DNA of 42,635 nt, from positions 1 to 42,635 of the IMG/VR virus record IMGVR_UViG_3300010403_000033. One strand, 5' to 3'. A program made the translations under genes and the position numbers. The stretch is from a virus. Positions 1 to 42,635 of this stretch are shown in pieces; position 1 is the stretch's first letter; every line of letters starts with the position of its first letter. A model generated the notes under the pieces. The model ran no database searches. It saw nothing but the letters and a program-made list of their open reading frames with translations, and was not told where the DNA came from.

Positions 1-978
1 GGACCGGCTGTTGCAGATCACACCACAGTCTTTGGCATTCTTACTCAAATAATCACTGATAACATGCTTCACCGCTTTCCGGTCCGCTTTGCCGTAAAGT
101 TTGGAAGCATAAAGGGCCCCGTAATTGCGGACCAATTCGGACGGTTCCCCGTCATTGTAGCTGACCACATCATTGTTCCTATTGGATTGGGCCTTGTTTA
201 AAAAATACTTTTCCCCCACCTTGTAAAGCAGGGCCAACCCGAAAATGTTCGGGGTCAGTTTTACCATGTTACAAATTAAATGATCGTAACTGCATGTTAA
301 TGCGACACAAGGCAAAAAGCCATAAGGGGAAGCAGTTTCCAAACTACCCACCACCCCGGTGAATAGAACATCTTCGTGGGCCTTCCCCCCGGAACAACCA
401 CAACCCTTTGAACTTACCACCTGGACTTTGCCCACCCCCACGGTGGCATCCGTGAATTTTACGGTCACCTTCTTTTGATCGGTGGTATAATTTAAATCAA
501 TGGGTATGATCACCCCGGCTGTCAGGGTCACGTTGTAATCCGTGGTTTCCACTCCATCATCAAATCTCAAAACACGGGGTCCGGTGACGTTGGTTAAAAC
601 CTTCAGACTGGTGATTTTTAGTTGTTGGAACCGGGAATAAAGATTGGATTTGATAATGATCCCGGCATTGGGGGTGTAAGTAGTCAGTAGGGTATTAGAG
701 GAACACATGTCGGCCGCAATTTCTTTCAACCCGTAACCATTGTTCACCAAAAGTTCAATGTCCCCTAAAAATTCACGGGAAGCGGAATTGATCAACTGTT
801 GACCAAAATCTTTCCCCGTCCCGTTGGTTCCTTTGGCCATGGCTGCAAGAATGGTGACGTCCACCCCTTCAATGTCTTCAATCCAAAAAGGTTTGCGTTC
901 GTCAACCGTGCAACCGGTCCGGATCCCAACCAGGGATTCCAGGCATTCAGTTTTATCAATGTCGGATTGTGGAAACAT
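1..978 (-). CDS. Hypothetical phage structural-region protein, 3' truncated
   Basis: The first 326 codons of a protein that runs off the left edge of the window without a stop. It begins MFPQSDIDKTECLESLVGIR and starts 3 bases after the stop of the 57-residue gene. The sequence is mixed alpha/beta, with a cysteine-rich patch (KGCGCSGGK) near residue 195 and more cysteines near the truncated end. I do not recognise the family. Its place directly downstream of the portal and MuF-like genes suggests a virion protein (capsid, scaffold or connector), but this is inference from position only. The start is the only ATG that fits the preceding gene's stop. Confidence 0.75.
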   Translation of the reverse strand, partial: MFPQSDIDKTECLESLVGIRTGCTVDERKPFWIEDIEGVDVTILAAMAKGTNGTGKDFGQQLINSASREFLGDIELLVNNGYGLKEIAADMCSSNTLLTTYTPNAGIIIKSNLYSRFQQLKITSLKVLTNVTGPRVLRFDDGVETTDYNVTLTAGVIIPIDLNYTTDQKKVTVKFTDATVGVGKVQVVSSKGCGCSGGKAHEDVLFTGVVGSLETASPYGFLPCVALTCSYDHLICNMVKLTPNIFGLALLYKVGEKYFLNKAQSNRNNDVVSYNDGEPSELVRNYGALYASKLYGKADRKAVKHVISDYLSKNAKDCGVICNSRS

Positions 979-981
979 AGT

Positions 982-1155
982 TTATTCGGGTTTTTTAGGT
1001 GTAAAAACAAGATCATTTTTTTGCCCCTTCAGTGGCTTATCATGTTTATTTTCTTCCAGGATTTGATTGGGAATGCCGTCCGGGAAGGCTTTGCAACCGG
1101 ATATTTCATCCAGGTGAATGCAGTTAAAACAAATTAAGTTGCTTTGTTCGGTCAT
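982..1155 (-). CDS. Small Cys-containing phage head-region protein (57 aa)
   Basis: A 57-residue protein starting MTEQSNLICFNCIHLDEISG. It has the pattern C-x2-C-x-H followed by GCKAFPDGIPNQI and then KPLKGQKNDLVF. From memory, small proteins of this pattern (CxxC-H ... CxAFPxGIP ... GQxND) often sit beside phage portal and head morphogenesis genes; their function is unknown to me. The start overlaps the stop of the MuF-like gene as ATGA, so the two are probably translationally coupled. Cys and His could bind a metal, but one cluster alone does not make a full zinc site. Confidence 0.8.
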   Translation of the reverse strand: MTEQSNLICFNCIHLDEISGCKAFPDGIPNQILEENKHDKPLKGQKNDLVFTPKKPE

Positions 1156-2885
1156 TTGCCAAAGTATTGATCAATTAAAAGTCCAATTTTTTTTGCATAT
1201 TTGGAAGGGGTGGCCCTCAATTGGTATTCCGTGAAACCTTCACACATTAATTCTGCCACGTTCATGTTCGCATATTGTCCAATAAAAATATCTGCATAAT
1301 CCGCTTTGGCTTTTTTAAATGCCTCCACTTCTTCTGCCGTGGGAATGTTGGTTGCTGAAGGTTTGAATTTAGCAATTTGATCCAGTAAACCTTTCCTTTC
1401 TGCATTATATTCCCGTTTCAATTCTTCCATTGCCTTCCAAAAGTCTTTCACTTTTTGTTCGGCCCCTGGTAAAATAGCATGTTCCGGAATTGAAAGGACG
1501 TGACCAAATTCGTGGACAATGGTTGAAAATTCCAGGTTTTCCGGATCCACCCTGGATGCATGCCGGAAGGGTGCCTGTTCGTCCGTCATGGGGACAATTC
1601 GGGTGTCACTGACTTTATCCCCGAAGTTCATTTTAGCAATTTTTCCGTTGGCTGGCAGACTTGGCCGGAATTCATCATAATAATGATGCACCACCCCGTA
1701 AGTAATCCCCCTATCTGAAACCACGGATTTAAACGTGACATCAATGGGCTTCGGCCCACCCTTGGCCGCTTCCAGTAAGTTGAATTTATTCATCAGTTCA
1801 TTCAACTTGGCATTGATCCTATTCATCCGGGCCGTGTCAATGTCGGAAGAAACGGACACGTTGCCAATGTTCAAACCCGTGTAATTCGTGAACATGTCTT
1901 TGACCACCTGTTTGGCTTCGTCCTTACTCTTTGCCACTTTATAAAAGGACTTGGCTGCCGCTTGTTGGGCCGTTGGTTGTGGTTTCGGTTCCGCTTTCTT
2001 CTTCGGCTCCTTCTTTGGTTTGGGTTCTTCCTTGGGTTTCACAATCACCGGGGTAAAATCATGACGACACCCCCAATGCAGTTTATTAATCGGAAGATTA
2101 ATAACCGTGGTCCCTTCAATCAACTTGGCCTTCTTGTTATTTCTCGCTATGTCCAACACCTGGTTCCATTCGGTAAAACTTAAATACCCACCGGGGTCAT
2201 GGGCATGCTCAATGGCATAAATGCATTGTTGGGAAGACGTTTCAATTAAAGATCCACTGATAATGTAACCCGTAAACTTAAAGTCTTTGTTCAACTGTTG
2301 GTTGATCATGCCCGTGTAACTGTCCACGGCTTGTTGGGCTGTTTGGTTTAAATACTGGTGAAGCTTGCCACTTTGATCTTCGCCCCCAAGGATATAATTC
2401 TGTAAATATTGCCGGATGTCTTTCATGTTGGCCCCGGCCAGTAGGTTCCTAAAAATCCCGTCCCTCAATGGTGCCGCAAAATTCGGGTTCAGGCCATTGT
2501 CCGTGTATTGATTGATAATTTCCTCCACCACGGTTTTTTGGACGTTCTTCACCCCGGCCGTGTTAATATCAAAATTGTTGAAACTGCCGTGGAACTTTTT
2601 GTTGTTTTCCTGGATGGTGTCCAGGTCCCCAAGGAATCCGGAAACCTTGGATTCATAGCCTTTAGCCTTGTTGACAATATCCACCACCACCTGGACAAAA
2701 TCATTCATTTGACTGGTCAAATCATCGGTGACGTTGACGGTCCCCCGTTTGATGTCCAGGTTATCGACTAACCAATCAAAAGAATTTTCAAAAACTTCTT
2801 TTTCTATTGGGGAAAGGTTGGACCAGTTGGCCAGGGCTTCATCTTTGATCCGGTTCAAGTTGGCAATATATTCCGCTATACTCAT
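1152..2885 (-). CDS. MuF-like head morphogenesis protein fused to zinc metallopeptidase domain
   Basis: A 577-residue protein. The N-terminal ~280 residues look like a phage Mu gpF / SPP1 gp7-type minor head protein, ending in the typical HWGCRHDF motif (270-277) after a helical region. A Lys/Pro/Glu-rich linker (about 281-310) leads to a C-terminal domain with HEFGH at 458-462, a zincin HExxH motif, and Glu545/Glu549 as possible third ligands in AELMCEGFTEY. MuF proteins sit at the portal inside the head, and some carry C-terminal effector domains injected with DNA. The domain could process head proteins or act in the host cell; the sequence does not decide. It overlaps the portal-like gene upstream and the 57-residue gene downstream by ATGA. 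Confidence 0.85.
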   Translation of the reverse strand: MSIAEYIANLNRIKDEALANWSNLSPIEKEVFENSFDWLVDNLDIKRGTVNVTDDLTSQMNDFVQVVVDIVNKAKGYESKVSGFLGDLDTIQENNKKFHGSFNNFDINTAGVKNVQKTVVEEIINQYTDNGLNPNFAAPLRDGIFRNLLAGANMKDIRQYLQNYILGGEDQSGKLHQYLNQTAQQAVDSYTGMINQQLNKDFKFTGYIISGSLIETSSQQCIYAIEHAHDPGGYLSFTEWNQVLDIARNNKKAKLIEGTTVINLPINKLHWGCRHDFTPVIVKPKEEPKPKKEPKKKAEPKPQPTAQQAAAKSFYKVAKSKDEAKQVVKDMFTNYTGLNIGNVSVSSDIDTARMNRINAKLNELMNKFNLLEAAKGGPKPIDVTFKSVVSDRGITYGVVHHYYDEFRPSLPANGKIAKMNFGDKVSDTRIVPMTDEQAPFRHASRVDPENLEFSTIVHEFGHVLSIPEHAILPGAEQKVKDFWKAMEELKREYNAERKGLLDQIAKFKPSATNIPTAEEVEAFKKAKADYADIFIGQYANMNVAELMCEGFTEYQLRATPSKYAKKIGLLIDQYFGK

Positions 2886-4675
2886 CCGGCACCTTGAAGA
2901 AGTTTAGTTTTTAAGTCCAGGGGTTGTTCGGGGACCATGGTTTTCAATTGCTCGTTCAACTTGGCAATGATTGCACCCGTTTCTTGGGCGAATAATAACG
3001 GGTCTTCAAAATACATTTTCTGAAGCAAAGGAAAACTGAAGACATGGGAAACCAGTTGTTCCGGTGTTATGGCCCCACCCATTTTATAAGCTGTGATTTC
3101 TTGGGTGTTGAAGTAAAGCAGGGGATCCACAATTTTTAAGACATCCAGGAACTTCCTAATGGGTGAATTCTGTGACAGGAATTTTTGAACAAAGCTTTCC
3201 ACCTGTTGGGCCTTCAGCATGACCGGAACCGGTGAAGACAAAATATCTTTCAACCCGGCAAAGGCTTCATCTTCCTGAAGGATGGCAAAGCTGTAAGGAA
3301 TTTCAATTGTGACCTGTTCGGGATTGGAATAAAAATAATTTTCCCAAGACTGAAGGACGAATTTGATTTTGGAATAATACACTTTGGCAATCCTGGACAG
3401 GAAACTATAAAGATCGTCACGGTCAATTTCCTTGCTGTCGGCACTTTCTACATTCCCTGTTTGGACTTTTTGTTGCACGTACACGGCCCGTTCTGCCATT
3501 TCTAAATAATGCCTCCATTCGGCTTTGGAATAGTCCAGAATGGACGTGTCCGGGGTGTAGAATTGGACGTGTGGGACATCCAAAATTTTGTCGTCCCCTT
3601 CCATCCCTTGGGGGTCAAATCGTTTGATGTATGATTTATACGGTGTTTGGGGTGCAAATTGACCCGTGCCCCCACACTTTTTGCACGGTTGTTTGCCATC
3701 CGGCCACATGGTGGAAATGTCGCAATCCACCCACCCGTCTTTGCAAAGGGGATCATCACACGGGGAAAAGATTTCTGACATCCGGGGAAAAGAAAACGTA
3801 AAGTTGACGGCAGTATGTTGGCTGTGTTGTAAGAGGGCCAAATTCCCAAAGGCCACAAAGGGATTCATGAAGGATTTATTCACTCCCTTGGAAGACTGTT
3901 CCCCACCCACATCCGTGACCGGGATCGGTCCGGTAAAAGGATAAAAATCCACCTGGTATTTATTAGAGGAATTGGCCAGTTGTTCAATCCGGTAAAACCC
4001 GACTTCAGCCAGGAACACATGATAAACGGGCCGTTTGATTTTAGTGGTGATCTTGGGGGTAAAAGTATTTTCCGTGACCGTCTTGAAGTTCATCCGGCCC
4101 AAGGTTTGGTCAAAGAATTTTTCATGATGCACCCGGATTTCTTCAATGTCAAAATCCACGTCACTTTCTTTGACGGAAATAAAAATGACCGCTTCCTTGT
4201 CATGTCTTAAAAGTTGATCCGAACAGACAAAACAAAGACGGTCGTAACCTTCGGCAACATATTCCGGGGGATAAACTGCTATCCGTGCATTGGCATCTTC
4301 CTTCAGGGCCCACGTGGTCCATTCATCCAGGAACCACTGAAAAAAATTATCCCCTTCAAACAGTTGGTTGGCTTGGTCCGTGGATTTATCGGAAGCTTCA
4401 AATGAGTAGGAAGTATTTTTGAAAATTCGATTGATGTTATTTACACCCCGCCCAAATGAAGCTTCCGTTATACTTTCAAAAGCTAAAATTCTATGATCCT
4501 TTGATTCTGCCGCTTCGTTAGGAAACAGACGGTCCAGTTTAAAAAAGATTTGGCCCTGACTATGCACCTGGATGGCTTCAGCATTCTTTTTGAAAAGTTT
4601 CTTTTGCCATTCCGGAAGCTTTTGTTTCAACACAAAGGCCACAAGTTCTTCATCAGTTTTAAACTGTAAAGCCAT
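2882..4675 (-). CDS. Probable portal protein with internal zinc-type cluster
   Basis: A 597-residue acidic and aromatic protein of portal size, encoded directly before the MuF-like gene, with a 4-base ATGA overlap. The portal call rests mainly on this gene pair and length; no single diagnostic motif is visible. Residues 306-337 hold Cys306, Cys311, Cys318, Cys331 and Cys334, ending in CKKCGGTGQF, which resembles one half of a DnaJ-type zinc ribbon. The C-terminal part (from about 480) is helical and could be the crown or stem region. The leader AACTAAGTTTGTGAAATG resembles the one before the tape measure gene. An alternative is another large head-neck protein. Confidence 0.7.
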   Translation of the reverse strand: MALQFKTDEELVAFVLKQKLPEWQKKLFKKNAEAIQVHSQGQIFFKLDRLFPNEAAESKDHRILAFESITEASFGRGVNNINRIFKNTSYSFEASDKSTDQANQLFEGDNFFQWFLDEWTTWALKEDANARIAVYPPEYVAEGYDRLCFVCSDQLLRHDKEAVIFISVKESDVDFDIEEIRVHHEKFFDQTLGRMNFKTVTENTFTPKITTKIKRPVYHVFLAEVGFYRIEQLANSSNKYQVDFYPFTGPIPVTDVGGEQSSKGVNKSFMNPFVAFGNLALLQHSQHTAVNFTFSFPRMSEIFSPCDDPLCKDGWVDCDISTMWPDGKQPCKKCGGTGQFAPQTPYKSYIKRFDPQGMEGDDKILDVPHVQFYTPDTSILDYSKAEWRHYLEMAERAVYVQQKVQTGNVESADSKEIDRDDLYSFLSRIAKVYYSKIKFVLQSWENYFYSNPEQVTIEIPYSFAILQEDEAFAGLKDILSSPVPVMLKAQQVESFVQKFLSQNSPIRKFLDVLKIVDPLLYFNTQEITAYKMGGAITPEQLVSHVFSFPLLQKMYFEDPLLFAQETGAIIAKLNEQLKTMVPEQPLDLKTKLLQGAG

Positions 4676-4702
4676 TTCACAAACTTAGTTTTTGAACGTT
4701 TA

Positions 4703-5341
4703 TTAGGAAAGTTTCGGAAGCACGGCACCAAGACCCGGAACATCCACTGTGCAAGGAAATCCAAGTTCTTTCCATGAAAGTTCAAATTCGGCCAGTTGTA
4801 TTTCTTCAAAGTTGTCTGGAACTGTCCAGTTGAAATCCGAAGTATTAAACGTTCCGATTGGTAAAACCACTTCGTCCCCGTCACACATACGAGCAACGAC
4901 CAGGTATTTGTCGGAATGCAGAATTAATTCGTTCATTTTTCCGCAAGTTGTACGTGCTGAAGTCTTGTCAAAACATTTGATCCCAAACTTCAGGGCCCAC
5001 GTAATGGATGTCAACTGTGGCGTCCGGCAAGAAGCTGTTCTTTCCGTCTTCACGTCCTTACGGGCAATAGAACCCAAACCAGGACCGGAACGGCCAAGAC
5101 CACTGTTCACGGATCCGGAACCCACGTTGTCCAACAGTGTTTGCCACCAAGATGGATCAATTACATTGGCTTCCGTGAAGGTTTCGGTACACGGAATAAA
5201 ATAAAGTTCGTTAATACCACCTTGCGCCAATTCACAAGAACAGGTGTCAACAGATTGGGGGAAATCGGGAACACCACATTCCCCAATTACGCATGCAGGG
5301 CCCGTCAAAAAGGGCATGTAAAACTTTTGAAACAGTTTCAT
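4703..5341 (-). CDS. Cys-rich structural protein, likely abundant (212 aa)
   Basis: Starts MKLFQKFYMPFLTGPACVIG, 212 residues with about ten cysteines and no transmembrane segment. The reading frame stays open upstream to 5503, but that extension overlaps the previous gene and a promoter, so I place the start at 5341. I do not recognise the family with certainty. A beta-rich second half and its own strong promoter (5440-5470), the only well-spaced one in the late region, suggest a product needed in many copies, such as a tail tube or coat protein. It lies between tail genes and the portal-like gene, 27 bases from the latter. Confidence 0.75.
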   Translation of the reverse strand: MKLFQKFYMPFLTGPACVIGECGVPDFPQSVDTCSCELAQGGINELYFIPCTETFTEANVIDPSWWQTLLDNVGSGSVNSGLGRSGPGLGSIARKDVKTERTASCRTPQLTSITWALKFGIKCFDKTSARTTCGKMNELILHSDKYLVVARMCDGDEVVLPIGTFNTSDFNWTVPDNFEEIQLAEFELSWKELGFPCTVDVPGLGAVLPKLS

Positions 5342-5439
5342 GTTTAAAGAATTTTTGTTTTTTGAAAGTAGATTTTGAGAAATGAAATCCGTTATTGATC
5401 CAAACGGAAGAAGGCAACAGTGGAATGAATAAGTCAGGT

Positions 5440-5470
5440 CAAAAATAATATTTTCTTTCTTTAATCCAAA
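5440..5470 (-). promoter_or_regulatory. Bacteroidota-type promoter
   Basis: On the minus strand the sequence reads TTTG (5470-5467), 19 bases, then TATTTTTG (5447-5440). This matches the Bacteroidetes primary sigma factor consensus, TTTG at -33 and TAnnTTTG at -7. It starts just inside the end of the 521-residue gene and points at the 212-residue structural gene, leaving an untranslated leader of roughly 90 bases. Confidence 0.7.
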
Positions 5471-5471
5471 T

Positions 5472-7037
5472 CTAACATGGTCCACCCGTGGCAGAATTAC
5501 CATGACAACCAGGTTGCCAAATGTTCACCACCACCCCATTCACGTCCACAACTCCAAGACTTAAAGAATTGGATCCCGTTCCAATGGGGTTGTCCACCAC
5601 TGCATTCGTTGTCACAATGGAAACACCCGTTCCATCAATTGTTATAACGTCTTCCAGGACTAAACTAAAACCGTGGCCAAGGGTGTCCGGGTAACATCCG
5701 GATGCCGTGTCTTGCGTTAACAAAACTCCGTCCGGTGTATTTAATTGCAATCTTGCTTTCACAAAACTGCCCGTTAAATTCTTGGTCATGAATCCGGAAT
5801 AAACCGCCCGGACTGTAACCAGGTCACCAGGGGCCCCCGTGATTTCAAACTGACTGAAGATCCCGGAACAAACCGTTTGGGCCACACTTTCCGTGACCGG
5901 TTCCCCTGTTGTCCAGGGAACAAGGCTGCCGGTGATTCCACCCCCGCAATCTGAAAAAATGAATCCTTCATATTGATCCCCTTCAACCCCACCCACGGGA
6001 AAACAGAAAGGTGACGTGGTAATTCCCGTGTCTGCCGTGGTGTAGGCCCCAAGGGATCCATTGAGTCTGTATTGGATAGTGTAACCGTTGGCAGGTGCCG
6101 GATCACATGTATTGAAGTCCACACAAACTGTGTTGCCTTCACCAAATTCCACCGTGGCTTCGTTCACGGTCGGATTGCAACAAGTTTCCGCCCCTCCATC
6201 TTCCCCGCCAATGACCACCGTGCAAGGATCTTCTTCACAACTGAAGGATTGAAATTGTTTTTCTTGCAGTAAAACATTGGGCTTCCAACAACGGGTGCAA
6301 TCGTCTGCATTTTCATAAGACGTTTCTGATAATAAATATTTCTTCGGGGTTTCGGTTCCAATAAACACTTCCCCTCTTTTAAATACTGCATCCACGTGTT
6401 TTAAATACCATTCCGGGACAAATTCCCCGGTAAATAAATAAAGATCCACGGATTCCGTCCGGAATGTCCGGGTCCGTCCTTGCTTAAAATCATTCTTGAT
6501 TCCATTCAACGCAACTTCCACCGACCGCATGAAAAATTTGTGTTCATAAACAAGGGTGGCGTCCCCAATCGTTCCCCCCTGGCTTTGGCCAAAATAAATC
6601 CCTTCCCGGTCAAAGCTTATTAGTGGATCTAAATTCCCGTAACAAGATTTCACCAGGGTCATGCCATCTTCACACGTGCCCGCAAAACAATATTCTTCCG
6701 AAAACCAAATGGTGGATCCAATGGTGATTGCAATCACAAAACATTGCGCTGCCGTGGCTTCATTAAAACCATTAAAGACGGCATACCACTTGCCATCCGG
6801 ATCCTGGCCAACTACATAAGAAACGGGTGTTAAAAATTCAATCGTTCCCACGGCTCCACATGTATAAACCAAATCAAGGGCTGCCGTGTCGGCTCCAACT
6901 TCGTCCCCAAAGTCAATGTATAATTGCACGTCTGCCAGGGAAGTGATAGGGATTTTATAATTCCGTTGCCTGGCCTGACAATTGGAAATAAAAAGTGGGT
7001 AGTCTAAAGACGTGCCACTGCCGGGGATCATTTTCAT
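5472..7037 (-). CDS. Tail-associated protein with FN3-like domain (521 aa)
   Basis: A 521-residue protein starting MKMIPGSGTSLDYPLFISNC, rich in cysteines and beta-type sequence. Residues ~295-385 look like a fibronectin-III-like domain, with CDPAPANGYTIQYRLNG at 311-327. Nearly the same sequence occurs in the neighbouring tailspike at 824-837. A last beta domain ends in WQPGCHGNSATGGPC. It lies between the tailspike and the 212-residue structural gene, so it is probably a distal tail or baseplate component, perhaps involved in attaching the spike. No enzymatic motif was seen. The exact role is not known from sequence. Confidence 0.75.
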   Translation of the reverse strand: MKMIPGSGTSLDYPLFISNCQARQRNYKIPITSLADVQLYIDFGDEVGADTAALDLVYTCGAVGTIEFLTPVSYVVGQDPDGKWYAVFNGFNEATAAQCFVIAITIGSTIWFSEEYCFAGTCEDGMTLVKSCYGNLDPLISFDREGIYFGQSQGGTIGDATLVYEHKFFMRSVEVALNGIKNDFKQGRTRTFRTESVDLYLFTGEFVPEWYLKHVDAVFKRGEVFIGTETPKKYLLSETSYENADDCTRCWKPNVLLQEKQFQSFSCEEDPCTVVIGGEDGGAETCCNPTVNEATVEFGEGNTVCVDFNTCDPAPANGYTIQYRLNGSLGAYTTADTGITTSPFCFPVGGVEGDQYEGFIFSDCGGGITGSLVPWTTGEPVTESVAQTVCSGIFSQFEITGAPGDLVTVRAVYSGFMTKNLTGSFVKARLQLNTPDGVLLTQDTASGCYPDTLGHGFSLVLEDVITIDGTGVSIVTTNAVVDNPIGTGSNSLSLGVVDVNGVVVNIWQPGCHGNSATGGPC

Positions 7038-7056
7038 GGTTGTAAAATAAAAATTT

Positions 7057-10000
7057 TTAATCGGTTGTCACTGTCCACCCCTTGGAAACTAAGTTAGCGG
7101 CTGCCGTGGCCCCTGCCCCGGTGGGTGTTGCTGCCGGGGTTTGTTGTAAACTCACACTTCCATTCAATAAACCATTCCCGTCCAATCCCACCAGTATTGC
7201 ATTCACTTGGGAAACGGAAAGGGCATTGTTATACATGCTGACCTGAAGCAAGACAGAAAAATTAATGGTGTCATAAGTCAACCCCGTTGGATTATTAGTT
7301 AAAACAAGATTGGTCATTGCTGGCAGGTTCCCACCCACTCCCTGAATGCTTGTTAAAACGGGGTTGTTTGAAAAATTCAACAAACCGTTCACTGTTGACG
7401 GAACCCCGGTCACGGAAGTCACAAGTGGGAATGCATTCATCCCAAACGTGTCCACGTTTGCATTCATTCCAGAAAGATCCACGGTTGTCATGGTGGAATC
7501 TGGATGTCCTGTCATTCCTATATTAACCACGGCTGCGCCCGGTGGTGGTAAGACAGTGGCCACATCCATGACCCCGGTCAACGTACAAGAAAAAAAGAAA
7601 TTTGTTAAGGTAGTTGTCCAAAAAGTTGTTTGATGATAAATTTCCCCGACAATTACATCATTGTATGCAAATATGCCCAAGTTTTCACTGAAATAAATAA
7701 CGGAAGTAAACGTGTCACCTTCGCCACCGCCCAAGGTTGTGTAATCATGAAAAAAGGTCAACGTTAAAAAGGAACCCAAAGTAAAAGGTTCCAGGGGTGA
7801 ACCGTCACCCCAATCAATGAACCCGTCATGGTCGGCACCATCAAAGGAACCGATAAATAATTGACGGACGGGTTCCGGTCCCAAAGTGGCCGTTTGCGTA
7901 ATCGTATAAATAAAAGCGGAAAGATCCGTGGAACTTATCGTTGTATCTATATCAATCGTTGCACAATCATTTGCGACCGTGAAATGAACGGTCACGTCTG
8001 TCCCTTCTTCGGGGTCACCGGTGAAATGCAGGGAAAACGTCCCGTCCAGGTTGTCCACAATGTCAATCGTTAACCAGGCAGGGACATCAATGGCCGTATA
8101 AATCAAAGGGGGTGTGGGTGTGCCTGGAAGATCAATTGTAAAATCATAAGGGGTCCCCACGGTGGCATCCGGCAACGTCACGTCAACGGGATCCGTCACG
8201 GGGGTGCAAATGCAATCTGAATTTAGGGACCGGGCTTCAAAGACCGTTCCCGTGGGATAGGAAAGACCGGTGATCACTGCCGGGGTGTCCGTAAACAGTC
8301 CGGCAGAAATCCAGTCTGGATCCCCAAAGACCCGGTATTGAATTTCAAACCCGTCCTCTGGTGCCGGGTCACAAAGGGTGAAGGCAATCGAAAGTCCAGT
8401 GATCGTTCCCGGAACCGGTGGGGGTGGGGGATCACCAGGGGGGGGTAAAGGATCCCCGGTTTCAAAGGCCCCCATGTCAGGGGCCAGTCCGTTAAAAGGT
8501 AACCCCACGTCCAGGGTCCCGGCATCAATTAAGTCACTGCCATCAATTAAATGGGCAAAGCTGACCAGGGGCAAACTTCCATCTGCATTCCTGGCCCCCT
8601 GTAATTCCGTTAATGGTGAAAGGGCAATGAAATCACCGGCATCAATAGTGACCGCCCCGTTCCATGAATTGTTGGCTTGCACCCAATATTGGGATTCGGA
8701 TGGAATGGGCCCTGCAATGATGGAACTGCCATAAGAGGCATTATTTTTAAAAATGTGGTGAATCTGCCGTTCCGGATAATAGGCAAATTTGAAGTCACTT
8801 AAACCGTTATTGATGGATGAATTATTGTAAAGCTGTGCCAGGAAAACCCCATTATTTTGGTCAAACCCGTTGGCTTTGTTTCCGGCTGCAAGACAACGGG
8901 TCACAAACCTGGTGACAACCGTGGTGCTGGCATTTTCACTCCCGTCCGTTGAAACTGTGCCGCCCATTTTAAACCCATTGCCATCCCCCAAGGAATCCCC
9001 ACCGGCATTGAATCCATTGTGGAAGGACCAACACCCATTATAATAAATGGATCCAATGGTTCTAATGCAATCCCAACCATCATCGGCACAATTCCAGGCC
9101 CGGCAGTAATTATAAACCGTATTGGTGGCCGTGTTGCCGTGTCCCGTCCTTGAAAAACCGTCACTGTTGTTGTGTGGCCCTGTTGGTGCCCCGGTAAAGG
9201 GATCATCCAGGTCATGGGAATCACAATTATTTAAAGTGTGGTTATTTACGTTGTCCAACCTGAAACCGGTCATGGAAAAAGAAGCTTCACAAATGTTGCA
9301 CGTCACGTTCGTTTTTGAAGTGTTGGCATCAATCCACCAACAGGCTGCATAAGTTCCCGACCCGCCCCCCACTTCTTGGGCCGGTCCGACTACTGAAATT
9401 CGCCAAAAGTCAATATAGCTGCAATCCAGGGTGTGGATCCCAATTCCCCCACTGGTCCGGGCCACATTCAAACAATTATAAATCACATAACCCCCACCCA
9501 CAAAGTCCGGGGGATAGCCTTGAATCGTTATGTGGGCTGAAGACGTGCCACTTTTGTTGTTGATCAAAACATTGTTGGTCCCGGCAAAAAGAGGGGCATA
9601 ACTGTCATAAGTCCCCGCCCGGATGTTCACCGTGTCCCCTGGTAAAAGATTAATCCCGTTGATTTTTTCAATATGCAACCAGGGATCGGAAATTGAAAGT
9701 CCCGTGTTGGAATCATCCCCGTCCGTGGCAATCCAGTAAGTGTTCCCCGTGGCCAAATACTCCCATGGACCAATATCGGGAACACTAACCACCCCATTGC
9801 CCCCGGCATCCGTGGTCCGGAAGGATGTCGTCCCGTTATTCACAACCGGGGAACCACTGGTTGGCATGTAGTCGTCCAGTTCGGTCAGGGTTGTACTTCC
9901 ATTCGTGAACAAGGGTGTTCCAGCAATAGAATTGAGATCGTGACCGGTGGTTTGCCAGTTGGCAAGTGTGGAATAACCGGCAGGATCCAGGACCAAGGCC

Positions 10001-10842
10001 CCGCTTGTATATTGAAACAGATTGTAATTAGAAATAAAGGTTCCCGTGCCGGCATTGTAAATGGCGGCATCGGTTCCTTTAATGAAAATATTATTTAAGA
10101 TTTGTTGCCCGGTGGCTTGTGGGGATCCCCCGTCACTTGGGGCCATTAAGATCCCAAAGCTTCCCCCCGTGGTCCGAATAACGTTGTGAACGTAAATCCC
10201 GTTGGTGGCACCTTTAGCATAAATGCAGGTGTATAAACCCGAAGCATTGAAGTTGAACACGTTGTTGTAAATCCTGGTGTTGGCACAAACTTTATCAACA
10301 ATCCCGTAATAGGTCCCCGAAAAATAACTGTTCCGGCAAATGTTCCCGTTGGCACCCCCACCGAATAAAACACCATGGACCGTTTGGGCCCCCACGAAGG
10401 TGGAAACAATCCGAAGATTATCTATCACATTGTTGGAAGCTGTGGATCCCCCCGTGTTGGCATCCATGCCAATCTTTATTCCGTAGCCGGTCCCGTAATT
10501 GATTGTTATAAACAGGTTAAAGAAGTTGTTATTCCCACCAGTTACGTCAAAGGCCCGGTCACTGACATTGTTAAAGGCCAGGCCGTCATAAGTCCGGAAA
10601 TTATTGGGGCTGACAATGGGGGTCGTCAAACTTACATTGCCTGTATTGATAGCCTGGAAAGTGATCCGGGTGGAATTGTTGGTGCCGTTCTTCGTGGTTG
10701 TAATCCCGGCATAACTGCCATCGTCAATTAACACCAGGTCCCCGGCCACCACCACACTTTCTGCCTTACTTAAAGTCAGAAAGGGGGAACCAATTGTTCC
10801 GGGGTTGGAATCACTGCCTGAAGTGGAAACGTAATAAGTCAT
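7057..10842 (-). CDS. Multidomain tailspike: two beta-helix modules, Ig-like and LRR domains
   Basis: A 1261-residue protein. Residues 1-365 start TYYVSTSGSDSNPGTIGSPF and form a DUF1565-like right-handed beta-helix. Residues 368-800 form a second one, starting TYWIATDGDDSNTG, with DDGWDCI (587-593) and GNGFKMGG (621-628), as in pectate-lyase family 9-like helices. A proline-rich hinge (799-810) leads to an FN3-like domain (~813-885), an Ig-like domain with TVGTPYDFTIDLPG (~895-970), and leucine-rich-repeat-like strands (about 1105-1240). The protein likely binds, and may cut, a host surface polysaccharide. No signal peptide, as expected for a virion protein. It overlaps the upstream gene by ATGA. 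Confidence 0.85.
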   Translation of the reverse strand: MTYYVSTSGSDSNPGTIGSPFLTLSKAESVVVAGDLVLIDDGSYAGITTTKNGTNNSTRITFQAINTGNVSLTTPIVSPNNFRTYDGLAFNNVSDRAFDVTGGNNNFFNLFITINYGTGYGIKIGMDANTGGSTASNNVIDNLRIVSTFVGAQTVHGVLFGGGANGNICRNSYFSGTYYGIVDKVCANTRIYNNVFNFNASGLYTCIYAKGATNGIYVHNVIRTTGGSFGILMAPSDGGSPQATGQQILNNIFIKGTDAAIYNAGTGTFISNYNLFQYTSGALVLDPAGYSTLANWQTTGHDLNSIAGTPLFTNGSTTLTELDDYMPTSGSPVVNNGTTSFRTTDAGGNGVVSVPDIGPWEYLATGNTYWIATDGDDSNTGLSISDPWLHIEKINGINLLPGDTVNIRAGTYDSYAPLFAGTNNVLINNKSGTSSAHITIQGYPPDFVGGGYVIYNCLNVARTSGGIGIHTLDCSYIDFWRISVVGPAQEVGGGSGTYAACWWIDANTSKTNVTCNICEASFSMTGFRLDNVNNHTLNNCDSHDLDDPFTGAPTGPHNNSDGFSRTGHGNTATNTVYNYCRAWNCADDGWDCIRTIGSIYYNGCWSFHNGFNAGGDSLGDGNGFKMGGTVSTDGSENASTTVVTRFVTRCLAAGNKANGFDQNNGVFLAQLYNNSSINNGLSDFKFAYYPERQIHHIFKNNASYGSSIIAGPIPSESQYWVQANNSWNGAVTIDAGDFIALSPLTELQGARNADGSLPLVSFAHLIDGSDLIDAGTLDVGLPFNGLAPDMGAFETGDPLPPPGDPPPPPVPGTITGLSIAFTLCDPAPEDGFEIQYRVFGDPDWISAGLFTDTPAVITGLSYPTGTVFEARSLNSDCICTPVTDPVDVTLPDATVGTPYDFTIDLPGTPTPPLIYTAIDVPAWLTIDIVDNLDGTFSLHFTGDPEEGTDVTVHFTVANDCATIDIDTTISSTDLSAFIYTITQTATLGPEPVRQLFIGSFDGADHDGFIDWGDGSPLEPFTLGSFLTLTFFHDYTTLGGGEGDTFTSVIYFSENLGIFAYNDVIVGEIYHQTTFWTTTLTNFFFSCTLTGVMDVATVLPPPGAAVVNIGMTGHPDSTMTTVDLSGMNANVDTFGMNAFPLVTSVTGVPSTVNGLLNFSNNPVLTSIQGVGGNLPAMTNLVLTNNPTGLTYDTINFSVLLQVSMYNNALSVSQVNAILVGLDGNGLLNGSVSLQQTPAATPTGAGATAAANLVSKGWTVTTD

Positions 10843-13466
10843 TCAATTATGGGTGTTATTGTTAATACACTGGATTCGCAACAAGGGGTGCATTCCACAC
10901 ATGCACCTGCCGGGATCAATATTCCACACGTGGAAGCCAAAATTTCAATGGCACAAAAACCTTCCCCAACCGGCACGGTGACACCTGTTTGAACCACGTT
11001 GTCACAATCAATGTAACTCACATTCGTTGCGTCTTCTGTTCCGATATTGACAAACTTCAAACACGGCACGTCTTCCGGTGGTGGTTCAGGGTTGCCCGGA
11101 TCGTCACACGTGGACGAAGGGAAAACCGTGGCCGGGGTTTGTATTAAGATGGCAAAGGCACACAAATGCAGTCCCGGATCCAGGGTTGTGAATTGTGAAA
11201 TATTGTCACAATCCACATAAGTCACATCGGAAGGCTGTGGACCCGTGTTCTGGAATCTTAAACAAGTCGGCCCAATCGGTGGTGGGGTTTCCGTGGGTGG
11301 TTCTGGAACTGGTGCCGGGGTGTTGCCTGGATCTTGCACGTCCGGGGGTTGCAGTCCGCTTGCTGGCCGTCTTATGATATTGCCTGTTAGCGTTATGGTG
11401 TTACTGGAATAGTCAACCAGGATGTTCCCTAATCGCATAAACACGTCATAATTGTCACGGGTTTCCAGCTTCATCAACTTGCCTATTTGTGCAAACTGAT
11501 TTTGGAACACCCCCAACGTGTTGAGCATTTCCGGACAAAGATCCACTTCAATATGGGCCGTCTGGTTGGATTCCTTGGACTTTAGCGGGTTGTCAATTAC
11601 ATCAAAGTAATTGGGAAACATGTTCCCATAATAGTCACCGTCAAAATATAGGGGATAGTTAAAAATATAAGGCCCTGGATTATCTTTAGAAATGTCGTTT
11701 TTGACATCATACTTCACATCCCGGGTGTTGTAATAGGGGTTCGCAATCGGAAGGGTTGTCCTTCGGACTACCTTGGCCCGGTTCATTTCCACCCCGTCCC
11801 AAAGCAAGACACGGGGGACCGTGGTTTGTTCGGCTGTCATTCGGACGGCCCCCGTGTAAATGTCGTTATTTATAAAATCGTCTTCAAACCTGTTGGCTTG
11901 TGTGGCAATTGCTGTCACGGTGGCCCAAAGGAAGGCAATGATGGCTGCCGACAAGGGAATGGTCACCAGGGAAAGATTGGATAAAAGGACGGCTGCCGAA
12001 ATGATGGCAATGATCACAATTAAAATCATGGCCCCAAACTTCCCGTCCTGGATCAAAAGACGGGTGTAGTCCTTAGATCTTCCGTCCCTCAAAAATCCCG
12101 TGGCTCCAAAGTCAAAAATTCTTTGAAGTTCCCCTTCCAACATGGGGTTGTTGCCGGTTTCATCAAAACCTATTGCCTCACTGTAAAGAGCATTAATTTC
12201 CTGGCTGGCTTCGTCCACTGGATCCGTCTGGTATTTATATTCCCCGTATGCAGGTCGTTTATTGCCGTTAAAAGTATAGCGCAAATGATAAAACGGCACG
12301 GCATCCGGCAACGTAAAATCATAAATGGGGGCCAGTTGAATAAGATCTTTTTTATAGGCAAAGACAATCTTACTTTGGGGGGTCACGTACCATTCAGCAT
12401 TGAATAAAACTTTCAATTTATCTAGTAGGTCAGGAACGGTGATCAACCACCGGTTTTCATAGTGGAAAGTCAGGGCCGGGGAAGTAATGGCATCCGCTTC
12501 ACTTTCATGCATTTCACCCGACCGGGGAAACAGTAAACAAAGGTTTTCCCATTCCCTTCCCGTATCAAAAACGGTATCCATCGTCATGCCACACTTCAGG
12601 GCCACGTTTTCAATGTAGGTGTGAATGAAGGGGGCCTCAATGAACCGGTTTAAATTCATGATCCGTCTTGCATCTTCATTGGGACTTGGTGCATCCGTTA
12701 TCCAGTCAATCAAAAACCCAAGGGGGAAGATCCCGTTTTTCACCCCATGAAAGAACATCATTAAAGCCATCCGGGCTGACTGGACCAAACGGGGACGGGG
12801 TTCAATGGCTGCCAGGAACGTGGGGTGTTCTTTGGTACTGGTCCCGTCTTTATTGAACCACCGTTGCCAATCATCCACTATCGGTGTCTTATGGATACAA
12901 TGCCAAATTAAATCCTGTTCCCGAAGTTTGACATGCACCTGGCAGGGTTCATCCTGGGGGGCATAGTCCAAATTGTCTGCTTTGATTTCAAATAGCCGGT
13001 AATTCCCGGCAGGGTCACCGGTGGGGCCCACGTTCCCCCGTGCAATAAGATCGATTATTTTAACCTCCACACAATTAATGACCTGGTAATCGAATAGAAT
13101 CAACCAATCATGGACGAATTGAAAAGCTTTGTCAATCAAAAGAAGGTTAGCCGTTAAACCTTTATCATAGTTGCTGCCCTGTTCGGAAGTTTCACTGTTC
13201 TTCGTGTCCCCCTGGTTGGTTTTATCCCACGTAAAGGACATTTTTTCTTCTTCTTCAATGTAGTTGCTTAGATCATACCAACCATCAACGGGTTCAATCC
13301 CCATGAAGGGGGTGGTGTTGTCCACGTCCCCGGCAATATACATGGCGGCCCCCGTGCCAGGGTCGGCAGTAACAATGACGTTAATTAGTGGATCATCCGG
13401 GGTGGGGAAGTTAGCCTGGTTTTGTCTTCGCCTAAAGAAGATTTGAAAACGTCCGTTGAGGATCAT
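10839..13466 (-). CDS. Baseplate/tail-tip-like protein with hydrophobic segment and Cys repeats
   Basis: An 875-residue protein directly after the tape measure gene (ATGA overlap), the usual place of distal tail or tail-associated proteins. Residues 1-450 are mixed alpha/beta. Residues 478-522 are strongly hydrophobic, enough for two membrane spans. From 700 a Pro/Thr-rich linker leads to two copies of a Cys module: CLRFQNTG...VTYVDCDNISQ (735-787) and CLKFVNIG...VSYIDCDNVVQ (802-852), followed by CVECTPCC. The repeats could be surface-exposed binding modules. The hydrophobic stretch might insert into the host membrane at DNA entry; this is inference. Confidence 0.75.
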   Translation of the reverse strand: MILNGRFQIFFRRRQNQANFPTPDDPLINVIVTADPGTGAAMYIAGDVDNTTPFMGIEPVDGWYDLSNYIEEEEKMSFTWDKTNQGDTKNSETSEQGSNYDKGLTANLLLIDKAFQFVHDWLILFDYQVINCVEVKIIDLIARGNVGPTGDPAGNYRLFEIKADNLDYAPQDEPCQVHVKLREQDLIWHCIHKTPIVDDWQRWFNKDGTSTKEHPTFLAAIEPRPRLVQSARMALMMFFHGVKNGIFPLGFLIDWITDAPSPNEDARRIMNLNRFIEAPFIHTYIENVALKCGMTMDTVFDTGREWENLCLLFPRSGEMHESEADAITSPALTFHYENRWLITVPDLLDKLKVLFNAEWYVTPQSKIVFAYKKDLIQLAPIYDFTLPDAVPFYHLRYTFNGNKRPAYGEYKYQTDPVDEASQEINALYSEAIGFDETGNNPMLEGELQRIFDFGATGFLRDGRSKDYTRLLIQDGKFGAMILIVIIAIISAAVLLSNLSLVTIPLSAAIIAFLWATVTAIATQANRFEDDFINNDIYTGAVRMTAEQTTVPRVLLWDGVEMNRAKVVRRTTLPIANPYYNTRDVKYDVKNDISKDNPGPYIFNYPLYFDGDYYGNMFPNYFDVIDNPLKSKESNQTAHIEVDLCPEMLNTLGVFQNQFAQIGKLMKLETRDNYDVFMRLGNILVDYSSNTITLTGNIIRRPASGLQPPDVQDPGNTPAPVPEPPTETPPPIGPTCLRFQNTGPQPSDVTYVDCDNISQFTTLDPGLHLCAFAILIQTPATVFPSSTCDDPGNPEPPPEDVPCLKFVNIGTEDATNVSYIDCDNVVQTGVTVPVGEGFCAIEILASTCGILIPAGACVECTPCCESSVLTITPIIE

Positions 13467-16400
13467 GATTTTAAGTCAATTTTCTTTTGTTCAATGCCTT
13501 GCATTAACATGGCAGTGACCCCATGTTTGTCAAAGGTGAAATCAAATTTGAAAGCTTTTAAAAGTCGGTTGTTTTCCCGTTGCAGTTCCACGTTTTCCTT
13601 CAGGACCCGAATTTGTTCGGCCAACATGCCCTTCATTTCCGTGTTGGTGGCTGTCGCATGTTCCAACCTTCGGATGTTCACCACCGGCACGTCCGGACGG
13701 GCATACTTCAAGACGGTTTCCGTGGTCGTCTGCATGCCGTTTCGGGTGTTGTTCACTTCCCTGGTCAGTTGCCGGGAAACCTCCACCAACCGTTCCAACT
13801 TAGTTTGCCCCGTTTCAGTCTTGGTGTTTTCCTTCACAAACTGATTGACCAGGACCGGATCAATCCGCTTTTCCAGGACGGCATGAATGGTTTCTTGATA
13901 GTCCCGGTTCGTTTTCAGGAAGGTTTCCTGGTGGAAGTAGTTGGCCACCCGGTCCCGTTCAACCTGGTTGACTTTATCTGCATACCGTTCCAGGATCCGG
14001 GTTGAACTATTATCTGAAGTAGCCACTTCTTTCACCTTGTTGGTCAATCGTTCCACAAAGTCCGGCACCACCCGTTGAATAACTTGTTCCGGGTGGGGCA
14101 AGGTGGCCAGGTTGTTGACCACCCGTTGAACGGTTTTTTTAAGATCCACGTGTTCATTGTTGATGTATTGGATCAACTGCCGTTGGGTCACGGGGTTGGA
14201 CATGACTTCCCGTAACTGCCGTTCCACCAGTTTTTCAAACACGGGCAAGGGGGTGTTCCGGTAAAATTCCCGGATGGTGGATTGCAGGTTTTTTACGTCT
14301 GCATGCTCTAAAGTTTTATTTTCAATGTTGTTTCTCAATTCTTTGGAAATCAGTGGAACTAAATGGCTGGCCATTTCCTTGTTGTAAAGTTTTTCAGTCA
14401 GGATCTTTTCCACGTTTTCCACATGATGTTCATCCATGACCCTGCTTAATTCCCGGACCACTTCACGGGTCTTGGAATCCATAACCCGTTCATTCATCCC
14501 ACGGGCAAATTCTTTCACCGTGTTCACCACGTCCTTTTCAAACTTCCGTTCCGTCATTTTATTGATTTCCGGTAAATCCTTCCGGGGTGTGGGGGTTGTT
14601 GCCTGGATCCGTTCCGTTAGCTTTTCCAGGATGTAAGGCACCACCACCCGGCTGTCTTGCACGTTCAACCGGTCAGTCAATTGTTCCCGGATCATCTGCA
14701 TGCTGTCCTTTGTGTCCCTGGTTTCCACAAGACTGGCCAGGTTTTCCACCAGTTTGTCACTTTCCCTTTCATGGAACGTCCGTCTGAATCTTCGGGTCAT
14801 GAACCGTTCTGTGATCCGGTCACTGAAGCTTTCCAACACATGGTTCACTTCCTTCAAGTTGGTGGTGACGTTGGATGATTCCTTGGTGTTCACCCGGTCC
14901 GTAATCAGTTTCATGATTTGAGGAACCAAGACAGGCCGGGTTTCCAGTTTAGACTGAAGGAAACGTTCCACGTGAAATAAGATTTCCTTCTTGTCCTGGT
15001 TGTTCTGGATCCGGGAAGAAACCATTTCTGTTATTTCCCGGACCAGGTTCCTTTCTTGAAGTTTGGCTTCCCTGGTTTGGCTGTAAATCTTTTCTTGGAA
15101 ATGTTCCCTGTCCTTAAAATGTCGTTCCTGAACCCCTTTTAAGACCGTTTCCGGGACCCGTTCTGTTTGCTTCCCCTCTTTCCAAATTTCCTTTTGGTGT
15201 AAATTTTGCCCCGTTAGCGTCTGCCTGACAAAAGAATTCAGGATTTCCGGGGAAACCTTACGGTTGTGGATGGCAGACAACGTGGCAAAGTAATCTTTGT
15301 TTTCTCTGGCTGTCACCACTCTTTCCCCGGCCGTTAACCGGGCAGGAACCGTGTCAATCCCTGGTTTATTCCCCCCAAGTGTGACTTCTTCCGTTCCCTT
15401 ATAAAAGTTGGCCACCGGTGGTTGAAGACTTTGAACAAACTGGAAGGCTGCCGTAATGGCCCCAATGACCGCAATCCCGGCAGCAATGGCCGCAAAGGGG
15501 GCGGCAGGGCCGGACGTGCTGGCCGCTTGTGCAATGGCAGAAACCGTGGCCACCAGGGCATTCGATAACACCAAAGCAGAATTGATGGCCTGTTGCTTCC
15601 TGGCTGAAGCTTCCCTTTTAAGTTCCAATTGATCCAAACGGTCCTGTTCTTCATTTAAGAATTCAGCGTTCCCCCGTTCTGCAATCCGGGTGGCTTCTTC
15701 CACCCGCTTTTTTTGCAGGTTTATAGATTGATCCAGGGACTTTTGTTCTTGGGCATTGAGTTGCTGCCAAAATCCAATAACCGACCCCAACACCTGTTGA
15801 ACCGATTGGGCATATTTCACCAAATTTTCTGTCCGTTTCTTCAGTGGATCTTCTTTTTGTTGTTCGGTGTTGCTGTCAATGGCTGCAATTTGGTCTTTGA
15901 TTTCCCTGGCTTGTGCCCGTAATTGTGCAAGCTGTTCCGGGTCGGTGGTCGCATTGATCCGGACGTTGATTTGTTGAAGATCCGCTTCCAGTTCTGCTTT
16001 ACGAATTTGATCCCTTTCCGCTTTTTGTTGTTTCAAAAGGGCCGTGATGTTTTCCTGAAACTTCTTGTAACTGATTGTCCCGGCTGCCAGGGCATCTTTT
16101 TCTTTCACTATCCGGGCCGCAATGTTCACGTCCACTTCCGTCAACTGTTCTTCAAAGAATTCATTGGAATCTTTGACCGTTTTCTGGAAAGTTTTAAAAG
16201 CATTGTCGGATAAATCCTGGTTCTTTTTTACTTCGGCCTGGTCTGCCAAGTCCCCGAAAATTAACCGGATCCCAAACTTTTTGCGCTGTGCAATGGCCGG
16301 ATCCAATCCCTGTTTCACGTCTTCGTCCACCTGTTTGATCAAATTGGCTTCCGCTTTCCTTAGATTGGAAAGGGTGTTTAAATACCCCTGCTCAATTTGC

Positions 16401-17998
16401 TGTTTCTCCCTTTCATTATCATCCCGGATGTTGGCAATTCGTTTGTTGGCTTCATCAATTCGGGCCCCTTCAATGGCATCATTCAGTTTGTCATTTAGAT
16501 CCTGGACTTTCCGTCTGAATTCTTCCAGGGCTTGTTCTTGTTGATCTTTAGTAAGACCGGTTAACAAATCTTTGAGAAAGTCATGTTGTTTTTTCGTTAA
16601 CTGTTCGTGGGATTTAGGGTCCAGAAATTTGTCAAGGTCCAACAGTTGTTTTCCCAATGCAGATTGAAAACTGCCAATAATATTTTCTTCGGAAGGGAAT
16701 TTTTGTGCATTGAATTGTTTGACGGCATCCTGGATCCTGGTCAATTCCCGAAGAAAGACATTGACCGGGGCATTTTTATCTTGGGCAGATTTGGTCACAC
16801 TTCCAGGGGTGAATAAATCCTTCAAAGCATTGGTGACATCATCCAAATTCTTTTTGGCTTTTTGCCCTTCAGAAAATGTATTGAACAAACCCTTCAGTTC
16901 ATCTTCAGTCAGGCCCACCGATTTGGCAAAGCTGTCAATCAATTCTTGGTCTTCCTTCCTTATGGGGTTGGCCACGGCCCCGGCAGTTGCCCCCCGGATC
17001 ACAATTCTATTTTTATTCGCCCGGTCTTCCAACTGACCAAACAACTTTAAATTCCCTTCCAACAAAGTTTGTGTTTGTCCCAACTGTTGGGCTGCAAGAC
17101 GAATTTGTAAATCTGCCTTCAGGAAGGGTTCGGCCACTTTTTGAATTTCCACCACGGCAGCATTGGCCAAAGCCACTTGAATCAACTTTTCCTTTTGATC
17201 ATCCAACAATTTGTTGATGGTGGTAATGTTGTTGATTTGGGTGGTGTCAATTTGGTTTTTTTGGTCGGCTGTTTCATTGAATTCTTTGGCCACACGTAAC
17301 CGTTCTTTTTCCGGAACGGACAAATCCGTTAATACTTTACGGTATGCTTCCAGTTTAACGACTTGCCCCGCCACACTTTTGGCAGCATTTTCCACCACGT
17401 CTTTTTGGGCCTTTTGCTTTTTTTCAAAGGCATCCAAATTCTGAATGGATTCCAATAGTTGTTGACCAAATTTGATTAAGGCCGGAAGGGCTTCCGCAAT
17501 TAGGGCCCCCACAAAACCACTGACCAACCCAAATGCCGCTTCCGTGACAAAGGTCCTTAATCTTCCCACTGCTTCCCCGGCCAACCGGGTGACGGATGTG
17601 AATTTTCCAATTTCTTCCCGTGCTGACCGGTTGTTTCTGACCGTTTCATTGATTTCCTTGTTGTAAAGGGCTGCCCCTTTTTGAAGAACGACCTGTTGAA
17701 CGTTGGCTTCCTTTAGGGCCGTGGACAGTTCTTTTTCCCTGGCAGTCAGGACGGCAATTTGATCCGACAATTCTTTGACTTTCTTCGGATCTCCCGCTTT
17801 GGTGGCTGCATCCAAAGCTTTTTGAGTTTCGGCCAGTTCCTTTTGATTATCATCCAGGGCCTTATTTAACCGGGCTTGTTCTTCCCGGACTTCTTTCATT
17901 CCTTGCTTCAATTCTGCAAGCTTCACCACCACTTCATTCACACCATCCATTATTGGCTTGCCGTCAAATTCGGCCCCGAATAAAACATTTTCTGCCAT
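13463..17998 (-). CDS. Tail tape measure protein
   Basis: At 1511 residues, the longest gene in the window. Residues 1-160 and 190-790 are charged coiled coil rich in Lys, Glu and Gln. Hydrophobic stretches lie at ~156-178 and ~805-858 (Ala-rich, SAIAQAASTSGPAAPFAAIA). Next comes PGIDTVPARLTAGERVVT, a motif common near the end of tape measure proteins. Unusually, another ~600 charged residues follow, and the segment after the motif (ENKDYFATLSAIHNRKVSPE) has a second diverged copy near 1357-1395 (TNRDYQETIHAVLEKRIDPV). At about 1.5 angstrom per residue the tail would be roughly 220 nm. It follows the chaperone genes, as expected. Confidence 0.92.
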   Translation of the reverse strand: MAENVLFGAEFDGKPIMDGVNEVVVKLAELKQGMKEVREEQARLNKALDDNQKELAETQKALDAATKAGDPKKVKELSDQIAVLTAREKELSTALKEANVQQVVLQKGAALYNKEINETVRNNRSAREEIGKFTSVTRLAGEAVGRLRTFVTEAAFGLVSGFVGALIAEALPALIKFGQQLLESIQNLDAFEKKQKAQKDVVENAAKSVAGQVVKLEAYRKVLTDLSVPEKERLRVAKEFNETADQKNQIDTTQINNITTINKLLDDQKEKLIQVALANAAVVEIQKVAEPFLKADLQIRLAAQQLGQTQTLLEGNLKLFGQLEDRANKNRIVIRGATAGAVANPIRKEDQELIDSFAKSVGLTEDELKGLFNTFSEGQKAKKNLDDVTNALKDLFTPGSVTKSAQDKNAPVNVFLRELTRIQDAVKQFNAQKFPSEENIIGSFQSALGKQLLDLDKFLDPKSHEQLTKKQHDFLKDLLTGLTKDQQEQALEEFRRKVQDLNDKLNDAIEGARIDEANKRIANIRDDNEREKQQIEQGYLNTLSNLRKAEANLIKQVDEDVKQGLDPAIAQRKKFGIRLIFGDLADQAEVKKNQDLSDNAFKTFQKTVKDSNEFFEEQLTEVDVNIAARIVKEKDALAAGTISYKKFQENITALLKQQKAERDQIRKAELEADLQQINVRINATTDPEQLAQLRAQAREIKDQIAAIDSNTEQQKEDPLKKRTENLVKYAQSVQQVLGSVIGFWQQLNAQEQKSLDQSINLQKKRVEEATRIAERGNAEFLNEEQDRLDQLELKREASARKQQAINSALVLSNALVATVSAIAQAASTSGPAAPFAAIAAGIAVIGAITAAFQFVQSLQPPVANFYKGTEEVTLGGNKPGIDTVPARLTAGERVVTARENKDYFATLSAIHNRKVSPEILNSFVRQTLTGQNLHQKEIWKEGKQTERVPETVLKGVQERHFKDREHFQEKIYSQTREAKLQERNLVREITEMVSSRIQNNQDKKEILFHVERFLQSKLETRPVLVPQIMKLITDRVNTKESSNVTTNLKEVNHVLESFSDRITERFMTRRFRRTFHERESDKLVENLASLVETRDTKDSMQMIREQLTDRLNVQDSRVVVPYILEKLTERIQATTPTPRKDLPEINKMTERKFEKDVVNTVKEFARGMNERVMDSKTREVVRELSRVMDEHHVENVEKILTEKLYNKEMASHLVPLISKELRNNIENKTLEHADVKNLQSTIREFYRNTPLPVFEKLVERQLREVMSNPVTQRQLIQYINNEHVDLKKTVQRVVNNLATLPHPEQVIQRVVPDFVERLTNKVKEVATSDNSSTRILERYADKVNQVERDRVANYFHQETFLKTNRDYQETIHAVLEKRIDPVLVNQFVKENTKTETGQTKLERLVEVSRQLTREVNNTRNGMQTTTETVLKYARPDVPVVNIRRLEHATATNTEMKGMLAEQIRVLKENVELQRENNRLLKAFKFDFTFDKHGVTAMLMQGIEQKKIDLKS

Positions 17999-18057
17999 AA
18001 AATCTTAGTTTGAAAAAGTGACCAGGTAGGCAATAATTGTAAGACAAAAGAATAAAA

Positions 18058-18089
18058 AAAACCTGACAACTTGGAAAAGGTCAGGTTTT
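18058..18089 (-). terminator. Rho-independent terminator between chaperone and tape measure genes
   Basis: Perfect 10-bp inverted repeat AAAACCTGAC / GTCAGGTTTT with a 12-base loop. On the minus strand the second arm runs into a stretch of eight T in total. It should stop most transcription from the chaperone genes before the tape measure gene, so the tape measure would rely on readthrough or its own promoter. Confidence 0.75.
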
Positions 18090-18129
18090 AATCACAAAGG
18101 ACGGTTGAGGATATTAAGACCTGACCAAA

Positions 18130-18180
18130 TTAATATTTTGGCTTTGGCCTTGGTTTTGGTTTTTTTACAGATGTGTGCAT
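18130..18180 (-). other. 16-codon basic micro-ORF, uncertain
   Basis: An open frame reading MHTSVKKPKPRPKPKY, 10 bases downstream of the frameshifted chaperone stop and 40 bases before a terminator. The Lys/Pro content is striking but the frame is too short to be convincing. The gap 17999-18190 otherwise holds only the terminator at 18058-18089. Confidence 0.2.
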
Positions 18181-18190
18181 AACTGGTGAT

Positions 18191-18954
18191 TTATTTTTTA
18201 TGTTTGGCTTCTTCGTAAGCTTTCTTTTTCTGTTCTTCTTCCTCTATGAACAAGGACATTTCATTGTAAAATTCACCCACCGGATAACTTAACATTAGAT
18301 CCCGGTTGTGAATGTCACCGCCCGTAATGACACGAATGAATTTTTGCGTCTGCCGTTCCTGTTTGTTGTTAATGTGCATTTGTTGTTGGATGGTCCCTTT
18401 CATTGGTCCGGCTTGCTCAAAGCAATTTGGGAAATACTTTTTAAGTCCTTGATATAATCCCGTGTGATAACGTTGTACCAAGTCAAAAAAAAAGGGATAG
18501 CGTCCACCATGCCCGCCCAAAGCTTCAGTTTGCGTCCACTTTCTTCTTCGTCAAAGTAATCAATCCTTTCATCCCCGCTTAAAATGTAAACTGTGCAAAG
18601 GGCCAGGTGTTGACGAACGGGGTCGGCCGTGTAATTGGCAAGACGTTCTTTTTCCAGGATCAACTGAAACAACTTTTCATATTTTTCCGGATCCGTGGAT
18701 TTGATCAATGCTTTTTCCTGGTTGCACCAATCCAGAATATCTTTTAAGGAAAGTCCCATTGTAAACATGTCGGAAATGTGCCGGGCCATCGATAAACGCA
18801 TAATCGGAATCTTAAACAAATCATCAAAACCAAACCACACGGTTCCGTCCTGGTCCTTGTAGATCTCTGAAGTTTTAATTTCTATTCCTGCTTCGTTGCG
18901 ATAAAGACGTTTGATCTTGCCGTTGGTGGTGGTTTCCTTGGTAAGTTGGTACAT
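18191..18954 (-). CDS. Tail assembly chaperone, -1 frameshift fusion product (254 aa)
   Basis: The equivalent of lambda gpGT. Ribosomes reading the 184-residue frame meet T9 at 18493-18485. A -1 slip on T_TTT_TTT at codons 155-156 moves them into a second frame that stays open to 18191 and adds 98 residues ending in EEEEQKKKAYEEAKHKK. That frame has a nominal start at 18520, but it carries no leader and lies inside the first gene. Location directly upstream of the tape measure, size, and a basic/acidic helical tail all fit the G-T chaperone that holds the tape measure during tail assembly. No stem-loop was checked beyond the slip site. Confidence 0.75.
18400..18954 (-). CDS. Tail assembly chaperone, zero-frame product (184 aa)
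   Basis: A 184-residue protein starting MYQLTKETTTNGKIKRLYRN, mostly helical after residue 50. It has no recognised enzyme motif. It occupies the position and size of the lambda gpG-type tail assembly chaperone, ahead of the tape measure gene, and contains a T9 slippery run 28 codons before its stop. It is expected to be the more abundant form, with the frameshift product a minority. Start at 18954 is the first ATG after the double-terminator region. The function is inferred from synteny and the frameshift rather than direct similarity. Confidence 0.8.
   Translation of the reverse strand: MYQLTKETTTNGKIKRLYRNEAGIEIKTSEIYKDQDGTVWFGFDDLFKIPIMRLSMARHISDMFTMGLSLKDILDWCNQEKALIKSTDPEKYEKLFQLILEKERLANYTADPVRQHLALCTVYILSGDERIDYFDEEESGRKLKLWAGMVDAIPFFLTWYNVITRDYIKDLKSISQIALSKPDQ
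18485..18493 (-). other. T9 slippery sequence for -1 frameshift
   Basis: On the minus strand the sequence is CCC followed by nine T and then GAC. In the zero frame it reads CCT TTT TTT TTG, which contains the X XXY YYZ heptamer T TTT TTT. Slipping back one base gives TTT TTT TTT GAC in the frame that runs to 18191. Confidence 0.75.
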
Positions 18955-18986
18955 TAAAAAATTGTTGTTGGCATGAAGATATAAAA

Positions 18987-19021
18987 AAACCGGGTTGTCA
19001 TTGCAAGATGATCCCCGGTTT
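18987..19021 (-). terminator. Hairpin terminator before chaperone genes
   Basis: Arms AAACCGGG and CCCGGTTT with a 19-base loop, followed on the minus strand by TTTTATATC. It lies between the candidate promoter at 19064 and the chaperone start at 18954, so it may act as a leader attenuator as well as a backup terminator. Confidence 0.6.
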
Positions 19022-19063
19022 ACATGTTCTATACAAATAGAAGATTTTCAGTCTTCGGAATTT

Positions 19064-19071
19064 CAAAGATA
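19064..19071 (-). promoter_or_regulatory. Candidate -7 box upstream of chaperone genes
   Basis: The minus strand reads TATCTTTG, an exact TAnnTTTG match, immediately after the terminator that ends the lysis transcript. No clear TTTG sits at the -33 position, so the assignment is weak. Confidence 0.4.
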
Positions 19072-19078
19072 AAAAAAA

Positions 19079-19108
19079 TCAGGAATCATTTTTTAGGTTG
19101 ATCCCTGA
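19079..19108 (-). terminator. Rho-independent terminator after endolysin
   Basis: Arms TCAGGGATCA and TGATTCCTGA (one G-U pair) with a 10-base loop, followed on the minus strand by a run of T. It is well placed to end transcription through the fibre and endolysin genes. Confidence 0.8.
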
Positions 19109-19119
19109 CTTGCGACTTA

Positions 19120-19170
19120 TTACTTTCCCGGTGGTAAAAATATATTTGCTGTGTCTGGTTTTATATTCAT
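19120..19170 (-). other. 16-codon micro-ORF in lysis-chaperone gap, uncertain
   Basis: Reads MNIKPDTANIFLPPGK and ends 11 bases before the terminator. It has the same length (51 bases) and the same position relative to a terminator as the micro-ORF at 18130-18180, and the bases just upstream of both are similar (TCACCrGTTrTGCA). Coding is not established. The gap 18955-19196 otherwise holds two terminators and a -7-like box. Confidence 0.2.
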
Positions 19171-19196
19171 GTTATGCACAACCGGTGAATAACTTT

Positions 19197-19922
19197 TTAA
19201 AAATAGCGGATGTAAGCAATGGCCGAATTTACTTTTCTGTTTCTTTCAAACACCCCGTTGCCTTCCCGGTCTTCCCCTTTATAACTTGGGTCGGCTGAAG
19301 TATTGCCTTCCACCGTGAACACCTGGCCATCCCGTCTTTCATTTACCAAAAACGTGTGACCATGGCCCCCACCAAAATCCATTATTCCCTGGTCCCCTGG
19401 TTGGGGATCCAAGGTTATTTTGTAACCCCTGGCCCTTGCCCTATTCAAACAATCCAGGACGCCCCCGGTCTTGGGGACCGGATTGACAATGTTTAGTTGT
19501 TTGGCTGCTTCATTAAAAGACCAGTAAACAAAAGCCATGCACCAGGAATAACCTTCCCTTAATCCCACCGTTTCCAGAAACTTCAATACTTCGGCCCCGT
19601 CATTGTGACCCGTTTTTTCCCGGACAAAAAGTTGCGTCCTGGCCACTTCCAAGGCCCGTGACCGAAGCGTAAAACCGGACGGGGGTTCCATCACCTTGGT
19701 TTCAAATAACCGTGTCCAGGTCAAAAGACCAACCTGCCCGTCTTGAATTAACTGGTTAGCCTTTTGAAAAGCTTTCACGGTCGTTTCCGTGGTTTCGCCA
19801 AACGTGGGACTTTTCGGATCCAGGGGGCCAAACCCTTTTTCATTGAGGGCAAATTTGATGGCCATGACGGAAGAAGAATCCAGGGACGAACGTTGAATGA
19901 TAGTTCCAGGGTAGGGGATCAA
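19197..19922 (-). CDS. Endolysin: peptidoglycan-binding domain plus CHAP amidase/peptidase
   Basis: A 241-residue protein. Residues ~10-78 form a PG_binding_1 domain (SVMAIKFALNEKGFGPLDP ... QDGQVGLLTWTRLF). Residues ~85-241 form a CHAP domain with catalytic Cys128 in GYSWCMAFVYWSF and the histidine in GGGHGHTFLV (His187/His189). CHAP enzymes cut peptidoglycan amide or peptide bonds. There is no signal peptide, so a holin or another export route is expected; several tiny membrane proteins are encoded upstream. The start overlaps the 707-residue gene's stop as ATGA. Position just before the tape measure cluster leaves open a virion-associated lysin used at entry. Confidence 0.93.
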   Translation of the reverse strand: MIPYPGTIIQRSSLDSSSVMAIKFALNEKGFGPLDPKSPTFGETTETTVKAFQKANQLIQDGQVGLLTWTRLFETKVMEPPSGFTLRSRALEVARTQLFVREKTGHNDGAEVLKFLETVGLREGYSWCMAFVYWSFNEAAKQLNIVNPVPKTGGVLDCLNRARARGYKITLDPQPGDQGIMDFGGGHGHTFLVNERRDGQVFTVEGNTSADPSYKGEDREGNGVFERNRKVNSAIAYIRYF

Positions 19923-22042
19923 TCGTTAAAGTTTAGAATCAGTAAAGAAAAGTTTGTCAAAACATCATCTGCCGGGGTCACATGATCATCACTGAAGGTT
20001 TCAATTTTTAGATTATCATCGTCCACCCTACTGACTTTGATCATATTGGTGTCACCCGCCCCGGCATCCGTGAAGGCAATATTGGGAATGATACAAGTGG
20101 AACCGGAAAAAGCATGCTTTTTATATCCGTTATAAACCCCCATTTCGGAACGTGTCCAGGCTAAATTCAATTGGGATTCAGCCAAACCGGATTCCGTTGG
20201 CACACCTGTTCCGGCCTGGTTGATAATAGCAAACTTTAGGGAAGTGAATGGACCCAACACATTGCGGGCATTAATAAAACGGTCCGTTTGTGGAATTTGG
20301 AAACATTTCCATTGCTTTAAAACAAAGGGTTCATCATTGCCTGGCACAATCTGGATGGTTCCCCCGTAAAAACTGGTCAGGTGATAATTCAGGTCAGAAC
20401 CGTCCAATTGGAATTCACTGGATTCAATGAATTCACTGGTGGCCGTGCCACTAGCACCACCGAAACCCCCATTGGTTCCCCCATACTTCGTTTGCCAGTT
20501 TCCATCCCCGGTTGATTTGATGTAAAGTTTCAGTTTTGTGAAATCCACCACAACATCTGTGGAATAATAGGCACTTTTATGGGTGACTTCGATAACGTTA
20601 AAGGATGCATCTATTCCCACACCCGTGTCCGTTGTCGTTGTAATGCCTGTGCCGTCAACTATGTGTGCGCTGCCTGGATTTGTTATTGTGAAACCTGTAA
20701 TTGCTCCCCCACCGTCCACCGTGTCCACGGTGATCACATTCAAACTATCCCCGGCAACTAAATGCAAGGTGTCCCCCGGTGCATAGCCACTCCCACCATT
20801 TGCAACTTCAATAGTCACAAGCTTGCCCGCCACCCCGGTCCCGTCATAAACCAATTGACCAAAGGAATTCAGGGACCATCCTTCCCCTAAAGTCCAATTA
20901 CCACCGGAAAAATCACCATAACTTGGATGGCCTAAATATTTGGCCACCTGGTCAAATGTCACTGCGCTGTCTAATTTGCTTGGTTCCACAAGGCCCTTTA
21001 ATTCAATTCCGTCTGCATCATTGCCCCCCTGTTCCAAAACTTTTTGTATGGATGGATATTCCAGGGCATCCACGTCCACCACTCTTTTCAATGAAACGGC
21101 TGAAACCGTGCCCACAAAGTTTGCGTCCGGGTTGAAATAGATTTTTCCATAACTGGCCGGATCCCCAAAGGGCAAATAGTTAAGATATACATCCACGTCA
21201 CCGGAAGCAATTGCAACGTTGCCACTATCCCCAATCTGATAAACAAAATTACCCCCACTTTCTTTAGCTAGCGTGAATTTTAAATGATACTTACCACCGG
21301 CCACCATTTGACCAGTGTCCGGATATTTCAATTTGATGTTGGTAAAAGCAGGGAAATAAATTTTCAGTCCTGTTCCATCCCCACCCGTGGGTTCAATAAT
21401 GTCGTCACTTAAATAACTGTAACCTTCACCCACTGTTTCCACACTTAAACCCGTCACACCACCACCACCGTCAACAGTGGTGACCCGCAACTGACCCCCA
21501 CCTGGACTGCCACCAGGCACGTCCAAAATATCATCCACCGAATAACCACCCCCACCGTCTGAAATTTGTGGTTCCTGAATGCCACCGTTCACCCCCCCTT
21601 CAAATCTTGCACTTACACCCCCGCCCGTCACGGTCCATCCGTCACCGGTTTCCCAATCAACACCAAAAGCATTTGGAACCGGAACTTCGTTGGATCCTTC
21701 ATCCACACTAACAATTCGTTCGTCCCCGTCTTCTTCCACGTCAATCAAATAACCGGCTGTCACGTCACTGATTCCCCCACCACCACCGGTTCCATCCATT
21801 TCCACCAGGTCTTTAATCGCATCCCCAAGGTCTTCTTCCGTGGTGATCCCGGAAACACCATTGATGTTTATTTGTGCAATCGGAATTCCAGTTTTGGAAA
21901 TCTTGGGTGTGGTAAAGCTAACTTTCATGGTTGCTTTATCCAACGTGAACCCATTCATGAAGGTGTCAATTGATTGCCAAACAACAATGCCGGTGCTTAG
22001 GGTGATCCGGACAGTGTTGCCGTCTTTGGTTAGTGTTACCAT
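19919..22042 (-). CDS. Large fibre-like structural protein with Gly-rich repeats (707 aa)
   Basis: A 707-residue glycine- and aspartate-rich protein. Its N-terminus (VTLTKDGNTVRITLSTGIVV) is related to that of the next gene upstream (SIILTKYGNTVAITTNTNKV). It holds two copies of a GGGYSVDDILDVPGG / GSGYAPGDTLHLVAGD type repeat, each followed by TVDGGG.hTG. There are two regions like carbohydrate-binding jelly-roll modules (WETGDGWTVTGGG and SGGNWTLGEGWSLNSFG). These features suit a tail fibre or appendage that recognises the cell surface. It is coupled to the endolysin by an ATGA overlap. No catalytic motif was seen. Confidence 0.7.
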   Translation of the reverse strand: MVTLTKDGNTVRITLSTGIVVWQSIDTFMNGFTLDKATMKVSFTTPKISKTGIPIAQININGVSGITTEEDLGDAIKDLVEMDGTGGGGGISDVTAGYLIDVEEDGDERIVSVDEGSNEVPVPNAFGVDWETGDGWTVTGGGVSARFEGGVNGGIQEPQISDGGGGYSVDDILDVPGGSPGGGQLRVTTVDGGGGVTGLSVETVGEGYSYLSDDIIEPTGGDGTGLKIYFPAFTNIKLKYPDTGQMVAGGKYHLKFTLAKESGGNFVYQIGDSGNVAIASGDVDVYLNYLPFGDPASYGKIYFNPDANFVGTVSAVSLKRVVDVDALEYPSIQKVLEQGGNDADGIELKGLVEPSKLDSAVTFDQVAKYLGHPSYGDFSGGNWTLGEGWSLNSFGQLVYDGTGVAGKLVTIEVANGGSGYAPGDTLHLVAGDSLNVITVDTVDGGGAITGFTITNPGSAHIVDGTGITTTTDTGVGIDASFNVIEVTHKSAYYSTDVVVDFTKLKLYIKSTGDGNWQTKYGGTNGGFGGASGTATSEFIESSEFQLDGSDLNYHLTSFYGGTIQIVPGNDEPFVLKQWKCFQIPQTDRFINARNVLGPFTSLKFAIINQAGTGVPTESGLAESQLNLAWTRSEMGVYNGYKKHAFSGSTCIIPNIAFTDAGAGDTNMIKVSRVDDDNLKIETFSDDHVTPADDVLTNFSLLILNFND

Positions 22043-22061
22043 GTTTAAAGTTTAAAAAGTT

Positions 22062-22679
22062 TTAAGAATCATATTTTACCAGGGCTGCAATGGCATTCCC
22101 GACTTCTTGAACGGTTGTCATTCCTGAATGCCCCGCAATGGTCCAGGCACTTAAAGGAATGTTTTGTTCATCCAGACGGTCCGTGTCCATGCTTATGTAA
22201 TAGGATTTTGTTCTTAGTGTCACCCCGTCAATGGATCCATTGAAATCATTGGTGGGGGTGATTGCAATCAAATTGCTTCCTGGTGCCGTTGCTATGAAAT
22301 AATACATCACGGCACCCGCCCCGGCATTGATAGTGGCAATATCGTTTCCCCCAATGTTTACAGTCACGGATCCCGTGGTTCCCGTCACTGTTAACCGGAC
22401 CACATACCTTTCCCCGGCCACCACGGCCCCCGCTTGGAACAAAGGATTGGTTCCGGCCGTGTGGGTGACTTTATCCGTTCCATAAGTCCACCCGGCACCC
22501 AATGTCCAACTGGTGGCCCCTCCCGTGAAGTTGGGGTTTAAAAGAAGTTGGGCCCCTTCCGGGCCCCTGGCATTGAGACTAAATGCATTTAAAAACACCT
22601 TTACCGACATGTAAAACACTTTGTTCGTGTTGGTGGTTATGGCCACCGTGTTGCCGTATTTAGTCAGAATTATTGACAT
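22062..22679 (-). CDS. Fibre-like protein with carbohydrate-binding-like module (205 aa)
   Basis: A 205-residue protein sharing its first ~35 residues with the 707-residue downstream protein. Residues 48-155 (NPNFTGGATSWTLGAGWTYG through DGVTLRTK) look like a CBM_4_9/jelly-roll module of the type found in phage fibres. The C-terminus (GHSGMTTVQEVGNAIAALVK) resembles the ITTEEDLGDAIKDLVE segment of the larger paralogue. It is probably a virion surface protein working with that paralogue. Its first 19 bases overlap the end of the Cys protein upstream. Confidence 0.7.
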   Translation of the reverse strand: MSIILTKYGNTVAITTNTNKVFYMSVKVFLNAFSLNARGPEGAQLLLNPNFTGGATSWTLGAGWTYGTDKVTHTAGTNPLFQAGAVVAGERYVVRLTVTGTTGSVTVNIGGNDIATINAGAGAVMYYFIATAPGSNLIAITPTNDFNGSIDGVTLRTKSYYISMDTDRLDEQNIPLSAWTIAGHSGMTTVQEVGNAIAALVKYDS

Positions 22680-22827
22680 GTTTATTGGGTTTTTTTGCCA
22701 CGGGTGTCAAACGGCCCTGGTTGGTATTTCTGTCCGTGGGACAATAAGGACAATATTTGATCTTTAGGGAAATGATCATTGTCCTCTCACACGTGGCGCA
22801 ATACTTCAGAACTTGTTTGTCAGCCAT
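22660..22827 (-). CDS. Small zinc-ribbon-like protein (55 aa)
   Basis: Starts MADKQVLKYCATCERTMIIS; a longer frame upstream to 22845 overlaps another gene and is not used. Two pairs, CATC and CPYC, spaced 18 residues apart, form a probable zinc ribbon. It is followed by a basic tail. Role unknown; it overlaps the stop of the 33-residue membrane peptide. Confidence 0.65.
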   Translation of the reverse strand: MADKQVLKYCATCERTMIISLKIKYCPYCPTDRNTNQGRLTPVAKKPNKHVNNSD

Positions 22828-22921
22828 GATATTTGAAATAAACAACCACGGCAGACATCACCAGGACGGCCACCATGATTTTAATTAACAATAACTGTTT
22901 GTATTTCTGTTCGTCCGTCAT
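22820..22921 (-). CDS. Single-span membrane micro-protein (33 aa)
   Basis: Reads MTDEQKYKQLLLIKIMVAVL then VMSAVVVYFKYHG: a charged head and one transmembrane helix. The start abuts the stop of the PKD-domain gene and the stop overlaps the start of the next gene, the tight packing expected of a real gene. It could be a holin-like or lysis accessory peptide given the endolysin nearby; this is a guess. Confidence 0.6.
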   Translation of the reverse strand: MTDEQKYKQLLLIKIMVAVLVMSAVVVYFKYHG

Positions 22922-23578
22922 TTAAAAGGATCGTTTACGTGGTTCTTCATTCGGCCTATTGGTTGGAAATTGCCCCATTCCATATTGCCTAACCAGGACC
23001 ACACAAAGGTCACTTGCTGACTGCCCCTGACTATTGTAAACCGTTTTTTTGAACATGTAGAAACCAGGTTGTAACATGCTGACTTTGGTAAAGGACGCGT
23101 GTGGATCACTGAAGACGGCATTCCCCCCATAAAGCTTTGACCACCTAACCAATCCATCAACAGGAACGTCCCGGCCACCAATGGCCACCCCATTGGGCAA
23201 GGTCACACTTTGATCCGGTCCGGCATTGGCCTTTGGTGCCACGTTCACTTTAAAGGTCACCTGCATGGTGTCGTTAGCAATTCCCCCGGCATTATCCGTG
23301 ACCCGGAACACAAACTTGTAAACCCCGCCCAACCACTGAAGGCCCCCGGCAGGGACCACGGTGGTGGTGTGAATCACGGATTTCACGGCTGTGGTGTAGG
23401 TCACAATAGGGGTCCCAAAGACGGTTGCTGAAGGATTGGTGGAAAGGGCCAACCATTCCGATTTGGAAACCGTGCCGTCACTGTCGGAACCATTACCCAC
23501 CAGGGTGACGACCTGAATTTGACCATGTGAAACTAAGATTGCAAGGGTGACAAGTAAGAGGGCAAGGAACTTCTTCAT
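22922..23578 (-). CDS. Exported protein with PKD-like domains (218 aa)
   Basis: Starts MKKFLALLLVTLAILVSHGQ, a clear signal peptide with a likely cut after SHG. Two PKD/Ig-like domains follow: about 25-115 (GSDSDGTVSKSEW ... GVYKFVFRVTDNAGGIAND) and about 115-195 (KANAGPDQSVTLPN ... PGFYMFKKTVYNSQG). The C-terminus is basic and proline-rich. PKD domains usually mediate binding in secreted or surface proteins. In a phage, an exported one may be made in the host envelope rather than in the virion, where it could affect superinfection or lysis. The start overlaps the DUF1508-like gene's stop by ATGA. Confidence 0.75.
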   Translation of the reverse strand: MKKFLALLLVTLAILVSHGQIQVVTLVGNGSDSDGTVSKSEWLALSTNPSATVFGTPIVTYTTAVKSVIHTTTVVPAGGLQWLGGVYKFVFRVTDNAGGIANDTMQVTFKVNVAPKANAGPDQSVTLPNGVAIGGRDVPVDGLVRWSKLYGGNAVFSDPHASFTKVSMLQPGFYMFKKTVYNSQGQSASDLCVVLVRQYGMGQFPTNRPNEEPRKRSF

Positions 23579-23736
23579 GATAGTATCTGTTTGAATTGTG
23601 GAAAATAACGATCCAGGGTTTTAAGAAGGGTGGCTTTCCTTTTGTACGTTTCACCGGTTGCAATCACACGGCCATTGCGGCCCTTCAGAACAAAAAAGAA
23701 CTGTTTGTTCACCGCTTTTTTAATTGTTGCAGTCAT
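23575..23736 (-). CDS. YegP/DUF1508-like small protein (53 aa)
   Basis: Reads MTATIKKAVNKQFFFVLKGR and continues with NGRVIATGETYKRKATLLKTL. The pattern FxFVLKxxNGxVIxTxExYxxKAxxxxxI matches one repeat of the DUF1508/YegP family, whose function is poorly defined. Very basic. It starts 39 bases after the large terminase stop and overlaps the exported protein's start by ATGA. Confidence 0.75.
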   Translation of the reverse strand: MTATIKKAVNKQFFFVLKGRNGRVIATGETYKRKATLLKTLDRYFPQFKQILS

Positions 23737-23775
23737 GGTTAGTCAGGTTTAGGTTTATTAAAATTCTTCGCCAAA

Positions 23776-25140
23776 TTATAATTTTCCACCAACAAATTGT
23801 CGGAAATAATTCCACATGAAATAACGTAAATCATCCAACAGGTGGGTTTTCCTGGCATCTTTACTCTTATCAATTTCTCCTTTCTCGTTCACTTTCACCG
23901 TCCTTAAATCATCAATCAAAAACGGACATGCTGAAGAAATCCAGAAGTTTCCATGTTTGTGAAACAGGCTATTCATTAGGATCCTGGTGTTCCTCACTGA
24001 AGGATTGGACCGGGGGAATTGCACCTGCCTGGATGATAACTGCAATTCTTCTTTGATGATCTTCACATAAGACCGGTTGCCCTTGGTGATTGCTGTCCTT
24101 GCCCTTCCACTGGCATCCCCCGTGGCCACAAGGAAGAAGTCCCCCCAATCTTCCAGGACTTGTTTCGCTAAAGCAAAAATGTCGCTGTTCCGTAAACGAT
24201 ATTCAGCAATCACTTTGCCCCAATCCATTTTATAGCGTTGGGCAATTAAACAGGTGATGGGATCCACGTTGAAGTCAAAGATGGCATAGAGGGGCAAGGA
24301 CTTCAGTGGTTGCATAAACCTGGCCCCTTCTTCGGTTTCCACATCCACCACATGTTTTTCCTTGGTAAAGGAATAGGCAAAAAGCTTCACGTCTTGCAAG
24401 AACCGCCAAATTCCCTCAATCATCTGTGCCCTGCTTATGGGATCCAGGTTTTCCCAATTGGCCCACTGTTCGGCAGTGACATAAGGATTATCTTTTGGCA
24501 AAGCTTCCGTGAAATCCATCATTTCCGGCAGTTTCCCAAGAACGTAAGGATCATAAATCTTGTCTTTTACCCATGTGTCCGTGGGATTAAATGTCCCAAG
24601 GATCAACGGGGGTGGCATCTTGGTCAAATACCAGGACCCCACACGTTCCACCGACCTGGTAAGCAGTTTTTCGGACAATCCTTCCATCTGTTCCAATAGG
24701 ATCCCGTTCGTTTCCAATCCTAACATCCACTTTAATTCCGGGTCCTTCATTAAGTTTTCCGTCTTAAAGAAGATCTTGGATCCATTGCGGAAGTGGATGT
24801 GGTAATTGCTGCTTTTTCGTTTCCACACAAATTCACTGCAATCTTCGCGGCCAATTAACTTTTCCATGGATGGAATGGTGGTGTCTTCCAGTTCCGGGAA
24901 ATCGGAACGGAAAATGTGCCACCTGCTTTTTGGGAATAACTTGGCCAGGCAATAAAGAATGAAAAGACAAATGAAAGTCTTCCCCCCACGAATGGCCCCA
25001 CCGAAAAAGAACTGCCGGATCTTGTTAATTCCACGGACCGCCCCCATGACTTTTTCATAAAAGATAACCTGCTTTTCATTCACTTCACCGGTGTCCGGAT
25101 GTTTGAAGGCAAACACCACAAGTTCTGTTTCTTTAACCAT
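23776..25140 (-). CDS. terL: Terminase large subunit
   Basis: 454 residues. ATPase domain: Walker A GGAIRGGKT at 47-55 and Walker-B-like ILLEQ at 147-151. Nuclease domain: IFDFNVDP (287-294) with Asp289, GDASGRAR (341-348) with Asp342, and HLLDDLRY (433-440) with Asp436/Asp437. This set of acidic residues is the RNase-H-type metal site of headful-packaging terminases. It pumps DNA into the prohead through the portal. It follows the small terminase; the TAATG overlap with a 26-codon membrane peptide suggests coupled translation. Confidence 0.96.
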   Translation of the reverse strand: MVKETELVVFAFKHPDTGEVNEKQVIFYEKVMGAVRGINKIRQFFFGGAIRGGKTFICLFILYCLAKLFPKSRWHIFRSDFPELEDTTIPSMEKLIGREDCSEFVWKRKSSNYHIHFRNGSKIFFKTENLMKDPELKWMLGLETNGILLEQMEGLSEKLLTRSVERVGSWYLTKMPPPLILGTFNPTDTWVKDKIYDPYVLGKLPEMMDFTEALPKDNPYVTAEQWANWENLDPISRAQMIEGIWRFLQDVKLFAYSFTKEKHVVDVETEEGARFMQPLKSLPLYAIFDFNVDPITCLIAQRYKMDWGKVIAEYRLRNSDIFALAKQVLEDWGDFFLVATGDASGRARTAITKGNRSYVKIIKEELQLSSRQVQFPRSNPSVRNTRILMNSLFHKHGNFWISSACPFLIDDLRTVKVNEKGEIDKSKDARKTHLLDDLRYFMWNYFRQFVGGKL

Positions 25141-25220
25141 TAGATAAAAAAGGGAAGTATTAAAAGAATAATGATCAAAAGTATGATCACCAACAGTTCA
25201 ACAGTAAGTTCTTTTTTCAA
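25140..25220 (-). CDS. Membrane micro-protein between terminase genes (26 aa)
   Basis: A TTG-initiated frame: a KKELTVEL head, then an almost purely Leu/Ile helix (LVIILLIIILLILPFF). The stop overlaps the terminase start as TAATG and its start lies 9 bases after the small terminase stop, so it fills the gap exactly. The sequence predicts one transmembrane helix. The tight fit supports coding, but a TTG start and tiny size leave doubt. Confidence 0.5.
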   Translation of the reverse strand: MKKELTVELLVIILLIIILLILPFFI

Positions 25221-25229
25221 GGGTGGCTC

Positions 25230-25832
25230 TTATGGCAACGGAACCCGTTCACCATTAGCCAAAATAATAAATCGCTTTACATTCTGCAAGTCCCCACCAT
25301 CGTCCGGCACCTGGCCAAAGGCCCCGAACAATTTGGATGGTGCATAGTTGCCAAACCGTTTGTATAATGCATCAACCGAAGTTTGTTTTTCCCGGATGTT
25401 CGGTTTCCGCTTTGTCGGAAGCAGACCTGGTTTCCGGATCCGCTTCACCACCCTGGTCCCGGTGGCGTCCAGGATTTCTTCCACCGTGTAAACGGGAATG
25501 AATTCTTCCACATCAACAAGGCCCTGAATCACTGAAGAATGAAAACTGTCCAGGTGATCCACCGTCAACACCCCTTCCAGGAATTCTTTTGCGTAAATCT
25601 TTTGCTGCTTTTCCATTTCCAGTTTAAGGGCCAGGGCATGTTCTTCTTTAGCTTTTATCAACATGTCTTTAACGGCTGGCCGTCCTAATATCTTGGAAGC
25701 TGTGAAGGTTGCAGAACGTTTGGCGCAATTGGGTTTGGCAATGTGTTGAAGATAGGCTTCTGTTTGATCCATTCCGGAAGCAATGGCATTAACAAACCGT
25801 AAAAGCTTTTCAGGGGACTGGCCGTTTGTCAA
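25230..25832 (-). CDS. terS: Probable terminase small subunit
   Basis: 200 residues. The first ~70 (LLRFVNAIASGMDQTEAYLQ ... SATFTASKILGRPAVKDML) resemble the helix-turn-helix DNA-binding region of small terminases, which recognise the packaging site. The middle is helical. The C-terminal part is basic and may contact the large subunit. It is directly upstream of terL. The reading frame has no ATG between its upstream stop and codon MTNG, so it uses TTG at 25832. The leader holds AACTAAGTTTATTATTTT, similar to the tape measure and portal leaders. Confidence 0.75.
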   Translation of the reverse strand: MTNGQSPEKLLRFVNAIASGMDQTEAYLQHIAKPNCAKRSATFTASKILGRPAVKDMLIKAKEEHALALKLEMEKQQKIYAKEFLEGVLTVDHLDSFHSSVIQGLVDVEEFIPVYTVEEILDATGTRVVKRIRKPGLLPTKRKPNIREKQTSVDALYKRFGNYAPSKLFGAFGQVPDDGGDLQNVKRFIILANGERVPLP

Positions 25833-25883
25833 TTGTTTGGTTGTTGTTTTTGTTCGCCCGCTAAAATAATAAACTTAGTTTCA

Positions 25884-26468
25884 TTATGCAACGTCAATTG
25901 CTTGCAGACGTGAATTCAACCTTTCAATTTCCTGTTCTTGGTCTTTTATGATTTGCCCCAACCGTGCAATTTCTGACATTGGTCCAGGATCCGGAATGTT
26001 CAACGTTCCGTTCCACTGCCCCTTCAGTTTTTCAATTTTTTCATCCCTTGCCTTTATCACAATTTTCAATTCTTCAACGTCCCTTTGATATTTTTCAATC
26101 AAATCCCGTTGGTTTTTTATCTGTGCCGCTTTTTCCTGGACTTCCCTTTTATACTCCTTCACTTCCCCTTCTTTGATTTCATAACATTCCTGAATATAGG
26201 CACACGTCTTCCTTAATGCCACACCTTCCACCCCGCCCCACTCTTTTTGAAACCGGGCCCGTAAATCTTTGTTTTCCTGCTCCAATTTTGCAATGTACTG
26301 GCCTTTATTCGTGCTGACATTTTTAAAACTTTCAACCAATCTATTTAACCGTTTAATTTCATTAGCCTGTTCCTTGGTTAGTTTAGATAATTCGCCAAAA
26401 TCTTCATTGGTCCGTTGCAATGACCATTCACATGCAGCCAACTTTTGTTTCAGTTCTTTCTTTTTCAT
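25884..26468 (-). CDS. Coiled-coil protein (194 aa)
   Basis: Almost entirely a charged heptad-repeat helix, starting MKKKELKQKLAACEWSLQRT, with a short break (NGTLNIPDPGPMSEIARLG) near 160. It has no enzymatic motif. Function unknown; it precedes the terminase genes by about 50 bases, and its start overlaps the gene upstream by ATGA. Confidence 0.75.
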   Translation of the reverse strand: MKKKELKQKLAACEWSLQRTNEDFGELSKLTKEQANEIKRLNRLVESFKNVSTNKGQYIAKLEQENKDLRARFQKEWGGVEGVALRKTCAYIQECYEIKEGEVKEYKREVQEKAAQIKNQRDLIEKYQRDVEELKIVIKARDEKIEKLKGQWNGTLNIPDPGPMSEIARLGQIIKDQEQEIERLNSRLQAIDVA

Positions 26469-26487
26469 AATTGATTGTCTTTTTTGT
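26465..26487 (-). repeat. Junction repeat, copy 1 (23 bp)
   Basis: Covers the stop of the 61-residue gene and the start of the coiled-coil gene. It is identical but for one base to 26647-26669, which covers the stop/start junction of the preceding gene pair. Both encode KKDNQL, stop, and an overlapping ATG. Confidence 0.85.
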
Positions 26488-26650
26488 CCTCTAAACCCTC
26501 TCTCAATCCCTGTGAGGGGAATTGAGACAAAATTGATAATGCTTCCTTTGCCTTTTGCTCCACAATATGCACATCAAAACTGTTCGCAAGAATATACTGC
26601 AAACAATCGTTCAACGTTTCCTCTTTACTCTTTATCATAGTCTTTATCAT
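26465..26650 (-). CDS. Hypothetical phage protein (61 aa)
   Basis: Start at 26650 (MIKTMIKSKEETLNDCLQYI), set by the ATGA overlap with the upstream gene; the frame extends to 26680 but that overlaps the neighbour. The segment EETLNDCLQYILANSFDVHI is amphipathic helix. Its last six residues, KKDNQL, repeat those of the gene upstream. AT-richer than the terminase region. A tandem 12-base repeat (TCTTTATCATAG) lies across its start. Function unknown. Confidence 0.65.
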   Translation of the reverse strand: MIKTMIKSKEETLNDCLQYILANSFDVHIVEQKAKEALSILSQFPSQGLREGLEDKKDNQL

Positions 26651-26669
26651 AGTTGATTGTCTTTTTTGT
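26647..26669 (-). repeat. Junction repeat, copy 2 (23 bp)
   Basis: Partner of 26465-26487. Recombination between the two would remove the 61-residue gene cleanly and leave a functional stop/start junction. Confidence 0.85.
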
Positions 26670-26919
26670 ATTGTTGCCAAATATCTTCCTCTTTAATACC
26701 AAAAGCTTTTTCCCGCACCTCTTTTTCCAGCAATCCTTTCAACCTTTCAATTTCTATATCTTTTTCAAACTTTGCAAACTGAATGGCCGAATTATAATCT
26801 TTCTGTAATTCCTGCATTTTCTTCCCCCTCTCAATAGCCAGGTCCTTCAAACTTTCTTTTGACAATTCATCAATCCCCCTGTCAATGTCTCCAAATGGTT
26901 TATCGTTTTCGCTGTTCAT
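26647..26919 (-). CDS. Hypothetical helical protein (90 aa)
   Basis: Starts MNSENDKPFGDIDRGIDELS, then a charged helix, then DIWQQYKKDNQL. Coiled-coil tendency in the middle. The start lies 17 bases inside the end of the gene upstream. Function unknown. Confidence 0.65.
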   Translation of the reverse strand: MNSENDKPFGDIDRGIDELSKESLKDLAIERGKKMQELQKDYNSAIQFAKFEKDIEIERLKGLLEKEVREKAFGIKEEDIWQQYKKDNQL

Positions 26920-27133
26920 TTTCCAATAGTTTTGATTTTAAAAAATTTGATTGGTCAATTCTTTTGGCCAGGTCCCAAAGGGCATGATGCACGTTCAACC
27001 CAATCCCATTTATATCCAGTCCCCCAAGTGTTACACTTGCTGAAAAACACCCCTGGTCCTTCAAATACGTCACCCGTGCCCTTCCTTGCACAAACCCCCC
27101 TATCTTTTCAAAAGGAATGAAGACTGGTTTCAT
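26900..27133 (-). CDS. Hypothetical small phage protein (77 aa)
   Basis: Starts MKPVFIPFEKIGGFVQGRAR. One small alpha/beta domain with a basic C-terminus. No recognised motif. It overlaps the membrane micro-protein upstream by ATGA. Confidence 0.65.
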   Translation of the reverse strand: MKPVFIPFEKIGGFVQGRARVTYLKDQGCFSASVTLGGLDINGIGLNVHHALWDLAKRIDQSNFLKSKLLENEQRKR

Positions 27134-27252
27134 TTAAAAAAGTTTGGATTCATTGCCCCCACCATGGCAGCCAGGGCAAGACCGACAAACACCCCGACCA
27201 AAAAACAAATCATGGCCACAAATACAAGTCTGTTTTCTTTCATGGTTGTCAT
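27130..27252 (-). CDS. Single-span membrane micro-protein (40 aa)
   Basis: Reads MTTMKENRLVFVAMICFLVG then VFVGLALAAMVGAMNPNFFK. One Gly/Ala-rich transmembrane helix. Both ends overlap neighbours as ATGA (27249-27252 and 27130-27133), strong evidence of a real gene. It is a holin-like candidate, not a proven one. Confidence 0.7.
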   Translation of the reverse strand: MTTMKENRLVFVAMICFLVGVFVGLALAAMVGAMNPNFFK

Positions 27253-27398
27253 TTTAAAAGTCCTGTAATTAGTGGGTAAAAGATCCAGGCCAATGTCAGG
27301 GCCCCAACTGTAATTTCAACATCCGTGGGATGCCAAATAAAATTGATCAATAGTCCAAAGACAATGATCAACAACAAACGAATCAATGTTGCCTTCAT
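27249..27398 (-). CDS. Small membrane protein (49 aa)
   Basis: Start at 27398 (MKATLIRLLLIIVFGLLINF), behind the leader AAATAACAATTATG. Two hydrophobic stretches separated by WHPTDVEITV suggest a hairpin of two membrane spans. The frame runs further upstream, but that part overlaps the 28-residue gene. Function unknown. Confidence 0.65.
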   Translation of the reverse strand: MKATLIRLLLIIVFGLLINFIWHPTDVEITVGALTLAWIFYPLITGLLK

Positions 27399-27403
27399 AA
27401 TTG

Positions 27404-27490
27404 TTATTTTTTTGACTGTGCCACCACAATCAACCACGTTATAACTGCTGTGGCACAACCGGTTAAAAATCCCATTAAAAATACCATCAT
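27404..27490 (-). CDS. Membrane micro-protein (28 aa)
   Basis: Reads MMVFLMGFLTGCATAVITWL then IVVAQSKK. One transmembrane helix with FLTGC, which looks like a lipobox, so it could be a tiny lipoprotein. It sits between tightly packed genes, behind the leader AACAACAATAATG. Function unknown. Confidence 0.55.
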   Translation of the reverse strand: MMVFLMGFLTGCATAVITWLIVVAQSKK

Positions 27491-27500
27491 TATTGTTGTT

Positions 27501-28148
27501 TTAATAGGTTAAACGTTTAAAACACAACTCAAAATTTTCGTCCGCTTTCTGTGGATCATAAACCAAGTTTTCATCCGTCCACTTTTGCACGTGAAACCCC
27601 TGGTAAATTTCACATTCACTTTGCACAATCGGAATGGCCCCCACTATGATGGCCTCAAAAAACCTGTAAGACCAGGGCCAACCCCCATTCGGACACAACA
27701 CAAATTGGGCCCCACCCATGGCCTGAAAATATTCCTTTTCCCAAAACCTTTTAATTGACTTCCGACCCGTGTCCACCCGTTGAATTTCTGCCCTTCCTTC
27801 CCATGTCCTTAATGCTTCCACCCGGAACGTTGGCACAAATCCCCGGAAGAACACCCCCCGTCTGTCTTCCTTCCAAAATTCTTTGGTGATCATGCACTTT
27901 GGAAATAACAGGGGCCAGGTCTTGGATCCAAAGGTGACTAGGGGAAGACGGTGATCAATGTCCCCGTTTATTTTTTTACCCTGCTCAAAGGTGGCCCGGA
28001 CAACCGTGGGAAAACAGGTCTTCAGATAATCATAAATCTTTTTTTCACCGGGTTTGATGGTGACAAAATATCCGTGTTCCATTAAGGCCAGTTTGGCCCG
28101 GACGGTTTGAATTAACGTTGGAAGCGGAAAGGTTGGTGTTATTATCAT
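27501..28148 (-). CDS. Exostosin-like glycosyltransferase (GT47-type)
   Basis: 215 residues. The C-terminal half has the exostosin signature FVLCPNGGWPWSYRFFEAII then VGAIPIV (149-175), the nucleotide-sugar site where Glu in the RFFEAI motif is conserved. The N-terminal half is short, so this is a compact version of the fold. It would transfer a sugar from a nucleotide-sugar donor. It overlaps the neighbouring glycosyltransferase by ATGA, so the two probably act together. Possible targets are host surface polysaccharide or a phage component; not decided by sequence. Confidence 0.75.
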   Translation of the reverse strand: MIITPTFPLPTLIQTVRAKLALMEHGYFVTIKPGEKKIYDYLKTCFPTVVRATFEQGKKINGDIDHRLPLVTFGSKTWPLLFPKCMITKEFWKEDRRGVFFRGFVPTFRVEALRTWEGRAEIQRVDTGRKSIKRFWEKEYFQAMGGAQFVLCPNGGWPWSYRFFEAIIVGAIPIVQSECEIYQGFHVQKWTDENLVYDPQKADENFELCFKRLTY

Positions 28149-28789
28149 AATCCTTTATCATAAGTTCCACGCGTGGTTCCCCAAAAATGCCGGGCAAAAA
28201 CTTTATCCGGGCCCTGGTATTTCCACCCGTTAAAATGATCGGAAATAAAATAATGCATTGGCCAAATTTTGATTGGTGGTTTGTAGTTAAAGACCATGTA
28301 TTGCATGAACCGGTTTCCCGTTGCATTCACGGGATTTCCCAACAATTGTTTCTTCCGCTTTAACGTTTGAATCAAATTCATGGTGAAGATGTGGCCAGGT
28401 TGGGCAGCATAAAGGGGCGTCATAGATCCTTTGTCCCGGAACCGCTTTCTTTTCTTGCCTTCATAGTCCCCCGTATTAATCGCATAAAGCGGATAATTAT
28501 CTTGAAATAATTCATCAATGGGATTTAAACAAATACTGTCTGCCGCAATCACCACCCCGCCCCAATCATATAAAATTTCATATCTCATTAAGTCAGCCAC
28601 CCCGTTGAACTTGCCCTGGTTATAATAAGTTTTCATGTGCCTGAAGTTGATCCACGGATGTTGCTGAAGGTCTTCATTGGTCCAAAGTCTATATTCCCAC
28701 CCTGGATGTTTTTCCTTCCAGGTGGACATCCAGGCCAGGGGGGGCGGAAGGGGGCCCACCCAAATTTGATGCATAAGCTTTGGAATCAT
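28145..28789 (-). CDS. OCH1/GT32-like glycosyltransferase
   Basis: 214 residues. IPKLMHQIWVGPLPPP at the N-terminus and ADLMRYEILYDWGG (65-78) are typical of the Gly_transf_sug (DXD sugar-binding, GT32) family. The expected DxD reads IAADS here (81-85), so the first Asp is replaced by Ala. That could reduce activity or shift the metal ligand. No membrane segment. It is coupled by ATGA to genes on both sides. See the exostosin-like gene for possible joint roles. Confidence 0.8.
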   Translation of the reverse strand: MIPKLMHQIWVGPLPPPLAWMSTWKEKHPGWEYRLWTNEDLQQHPWINFRHMKTYYNQGKFNGVADLMRYEILYDWGGVVIAADSICLNPIDELFQDNYPLYAINTGDYEGKKRKRFRDKGSMTPLYAAQPGHIFTMNLIQTLKRKKQLLGNPVNATGNRFMQYMVFNYKPPIKIWPMHYFISDHFNGWKYQGPDKVFARHFWGTTRGTYDKGL

Positions 28790-29178
28790 TTATAAATTTT
28801 AAGGTTTGACAACTGCCGACCCACTTCCAACCCCTTTTCAAATTCCTGCCAATTGGCTGAATGCTTTGTAAAGGGATTTACACCCCTAATTTCACTGTCC
28901 TTCCACGGTGACTGCATGGCAGCGCAAATTCCTTGATCCTTCGCCCGTAAGCTTGCAAATTCATCCAGGGTCAAAAGAAAGGACGGCAACCGCAATTGCA
29001 AGAACTTCCGAAGCTTTTCCGTGGCAAATTCCCGGACCAGGGCATGTTCCTGGCCCTTCCGCTTGCCCGCTTCCCATTGGTCCCAATCTTCGGGGACTTT
29101 AGGCATGTTAGTTTGGTTGATCCCATTCAACCCGGCATCATGTCCGTCCTGCCAGGCACGGGAAATAAGTTTTGTCAT
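28786..29178 (-). CDS. Hypothetical protein with Rmf-like N-terminus (130 aa)
   Basis: Residues 8-42 (AWQDGHDAGLNGINQTNMPK ... WDQWEAGKRKG) follow the A-x3-G-x2-A-x2-G ... W-x2-G pattern of ribosome modulation factor and the related CrpP family. A second, weaker copy of the same pattern may lie near the C-terminus. The rest is helical and unrecognised. The resemblance is short and may be chance. It overlaps the membrane protein upstream and the glycosyltransferase downstream by ATGA. Confidence 0.6.
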   Translation of the reverse strand: MTKLISRAWQDGHDAGLNGINQTNMPKVPEDWDQWEAGKRKGQEHALVREFATEKLRKFLQLRLPSFLLTLDEFASLRAKDQGICAAMQSPWKDSEIRGVNPFTKHSANWQEFEKGLEVGRQLSNLKIYK

Positions 29179-29360
29179 GGATGTTTAAGTTTCTCTTTTG
29201 CTGAAATGTAGCAAATGACAATTGGAATGGCATACATGGCAGCCAGGCCAAAAAGTTCAAACGTTTGACCAATGATCCCTAAAACAATCATCAGTTCGGC
29301 CATGGTGAAAAAGATGATTGCCATAATAACTTCCCTGTTAATAGATTGTTTCATAACCAT
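29175..29360 (-). CDS. Two-span membrane protein (61 aa)
   Basis: Starts MVMKQSINREVIMAIIFFTM; a start two codons later is equally possible. Two hydrophobic helices (12-32 and 36-52) and a short basic tail (KEKLKHP). Size and topology suit a holin or small inner-membrane protein. Function unproven. Confidence 0.65.
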   Translation of the reverse strand: MVMKQSINREVIMAIIFFTMAELMIVLGIIGQTFELFGLAAMYAIPIVICYISAKEKLKHP

Positions 29361-29408
29361 TTTTTTAAGTGTTTGCCAAAGAATAATACTACCCCCGCCC
29401 CTGAAAGT

Positions 29409-29759
29409 TTATTCATAGCCATGGATTTTTAAGCTTCTTACGGGTTCATCTTCATCCTTGGGTTCATTGGCCATTCTTTCCAGGGCCGTGGTCACAATCA
29501 TTTCCATCTTCCGGGCTTCGGCCAGGGCATCCGCCCGAAAAAAGAATTCCGGGGACATGTAAGTTAGTTCTTCCGCTTCGCCCCGGACAACGTGGACCTC
29601 TCGCATGACATGTTCAATCCGGTGAAGGTTGGGTTTGGGATTGGGTTCCAGACGGTGACCGAAGTGGACGGTCACCTTGCCGGTGAAGGTTCCATTGCGG
29701 CCTGTTCGTGTAATCTTTTTTACCAATGGTCGTTGTGGTGGTGTTTGGGTAGGCATCAT
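29409..29759 (-). CDS. Hypothetical protein (116 aa)
   Basis: Starts MMPTQTPPQRPLVKKITRTG. A basic N-terminus leads to a beta-rich middle and an acidic helical end. Not recognised. It starts 7 bases after the ParB-like gene ends. Confidence 0.6.
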   Translation of the reverse strand: MMPTQTPPQRPLVKKITRTGRNGTFTGKVTVHFGHRLEPNPKPNLHRIEHVMREVHVVRGEAEELTYMSPEFFFRADALAEARKMEMIVTTALERMANEPKDEDEPVRSLKIHGYE

Positions 29760-29765
29760 AACGGT

Positions 29766-30347
29766 TTATTTTGATTGTGAAAGAAACTGTTTACAAATCA
29801 ACACCAGGGCTGCCGTGTTGGTCTTATTTCCTTTCAGTTTGCCTTTAGCCAATTTCAATGCTTTGTTGATGGTTGCATGTTGGGCCCCCGTCATGCGAAA
29901 ACTCATTTCCGTTTCTCCCGCTTGCTCCTTGGTCACCCTGGTTTCGTCCAATTCATTGGCAACAATTGTTCCCCAAAACTTAGTTTCCGGGTGTTCAATC
30001 GTTATGGCTTCCACCACATCCGGGTTCAACACAATGTTCTTCAAAGCTGTTATGTTGTCGGCCAACGCTAAATTGTAAAATTCTTTCGTCCCACTTTTTA
30101 TGTCCGTCCTTCTTACGACAATCAGTTTGGTGCCATCGGAATCCACAATTTCCACATTCTCCATTCCTATTGCGGCCCCTGCTTCCGTCACCCCGTTCCC
30201 TGCTATTAAAACATTGTCGTTGGAAACAACCACACTTTTGCCGTAACCATTTTGACGAATGGAATTTTCCAACAGTCCCATTCCATATTCGGAATGTTGG
30301 TTGGTGTTCCGGGGATCCGGTTTCAGTTGTTGGATGGTGGATCTCAT
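29766..30347 (-). CDS. ParB/Srx-fold nuclease-like protein (193 aa)
   Basis: The N-terminal ~100 residues follow the ParB-like pattern: LKPDPRNTNQHSEYGMGLLE, SIRQNGYGKSVVV, LIAGNGVTEAGAAIGM, VVRRTD and LADN. The GHRR motif of classical ParB is replaced by AGNGV, as in many phage ParB-like proteins that often occur beside methylases or terminases. The C-terminus is basic and helical. It probably binds DNA or nucleotide; the exact role is not known. It is coupled by ATGA to the gene upstream. Confidence 0.75.
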   Translation of the reverse strand: MRSTIQQLKPDPRNTNQHSEYGMGLLENSIRQNGYGKSVVVSNDNVLIAGNGVTEAGAAIGMENVEIVDSDGTKLIVVRRTDIKSGTKEFYNLALADNITALKNIVLNPDVVEAITIEHPETKFWGTIVANELDETRVTKEQAGETEMSFRMTGAQHATINKALKLAKGKLKGNKTNTAALVLICKQFLSQSK

Positions 30348-30658
30348 AAGCTTAAAATTTTAGAGGCCGTAACCCGGACCACCCCCGTTTCCACATTCAC
30401 ATCCAGGGTGGCAATCTTGGTGCTGCCGTGGAATTCCATTTGTTTGTAACAAGCTAAAGTTTTTAACATGGTGTCCCGGTCTTCCGTGGATTCAAATTGC
30501 CAAATGATGTGATCCGCAAGGGCCATGATCGGTAAGTTCGTGGCAATCGGTACACCTGGTGGAAAGTTGTGGGCTGAATTACCACCGGGGACGGTGATCT
30601 TCACGGAATAGGGTTTTCTGACAACTGGCTTTTTTTTCTTTACTGGTTTTTTAGTCAT
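30344..30658 (-). CDS. Hypothetical basic protein (104 aa)
   Basis: Starts TKKPVKKKKPVVRKPYSVKI: a lysine-rich tail followed by a small alpha/beta domain. Could bind nucleic acid through the tail. Overlaps both neighbours by ATGA. Not recognised. Confidence 0.6.
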   Translation of the reverse strand: MTKKPVKKKKPVVRKPYSVKITVPGGNSAHNFPPGVPIATNLPIMALADHIIWQFESTEDRDTMLKTLACYKQMEFHGSTKIATLDVNVETGVVRVTASKILSL

Positions 30659-30891
30659 GTGTTTTGGTTTTGAAATTGTTTTAATTCAGAAATCGTTTTT
30701 TCTTGCAAAAGTTCCATCTTGCATTCATTCAACACGGCCATCCGGATCCGGTCCGGGAACACCATCATGAAACCAATCCGGCAGCATAACGGATTGGGAT
30801 CGTCACACCCGTCACCATTCTTGCAACACCCATAAACACCCAACCAGTCTGCAATTTGGTTGGCAAGATCATCCACGGTTTCAATTTCCAT
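30655..30891 (-). CDS. Cys-rich small protein (78 aa)
   Basis: Contains GCCKNGDGC and PLCCRIGFM, six cysteines within 25 residues, a possible metal-binding loop. The rest is helical. Function unknown. Confidence 0.6.
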   Translation of the reverse strand: MEIETVDDLANQIADWLGVYGCCKNGDGCDDPNPLCCRIGFMMVFPDRIRMAVLNECKMELLQEKTISELKQFQNQNT

Positions 30892-30896
30892 TGTCT

Positions 30897-31088
30897 TTAT
30901 TGTTTTACGTCTGTATTGATTCCACGTTTGTCCATCTCTGTGCCCACGTTCACAAAGTCAGCAAACAAAATATTGAACTGTTCGTGGGAAAGTTGCAGTT
31001 GTAAACGCAACCGGAAGGCTTGCACAATTTGAACCCACTGACTTTGCAGGTCTTCATTCGTCAACCCTTCCACTTGTTGTTTTGTCAT
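30897..31088 (-). CDS. Hypothetical helical protein (63 aa)
   Basis: Starts MTKQQVEGLTNEDLQSQWVQ; mostly helix. It overlaps the lipoprotein gene upstream by ATGA. No recognised motif. Confidence 0.6.
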   Translation of the reverse strand: MTKQQVEGLTNEDLQSQWVQIVQAFRLRLQLQLSHEQFNILFADFVNVGTEMDKRGINTDVKQ

Positions 31089-31372
31089 AAGGCAGCAATT
31101 TTGATTGAATCCAACGGAATCCAGTTGCCCTCAATACACCAGGCCGGAAGCTTGTCAAAGACTTCATTGAAGGTTTCCTTTTTGTTTTCAAACCGGACTT
31201 TGTAAAAGGGACCGGTCTTCCGGATCCACATGACCCGGACGGTTCGTTTGCCCCACTTGTGGCGTTTCTCCCACCGTTGGTTGGCCCGCCCGGAAGTTAT
31301 TTCACTGGCAGGGGGACAGGAACAGGATGTTAACAGGGTTAGGATAATTAAAAAGTAAATGGTCGGTTTCAT
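31085..31372 (-). CDS. Phage-encoded lipoprotein (95 aa)
   Basis: Starts MKPTIYFLIILTLLTSCSCP: a signal peptide ending in the lipobox LTSC, so Cys17 would be lipid-modified and the protein anchored in the envelope. The mature part is basic, with WEKRHKWGKRTVRVMWI. Phage lipoproteins may block superinfection or help lysis; nothing here tells which. The leader AACCTTAAAAATATG resembles the early-gene leader. Confidence 0.75.
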   Translation of the reverse strand: MKPTIYFLIILTLLTSCSCPPASEITSGRANQRWEKRHKWGKRTVRVMWIRKTGPFYKVRFENKKETFNEVFDKLPAWCIEGNWIPLDSIKIAAL

Positions 31373-31391
31373 AAAACATATTTTTAAGGTT
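31373..31391 (-). promoter_or_regulatory. Early-type leader box, diverged copy
   Basis: mRNA-sense AACCTTAAAAATATGTTTT directly before the lipoprotein start. It is the most diverged member of the set described at 34779-42581. Confidence 0.4.
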
Positions 31392-31393
31392 AA

Positions 31394-31708
31394 TCATTGA
31401 ACTTTTTTATGCATCCACTTTGGAACTTTGAACGTTCCATTGAAATATTTTTTTTCGGCCTTCTTCAAATCTTTTTCCGTCAACTTTTCCACTTCCTGTT
31501 GCCCTGGATGTTTTTCATCTTCCATCCATGACGTGGCCCTTCTATGCATGACCGTGCATTTTTTATTCACAAAGATTTGAGCATAAACCACCACCCGGAC
31601 CCCGAACATGGCCTTCATGGCTTGCCAGGGATTCAGTTTTGCAAAAGCTTGCAAGGGAATGACCGCTTCAAAATTTACCATCTTGCCGTCAATTTCTTTT
31701 GTTGCCAT
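31394..31708 (-). CDS. Hypothetical protein (104 aa)
   Basis: Starts MATKEIDGKMVNFEAVIPLQ. An alpha/beta N-terminal part and a basic helical end (KVPKWMHKKVQ). It starts 20 bases inside the exonuclease gene. Not recognised. Confidence 0.6.
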   Translation of the reverse strand: MATKEIDGKMVNFEAVIPLQAFAKLNPWQAMKAMFGVRVVVYAQIFVNKKCTVMHRRATSWMEDEKHPGQQEVEKLTEKDLKKAEKKYFNGTFKVPKWMHKKVQ

Positions 31709-32513
31709 AAGTCAGGTTTTTATAAAGAATTTGGGTTGCCACGTCCTTGGTGTCTTTAGGAAAGTCCCCCTTCGGTCCAATCATCCATTCCAAGTAATTG
31801 GGTTGCGTCTTTGCTTTTTTATCCTTGTGTTGTCCAAATGTAAACACAATGTCCCCGTCCTGGTCCTTGGCAAATTTCCCTGCCATATCAACAATTTCTT
31901 TCCCCCAATTACTGAACAGGGCCAGGTCCTTCAAGTTCCGGGGAAGATCTTCATATTTGGCAAGCTGTGACAAAAACACGTCCCTGGTTGCTTCCACGTC
32001 ACCCCCTGCCGTGTGGCTGCTTGCATGATCCCGGTCACAATAAAATTGCACGGCTGCCGACAATGTTCGTTCTTCTTTGATTTTAAAGATCCCACAAACG
32101 TCCACCAGGTTAATGATTTTCCAGTTCCAATGAATTCCGGCCCGTTGTAAACTATAAAATAAAAACGGCACGTCAAACCGGTTGGAATTATAACCCACCA
32201 TGTCCGCCCCTTCAATGAAGGCCAGGATCCCTTTTGCATAAGCTTCAAACCTTGGAAGATCTTTCACGTCTGCATCGGTGATCCCATGAATGTCGGTTGC
32301 TTCTTTAGGGATAGGAATGCCGGGGTTGATCCGGACGGTCTTCAAAGATTCGTTGCCTGTTTGCTCAATTTTTAGCAACGACAATTCAATGATCCGGTCC
32401 CGTTCAACGTCTGTCCCGGTTGTTTCCATATCCAGAAAACAAAGGGGTCTTTCCAGTTGGATGGTCAAACTGTTAGGATTGGAACGTGTTGGTGTTTCAT
32501 TGGAAACTTTCAT
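31689..32513 (-). CDS. DnaQ-like 3'-5' exonuclease (DEDDh)
   Basis: 274 residues. Exo I: LCFLDMETTGTD with Asp28 and Glu30. Exo II: MVGYNSNRFDVPFL with Asp114. Exo III: HTAGGDVEAT with His167 and Asp172. This is the complete DEDDh set of DNA polymerase III epsilon-type enzymes. The remaining ~90 residues form a basic C-terminal domain that includes ILEW-like YLEWMIGP, seen in DnaQ relatives. It degrades single-stranded DNA or RNA ends; a role in phage replication or recombination is likely. It overlaps the neighbours on both sides. Confidence 0.92.
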   Translation of the reverse strand: MKVSNETPTRSNPNSLTIQLERPLCFLDMETTGTDVERDRIIELSLLKIEQTGNESLKTVRINPGIPIPKEATDIHGITDADVKDLPRFEAYAKGILAFIEGADMVGYNSNRFDVPFLFYSLQRAGIHWNWKIINLVDVCGIFKIKEERTLSAAVQFYCDRDHASSHTAGGDVEATRDVFLSQLAKYEDLPRNLKDLALFSNWGKEIVDMAGKFAKDQDGDIVFTFGQHKDKKAKTQPNYLEWMIGPKGDFPKDTKDVATQILYKNLTYGNKRN

Positions 32514-32859
32514 GAATTATATTTTTAGGAATTTCCAGTTCATCAAAAATAAAAGGAAGGCAAAGTTGGTTCGGATCTTCGGGTTCAATCACCGGTGGTT
32601 CATTCAGTCCGTCACCATCATCCCTGCCCCAATCCCATTTTTTAAAGGCCGTGCAAGTGGGTTGGTCATTGACATCATAAGTCCATTCTTCGGGATATTC
32701 TTTGTCTGTCACTTCATACAACATCGAACGGTCTAAAATATCACATTTCAAATCATCATCATTGTTGGTGTGCATAAACTTTTCATGAATGCACCTGCAA
32801 CAAAAGTGTTCAATAAAACACATTCCTTCTGTGCCGTTAGATGGTCGGTATTTCTTCAT
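32497..32859 (-). CDS. Cys-rich conserved phage protein (120 aa)
   Basis: Starts MKKYRPSNGTEGMCFIEHFC, with C-x2-C at CCRC and further cysteines (LKCDIL, PTCTAF). The C-terminal half is acidic and proline-rich. From memory this pattern recurs in Bacteroidota phages near replication genes, with unknown function. Cysteines are spaced as for one zinc site. Confidence 0.7.
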   Translation of the reverse strand: MKKYRPSNGTEGMCFIEHFCCRCIHEKFMHTNNDDDLKCDILDRSMLYEVTDKEYPEEWTYDVNDQPTCTAFKKWDWGRDDGDGLNEPPVIEPEDPNQLCLPFIFDELEIPKNIIHESFQ

Positions 32860-33130
32860 TTATTTTTTTACGGTTTTCCAGATAAATCTTTTTGAACGCA
32901 TGATTTTTTCTTAGTGCAATGACCGCCCGTTTATTCAATACCCACATGGATGAATTTTTATACTCCTTTTTTACCAGGTAGTTTTTTATCCGAAAAATTG
33001 TGTTGTATTCCAAACGAATCACCGAACATTTATTTTGATCCCGGACCGTGTATCTTCCCCGCCCCATGGTGACAATGGATCCACCCTGGCTTAAATAACG
33101 GATAATTGCTTTTTGTAAATCGGTTGCCAT
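32837..33130 (-). CDS. Hypothetical winged-helix-like protein (97 aa)
   Basis: Starts MATDLQKAIIRYLSQGGSIV. The early helix-strand pattern (QKAIIRYLSQGG.IV...GRYTV.D) is compatible with a winged-helix fold, and the C-terminus is strongly basic. The start overlaps the previous stop as TAATG. The function is unknown. Confidence 0.6.
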   Translation of the reverse strand: MATDLQKAIIRYLSQGGSIVTMGRGRYTVRDQNKCSVIRLEYNTIFRIKNYLVKKEYKNSSMWVLNKRAVIALRKNHAFKKIYLENRKKINEEIPTI

Positions 33131-33354
33131 TAACGAAAGTTTAATTGAAAAATATATTCATCCCGTTCCAGGTCATATTCGTGACCAATACACTTTACTT
33201 CCCGGATCCACTTCAACCACCGATTCAATTCCCCATTCAATGTTTCGCCTTTCAATTTGTTAAATGACATTTCTTTTCTCAATTGGTGACCACTGACCCG
33301 GATCGGTTCAAAAGATTCCAAAACATGTTCAAATATTGTTTGTACCAAATTCAT
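33130..33354 (-). CDS. Hypothetical protein (74 aa)
   Basis: Start at 33354 (MNLVQTIFEHVLESFEPIRV), fixed by the ATGA overlap; a longer frame to 33420 overlaps the ASCH-like gene. The pattern VSGHQLRKEM and WLKWIREVKCIGHEY suggests a small winged-helix protein. Function unknown. Confidence 0.6.
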   Translation of the reverse strand: MNLVQTIFEHVLESFEPIRVSGHQLRKEMSFNKLKGETLNGELNRWLKWIREVKCIGHEYDLERDEYIFQLNFR

Positions 33355-33791
33355 GGTTGATAAATTTTTTCTTTCCATGAAATTATTTGTCCTTTCACGT
33401 CCACCGTGAACCACTTCCAAAAATCTTCCACCGTGTCAAACCCGTCATTCAATGCCAACTGCTTCACCTGTTCGTCTTGCAAATGTTGATAGTCGAAAAA
33501 ATAACTGTTGTCCACCCCCTTAGTGGCAACCCGGATTTGATGGCAATCGGTGTAAATGATAATCCCCTGGACTGTCTTCACCGTGCCATGAAAAAAGCAG
33601 TTATAGTTTTTCGTCCGGACCCCGTGGGCAAAATGAATAAACATGCCCGGTTTCCATCTCCACCCCTTCCGGATGGTGTGGATCTTCCGGGGTTCATCCA
33701 CAAAGGGGGTGGGCCGGACGGCTGCAATGATCTTGTCCTGAAACTTAGTTTCCACACCCCACGGGAATTTGGTTTTGAATGACAAGATCAT
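33351..33791 (-). CDS. ASCH/PUA-like domain protein (146 aa)
   Basis: Starts MILSFKTKFPWGVETKFQDK. The order KIHTIRKGWRWKPGMFIHF ... VRTKNYNCFFHGTVKTVQ ... LALNDGFDTVEDFWKWF fits the ASCH-like fold found in many phage genomes, including the conserved IxxDGFxSxxEFxxWF segment. ASCH proteins are thought to bind RNA or nucleotides; no catalytic activity is evident. It is coupled to both neighbours by ATGA. Confidence 0.75.
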   Translation of the reverse strand: MILSFKTKFPWGVETKFQDKIIAAVRPTPFVDEPRKIHTIRKGWRWKPGMFIHFAHGVRTKNYNCFFHGTVKTVQGIIIYTDCHQIRVATKGVDNSYFFDYQHLQDEQVKQLALNDGFDTVEDFWKWFTVDVKGQIISWKEKIYQP

Positions 33792-34030
33792 GATTTGTCA
33801 AATTTGGGTGCATAAAAATCATCAATCTTCAGGGCCGCTTTCATAAAGATGATGTTTGTAAACACGGCAGTTTCTTCCGGTGTCAACCACACCTTCACGA
33901 ATATCCCCGGAACTTCCGTTTCCACTGTTGCGGCAATCCAGGAAGAAGTTGTTTCCGGTTGACATTTTCCAATAATACGTTCCGTTTTTGTTTCGTGTTC
34001 CAGGCTAATTAATTTAAAATTGTTACTCAT
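33788..34030 (-). CDS. Hypothetical protein (80 aa)
   Basis: Start at 34030 (MSNNFKLISLEHETKTERII), set by ATGA overlap; the frame continues to 34051. One mixed alpha/beta domain. Not recognised. Confidence 0.6.
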   Translation of the reverse strand: MSNNFKLISLEHETKTERIIGKCQPETTSSWIAATVETEVPGIFVKVWLTPEETAVFTNIIFMKAALKIDDFYAPKFDKS

Positions 34031-34305
34031 GGTTTTGATTTTTTTTGCCAAATGGTCATGGGTGAATTGTGGGCCTTCCGATTCTTACAAACCCGGTATC
34101 CATTCTTTTTAATTAGGCCCGCCCTGGCTGCCCGGATCATCACCCCGCCCCATGCCCTGTTATCCGGGGGCAACTGCAATCCTTGTTCGTGTGCAAAATT
34201 TCGTACGTCTTCGCCAAGAAATTCTTCACCGTTAATGTCTTGAATAAACCGTTGTAAATAAAAAAATGCCCTGTCTTTATTCCAGGGGGTTTCCGTGTAT
34301 TTCAT
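34027..34305 (-). CDS. Winged-helix-like phage protein, paralogue of next gene (92 aa)
   Basis: Starts MKYTETPWNKDRAFFYLQRF. The segment FLGEDVRNFAHEQGLQLPPD then NRAWGGVMIRAARAGLIKK is a pattern I recall from phage replication regions, probably winged-helix. It matches the C-terminal half of the upstream gene. The frame extends to 34332, but ATGA coupling places the start at 34305. Confidence 0.7.
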   Translation of the reverse strand: MKYTETPWNKDRAFFYLQRFIQDINGEEFLGEDVRNFAHEQGLQLPPDNRAWGGVMIRAARAGLIKKNGYRVCKNRKAHNSPMTIWQKKSKP

Positions 34306-34778
34306 TTTAAAATTTTTTCCCAAACACGACAAAGACCGGCATGGCTTCTTTGTGTCTTGCCCTTTGTCACTTGATCGGTTGCGTAAATCATTTTTTTTCT
34401 TGCTGCCTTTCCTGGAAGGTGTCCAAATGCCTGAAGGGACGGGGGTGTTTCAAGTCCGTTTTCCAGGGCCCAAGTATTGAATTCTTCCATTAAGAAACGG
34501 TGACCAACTGGAAATTGCGCAAGCCACTGACCAAACAATTCAAAACAATGATCCTTCCAACCGTCAATTTCGTTTTCTGCATGATTGACGGCTTGTTGCA
34601 TTCCTTGTTGCTTCAATTGTTCGGCTGTTGGTTCAACCTTCTTTTCATCCTGTTTGAACATGCAGTGGTCAAGTTCTTGGCAAATGTTACTATTTATGCA
34701 ATGGCCGGTGTTAGAAAAACATTTTTCTTCCGGTTCACCAAAGTCAAAACCAAATTGATTAGGGGGTGTGTGTTTCAT
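34302..34778 (-). CDS. Cys-rich protein with winged-helix-like C-terminus (158 aa)
   Basis: N-terminal half: a Cys cluster (KCFSNTGHC, NICQELDHC), probably metal-binding. C-terminal half: FLMEEFNTWALENGLETPPS then QAFGHLPGKAARKKMI ... HAGLCRVWEKI, which aligns with the downstream gene. It is preceded by the early-type leader box, so a promoter may lie at 34805-34817. Function unknown; DNA binding is likely. Confidence 0.7.
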   Translation of the reverse strand: MKHTPPNQFGFDFGEPEEKCFSNTGHCINSNICQELDHCMFKQDEKKVEPTAEQLKQQGMQQAVNHAENEIDGWKDHCFELFGQWLAQFPVGHRFLMEEFNTWALENGLETPPSLQAFGHLPGKAARKKMIYATDQVTKGKTQRSHAGLCRVWEKILK

Positions 34779-34795
34779 TGTAAAACTTTAAGGTT
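34779..34795 (-). promoter_or_regulatory. Early-type leader box
   Basis: mRNA-sense AACCTTAAAGTTTTACA directly before the ATG at 34778. Confidence 0.6.
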
Positions 34796-34804
34796 TATTG
34801 AAGG

Positions 34805-34817
34805 TAAACTATATTTT
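34805..34817 (-). promoter_or_regulatory. Promoter-like element AAAATATAGTTTA
   Basis: The same 13 bases occur in the right-end promoter at 42591-42603, in both cases just upstream of a leader box. The following TACCTTCA is a poor -7 box, so promoter strength is uncertain. Confidence 0.4.
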
Positions 34818-34838
34818 ATAAATACATAATAAATCTTT

Positions 34839-35240
34839 CTAAATTTTAACAACAAACATTTTCGTTTTCGCCAATTCTTTCACTTTCTTTTTGTAGTCTT
34901 CCGTCAACACGTCCACTTCAAATTGCGTCCACTTCACTGGCTGCCGTTGCAAAGCTTCCAACAGGTCCCACGTTTGGGGTCCATATTTTTTATTCACCGC
35001 TTCCTTATATTTTGCCTGTTGCCCTGCTTCCGGTCCGTTGCAAAGTTTACATTGTAGGTGATTATTTTTTTCATTGTACTTGGTTGACATGTGTTGCCTT
35101 CCTATTCCATGACCACATTGACCACCCTTATTCCAAACCACAAATTTTTTACACGTTATGCATTGACCAAATCCATTTGCATCCGTGTCACGAAGACGAA
35201 TGAAAATGCTGAAGACTTTCCACAATTTGGAATCATCCAT
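34839..35240 (-). CDS. ninG: NinG-like recombination nuclease/Holliday-junction protein
   Basis: 133 residues, starting MDDSKLWKVFSIFIRLRDTD. It follows the lambda NinG (Rap) pattern: CITC (27-30), QCGHGIGRQH (41-50), HLQCKLCN (61-68), then a tail with KYKEAVNKKYGP. The metal-binding Cys/His set resembles an HNH-type finger. NinG helps recombination and processes branched DNA. It is shorter than lambda NinG at the N-terminus. Its start overlaps the upstream gene's stop. Confidence 0.85.
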   Translation of the reverse strand: MDDSKLWKVFSIFIRLRDTDANGFGQCITCKKFVVWNKGGQCGHGIGRQHMSTKYNEKNNHLQCKLCNGPEAGQQAKYKEAVNKKYGPQTWDLLEALQRQPVKWTQFEVDVLTEDYKKKVKELAKTKMFVVKI

Positions 35241-35517
35241 TCTTTAAAATTAGATCCATTAAATAAATTGCTTTGGCTTGCCTCAATACTTGCTCCTTCG
35301 TTCCCCTGGTTGTTTCCAAATGCTTTTTCTTTTCTTCCGGATCCAGTCTTTCAAACGGAATAATTTCGTCTTGCGTCACCAATTGGCTGTAAAGTCCCTC
35401 TATTGGTGAAATGATGGAAGGCATGGCCAGGATCTTTTCTTTGATGTTCGGAAGCTTTGCGTAATAAATCACCAGTTCATAAAGGCCCTGCTTATAAATA
35501 TCATCGGAAAATTTCAT
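35233..35517 (-). CDS. Hypothetical protein (94 aa)
   Basis: Starts MKFSDDIYKQGLYELVIYYA. Helical, acidic and basic stretches alternate. Between the replication-associated and NinG genes, overlapping both. Not recognised. Confidence 0.6.
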   Translation of the reverse strand: MKFSDDIYKQGLYELVIYYAKLPNIKEKILAMPSIISPIEGLYSQLVTQDEIIPFERLDPEEKKKHLETTRGTKEQVLRQAKAIYLMDLILKNG

Positions 35518-36022
35518 GGTTGTTAATCATTCGTGTAAAGATAAATTTTACGGCCATTGCTTTACCCTTCATGATGTCCCCTTTGCAAAGTTGTTTTGCA
35601 TCCTGTTTTTCTTTGTCTGTCATTTTCATCATTCGTCTTTCTTTAAGGAAATCGTACACAAAGGAAAATTGACTGTCTGTAATTTTTGCATAATTCACTT
35701 TGTAATCATTCAGGCAGTCATTCAGATAAGCAATGTCCCGGCTGACCGTGGGTGCATTGGGTTCCCGTGCTAAAAATCGATTTAACATTGTTTGGTCTTC
35801 TTGCAAACGTAAGTTTTGCCAGTTGGCATTGAAGGCAGCCCGCCAATCTTTCATAGCTGCTTTGCCTGACACCTTCCAACCATTAGATTGGTAATGATTC
35901 CAAAACTTTTCTGCATACCAGTCACAAAATTTTTGCGGCCACCCCTTCTTCTCTTTCATGTATAGAGACACTTCGGATTGCATTGGGATCTTGAATGTTT
36001 CTTTCATAGTCAGATAGTTCAT
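35501..36022 (-). CDS. Replication-associated protein (DnaD/replisome-organiser-type tail)
   Basis: 173 residues. The segment FKIPMQSEVSLYMKEKKGWP ... WNHYQSNGWKVSGKAAMKDW then RAAFNANW matches the conserved YxSNGWxxGxxxMKDWxAAxRxW tail of phage replication initiators and DnaD-like proteins. Here it stands at the N-terminus rather than after an initiator domain, so this may be a standalone version or a repressor of replication. Start could be 36022 or 36007 (MKETFKIPMQ). It opens the operon after the hairpin region 36023-36379. Confidence 0.65.
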   Translation of the reverse strand: MNYLTMKETFKIPMQSEVSLYMKEKKGWPQKFCDWYAEKFWNHYQSNGWKVSGKAAMKDWRAAFNANWQNLRLQEDQTMLNRFLAREPNAPTVSRDIAYLNDCLNDYKVNYAKITDSQFSFVYDFLKERRMMKMTDKEKQDAKQLCKGDIMKGKAMAVKFIFTRMINNHEIFR

Positions 36023-36078
36023 TTTTTTTGGTTTTTAAATTAAAAAATTCTTACAAACTTTTTTATTAGAAAAAGCAA

Positions 36079-36093
36079 GCGGGAACCCCCCGC
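36079..36093 (-). terminator. GC-rich hairpin terminator
   Basis: Arms GCGGG / CCCGC with a 5-base loop, followed on the minus strand by TTGCTTTTTC. It lies just upstream of the replication-associated gene. Confidence 0.5.
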
Positions 36094-36221
36094 CCCCCTG
36101 CGTGTTTTCAGTGGATCACCGTTGAAGTTCCCTGCCACACTTTGAATCAGTTCTTGCAGGGGTTTTTTAGAAAACTTGCACACCCAAAAGTGAAGTTTGG
36201 CCGCCTCACCGGTGAAAAATC

Positions 36222-36268
36222 AAAAACCTTTGGCATCCGGGGGGCAGCCCCTTCAACCAAAGGTTTTT
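36222..36268 (-). terminator. Strong hairpin terminator after exonuclease gene
   Basis: Perfect 12-bp arms AAAAACCTTTGG / CCAAAGGTTTTT with an inner GGGGCTGCCCC hairpin, then GATTTTT on the minus strand. It should end the early/recombination transcript. The symmetric A/T ends would let it work in both directions. Confidence 0.8.
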
Positions 36269-36379
36269 AAAGAAATTACTTTGTAAAGATATTGATTCCG
36301 GCTGCCCCAAAATCAATTTATCCGACCACAACAATAAATCTTTTTTATGTGGAAAACGTGTGCATTTTAAAAAACTTTT

Positions 36380-37594
36380 TCACACCTGTTGTTCAAATCC
36401 AGTTTTTGGAATGTACCAACCAGGCATGATTTCGCCCCGTTCATCGTCTTCCAGGTTAGCAATATAATCCGGGTCATGCTTCACCCCCACCCGGAAAGTC
36501 CTTCCCTTTGTCCCCTGCTTCCAGGTCACCTTTCCTTCCGGCAGTAAAAGGGTGGCTGCATCCTTCATGATAAACTTTAACCGGTTGCTTCGTTTCAATT
36601 GCAGGGTTTCAATCTTTTTCATCATTTCCAAAAAATAAACATAGTCTTTGGCCAGGAAAAGTTCTTCGGTCCCACCCTTCATTTCAATTCCCTTATCATC
36701 ATAAGTTTTGTTCAGGTAATCCCGGTAAGACACGGATCCATCCGGTTCGGGGGAATATTGGTCCACGGCTGCCAACAGGGTTTGTTCTTCGTGGTCGTGT
36801 TCGGTGTATTTGGAAAGAAGATAAAATTCAATCCCTGCCTTCACCCGTCCGTAAAATTCAAAAGTCTGTTCCCGGATCCGGTCCTGGATGTTGGGTGCCT
36901 TGTCAAAGGGATAAACTTCCAAAAACCTGCCATCCTTCAGAATGGTCATTTCACCAAAGTCCAGTTCCAGGACAAGAATTTGATCTTGAAGTTGGATCAC
37001 ATACATGGGGGGAATGCCATTTTCCCACGTGTTGGCATAGAACCCACCAATGGTTTTGCACTCATTCGTGCCTTCCTTGGATGTAGGTGTTTTGTTAATG
37101 ATCCGGTCAACAGACGTAAACAACCAGGGCATTGTCTTGTTAATCGCATAAGCATTCATTTTGCGACATTTCCGGATGATCTTTTGTTGATTGTAGTTTT
37201 CCACCACACTTTCCGGGGTGCCTTCCCAATACTGCCACAATTCTGCAATCTTGTCTTCCAACTGCTTGCCCATAAACATGGGAATGTTGTCTTCCCGGTA
37301 AGTGGGTTTGATGCCCACTTTTTCAAAATAAAGTTCAATGATCGATTGATAAGGATTCAGTCCCAAGACAGTGGCCGCTTCCGAAGATCCCACACAAGGA
37401 AAATGAAATAGTTTCCAGGATGGTTCACTGAAAAAGATCTTCAATTCTTCACACGTCTTTTGATTGCGTTCATCCGGCAGGTGAATGAATTGTTCAATGA
37501 ATTTTCGGACGTGGGTCATGGGTTCACGGAAGTCCAACCACTGTTCACGGGTCATGTCCCTGGTGGGAACCAGGATCAAATTTTTGGTGTTCAT
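36380..37594 (-). CDS. YqaJ-like phage recombination exonuclease
   Basis: 404 residues. GSSEAATVLGLNPYQSIIEL (69-88) is the YqaJ signature, with PMFMGKQLEDKIAELW (105-120) carrying the conserved Glu. SVDRII (161-166), ECK (178-180) and VIQLQDQILVLE (199-210) complete the PD-(D/E)XK-type nuclease core. These enzymes resect double-stranded ends to give single strands for an annealing protein; the probable partner is encoded two genes upstream. Longer than minimal YqaJ proteins, with a helical C-terminal region ending in a basic segment. Its start carries the early leader box. Confidence 0.88.
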   Translation of the reverse strand: MNTKNLILVPTRDMTREQWLDFREPMTHVRKFIEQFIHLPDERNQKTCEELKIFFSEPSWKLFHFPCVGSSEAATVLGLNPYQSIIELYFEKVGIKPTYREDNIPMFMGKQLEDKIAELWQYWEGTPESVVENYNQQKIIRKCRKMNAYAINKTMPWLFTSVDRIINKTPTSKEGTNECKTIGGFYANTWENGIPPMYVIQLQDQILVLELDFGEMTILKDGRFLEVYPFDKAPNIQDRIREQTFEFYGRVKAGIEFYLLSKYTEHDHEEQTLLAAVDQYSPEPDGSVSYRDYLNKTYDDKGIEMKGGTEELFLAKDYVYFLEMMKKIETLQLKRSNRLKFIMKDAATLLLPEGKVTWKQGTKGRTFRVGVKHDPDYIANLEDDERGEIMPGWYIPKTGFEQQV

Positions 37595-37597
37595 TCA

Positions 37598-37613
37598 GTA
37601 AAATTTTAAGGTT
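37598..37613 (-). promoter_or_regulatory. Early-type leader box
   Basis: mRNA-sense AACCTTAAAATTTTAC, 3 bases before the exonuclease start. Confidence 0.6.
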
Positions 37614-37620
37614 TCAAAAA

Positions 37621-37824
37621 TTAATTACCAAACAACTTTGAAAAATTCTTCATTGTTTGGTAAAGATCGGAACTGACTTCCATTGTTTTTTCCGGAAGAA
37701 ACTTGTTTTCAATGACGGTGATCCCGGTCGGAACTTGTGGCATTGTTGATTCACAAATTTTCCATGATTCCGTGCATCCAGTTAAAGAACAAGGTTTGCC
37801 AGTTTGTGGGCAATAAATGATCAT
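37621..37824 (-). CDS. Small Cys-containing protein (67 aa)
   Basis: Starts MIIYCPQTGKPCSLTGCTES; four cysteines in the first 30 residues suggest metal binding. It lies between the annealing-protein gene (ATGA overlap) and the exonuclease, so it may belong to the recombination unit. Not recognised. Confidence 0.65.
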   Translation of the reverse strand: MIIYCPQTGKPCSLTGCTESWKICESTMPQVPTGITVIENKFLPEKTMEVSSDLYQTMKNFSKLFGN

Positions 37825-38696
37825 TTGCTTTCAGTTTTGGGTTCCTCTTTTTTCTTCTTCGCCCCTTCCATCAAATCCAGTGTTTTGCCATTGGTCCGGT
37901 CAGCTTTTTCTTTGTTGTCCGGTTCGGGAAATAAATCATCCAGGGAAGTTACTTCCTGGTTCACAAAGGCCGCTTTCATGGCTGACAATTCAGCCAGCTT
38001 GTCCAGGTCCACATCTTTGATTCCTTCCACTTGCAATTGGGCAAATATTCTTTTTTCTGTCACCCCCCGGTCTGTGAAAAACTTCACGGCTGCCGTTCGT
38101 CTTGCTTCCAAAGTCTTTGCATCCCCTTTGGCCACTTCTTTGATCTTTTCATAAGCTTCATTGATAATGGCTGCCGGGATCACTTTGAAGACGGCATTGC
38201 GGAAGGCAATGGCGCAAGCTGCATTCCCGGTCACCGTCTGCATGTCTTCCGAATAAGTCCGGCCCTGTTTGTCAGTGATCTTTCTTTTATACTCAATGGC
38301 AATGAATGAATTTTTTTCCAGGTCATGACAGAACCCTTGGGCTGTCACATGTTTGCCATCATTGCCAATGATCCGGGCCCCCGAACGGATATTGCCGTAA
38401 CAAGAAACAATAATTTCAGCAAGACGAACGGACGGGCCGGTGATAAGCTTAGTTTCCCACCGTTGGGTTTGTTCGTTCTTTTGTTTCCGTGGCAGTCCAT
38501 AAGTGCAAGATTCCGCAATGGATTGCGTTAAACAACCCACTTTTTCCACGTCATTAATAAACTTGGTCAGTGAACGGGGATAGGTTTTGGCCGTGGCAAT
38601 TTGAATGTCAATGTCCGCTTTGACGATTGTGGACAAGGCATCCAAATTCGGAACGATTTCAGGTGTTAAAACCTGTTCTTGGTTTTGATCTTCCAT
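37821..38696 (-). CDS. Probable single-strand annealing protein of phage recombination pair
   Basis: 291 residues. The core IDIQIATAKTYPRSLTKF ... GPSVRLAEIIVSCYGNIRSG ... VTAQGFCHDLEKN ... TGNAACAIAFRNAVFKVIP is a family I recall in phages next to YqaJ-type exonucleases. Assignment as an annealing protein rests on that neighbourhood and on size, not on a known RecT or Erf motif. A helical region and a Lys/Glu-rich tail follow. It would coat single strands made by the exonuclease. The leader AACAACAATTATG is the same as that of the ParB-like gene. Confidence 0.6.
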   Translation of the reverse strand: MEDQNQEQVLTPEIVPNLDALSTIVKADIDIQIATAKTYPRSLTKFINDVEKVGCLTQSIAESCTYGLPRKQKNEQTQRWETKLITGPSVRLAEIIVSCYGNIRSGARIIGNDGKHVTAQGFCHDLEKNSFIAIEYKRKITDKQGRTYSEDMQTVTGNAACAIAFRNAVFKVIPAAIINEAYEKIKEVAKGDAKTLEARRTAAVKFFTDRGVTEKRIFAQLQVEGIKDVDLDKLAELSAMKAAFVNQEVTSLDDLFPEPDNKEKADRTNGKTLDLMEGAKKKKEEPKTESK

Positions 38697-38717
38697 AATT
38701 GTTGTTTTTGTGTAAAT

Positions 38718-38733
38718 ATAAAATATATTTTAT
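38718..38733. promoter_or_regulatory. 16-bp AT palindrome, candidate operator
   Basis: Perfect palindrome ATAAAATATATTTTAT between the XRE-like gene and the annealing-protein gene. On the minus strand TATATTTA follows, one base from a -7 box. It could be a binding site of the adjacent regulator. Confidence 0.4.
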
Positions 38734-38990
38734 CATGCCGCTTCACCATTGAAAACCACCTTGGTTTCAAATCCAAGGGCCAGGGCAATAGCTGTCAACG
38801 TGGCCAAACTAAGATTGGTCAGGTCCCCTTTTTCCAGTTTGGAAATCGTTAGGTAAGTGATCCCGGATTTTTCGGCAACATCCTGAAGGGTCATTTTCAA
38901 GTCTGCCCTTCGGTTCCGGAAGACCCGACCAATGGTTTGAATTAGGACCACTTCCGGGGTTTGTTGCTTTAATTTTTTTGTCTTGGGCAT
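38733..38990 (-). CDS. XRE-family helix-turn-helix regulator (85 aa)
   Basis: Residues 20-75 form a typical HTH_3 domain: IGRVFRNRRADLKMTLQDVA, EKSGITYLTISKLEKGDLTN, LSLATLTAIALALGFE. It binds DNA as a dimer; such proteins act as repressors in phages. It has no effector domain. Palindromes at 38718-38733 and 42596-42618 are possible sites. A toxin-antitoxin antitoxin is an alternative, but no toxin gene is adjacent. Confidence 0.88.
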   Translation of the reverse strand: MPKTKKLKQQTPEVVLIQTIGRVFRNRRADLKMTLQDVAEKSGITYLTISKLEKGDLTNLSLATLTAIALALGFETKVVFNGEAA

Positions 38991-38996
38991 TTTAAT

Positions 38997-39878
38997 TTAT
39001 TTACCAGTGAAGAATTTTAAAATCTGTTTGTAAGACAGTTTATTGTCGGCAAGATCCTGAACAAAAGAATAAAAATCATCCATGCCCGGCAAAAGAATGT
39101 CTTTATTGTCCCCCTCTTTTTCCACCCTGGCTTCGTACCACTTCCGGAACTGCTTAAACTCTTTTACAGAATTTTCCTTTTTAACCCCATTTTTAGCCGT
39201 CACCTTGGCCTGTTTGGTTTTCTTACTCTTTCCCTTCTTTTTGTTTTTGGCGTCCGCTTTGGCCTGTTCCGTGACTTCCTGAATGAAATTTTCAATGTTT
39301 GCGTTCTTGGTCTTTAGGTAGGACATCAAATACGTGGCTGAAACCACCCCTTGCCGGATCAACTTCTTGGCTTCATCCGGGATCCCCCACAACCTTTGAA
39401 GATTCTTCACATACACCTCCGACACCCCACCCAAAGAAGCTGCCACATCCCTGGTGGTCACTTTTTCGGAAAGTAACTTGGACACGGTGGAAGCTTTTTC
39501 CAGGGGTGTAAGATCTTTGCCTGAATTGGTAAGCAGGGTGTCCAGTAACATGTCCTTTTTGGTTGTCCCGGGACTGTAAACCTGCATTGGATAAATGATA
39601 TTCTTCTTGTACTTTTTAAAAATCATTTCACCTGCCCGGTGTCTTCGGTGGCCAACAATGACCACATACTTTTCCCCGTCTTTGTAACCCTTCAACGGAA
39701 CTTTTGGCCCCACCTGGTAAATGGATTCAGCAAGTTCATTCATTTCATCCGTGGTGCCATAGTCCTGCCGATCATTGAAATCTTCCAGGACCATTAGTTT
39801 GGAAAACGGGACATGGAAAAGACCAAGTTTTTTCACGTGGTCGTCTGTTGCAAATTGAATTGTGGTTTGTGTGTTCAT
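38997..39878 (-). CDS. ParB-like DNA-binding protein (293 aa)
   Basis: N-terminal ParB domain with LEDFNDRQDYGTTDEMNELA, SIYQVGPKVPLKGY and the GHRRHRAGE motif (76-84) that forms the CTP-binding pocket in chromosomal ParB. A KorB/Spo0J-type helix-turn-helix follows (~115-165: LTPLEKASTVSKLL, DVAASLGGVSEVYVKNL). A lysine-rich linker (KKKGKSKKTKQAK) and a short C-terminal domain end it. No ParA gene was seen. It could act in plasmid-like partition or as a regulator. ATGA overlap with the gene upstream. Confidence 0.88.
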   Translation of the reverse strand: MNTQTTIQFATDDHVKKLGLFHVPFSKLMVLEDFNDRQDYGTTDEMNELAESIYQVGPKVPLKGYKDGEKYVVIVGHRRHRAGEMIFKKYKKNIIYPMQVYSPGTTKKDMLLDTLLTNSGKDLTPLEKASTVSKLLSEKVTTRDVAASLGGVSEVYVKNLQRLWGIPDEAKKLIRQGVVSATYLMSYLKTKNANIENFIQEVTEQAKADAKNKKKGKSKKTKQAKVTAKNGVKKENSVKEFKQFRKWYEARVEKEGDNKDILLPGMDDFYSFVQDLADNKLSYKQILKFFTGK

Positions 39879-40075
39879 AATTGTTGTTTTTTAAGTTGTT
39901 CTTTTTTTTCTTTTGAAATAATTAAATCTGAAACATATTGTTCGTAAAGTTTGGCAGCATGAAGAAAAGCTTCCCGGACTTCCGTCCGGTCTTTATGTTT
40001 TATTTTTGAAACAATTTGATGGACTGCAAAAATCACTTCACGTCTGCCAACATAATAGTCTTTATATCTTTCCAT
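39875..40075 (-). CDS. Hypothetical helical protein (66 aa)
   Basis: Starts MERYKDYYVGRREVIFAVHQ and ends in a Lys-rich helix. ATGA overlap with the ParB-like gene suggests coupled expression. Not recognised. Confidence 0.6.
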   Translation of the reverse strand: MERYKDYYVGRREVIFAVHQIVSKIKHKDRTEVREAFLHAAKLYEQYVSDLIISKEKKEQLKKQQL

Positions 40076-40086
40076 TGCTTTAAATT

Positions 40087-40725
40087 TTATTCGTCTTCAT
40101 CATCGGGTTCTTCTTCCCCTTCTTCTTCCGGGATCACTTCCACCAGGGTAAACCCCCGGTCTTCCAGTTGATCCAGTTCGTCTTCGGTTTCCTTGCCGGT
40201 TATTACATATTCAATTCGGTTGGGTTTGAACATGTGAAAGATCCCTGGAAGAATTTCCATTTCACCCCCGTCCAAAGCATTCACCACCGCTTCCGGATGT
40301 CCTAAAGCAATCCAGGTTTCCCCAAGAACAAAGTCTTTAGGTAGTTGGCTGAAACGTTTGGAAATACCCATTGCCATTGCTTCACGGGTAAAATCAACAG
40401 TTCGTGGATAGAACTTTTGGCCAACCCACATCAAACCAAGTTTGTTGCCCTCAATGGATGAATGACTGACACCAAAAGCCAAAGGACATTTAAAGCAATC
40501 CCCCGTGTGTGTAAGCTTGCATTCATGCCCGTCCAACAGTTGCCAACTTATCCAGGTGAAACCCCTGCTTTGTTTGATCCCCTGGTTGCAACAGGGACAA
40601 ACCGTCAAAGGAATAGGAAGCTTGCCACATGGGCGGCCAATGCCGTCACTGACAAAATACTTGCCCCCTTTCTTGCGGAATCCACAACCCCGTTTGGATT
40701 CCATTCTTGTGATAATTGTTGCCAT
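40087..40725 (-). CDS. Cys-rich metal-binding phage protein (212 aa)
   Basis: The N-terminal half has MESKRGCGFRKKGGKYFVSD, PCGK, CPCC and HTGDCFKCPL: cysteine pairs consistent with two zinc sites. The middle is a mixed domain. The C-terminus is extremely acidic (EEEGEEEPDDEDE), like a DNA-mimic tail. From memory, relatives occur in many tailed phages without a known role. Leader box precedes the start. Confidence 0.75.
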   Translation of the reverse strand: MATIITRMESKRGCGFRKKGGKYFVSDGIGRPCGKLPIPLTVCPCCNQGIKQSRGFTWISWQLLDGHECKLTHTGDCFKCPLAFGVSHSSIEGNKLGLMWVGQKFYPRTVDFTREAMAMGISKRFSQLPKDFVLGETWIALGHPEAVVNALDGGEMEILPGIFHMFKPNRIEYVITGKETEDELDQLEDRGFTLVEVIPEEEGEEEPDDEDE

Positions 40726-40739
40726 AAAATTTTAAGGTT
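40726..40739 (-). promoter_or_regulatory. Early-type leader box, short form
   Basis: mRNA-sense AACCTTAAAATTTT joined directly to the ATG at 40725; it lacks the ACA part. Confidence 0.55.
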
Positions 40740-40740
40740 T

Positions 40741-40923
40741 TTAAGTATTAGAAACTTCACCGTTCTTCACTGTCCCGTTCAAAATATCACTTTCAATTTC
40801 CCGGACTTTTTCCAGGGTTGAATCAATTTTATAACGAATGGAAGAATCAGTGATGTCCATTAAATCAATCAGTTTGTCAATGACAATCTGAATTTTCTTT
40901 TCCGCCCTGTCTTTGATTGACAT
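40741..40923 (-). CDS. Hypothetical helical protein (60 aa)
   Basis: Starts MSIKDRAEKKIQIVIDKLID. Two amphipathic helices. Not recognised. Confidence 0.6.
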   Translation of the reverse strand: MSIKDRAEKKIQIVIDKLIDLMDITDSSIRYKIDSTLEKVREIESDILNGTVKNGEVSNT

Positions 40924-40941
40924 TGTAAAAAATTTAAGGTT
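40924..40941 (-). promoter_or_regulatory. Early-type leader box
   Basis: mRNA-sense AACCTTAAATTTTTTACA directly before the ATG at 40923. Confidence 0.6.
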
Positions 40942-41134
40942 TTGAATTCAGTTTGTTCATTGACTGTTCCAGTGAATGAAGAAAAGTGTTTGCTAGGGTG
41001 AAGTCCACCACCTTGGCTGTTTCTTCATTTCTAAATGCATGCTGCATGAAGTTGTTAACCCGGTCCTTTAGATCTTCGGCAAGCTTTTGAATTGCGGGTG
41101 TGGTCAGAACTTTGTAACGAATGTCTTTTTCCAT
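40934..41134 (-). CDS. Hypothetical helical protein (66 aa)
   Basis: Starts MEKDIRYKVLTTPAIQKLAE. Its last codons overlap the next gene's leader box. Mostly helix. Not recognised. Confidence 0.6.
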   Translation of the reverse strand: MEKDIRYKVLTTPAIQKLAEDLKDRVNNFMQHAFRNEETAKVVDFTLANTFLHSLEQSMNKLNSKP

Positions 41135-41152
41135 TGTAAAAATTTTAAGGTT
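41135..41152 (-). promoter_or_regulatory. Early-type leader box
   Basis: mRNA-sense AACCTTAAAATTTTTACA directly before the ATG at 41134. Confidence 0.6.
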
Positions 41153-41158
41153 AGAAAA

Positions 41159-41320
41159 TTATTTACCAAAAAAAGTTTTGTAGTCAGCCAGGGAAATTTC
41201 CACACATTCCAAGGTGATCTTCATTCCCACCGTGAAAGGATTGGACAATAACCGCAATTCTGACTTCAATAAATATTGGGTGAATTTCCCGTTGATGTAA
41301 ACTTTGAAGACTTGTTTCAT
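41159..41320 (-). CDS. Hypothetical protein (53 aa)
   Basis: Starts MKQVFKVYINGKFTQYLLKS. A small beta-rich protein ending SLADYKTFFGK. The leader box directly before the start is identical to that of the next gene, which supports coding. Not recognised. Confidence 0.7.
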   Translation of the reverse strand: MKQVFKVYINGKFTQYLLKSELRLLSNPFTVGMKITLECVEISLADYKTFFGK

Positions 41321-41338
41321 TGTAAAAATTTTAAGGTT
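41321..41338 (-). promoter_or_regulatory. Early-type leader box
   Basis: mRNA-sense AACCTTAAAATTTTTACA directly before the ATG at 41320. Just upstream AGTTTATATTTA may be a weak promoter. Confidence 0.6.
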
Positions 41339-41358
41339 GAATAAATATAAACTAAGTT

Positions 41359-41544
41359 TTACACGGCTGTTTTGATTTCCATTGAAATAATGGCAAACTT
41401 TTTCATGGAAATAAATTGTTTTTTGATTCCCTTCCTTCTTTTGAACCCGGCCAACTGTTGGCCATTCATGGTGATCAATTCAGTCTTTCCATTGTTCCAA
41501 ATGATTTCCCATGTGGTCAGTTCTATTTTTGTTTGGATGATCAT
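41359..41544 (-). CDS. Hypothetical basic protein (61 aa)
   Basis: Starts MIIQTKIELTTWEIIWNNGK. A beta-strand half with a basic middle (GFKRRKGIKKQF). ATGA overlap with the gene upstream. Not recognised. Confidence 0.6.
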   Translation of the reverse strand: MIIQTKIELTTWEIIWNNGKTELITMNGQQLAGFKRRKGIKKQFISMKKFAIISMEIKTAV

Positions 41545-41855
41545 GGTTTTAGTTTTTTAGCGTTGTTTATGGCTGTTTTTAATTTATTGTCGAAATTGTT
41601 GCCGTCCCCGTTAGCGTATGTAAACACATCGCTTTTTAGTTTTCGCCATTGGCTTATCTTCTCCAAAATTTCAAGCAATTCTCTATTACTATCTAATAGC
41701 TTTTGCCTTTCGTTTACTGCCTTTACTATTAGCTCTGCATCGTCAGGGTTACTAATTTTGCCTATGGCAATACTTTCCCCGTTTTTTATTAACCACGAAA
41801 AATCGTTAATAATATGCTTACATTCCCATACTTCTTTACTATTCTCTGTTGTCAT
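41541..41855 (-). CDS. Hypothetical phage protein, atypical codon use (104 aa)
   Basis: Starts MTTENSKEVWECKHIINDFS. The segment ISNPDDAELIVKAVNERQKL then LLDSNRELLEILEKI is a pattern common in small phage proteins of unknown function. Its codons (many GTA, CTA, AGG, TTA) differ from neighbours, which favour CC- and GG-ending choices; it may have arrived recently. It overlaps both neighbours by ATGA, so the insertion is well fitted. Confidence 0.65.
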   Translation of the reverse strand: MTTENSKEVWECKHIINDFSWLIKNGESIAIGKISNPDDAELIVKAVNERQKLLDSNRELLEILEKISQWRKLKSDVFTYANGDGNNFDNKLKTAINNAKKLKP

Positions 41856-42142
41856 GGTTGAATTTTTCCAGGTGAAAAAATAAGGTTGTGCAACCAGACG
41901 TTTTCCTGGATCCGTGCCATCCGTTCGGCATCTTCAATAAAGTTCATAGAGAAAATAAACTTGCAACATTCTTTGAAGGAATCAAATTTAATGTCAATGG
42001 TTGTGCAACGGTGGAAGATCCGCAACGTGTTGGGAACCGTGTTCCAGTCACAATACCAATTGCCAAAGGGTTTCCCCTGGTAACGATAAGCAATAGACAA
42101 AAGTTTTTCTGTCCCGTTGCTTTTGATTTTAGTAATGATCAT
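41852..42142 (-). CDS. Hypothetical protein (96 aa)
   Basis: Starts MIITKIKSNGTEKLLSIAYR. A beta-rich first half and a helical end. It has a leader box 3 bases before the start. Not recognised. Confidence 0.6.
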   Translation of the reverse strand: MIITKIKSNGTEKLLSIAYRYQGKPFGNWYCDWNTVPNTLRIFHRCTTIDIKFDSFKECCKFIFSMNFIEDAERMARIQENVWLHNLIFSPGKIQP

Positions 42143-42145
42143 TGA

Positions 42146-42161
42146 TGTAAAATTTAAGGTT
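42146..42161 (-). promoter_or_regulatory. Early-type leader box
   Basis: mRNA-sense AACCTTAAATTTTACA, separated from the ATG at 42142 by 3 bases. Confidence 0.55.
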
Positions 42162-42168
42162 TGAAAAA

Positions 42169-42375
42169 TTAATTATCATAAGTCCCGTTAGGGATAATTA
42201 AAACATAATTTGCTTTGGTTCGCCAATAGGCATTGCATTTTTTACAAATTAATGCTGAATAATTGGAAGGGGTCCGGTGGTAACCATGAAAAGCTGAATA
42301 ATTGCAACGTCTGTTGATCACAACCCAATTTTTTCTTTTTTCTTCGTTGGTGCCTTCACACCTGCATTTTGCCAT
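42169..42375 (-). CDS. Zinc-ribbon-like small phage protein (68 aa)
   Basis: Starts MAKCRCEGTNEEKRKNWVVI, then NRRCNYSAFHGYHRTPSNYS and ICKKCNAYWRTKA. CRC, C24 and CKKC form a likely zinc site. From memory this motif order occurs in other phage small proteins. Function unknown. Confidence 0.7.
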   Translation of the reverse strand: MAKCRCEGTNEEKRKNWVVINRRCNYSAFHGYHRTPSNYSALICKKCNAYWRTKANYVLIIPNGTYDN

Positions 42376-42380
42376 GTTGT

Positions 42381-42563
42381 TTAATTTATTTTTTTGTAGT
42401 CTTTAAGAGAATTGAAAGACATCCTATGTTCGTGGAATGGCTTGCCGTTGTTGTACCACATCACAAAGACAGATTTTTCTGTTATTCTTGTAATGATTAA
42501 GGTGGTTGTGTAATTAAATTTATTCGTAAAACTAAGGATGTCGTTAACTTGAAATTGTGTCAT
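42381..42563 (-). CDS. Hypothetical small beta-barrel-like protein (60 aa)
   Basis: Start at 42563 (MTQFQVNDILSFTNKFNYTT), placed by the leader box; the frame extends to 42587 over the promoter. Alternating strands (TTLIITRITEKSVFVMWYNN) suggest an SH3-like barrel. It is the first gene behind the right-end promoter. Confidence 0.65.
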   Translation of the reverse strand: MTQFQVNDILSFTNKFNYTTTLIITRITEKSVFVMWYNNGKPFHEHRMSFNSLKDYKKIN

Positions 42564-42581
42564 TTGTAAAACTTTAAGGTT
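42564..42581 (-). promoter_or_regulatory. Early-type leader box
   Basis: mRNA-sense AACCTTAAAGTTTTACAA directly before the ATG at 42563. Confidence 0.6.
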
Positions 42582-42584
42582 CCA

Positions 42585-42613
42585 CAAATATAAACTATAT
42601 TTTGCATTGCAAA
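42585..42613 (-). promoter_or_regulatory. Right-end early promoter
   Basis: On the minus strand TTTG (42613-42610), 17 bases, TATATTTG (42592-42585), an exact TAnnTTTG box with near-ideal spacing. It points at the whole early operon. Confidence 0.65.
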
Positions 42614-42618
42614 ATATA
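42596..42618. promoter_or_regulatory. 23-bp palindrome over the early promoter, candidate operator
   Basis: Perfect 11-bp arms (TATATTTTGCA and TGCAAAATATA) around one base. It covers the -33 region of the early promoter, so a bound dimer would block RNA polymerase. The XRE-type protein at 38733-38990 is the obvious candidate. Confidence 0.6.
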
Positions 42619-42635
42619 TTTCTTATCGCTCAAAC

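Follow-up and report, generated by a model that had tools for sequence, protein, structure and literature searches.

The stretch of DNA analysed here (hereafter the window) is a 42.6-kb IMG/VR virus record of 42,635 nucleotides (IMGVR_UViG_3300010403_000033), in which all features of the chaperone locus lie on the minus strand. The locus opens with frame A (18400..18954, minus strand), which was taken from the ORF list and is conserved in the family by profile. Running from an ATG at 18954 to 18400, it has 184 codons, of which 156 lead up to the slip and the others encode a 28-aa tail, and it predicts a short chaperone-like product of 184 aa. The slip run itself is a stretch of nine T's (18485..18493, minus strand) in the context CCC-TTTTTTTTT-GAC; it appears as A9 on the plus strand, and is the only A/T run of at least nine bases within the window. 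Frame A reads ATC CCT TTT TTT TTG ACT across the run, which places the heptamer T_TTT_TTT (18493-18487) in the zero frame, and the -1 frame reads TAT CCC TTT TTT TTT GAC. Frame B (18191..18487, minus strand), the predicted C-terminal extension after a -1 slip, is comprised of 98 codons (18487-18194) and a stop codon (18193-18191), so that a slip after codon 156 of A would yield a fusion of 254 residues. The sequence-only reading had described the 184-codon frame, the T9 run in its context and the 98-codon -1 frame correctly to the base; its phase for the heptamer and its length for the fusion were recovered as well.

A tape-measure-type gene (13463..17998, minus strand) follows the stop codon of frame B after a gap of 192 nt, in agreement with the position before the tape measure that had been claimed for the slip. 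Its 1511-aa product shares 38.5% identity over 947 residues with the corresponding protein of the relative L003, and is some 500 residues longer than those of the relatives L002 and L003 (about 1000 aa), the additional residues being located in the C-terminal third. Other genes recognized in the window encode an endolysin with PG_binding_1 and CHAP domains (19197-19922), which lies immediately upstream of the chaperone pair, a protein with a PKD domain (22922-23578), and a 1261-aa beta-helix protein (7057-10842) that resembles Pel9A and is perhaps a tail spike.

Relatives of the locus and conservation of the T run

Searches of viral and genome contigs with protein A alone and with a three-sequence alignment returned nothing new, and two scans of the genome contigs found no relatives. 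The terminase of the window (23776-25140), used as a query against IMG/VR, led to L002 and L003, which both hold A (about 55% identity), B (about 50%) and a T9 run in the same phase as the window. Terminase alignments extended the set to L006-L010 and then to approximately 180 more loci, many of which were repeat hits to a single contig. Slip sites were located by searching for pairs of frames that overlap in -1 and contain an A/T run of at least 7 bases, and by a second, profile-based scan for which long T runs were not required; the sites were identical. Two loci that the profile missed owing to the divergence of their B (L161 and L162) were added by inspection. Dereplication at 70% identity of the fusion protein left 44 genomes, whose terminases are down to about 35% identical with that of the window. 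Their runs are T9 in the register of the window (33 genomes), T9 in another register (five), T8 (three), T10 (two) and T7 (one). Left outside this count was L116 (IMGVR_UViG_2881677958_000001), where a T10 run in the window register places A and B in one frame and results in a single A+B ORF of 248 aa (L116:13678-14424), the usual tail of A being still open in another frame; this locus represents either a genuine variant in which the long form is the default, or a homopolymer error.

Neither an interrupted T run nor a second frame lacking conservation, the two observations named in the sequence-only reading as speaking against a frameshift, was encountered: the in-phase T_TTT_TTT is present in 44 out of 44 divergent genomes, and in each of them the -1 frame stays open for at least 87 codons, compared to a median of 4 codons to the stop in the +1 frame. 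Among the 37 genomes that share the register of the window, T1 to T7 are found in all, T8 in 36 and T9 in 34. Conservation falls off sharply right after T9, with an entropy of 1.06 bits at position 10 and of 1.2-2 bits at most neighbouring positions. An alignment of 38 A proteins contains only three invariant residues, R53, F155 and F156, and the two phenylalanines correspond to the slip codons. T1, T4 and T7 occupy third positions of frame A, and since TTT accounts for 61% of the Phe codons and T for 29% of the third positions in the genes compared, the A protein alone should not fix these three bases. Given Phe-Phe, the neutral chance of a T at all three is about 0.11 per genome, yet this was seen in 37 of 37; multiplying this value across relatives is indicative only, because of their kinship. 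The slippery poly-T run is real and is retained across distantly related viruses, and the best reading of the locus is, almost certainly, that two products are made by a -1 slip.

Identity of the two proteins

A long ORF follows the pair in 43 of the 44 genomes, at a distance of at most 250 nt in 38 of them, and this ORF matches PHROG tape-measure families in L077 (3.5e-41), L096 (7.7e-12), L065 (7.4e-9) and L003 (6.8e-6). AlphaFold2 models of A and of B, the latter all helical, both have a mean pLDDT of 88. When compared with Pfam and PHROGs, the A and B proteins of the window gave chance-level or single weak matches only, and phrog_9001, annotated as 'tail assembly chaperone', matched one of 40 B members (0.0042). 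Foldseek at E <= 0.001 retrieved nothing for A from PDB and BFVD or for B from BFVD, and second looks with VIA-align pointed to common helical arrangements only.

The chaperone role is proposed because of the order of the genes and the two predicted products, as found in lambda, and not on the basis of homology. In lambda, as in its counterparts among long-tailed phages, a -1 shift in G/GT produces two chaperone products from a position directly before the tape measure gene (Xu, Hendrix and Duda 2004, reviewed in PMC5009743). The window family has the same overlapping frames, would likewise shift by -1 close to where the first frame ends, lies before the tape-measure gene, and has a similar arrangement of a short main product and a C-terminal extension; it differs in using poly-T (T_TTT_TTT within T9) where lambda uses G_GGA_AAG, and no similarity in sequence or fold was detected between its proteins and those of lambda. 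Lambda G/GT can be considered the functional analogue. Of the earlier proposal of a G/GT-like tail chaperone with a slip, the programmed -1 event, the arrangement, the position and the length of the fusion were supported; homology to known tail assembly chaperones was not, as neither Pfam, PHROGs nor the fold searches gave a significant match for A. The two proteins are presumably tail-assembly chaperones.

Homopolymer runs in isolated Bacteroidota phages

The nearest named tape measures belong mostly to phages of Bacteroidota. No SD-like motif was found before any of the 25 larger ORFs tested in the window, where leaders are A-rich, and Bacteroidota are the likely hosts.

Named Bacteroidota phages and their kin carry a chaperone of about 250 aa with an A9-A11 run at codons 127-132 in nearly all cases inspected. 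The default frame of these genes usually spans the full length, and the alternatives often run into a stop within a few codons. This run was noted, at codons 131-132, at the loci L188, L189, L194-L198 and L201-L203 (phages PDS1, AS73P1, TCUEAP2, BKO1-3, PD691P4, BF486P2, P2559Y, BF10P1, FpV9 and B40-8); these genes have a dnaX-like layout, which is not annotated as such in the records. The annotation 'tail assembly chaperone' is given for Elizabethkingia phage TCUEAP2 and for Flavobacterium phages. In Flavobacterium phage 1/32, two frames offset by -1 are connected through an A10 run, and the chaperone is annotated as joined. The PDS1/B40-8/FpV9 family resembles the window in the position before the tape measure, the size of about 250 aa and the internal homopolymer of some 9-11 bases, and its C-terminal part has a weak similarity to B (E 4e-5 in a profile test with five sequences). 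It differs in that the run consists of A instead of T, the A part has no detectable similarity, and there is usually a single full-length frame with alternative frames that soon close.

Individual records depart from this organization. Croceibacter phage P2559S (L200:801-1566) has an A8 run and a second frame in +1 instead of -1, annotated as two genes, which reflects either an error or a different shift. Porphyromonas phage005b (L190:2774-3560) possibly carries an unannotated -1 site, T_TTT_TTG (gaTTTTTTGaa), with a -1 frame that is open as far as the tape measure. The split of the BF8P1 gene at an A11 run (L193:1501-2254) was initially regarded as proof of transcriptional slippage, but was dropped: BF10P1 (L201) has A10 and one frame, and the two phages are identical over the 302 bases from the end of the run to the end of the gene. 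An error in the homopolymer or a variant in run length may therefore account for the A11 of BF8P1.

Origin of the two products

We consider slippage of the ribosome the probable source of the fusion. We infer the synthesis of both proteins, the ribosomal slip and the chaperone function within a model in which most ribosomes would stop at the end of frame A and release the 184-aa product, while a fraction would slip one base back on U_UUU_UUU within U9. The Phe tRNAs in the P and A sites could re-pair fully with UUU, and the slipped ribosomes would read the 98 codons of frame B to produce the 254-aa A-B fusion. If lambda G/GT is a guide, the tape-measure protein would be the binding partner of A, and tail-tube subunits would be brought in by the B extension, with the efficiency of the slip setting the ratio of A to AB.

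In support of the ribosome, the invariant core of the run is exactly an in-phase heptamer, and this heptamer is kept where the run is shorter, namely T7 in L154 and T8 in L071, L138 and L139, the T8 form being present in at least two clades. Stems of 13 to 14 bp are located 5-6 nt past the heptamer in L071 and L124, each of them the strongest among 2000 nearby positions and the two differing by three base pairs that are altered on both sides; the sister L131 lacks the stem. The downstream stem of L154 ranks third of 2000 positions. Strong downstream stems favour the ribosome because the downstream RNA is not made while the polymerase is on the run. These three long-range stems (7 to 14 bp, approximately 5-7 nt past the slip) are candidate frameshift stimulators; a stimulatory structure or SD-like element is a common but not an obligatory part of programmed -1 frameshifting. 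Over the 44 genomes, pairing in excess of shuffled sequences peaks with the 5' arm 4-5 nt downstream (mean z of about -0.58), a stem is within the top 1% in only five of the 44, and one control offset is likewise enriched; no consensus RNA structure was found across the family and no downstream stem in the window. In E. coli, U_UU.U_UU.U shifts at more than 0.10% without stimulation and H_HH.U_UU.Y motifs rank among the efficient shifters (PMC4066793). Several observations speak against the ribosome: at least nine T's are retained in 40 of the 44 genomes, although the heptamer needs seven; a stem is lacking in the window and a shared structure in the family, the enrichment in stems being due to a minority of genomes; A_AAA_AAG is cited in a review as being much more shift-prone than U_UUU_UUU in E. 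coli (PMC5009743); and A and B share one frame at the T10 run of L116.

Alternatively, RNA polymerase may stutter on the run, such that some mRNAs gain one U (U10) and are translated normally into frame B, which would yield the same products, A and AB. We regard this as a serious but lesser possibility. Runs of nine A or T are commonly avoided in bacterial genomes as slippage-prone, and are used for programmed transcriptional slippage (PMC1088944). The same retention of nine or more T's counts in its favour, as do the 56 A/T runs of at least nine bases in the 745 kb of the 44 genomes, of which 40 are the slip sites, and the conservation of T8 and T9, far above that of the adjacent doubly coding positions. 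The phages isolated from Bacteroidota whose tape measure is related, and in which an A9-A11 run lies inside a chaperone gene with the long form usually in the default frame, also agree with this explanation. The members with T7 and T8 and the invariant in-phase core of the heptamer argue against it, and the stems of L071, L124 and L154 would not yet exist for a polymerase on the run and so could not influence it. Moreover, a substitution at T8 or at T9 is non-synonymous in one of the two frames, so that their conservation is perhaps partly at the protein level. The transcriptional slippage genes dnaX of Thermus thermophilus (A9) and mxiE of Shigella (PMC1088944) likewise have an A/T homopolymer that links frames within a coding region, but these are cellular genes, whereas the window family has an invariant in-phase heptamer and also runs of 7-8. 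The window itself fits both mechanisms, with the ribosome being favoured.

Both machines could also be involved, with polymerase slip on U9 mainly setting the ratio, and a ribosomal slip plus downstream stem adopted by the lineages whose run shortened to T7 or T8. This combination seems unlikely to us; if true, it would constitute a natural swap of the decoding mechanism within one gene family, comparable to dnaX of Thermus versus E. coli.

It is highly improbable that frame B is an independent gene that starts at a codon of its own, or one part of a gene split by a homopolymer sequencing error: a TTG at 18520 does open frame B in the window, and L116 and BF8P1 indicate that run length can vary between records, but frame B has no ATG, GTG or TTG upstream of the slip in 37 of the 44 genomes and an ATG within its first 25 codons past the slip in four only, and independent contigs from numerous samples show this -1 offset again, with neither the A tail nor B lost. 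For the family, we therefore rejected internal initiation and sequencing error, and the column test, the open -1 frame and the scarcity of starts together exclude chance as well.

Frameshifting in tail chaperones is itself well known from phage lambda. Literature searches in an open library turned up neither poly-T slip sites nor transcriptional slippage in reports on tail chaperones. The device described here is of a known kind, but the family is unannotated, lies outside Pfam and is at most marginally covered by PHROGs; its slip site is uniformly poly-T even though the phages are very divergent, and annotators should join its frames A and B. Its T7, T8, T9 and T10 runs, along with the A9-A11 runs of the isolated phages, provide a comparative set for distinguishing the ribosome from RNA polymerase as the slipping machine, and the cultured A-run phages B40-8, PDS1 and FpV9 make such testing practical.
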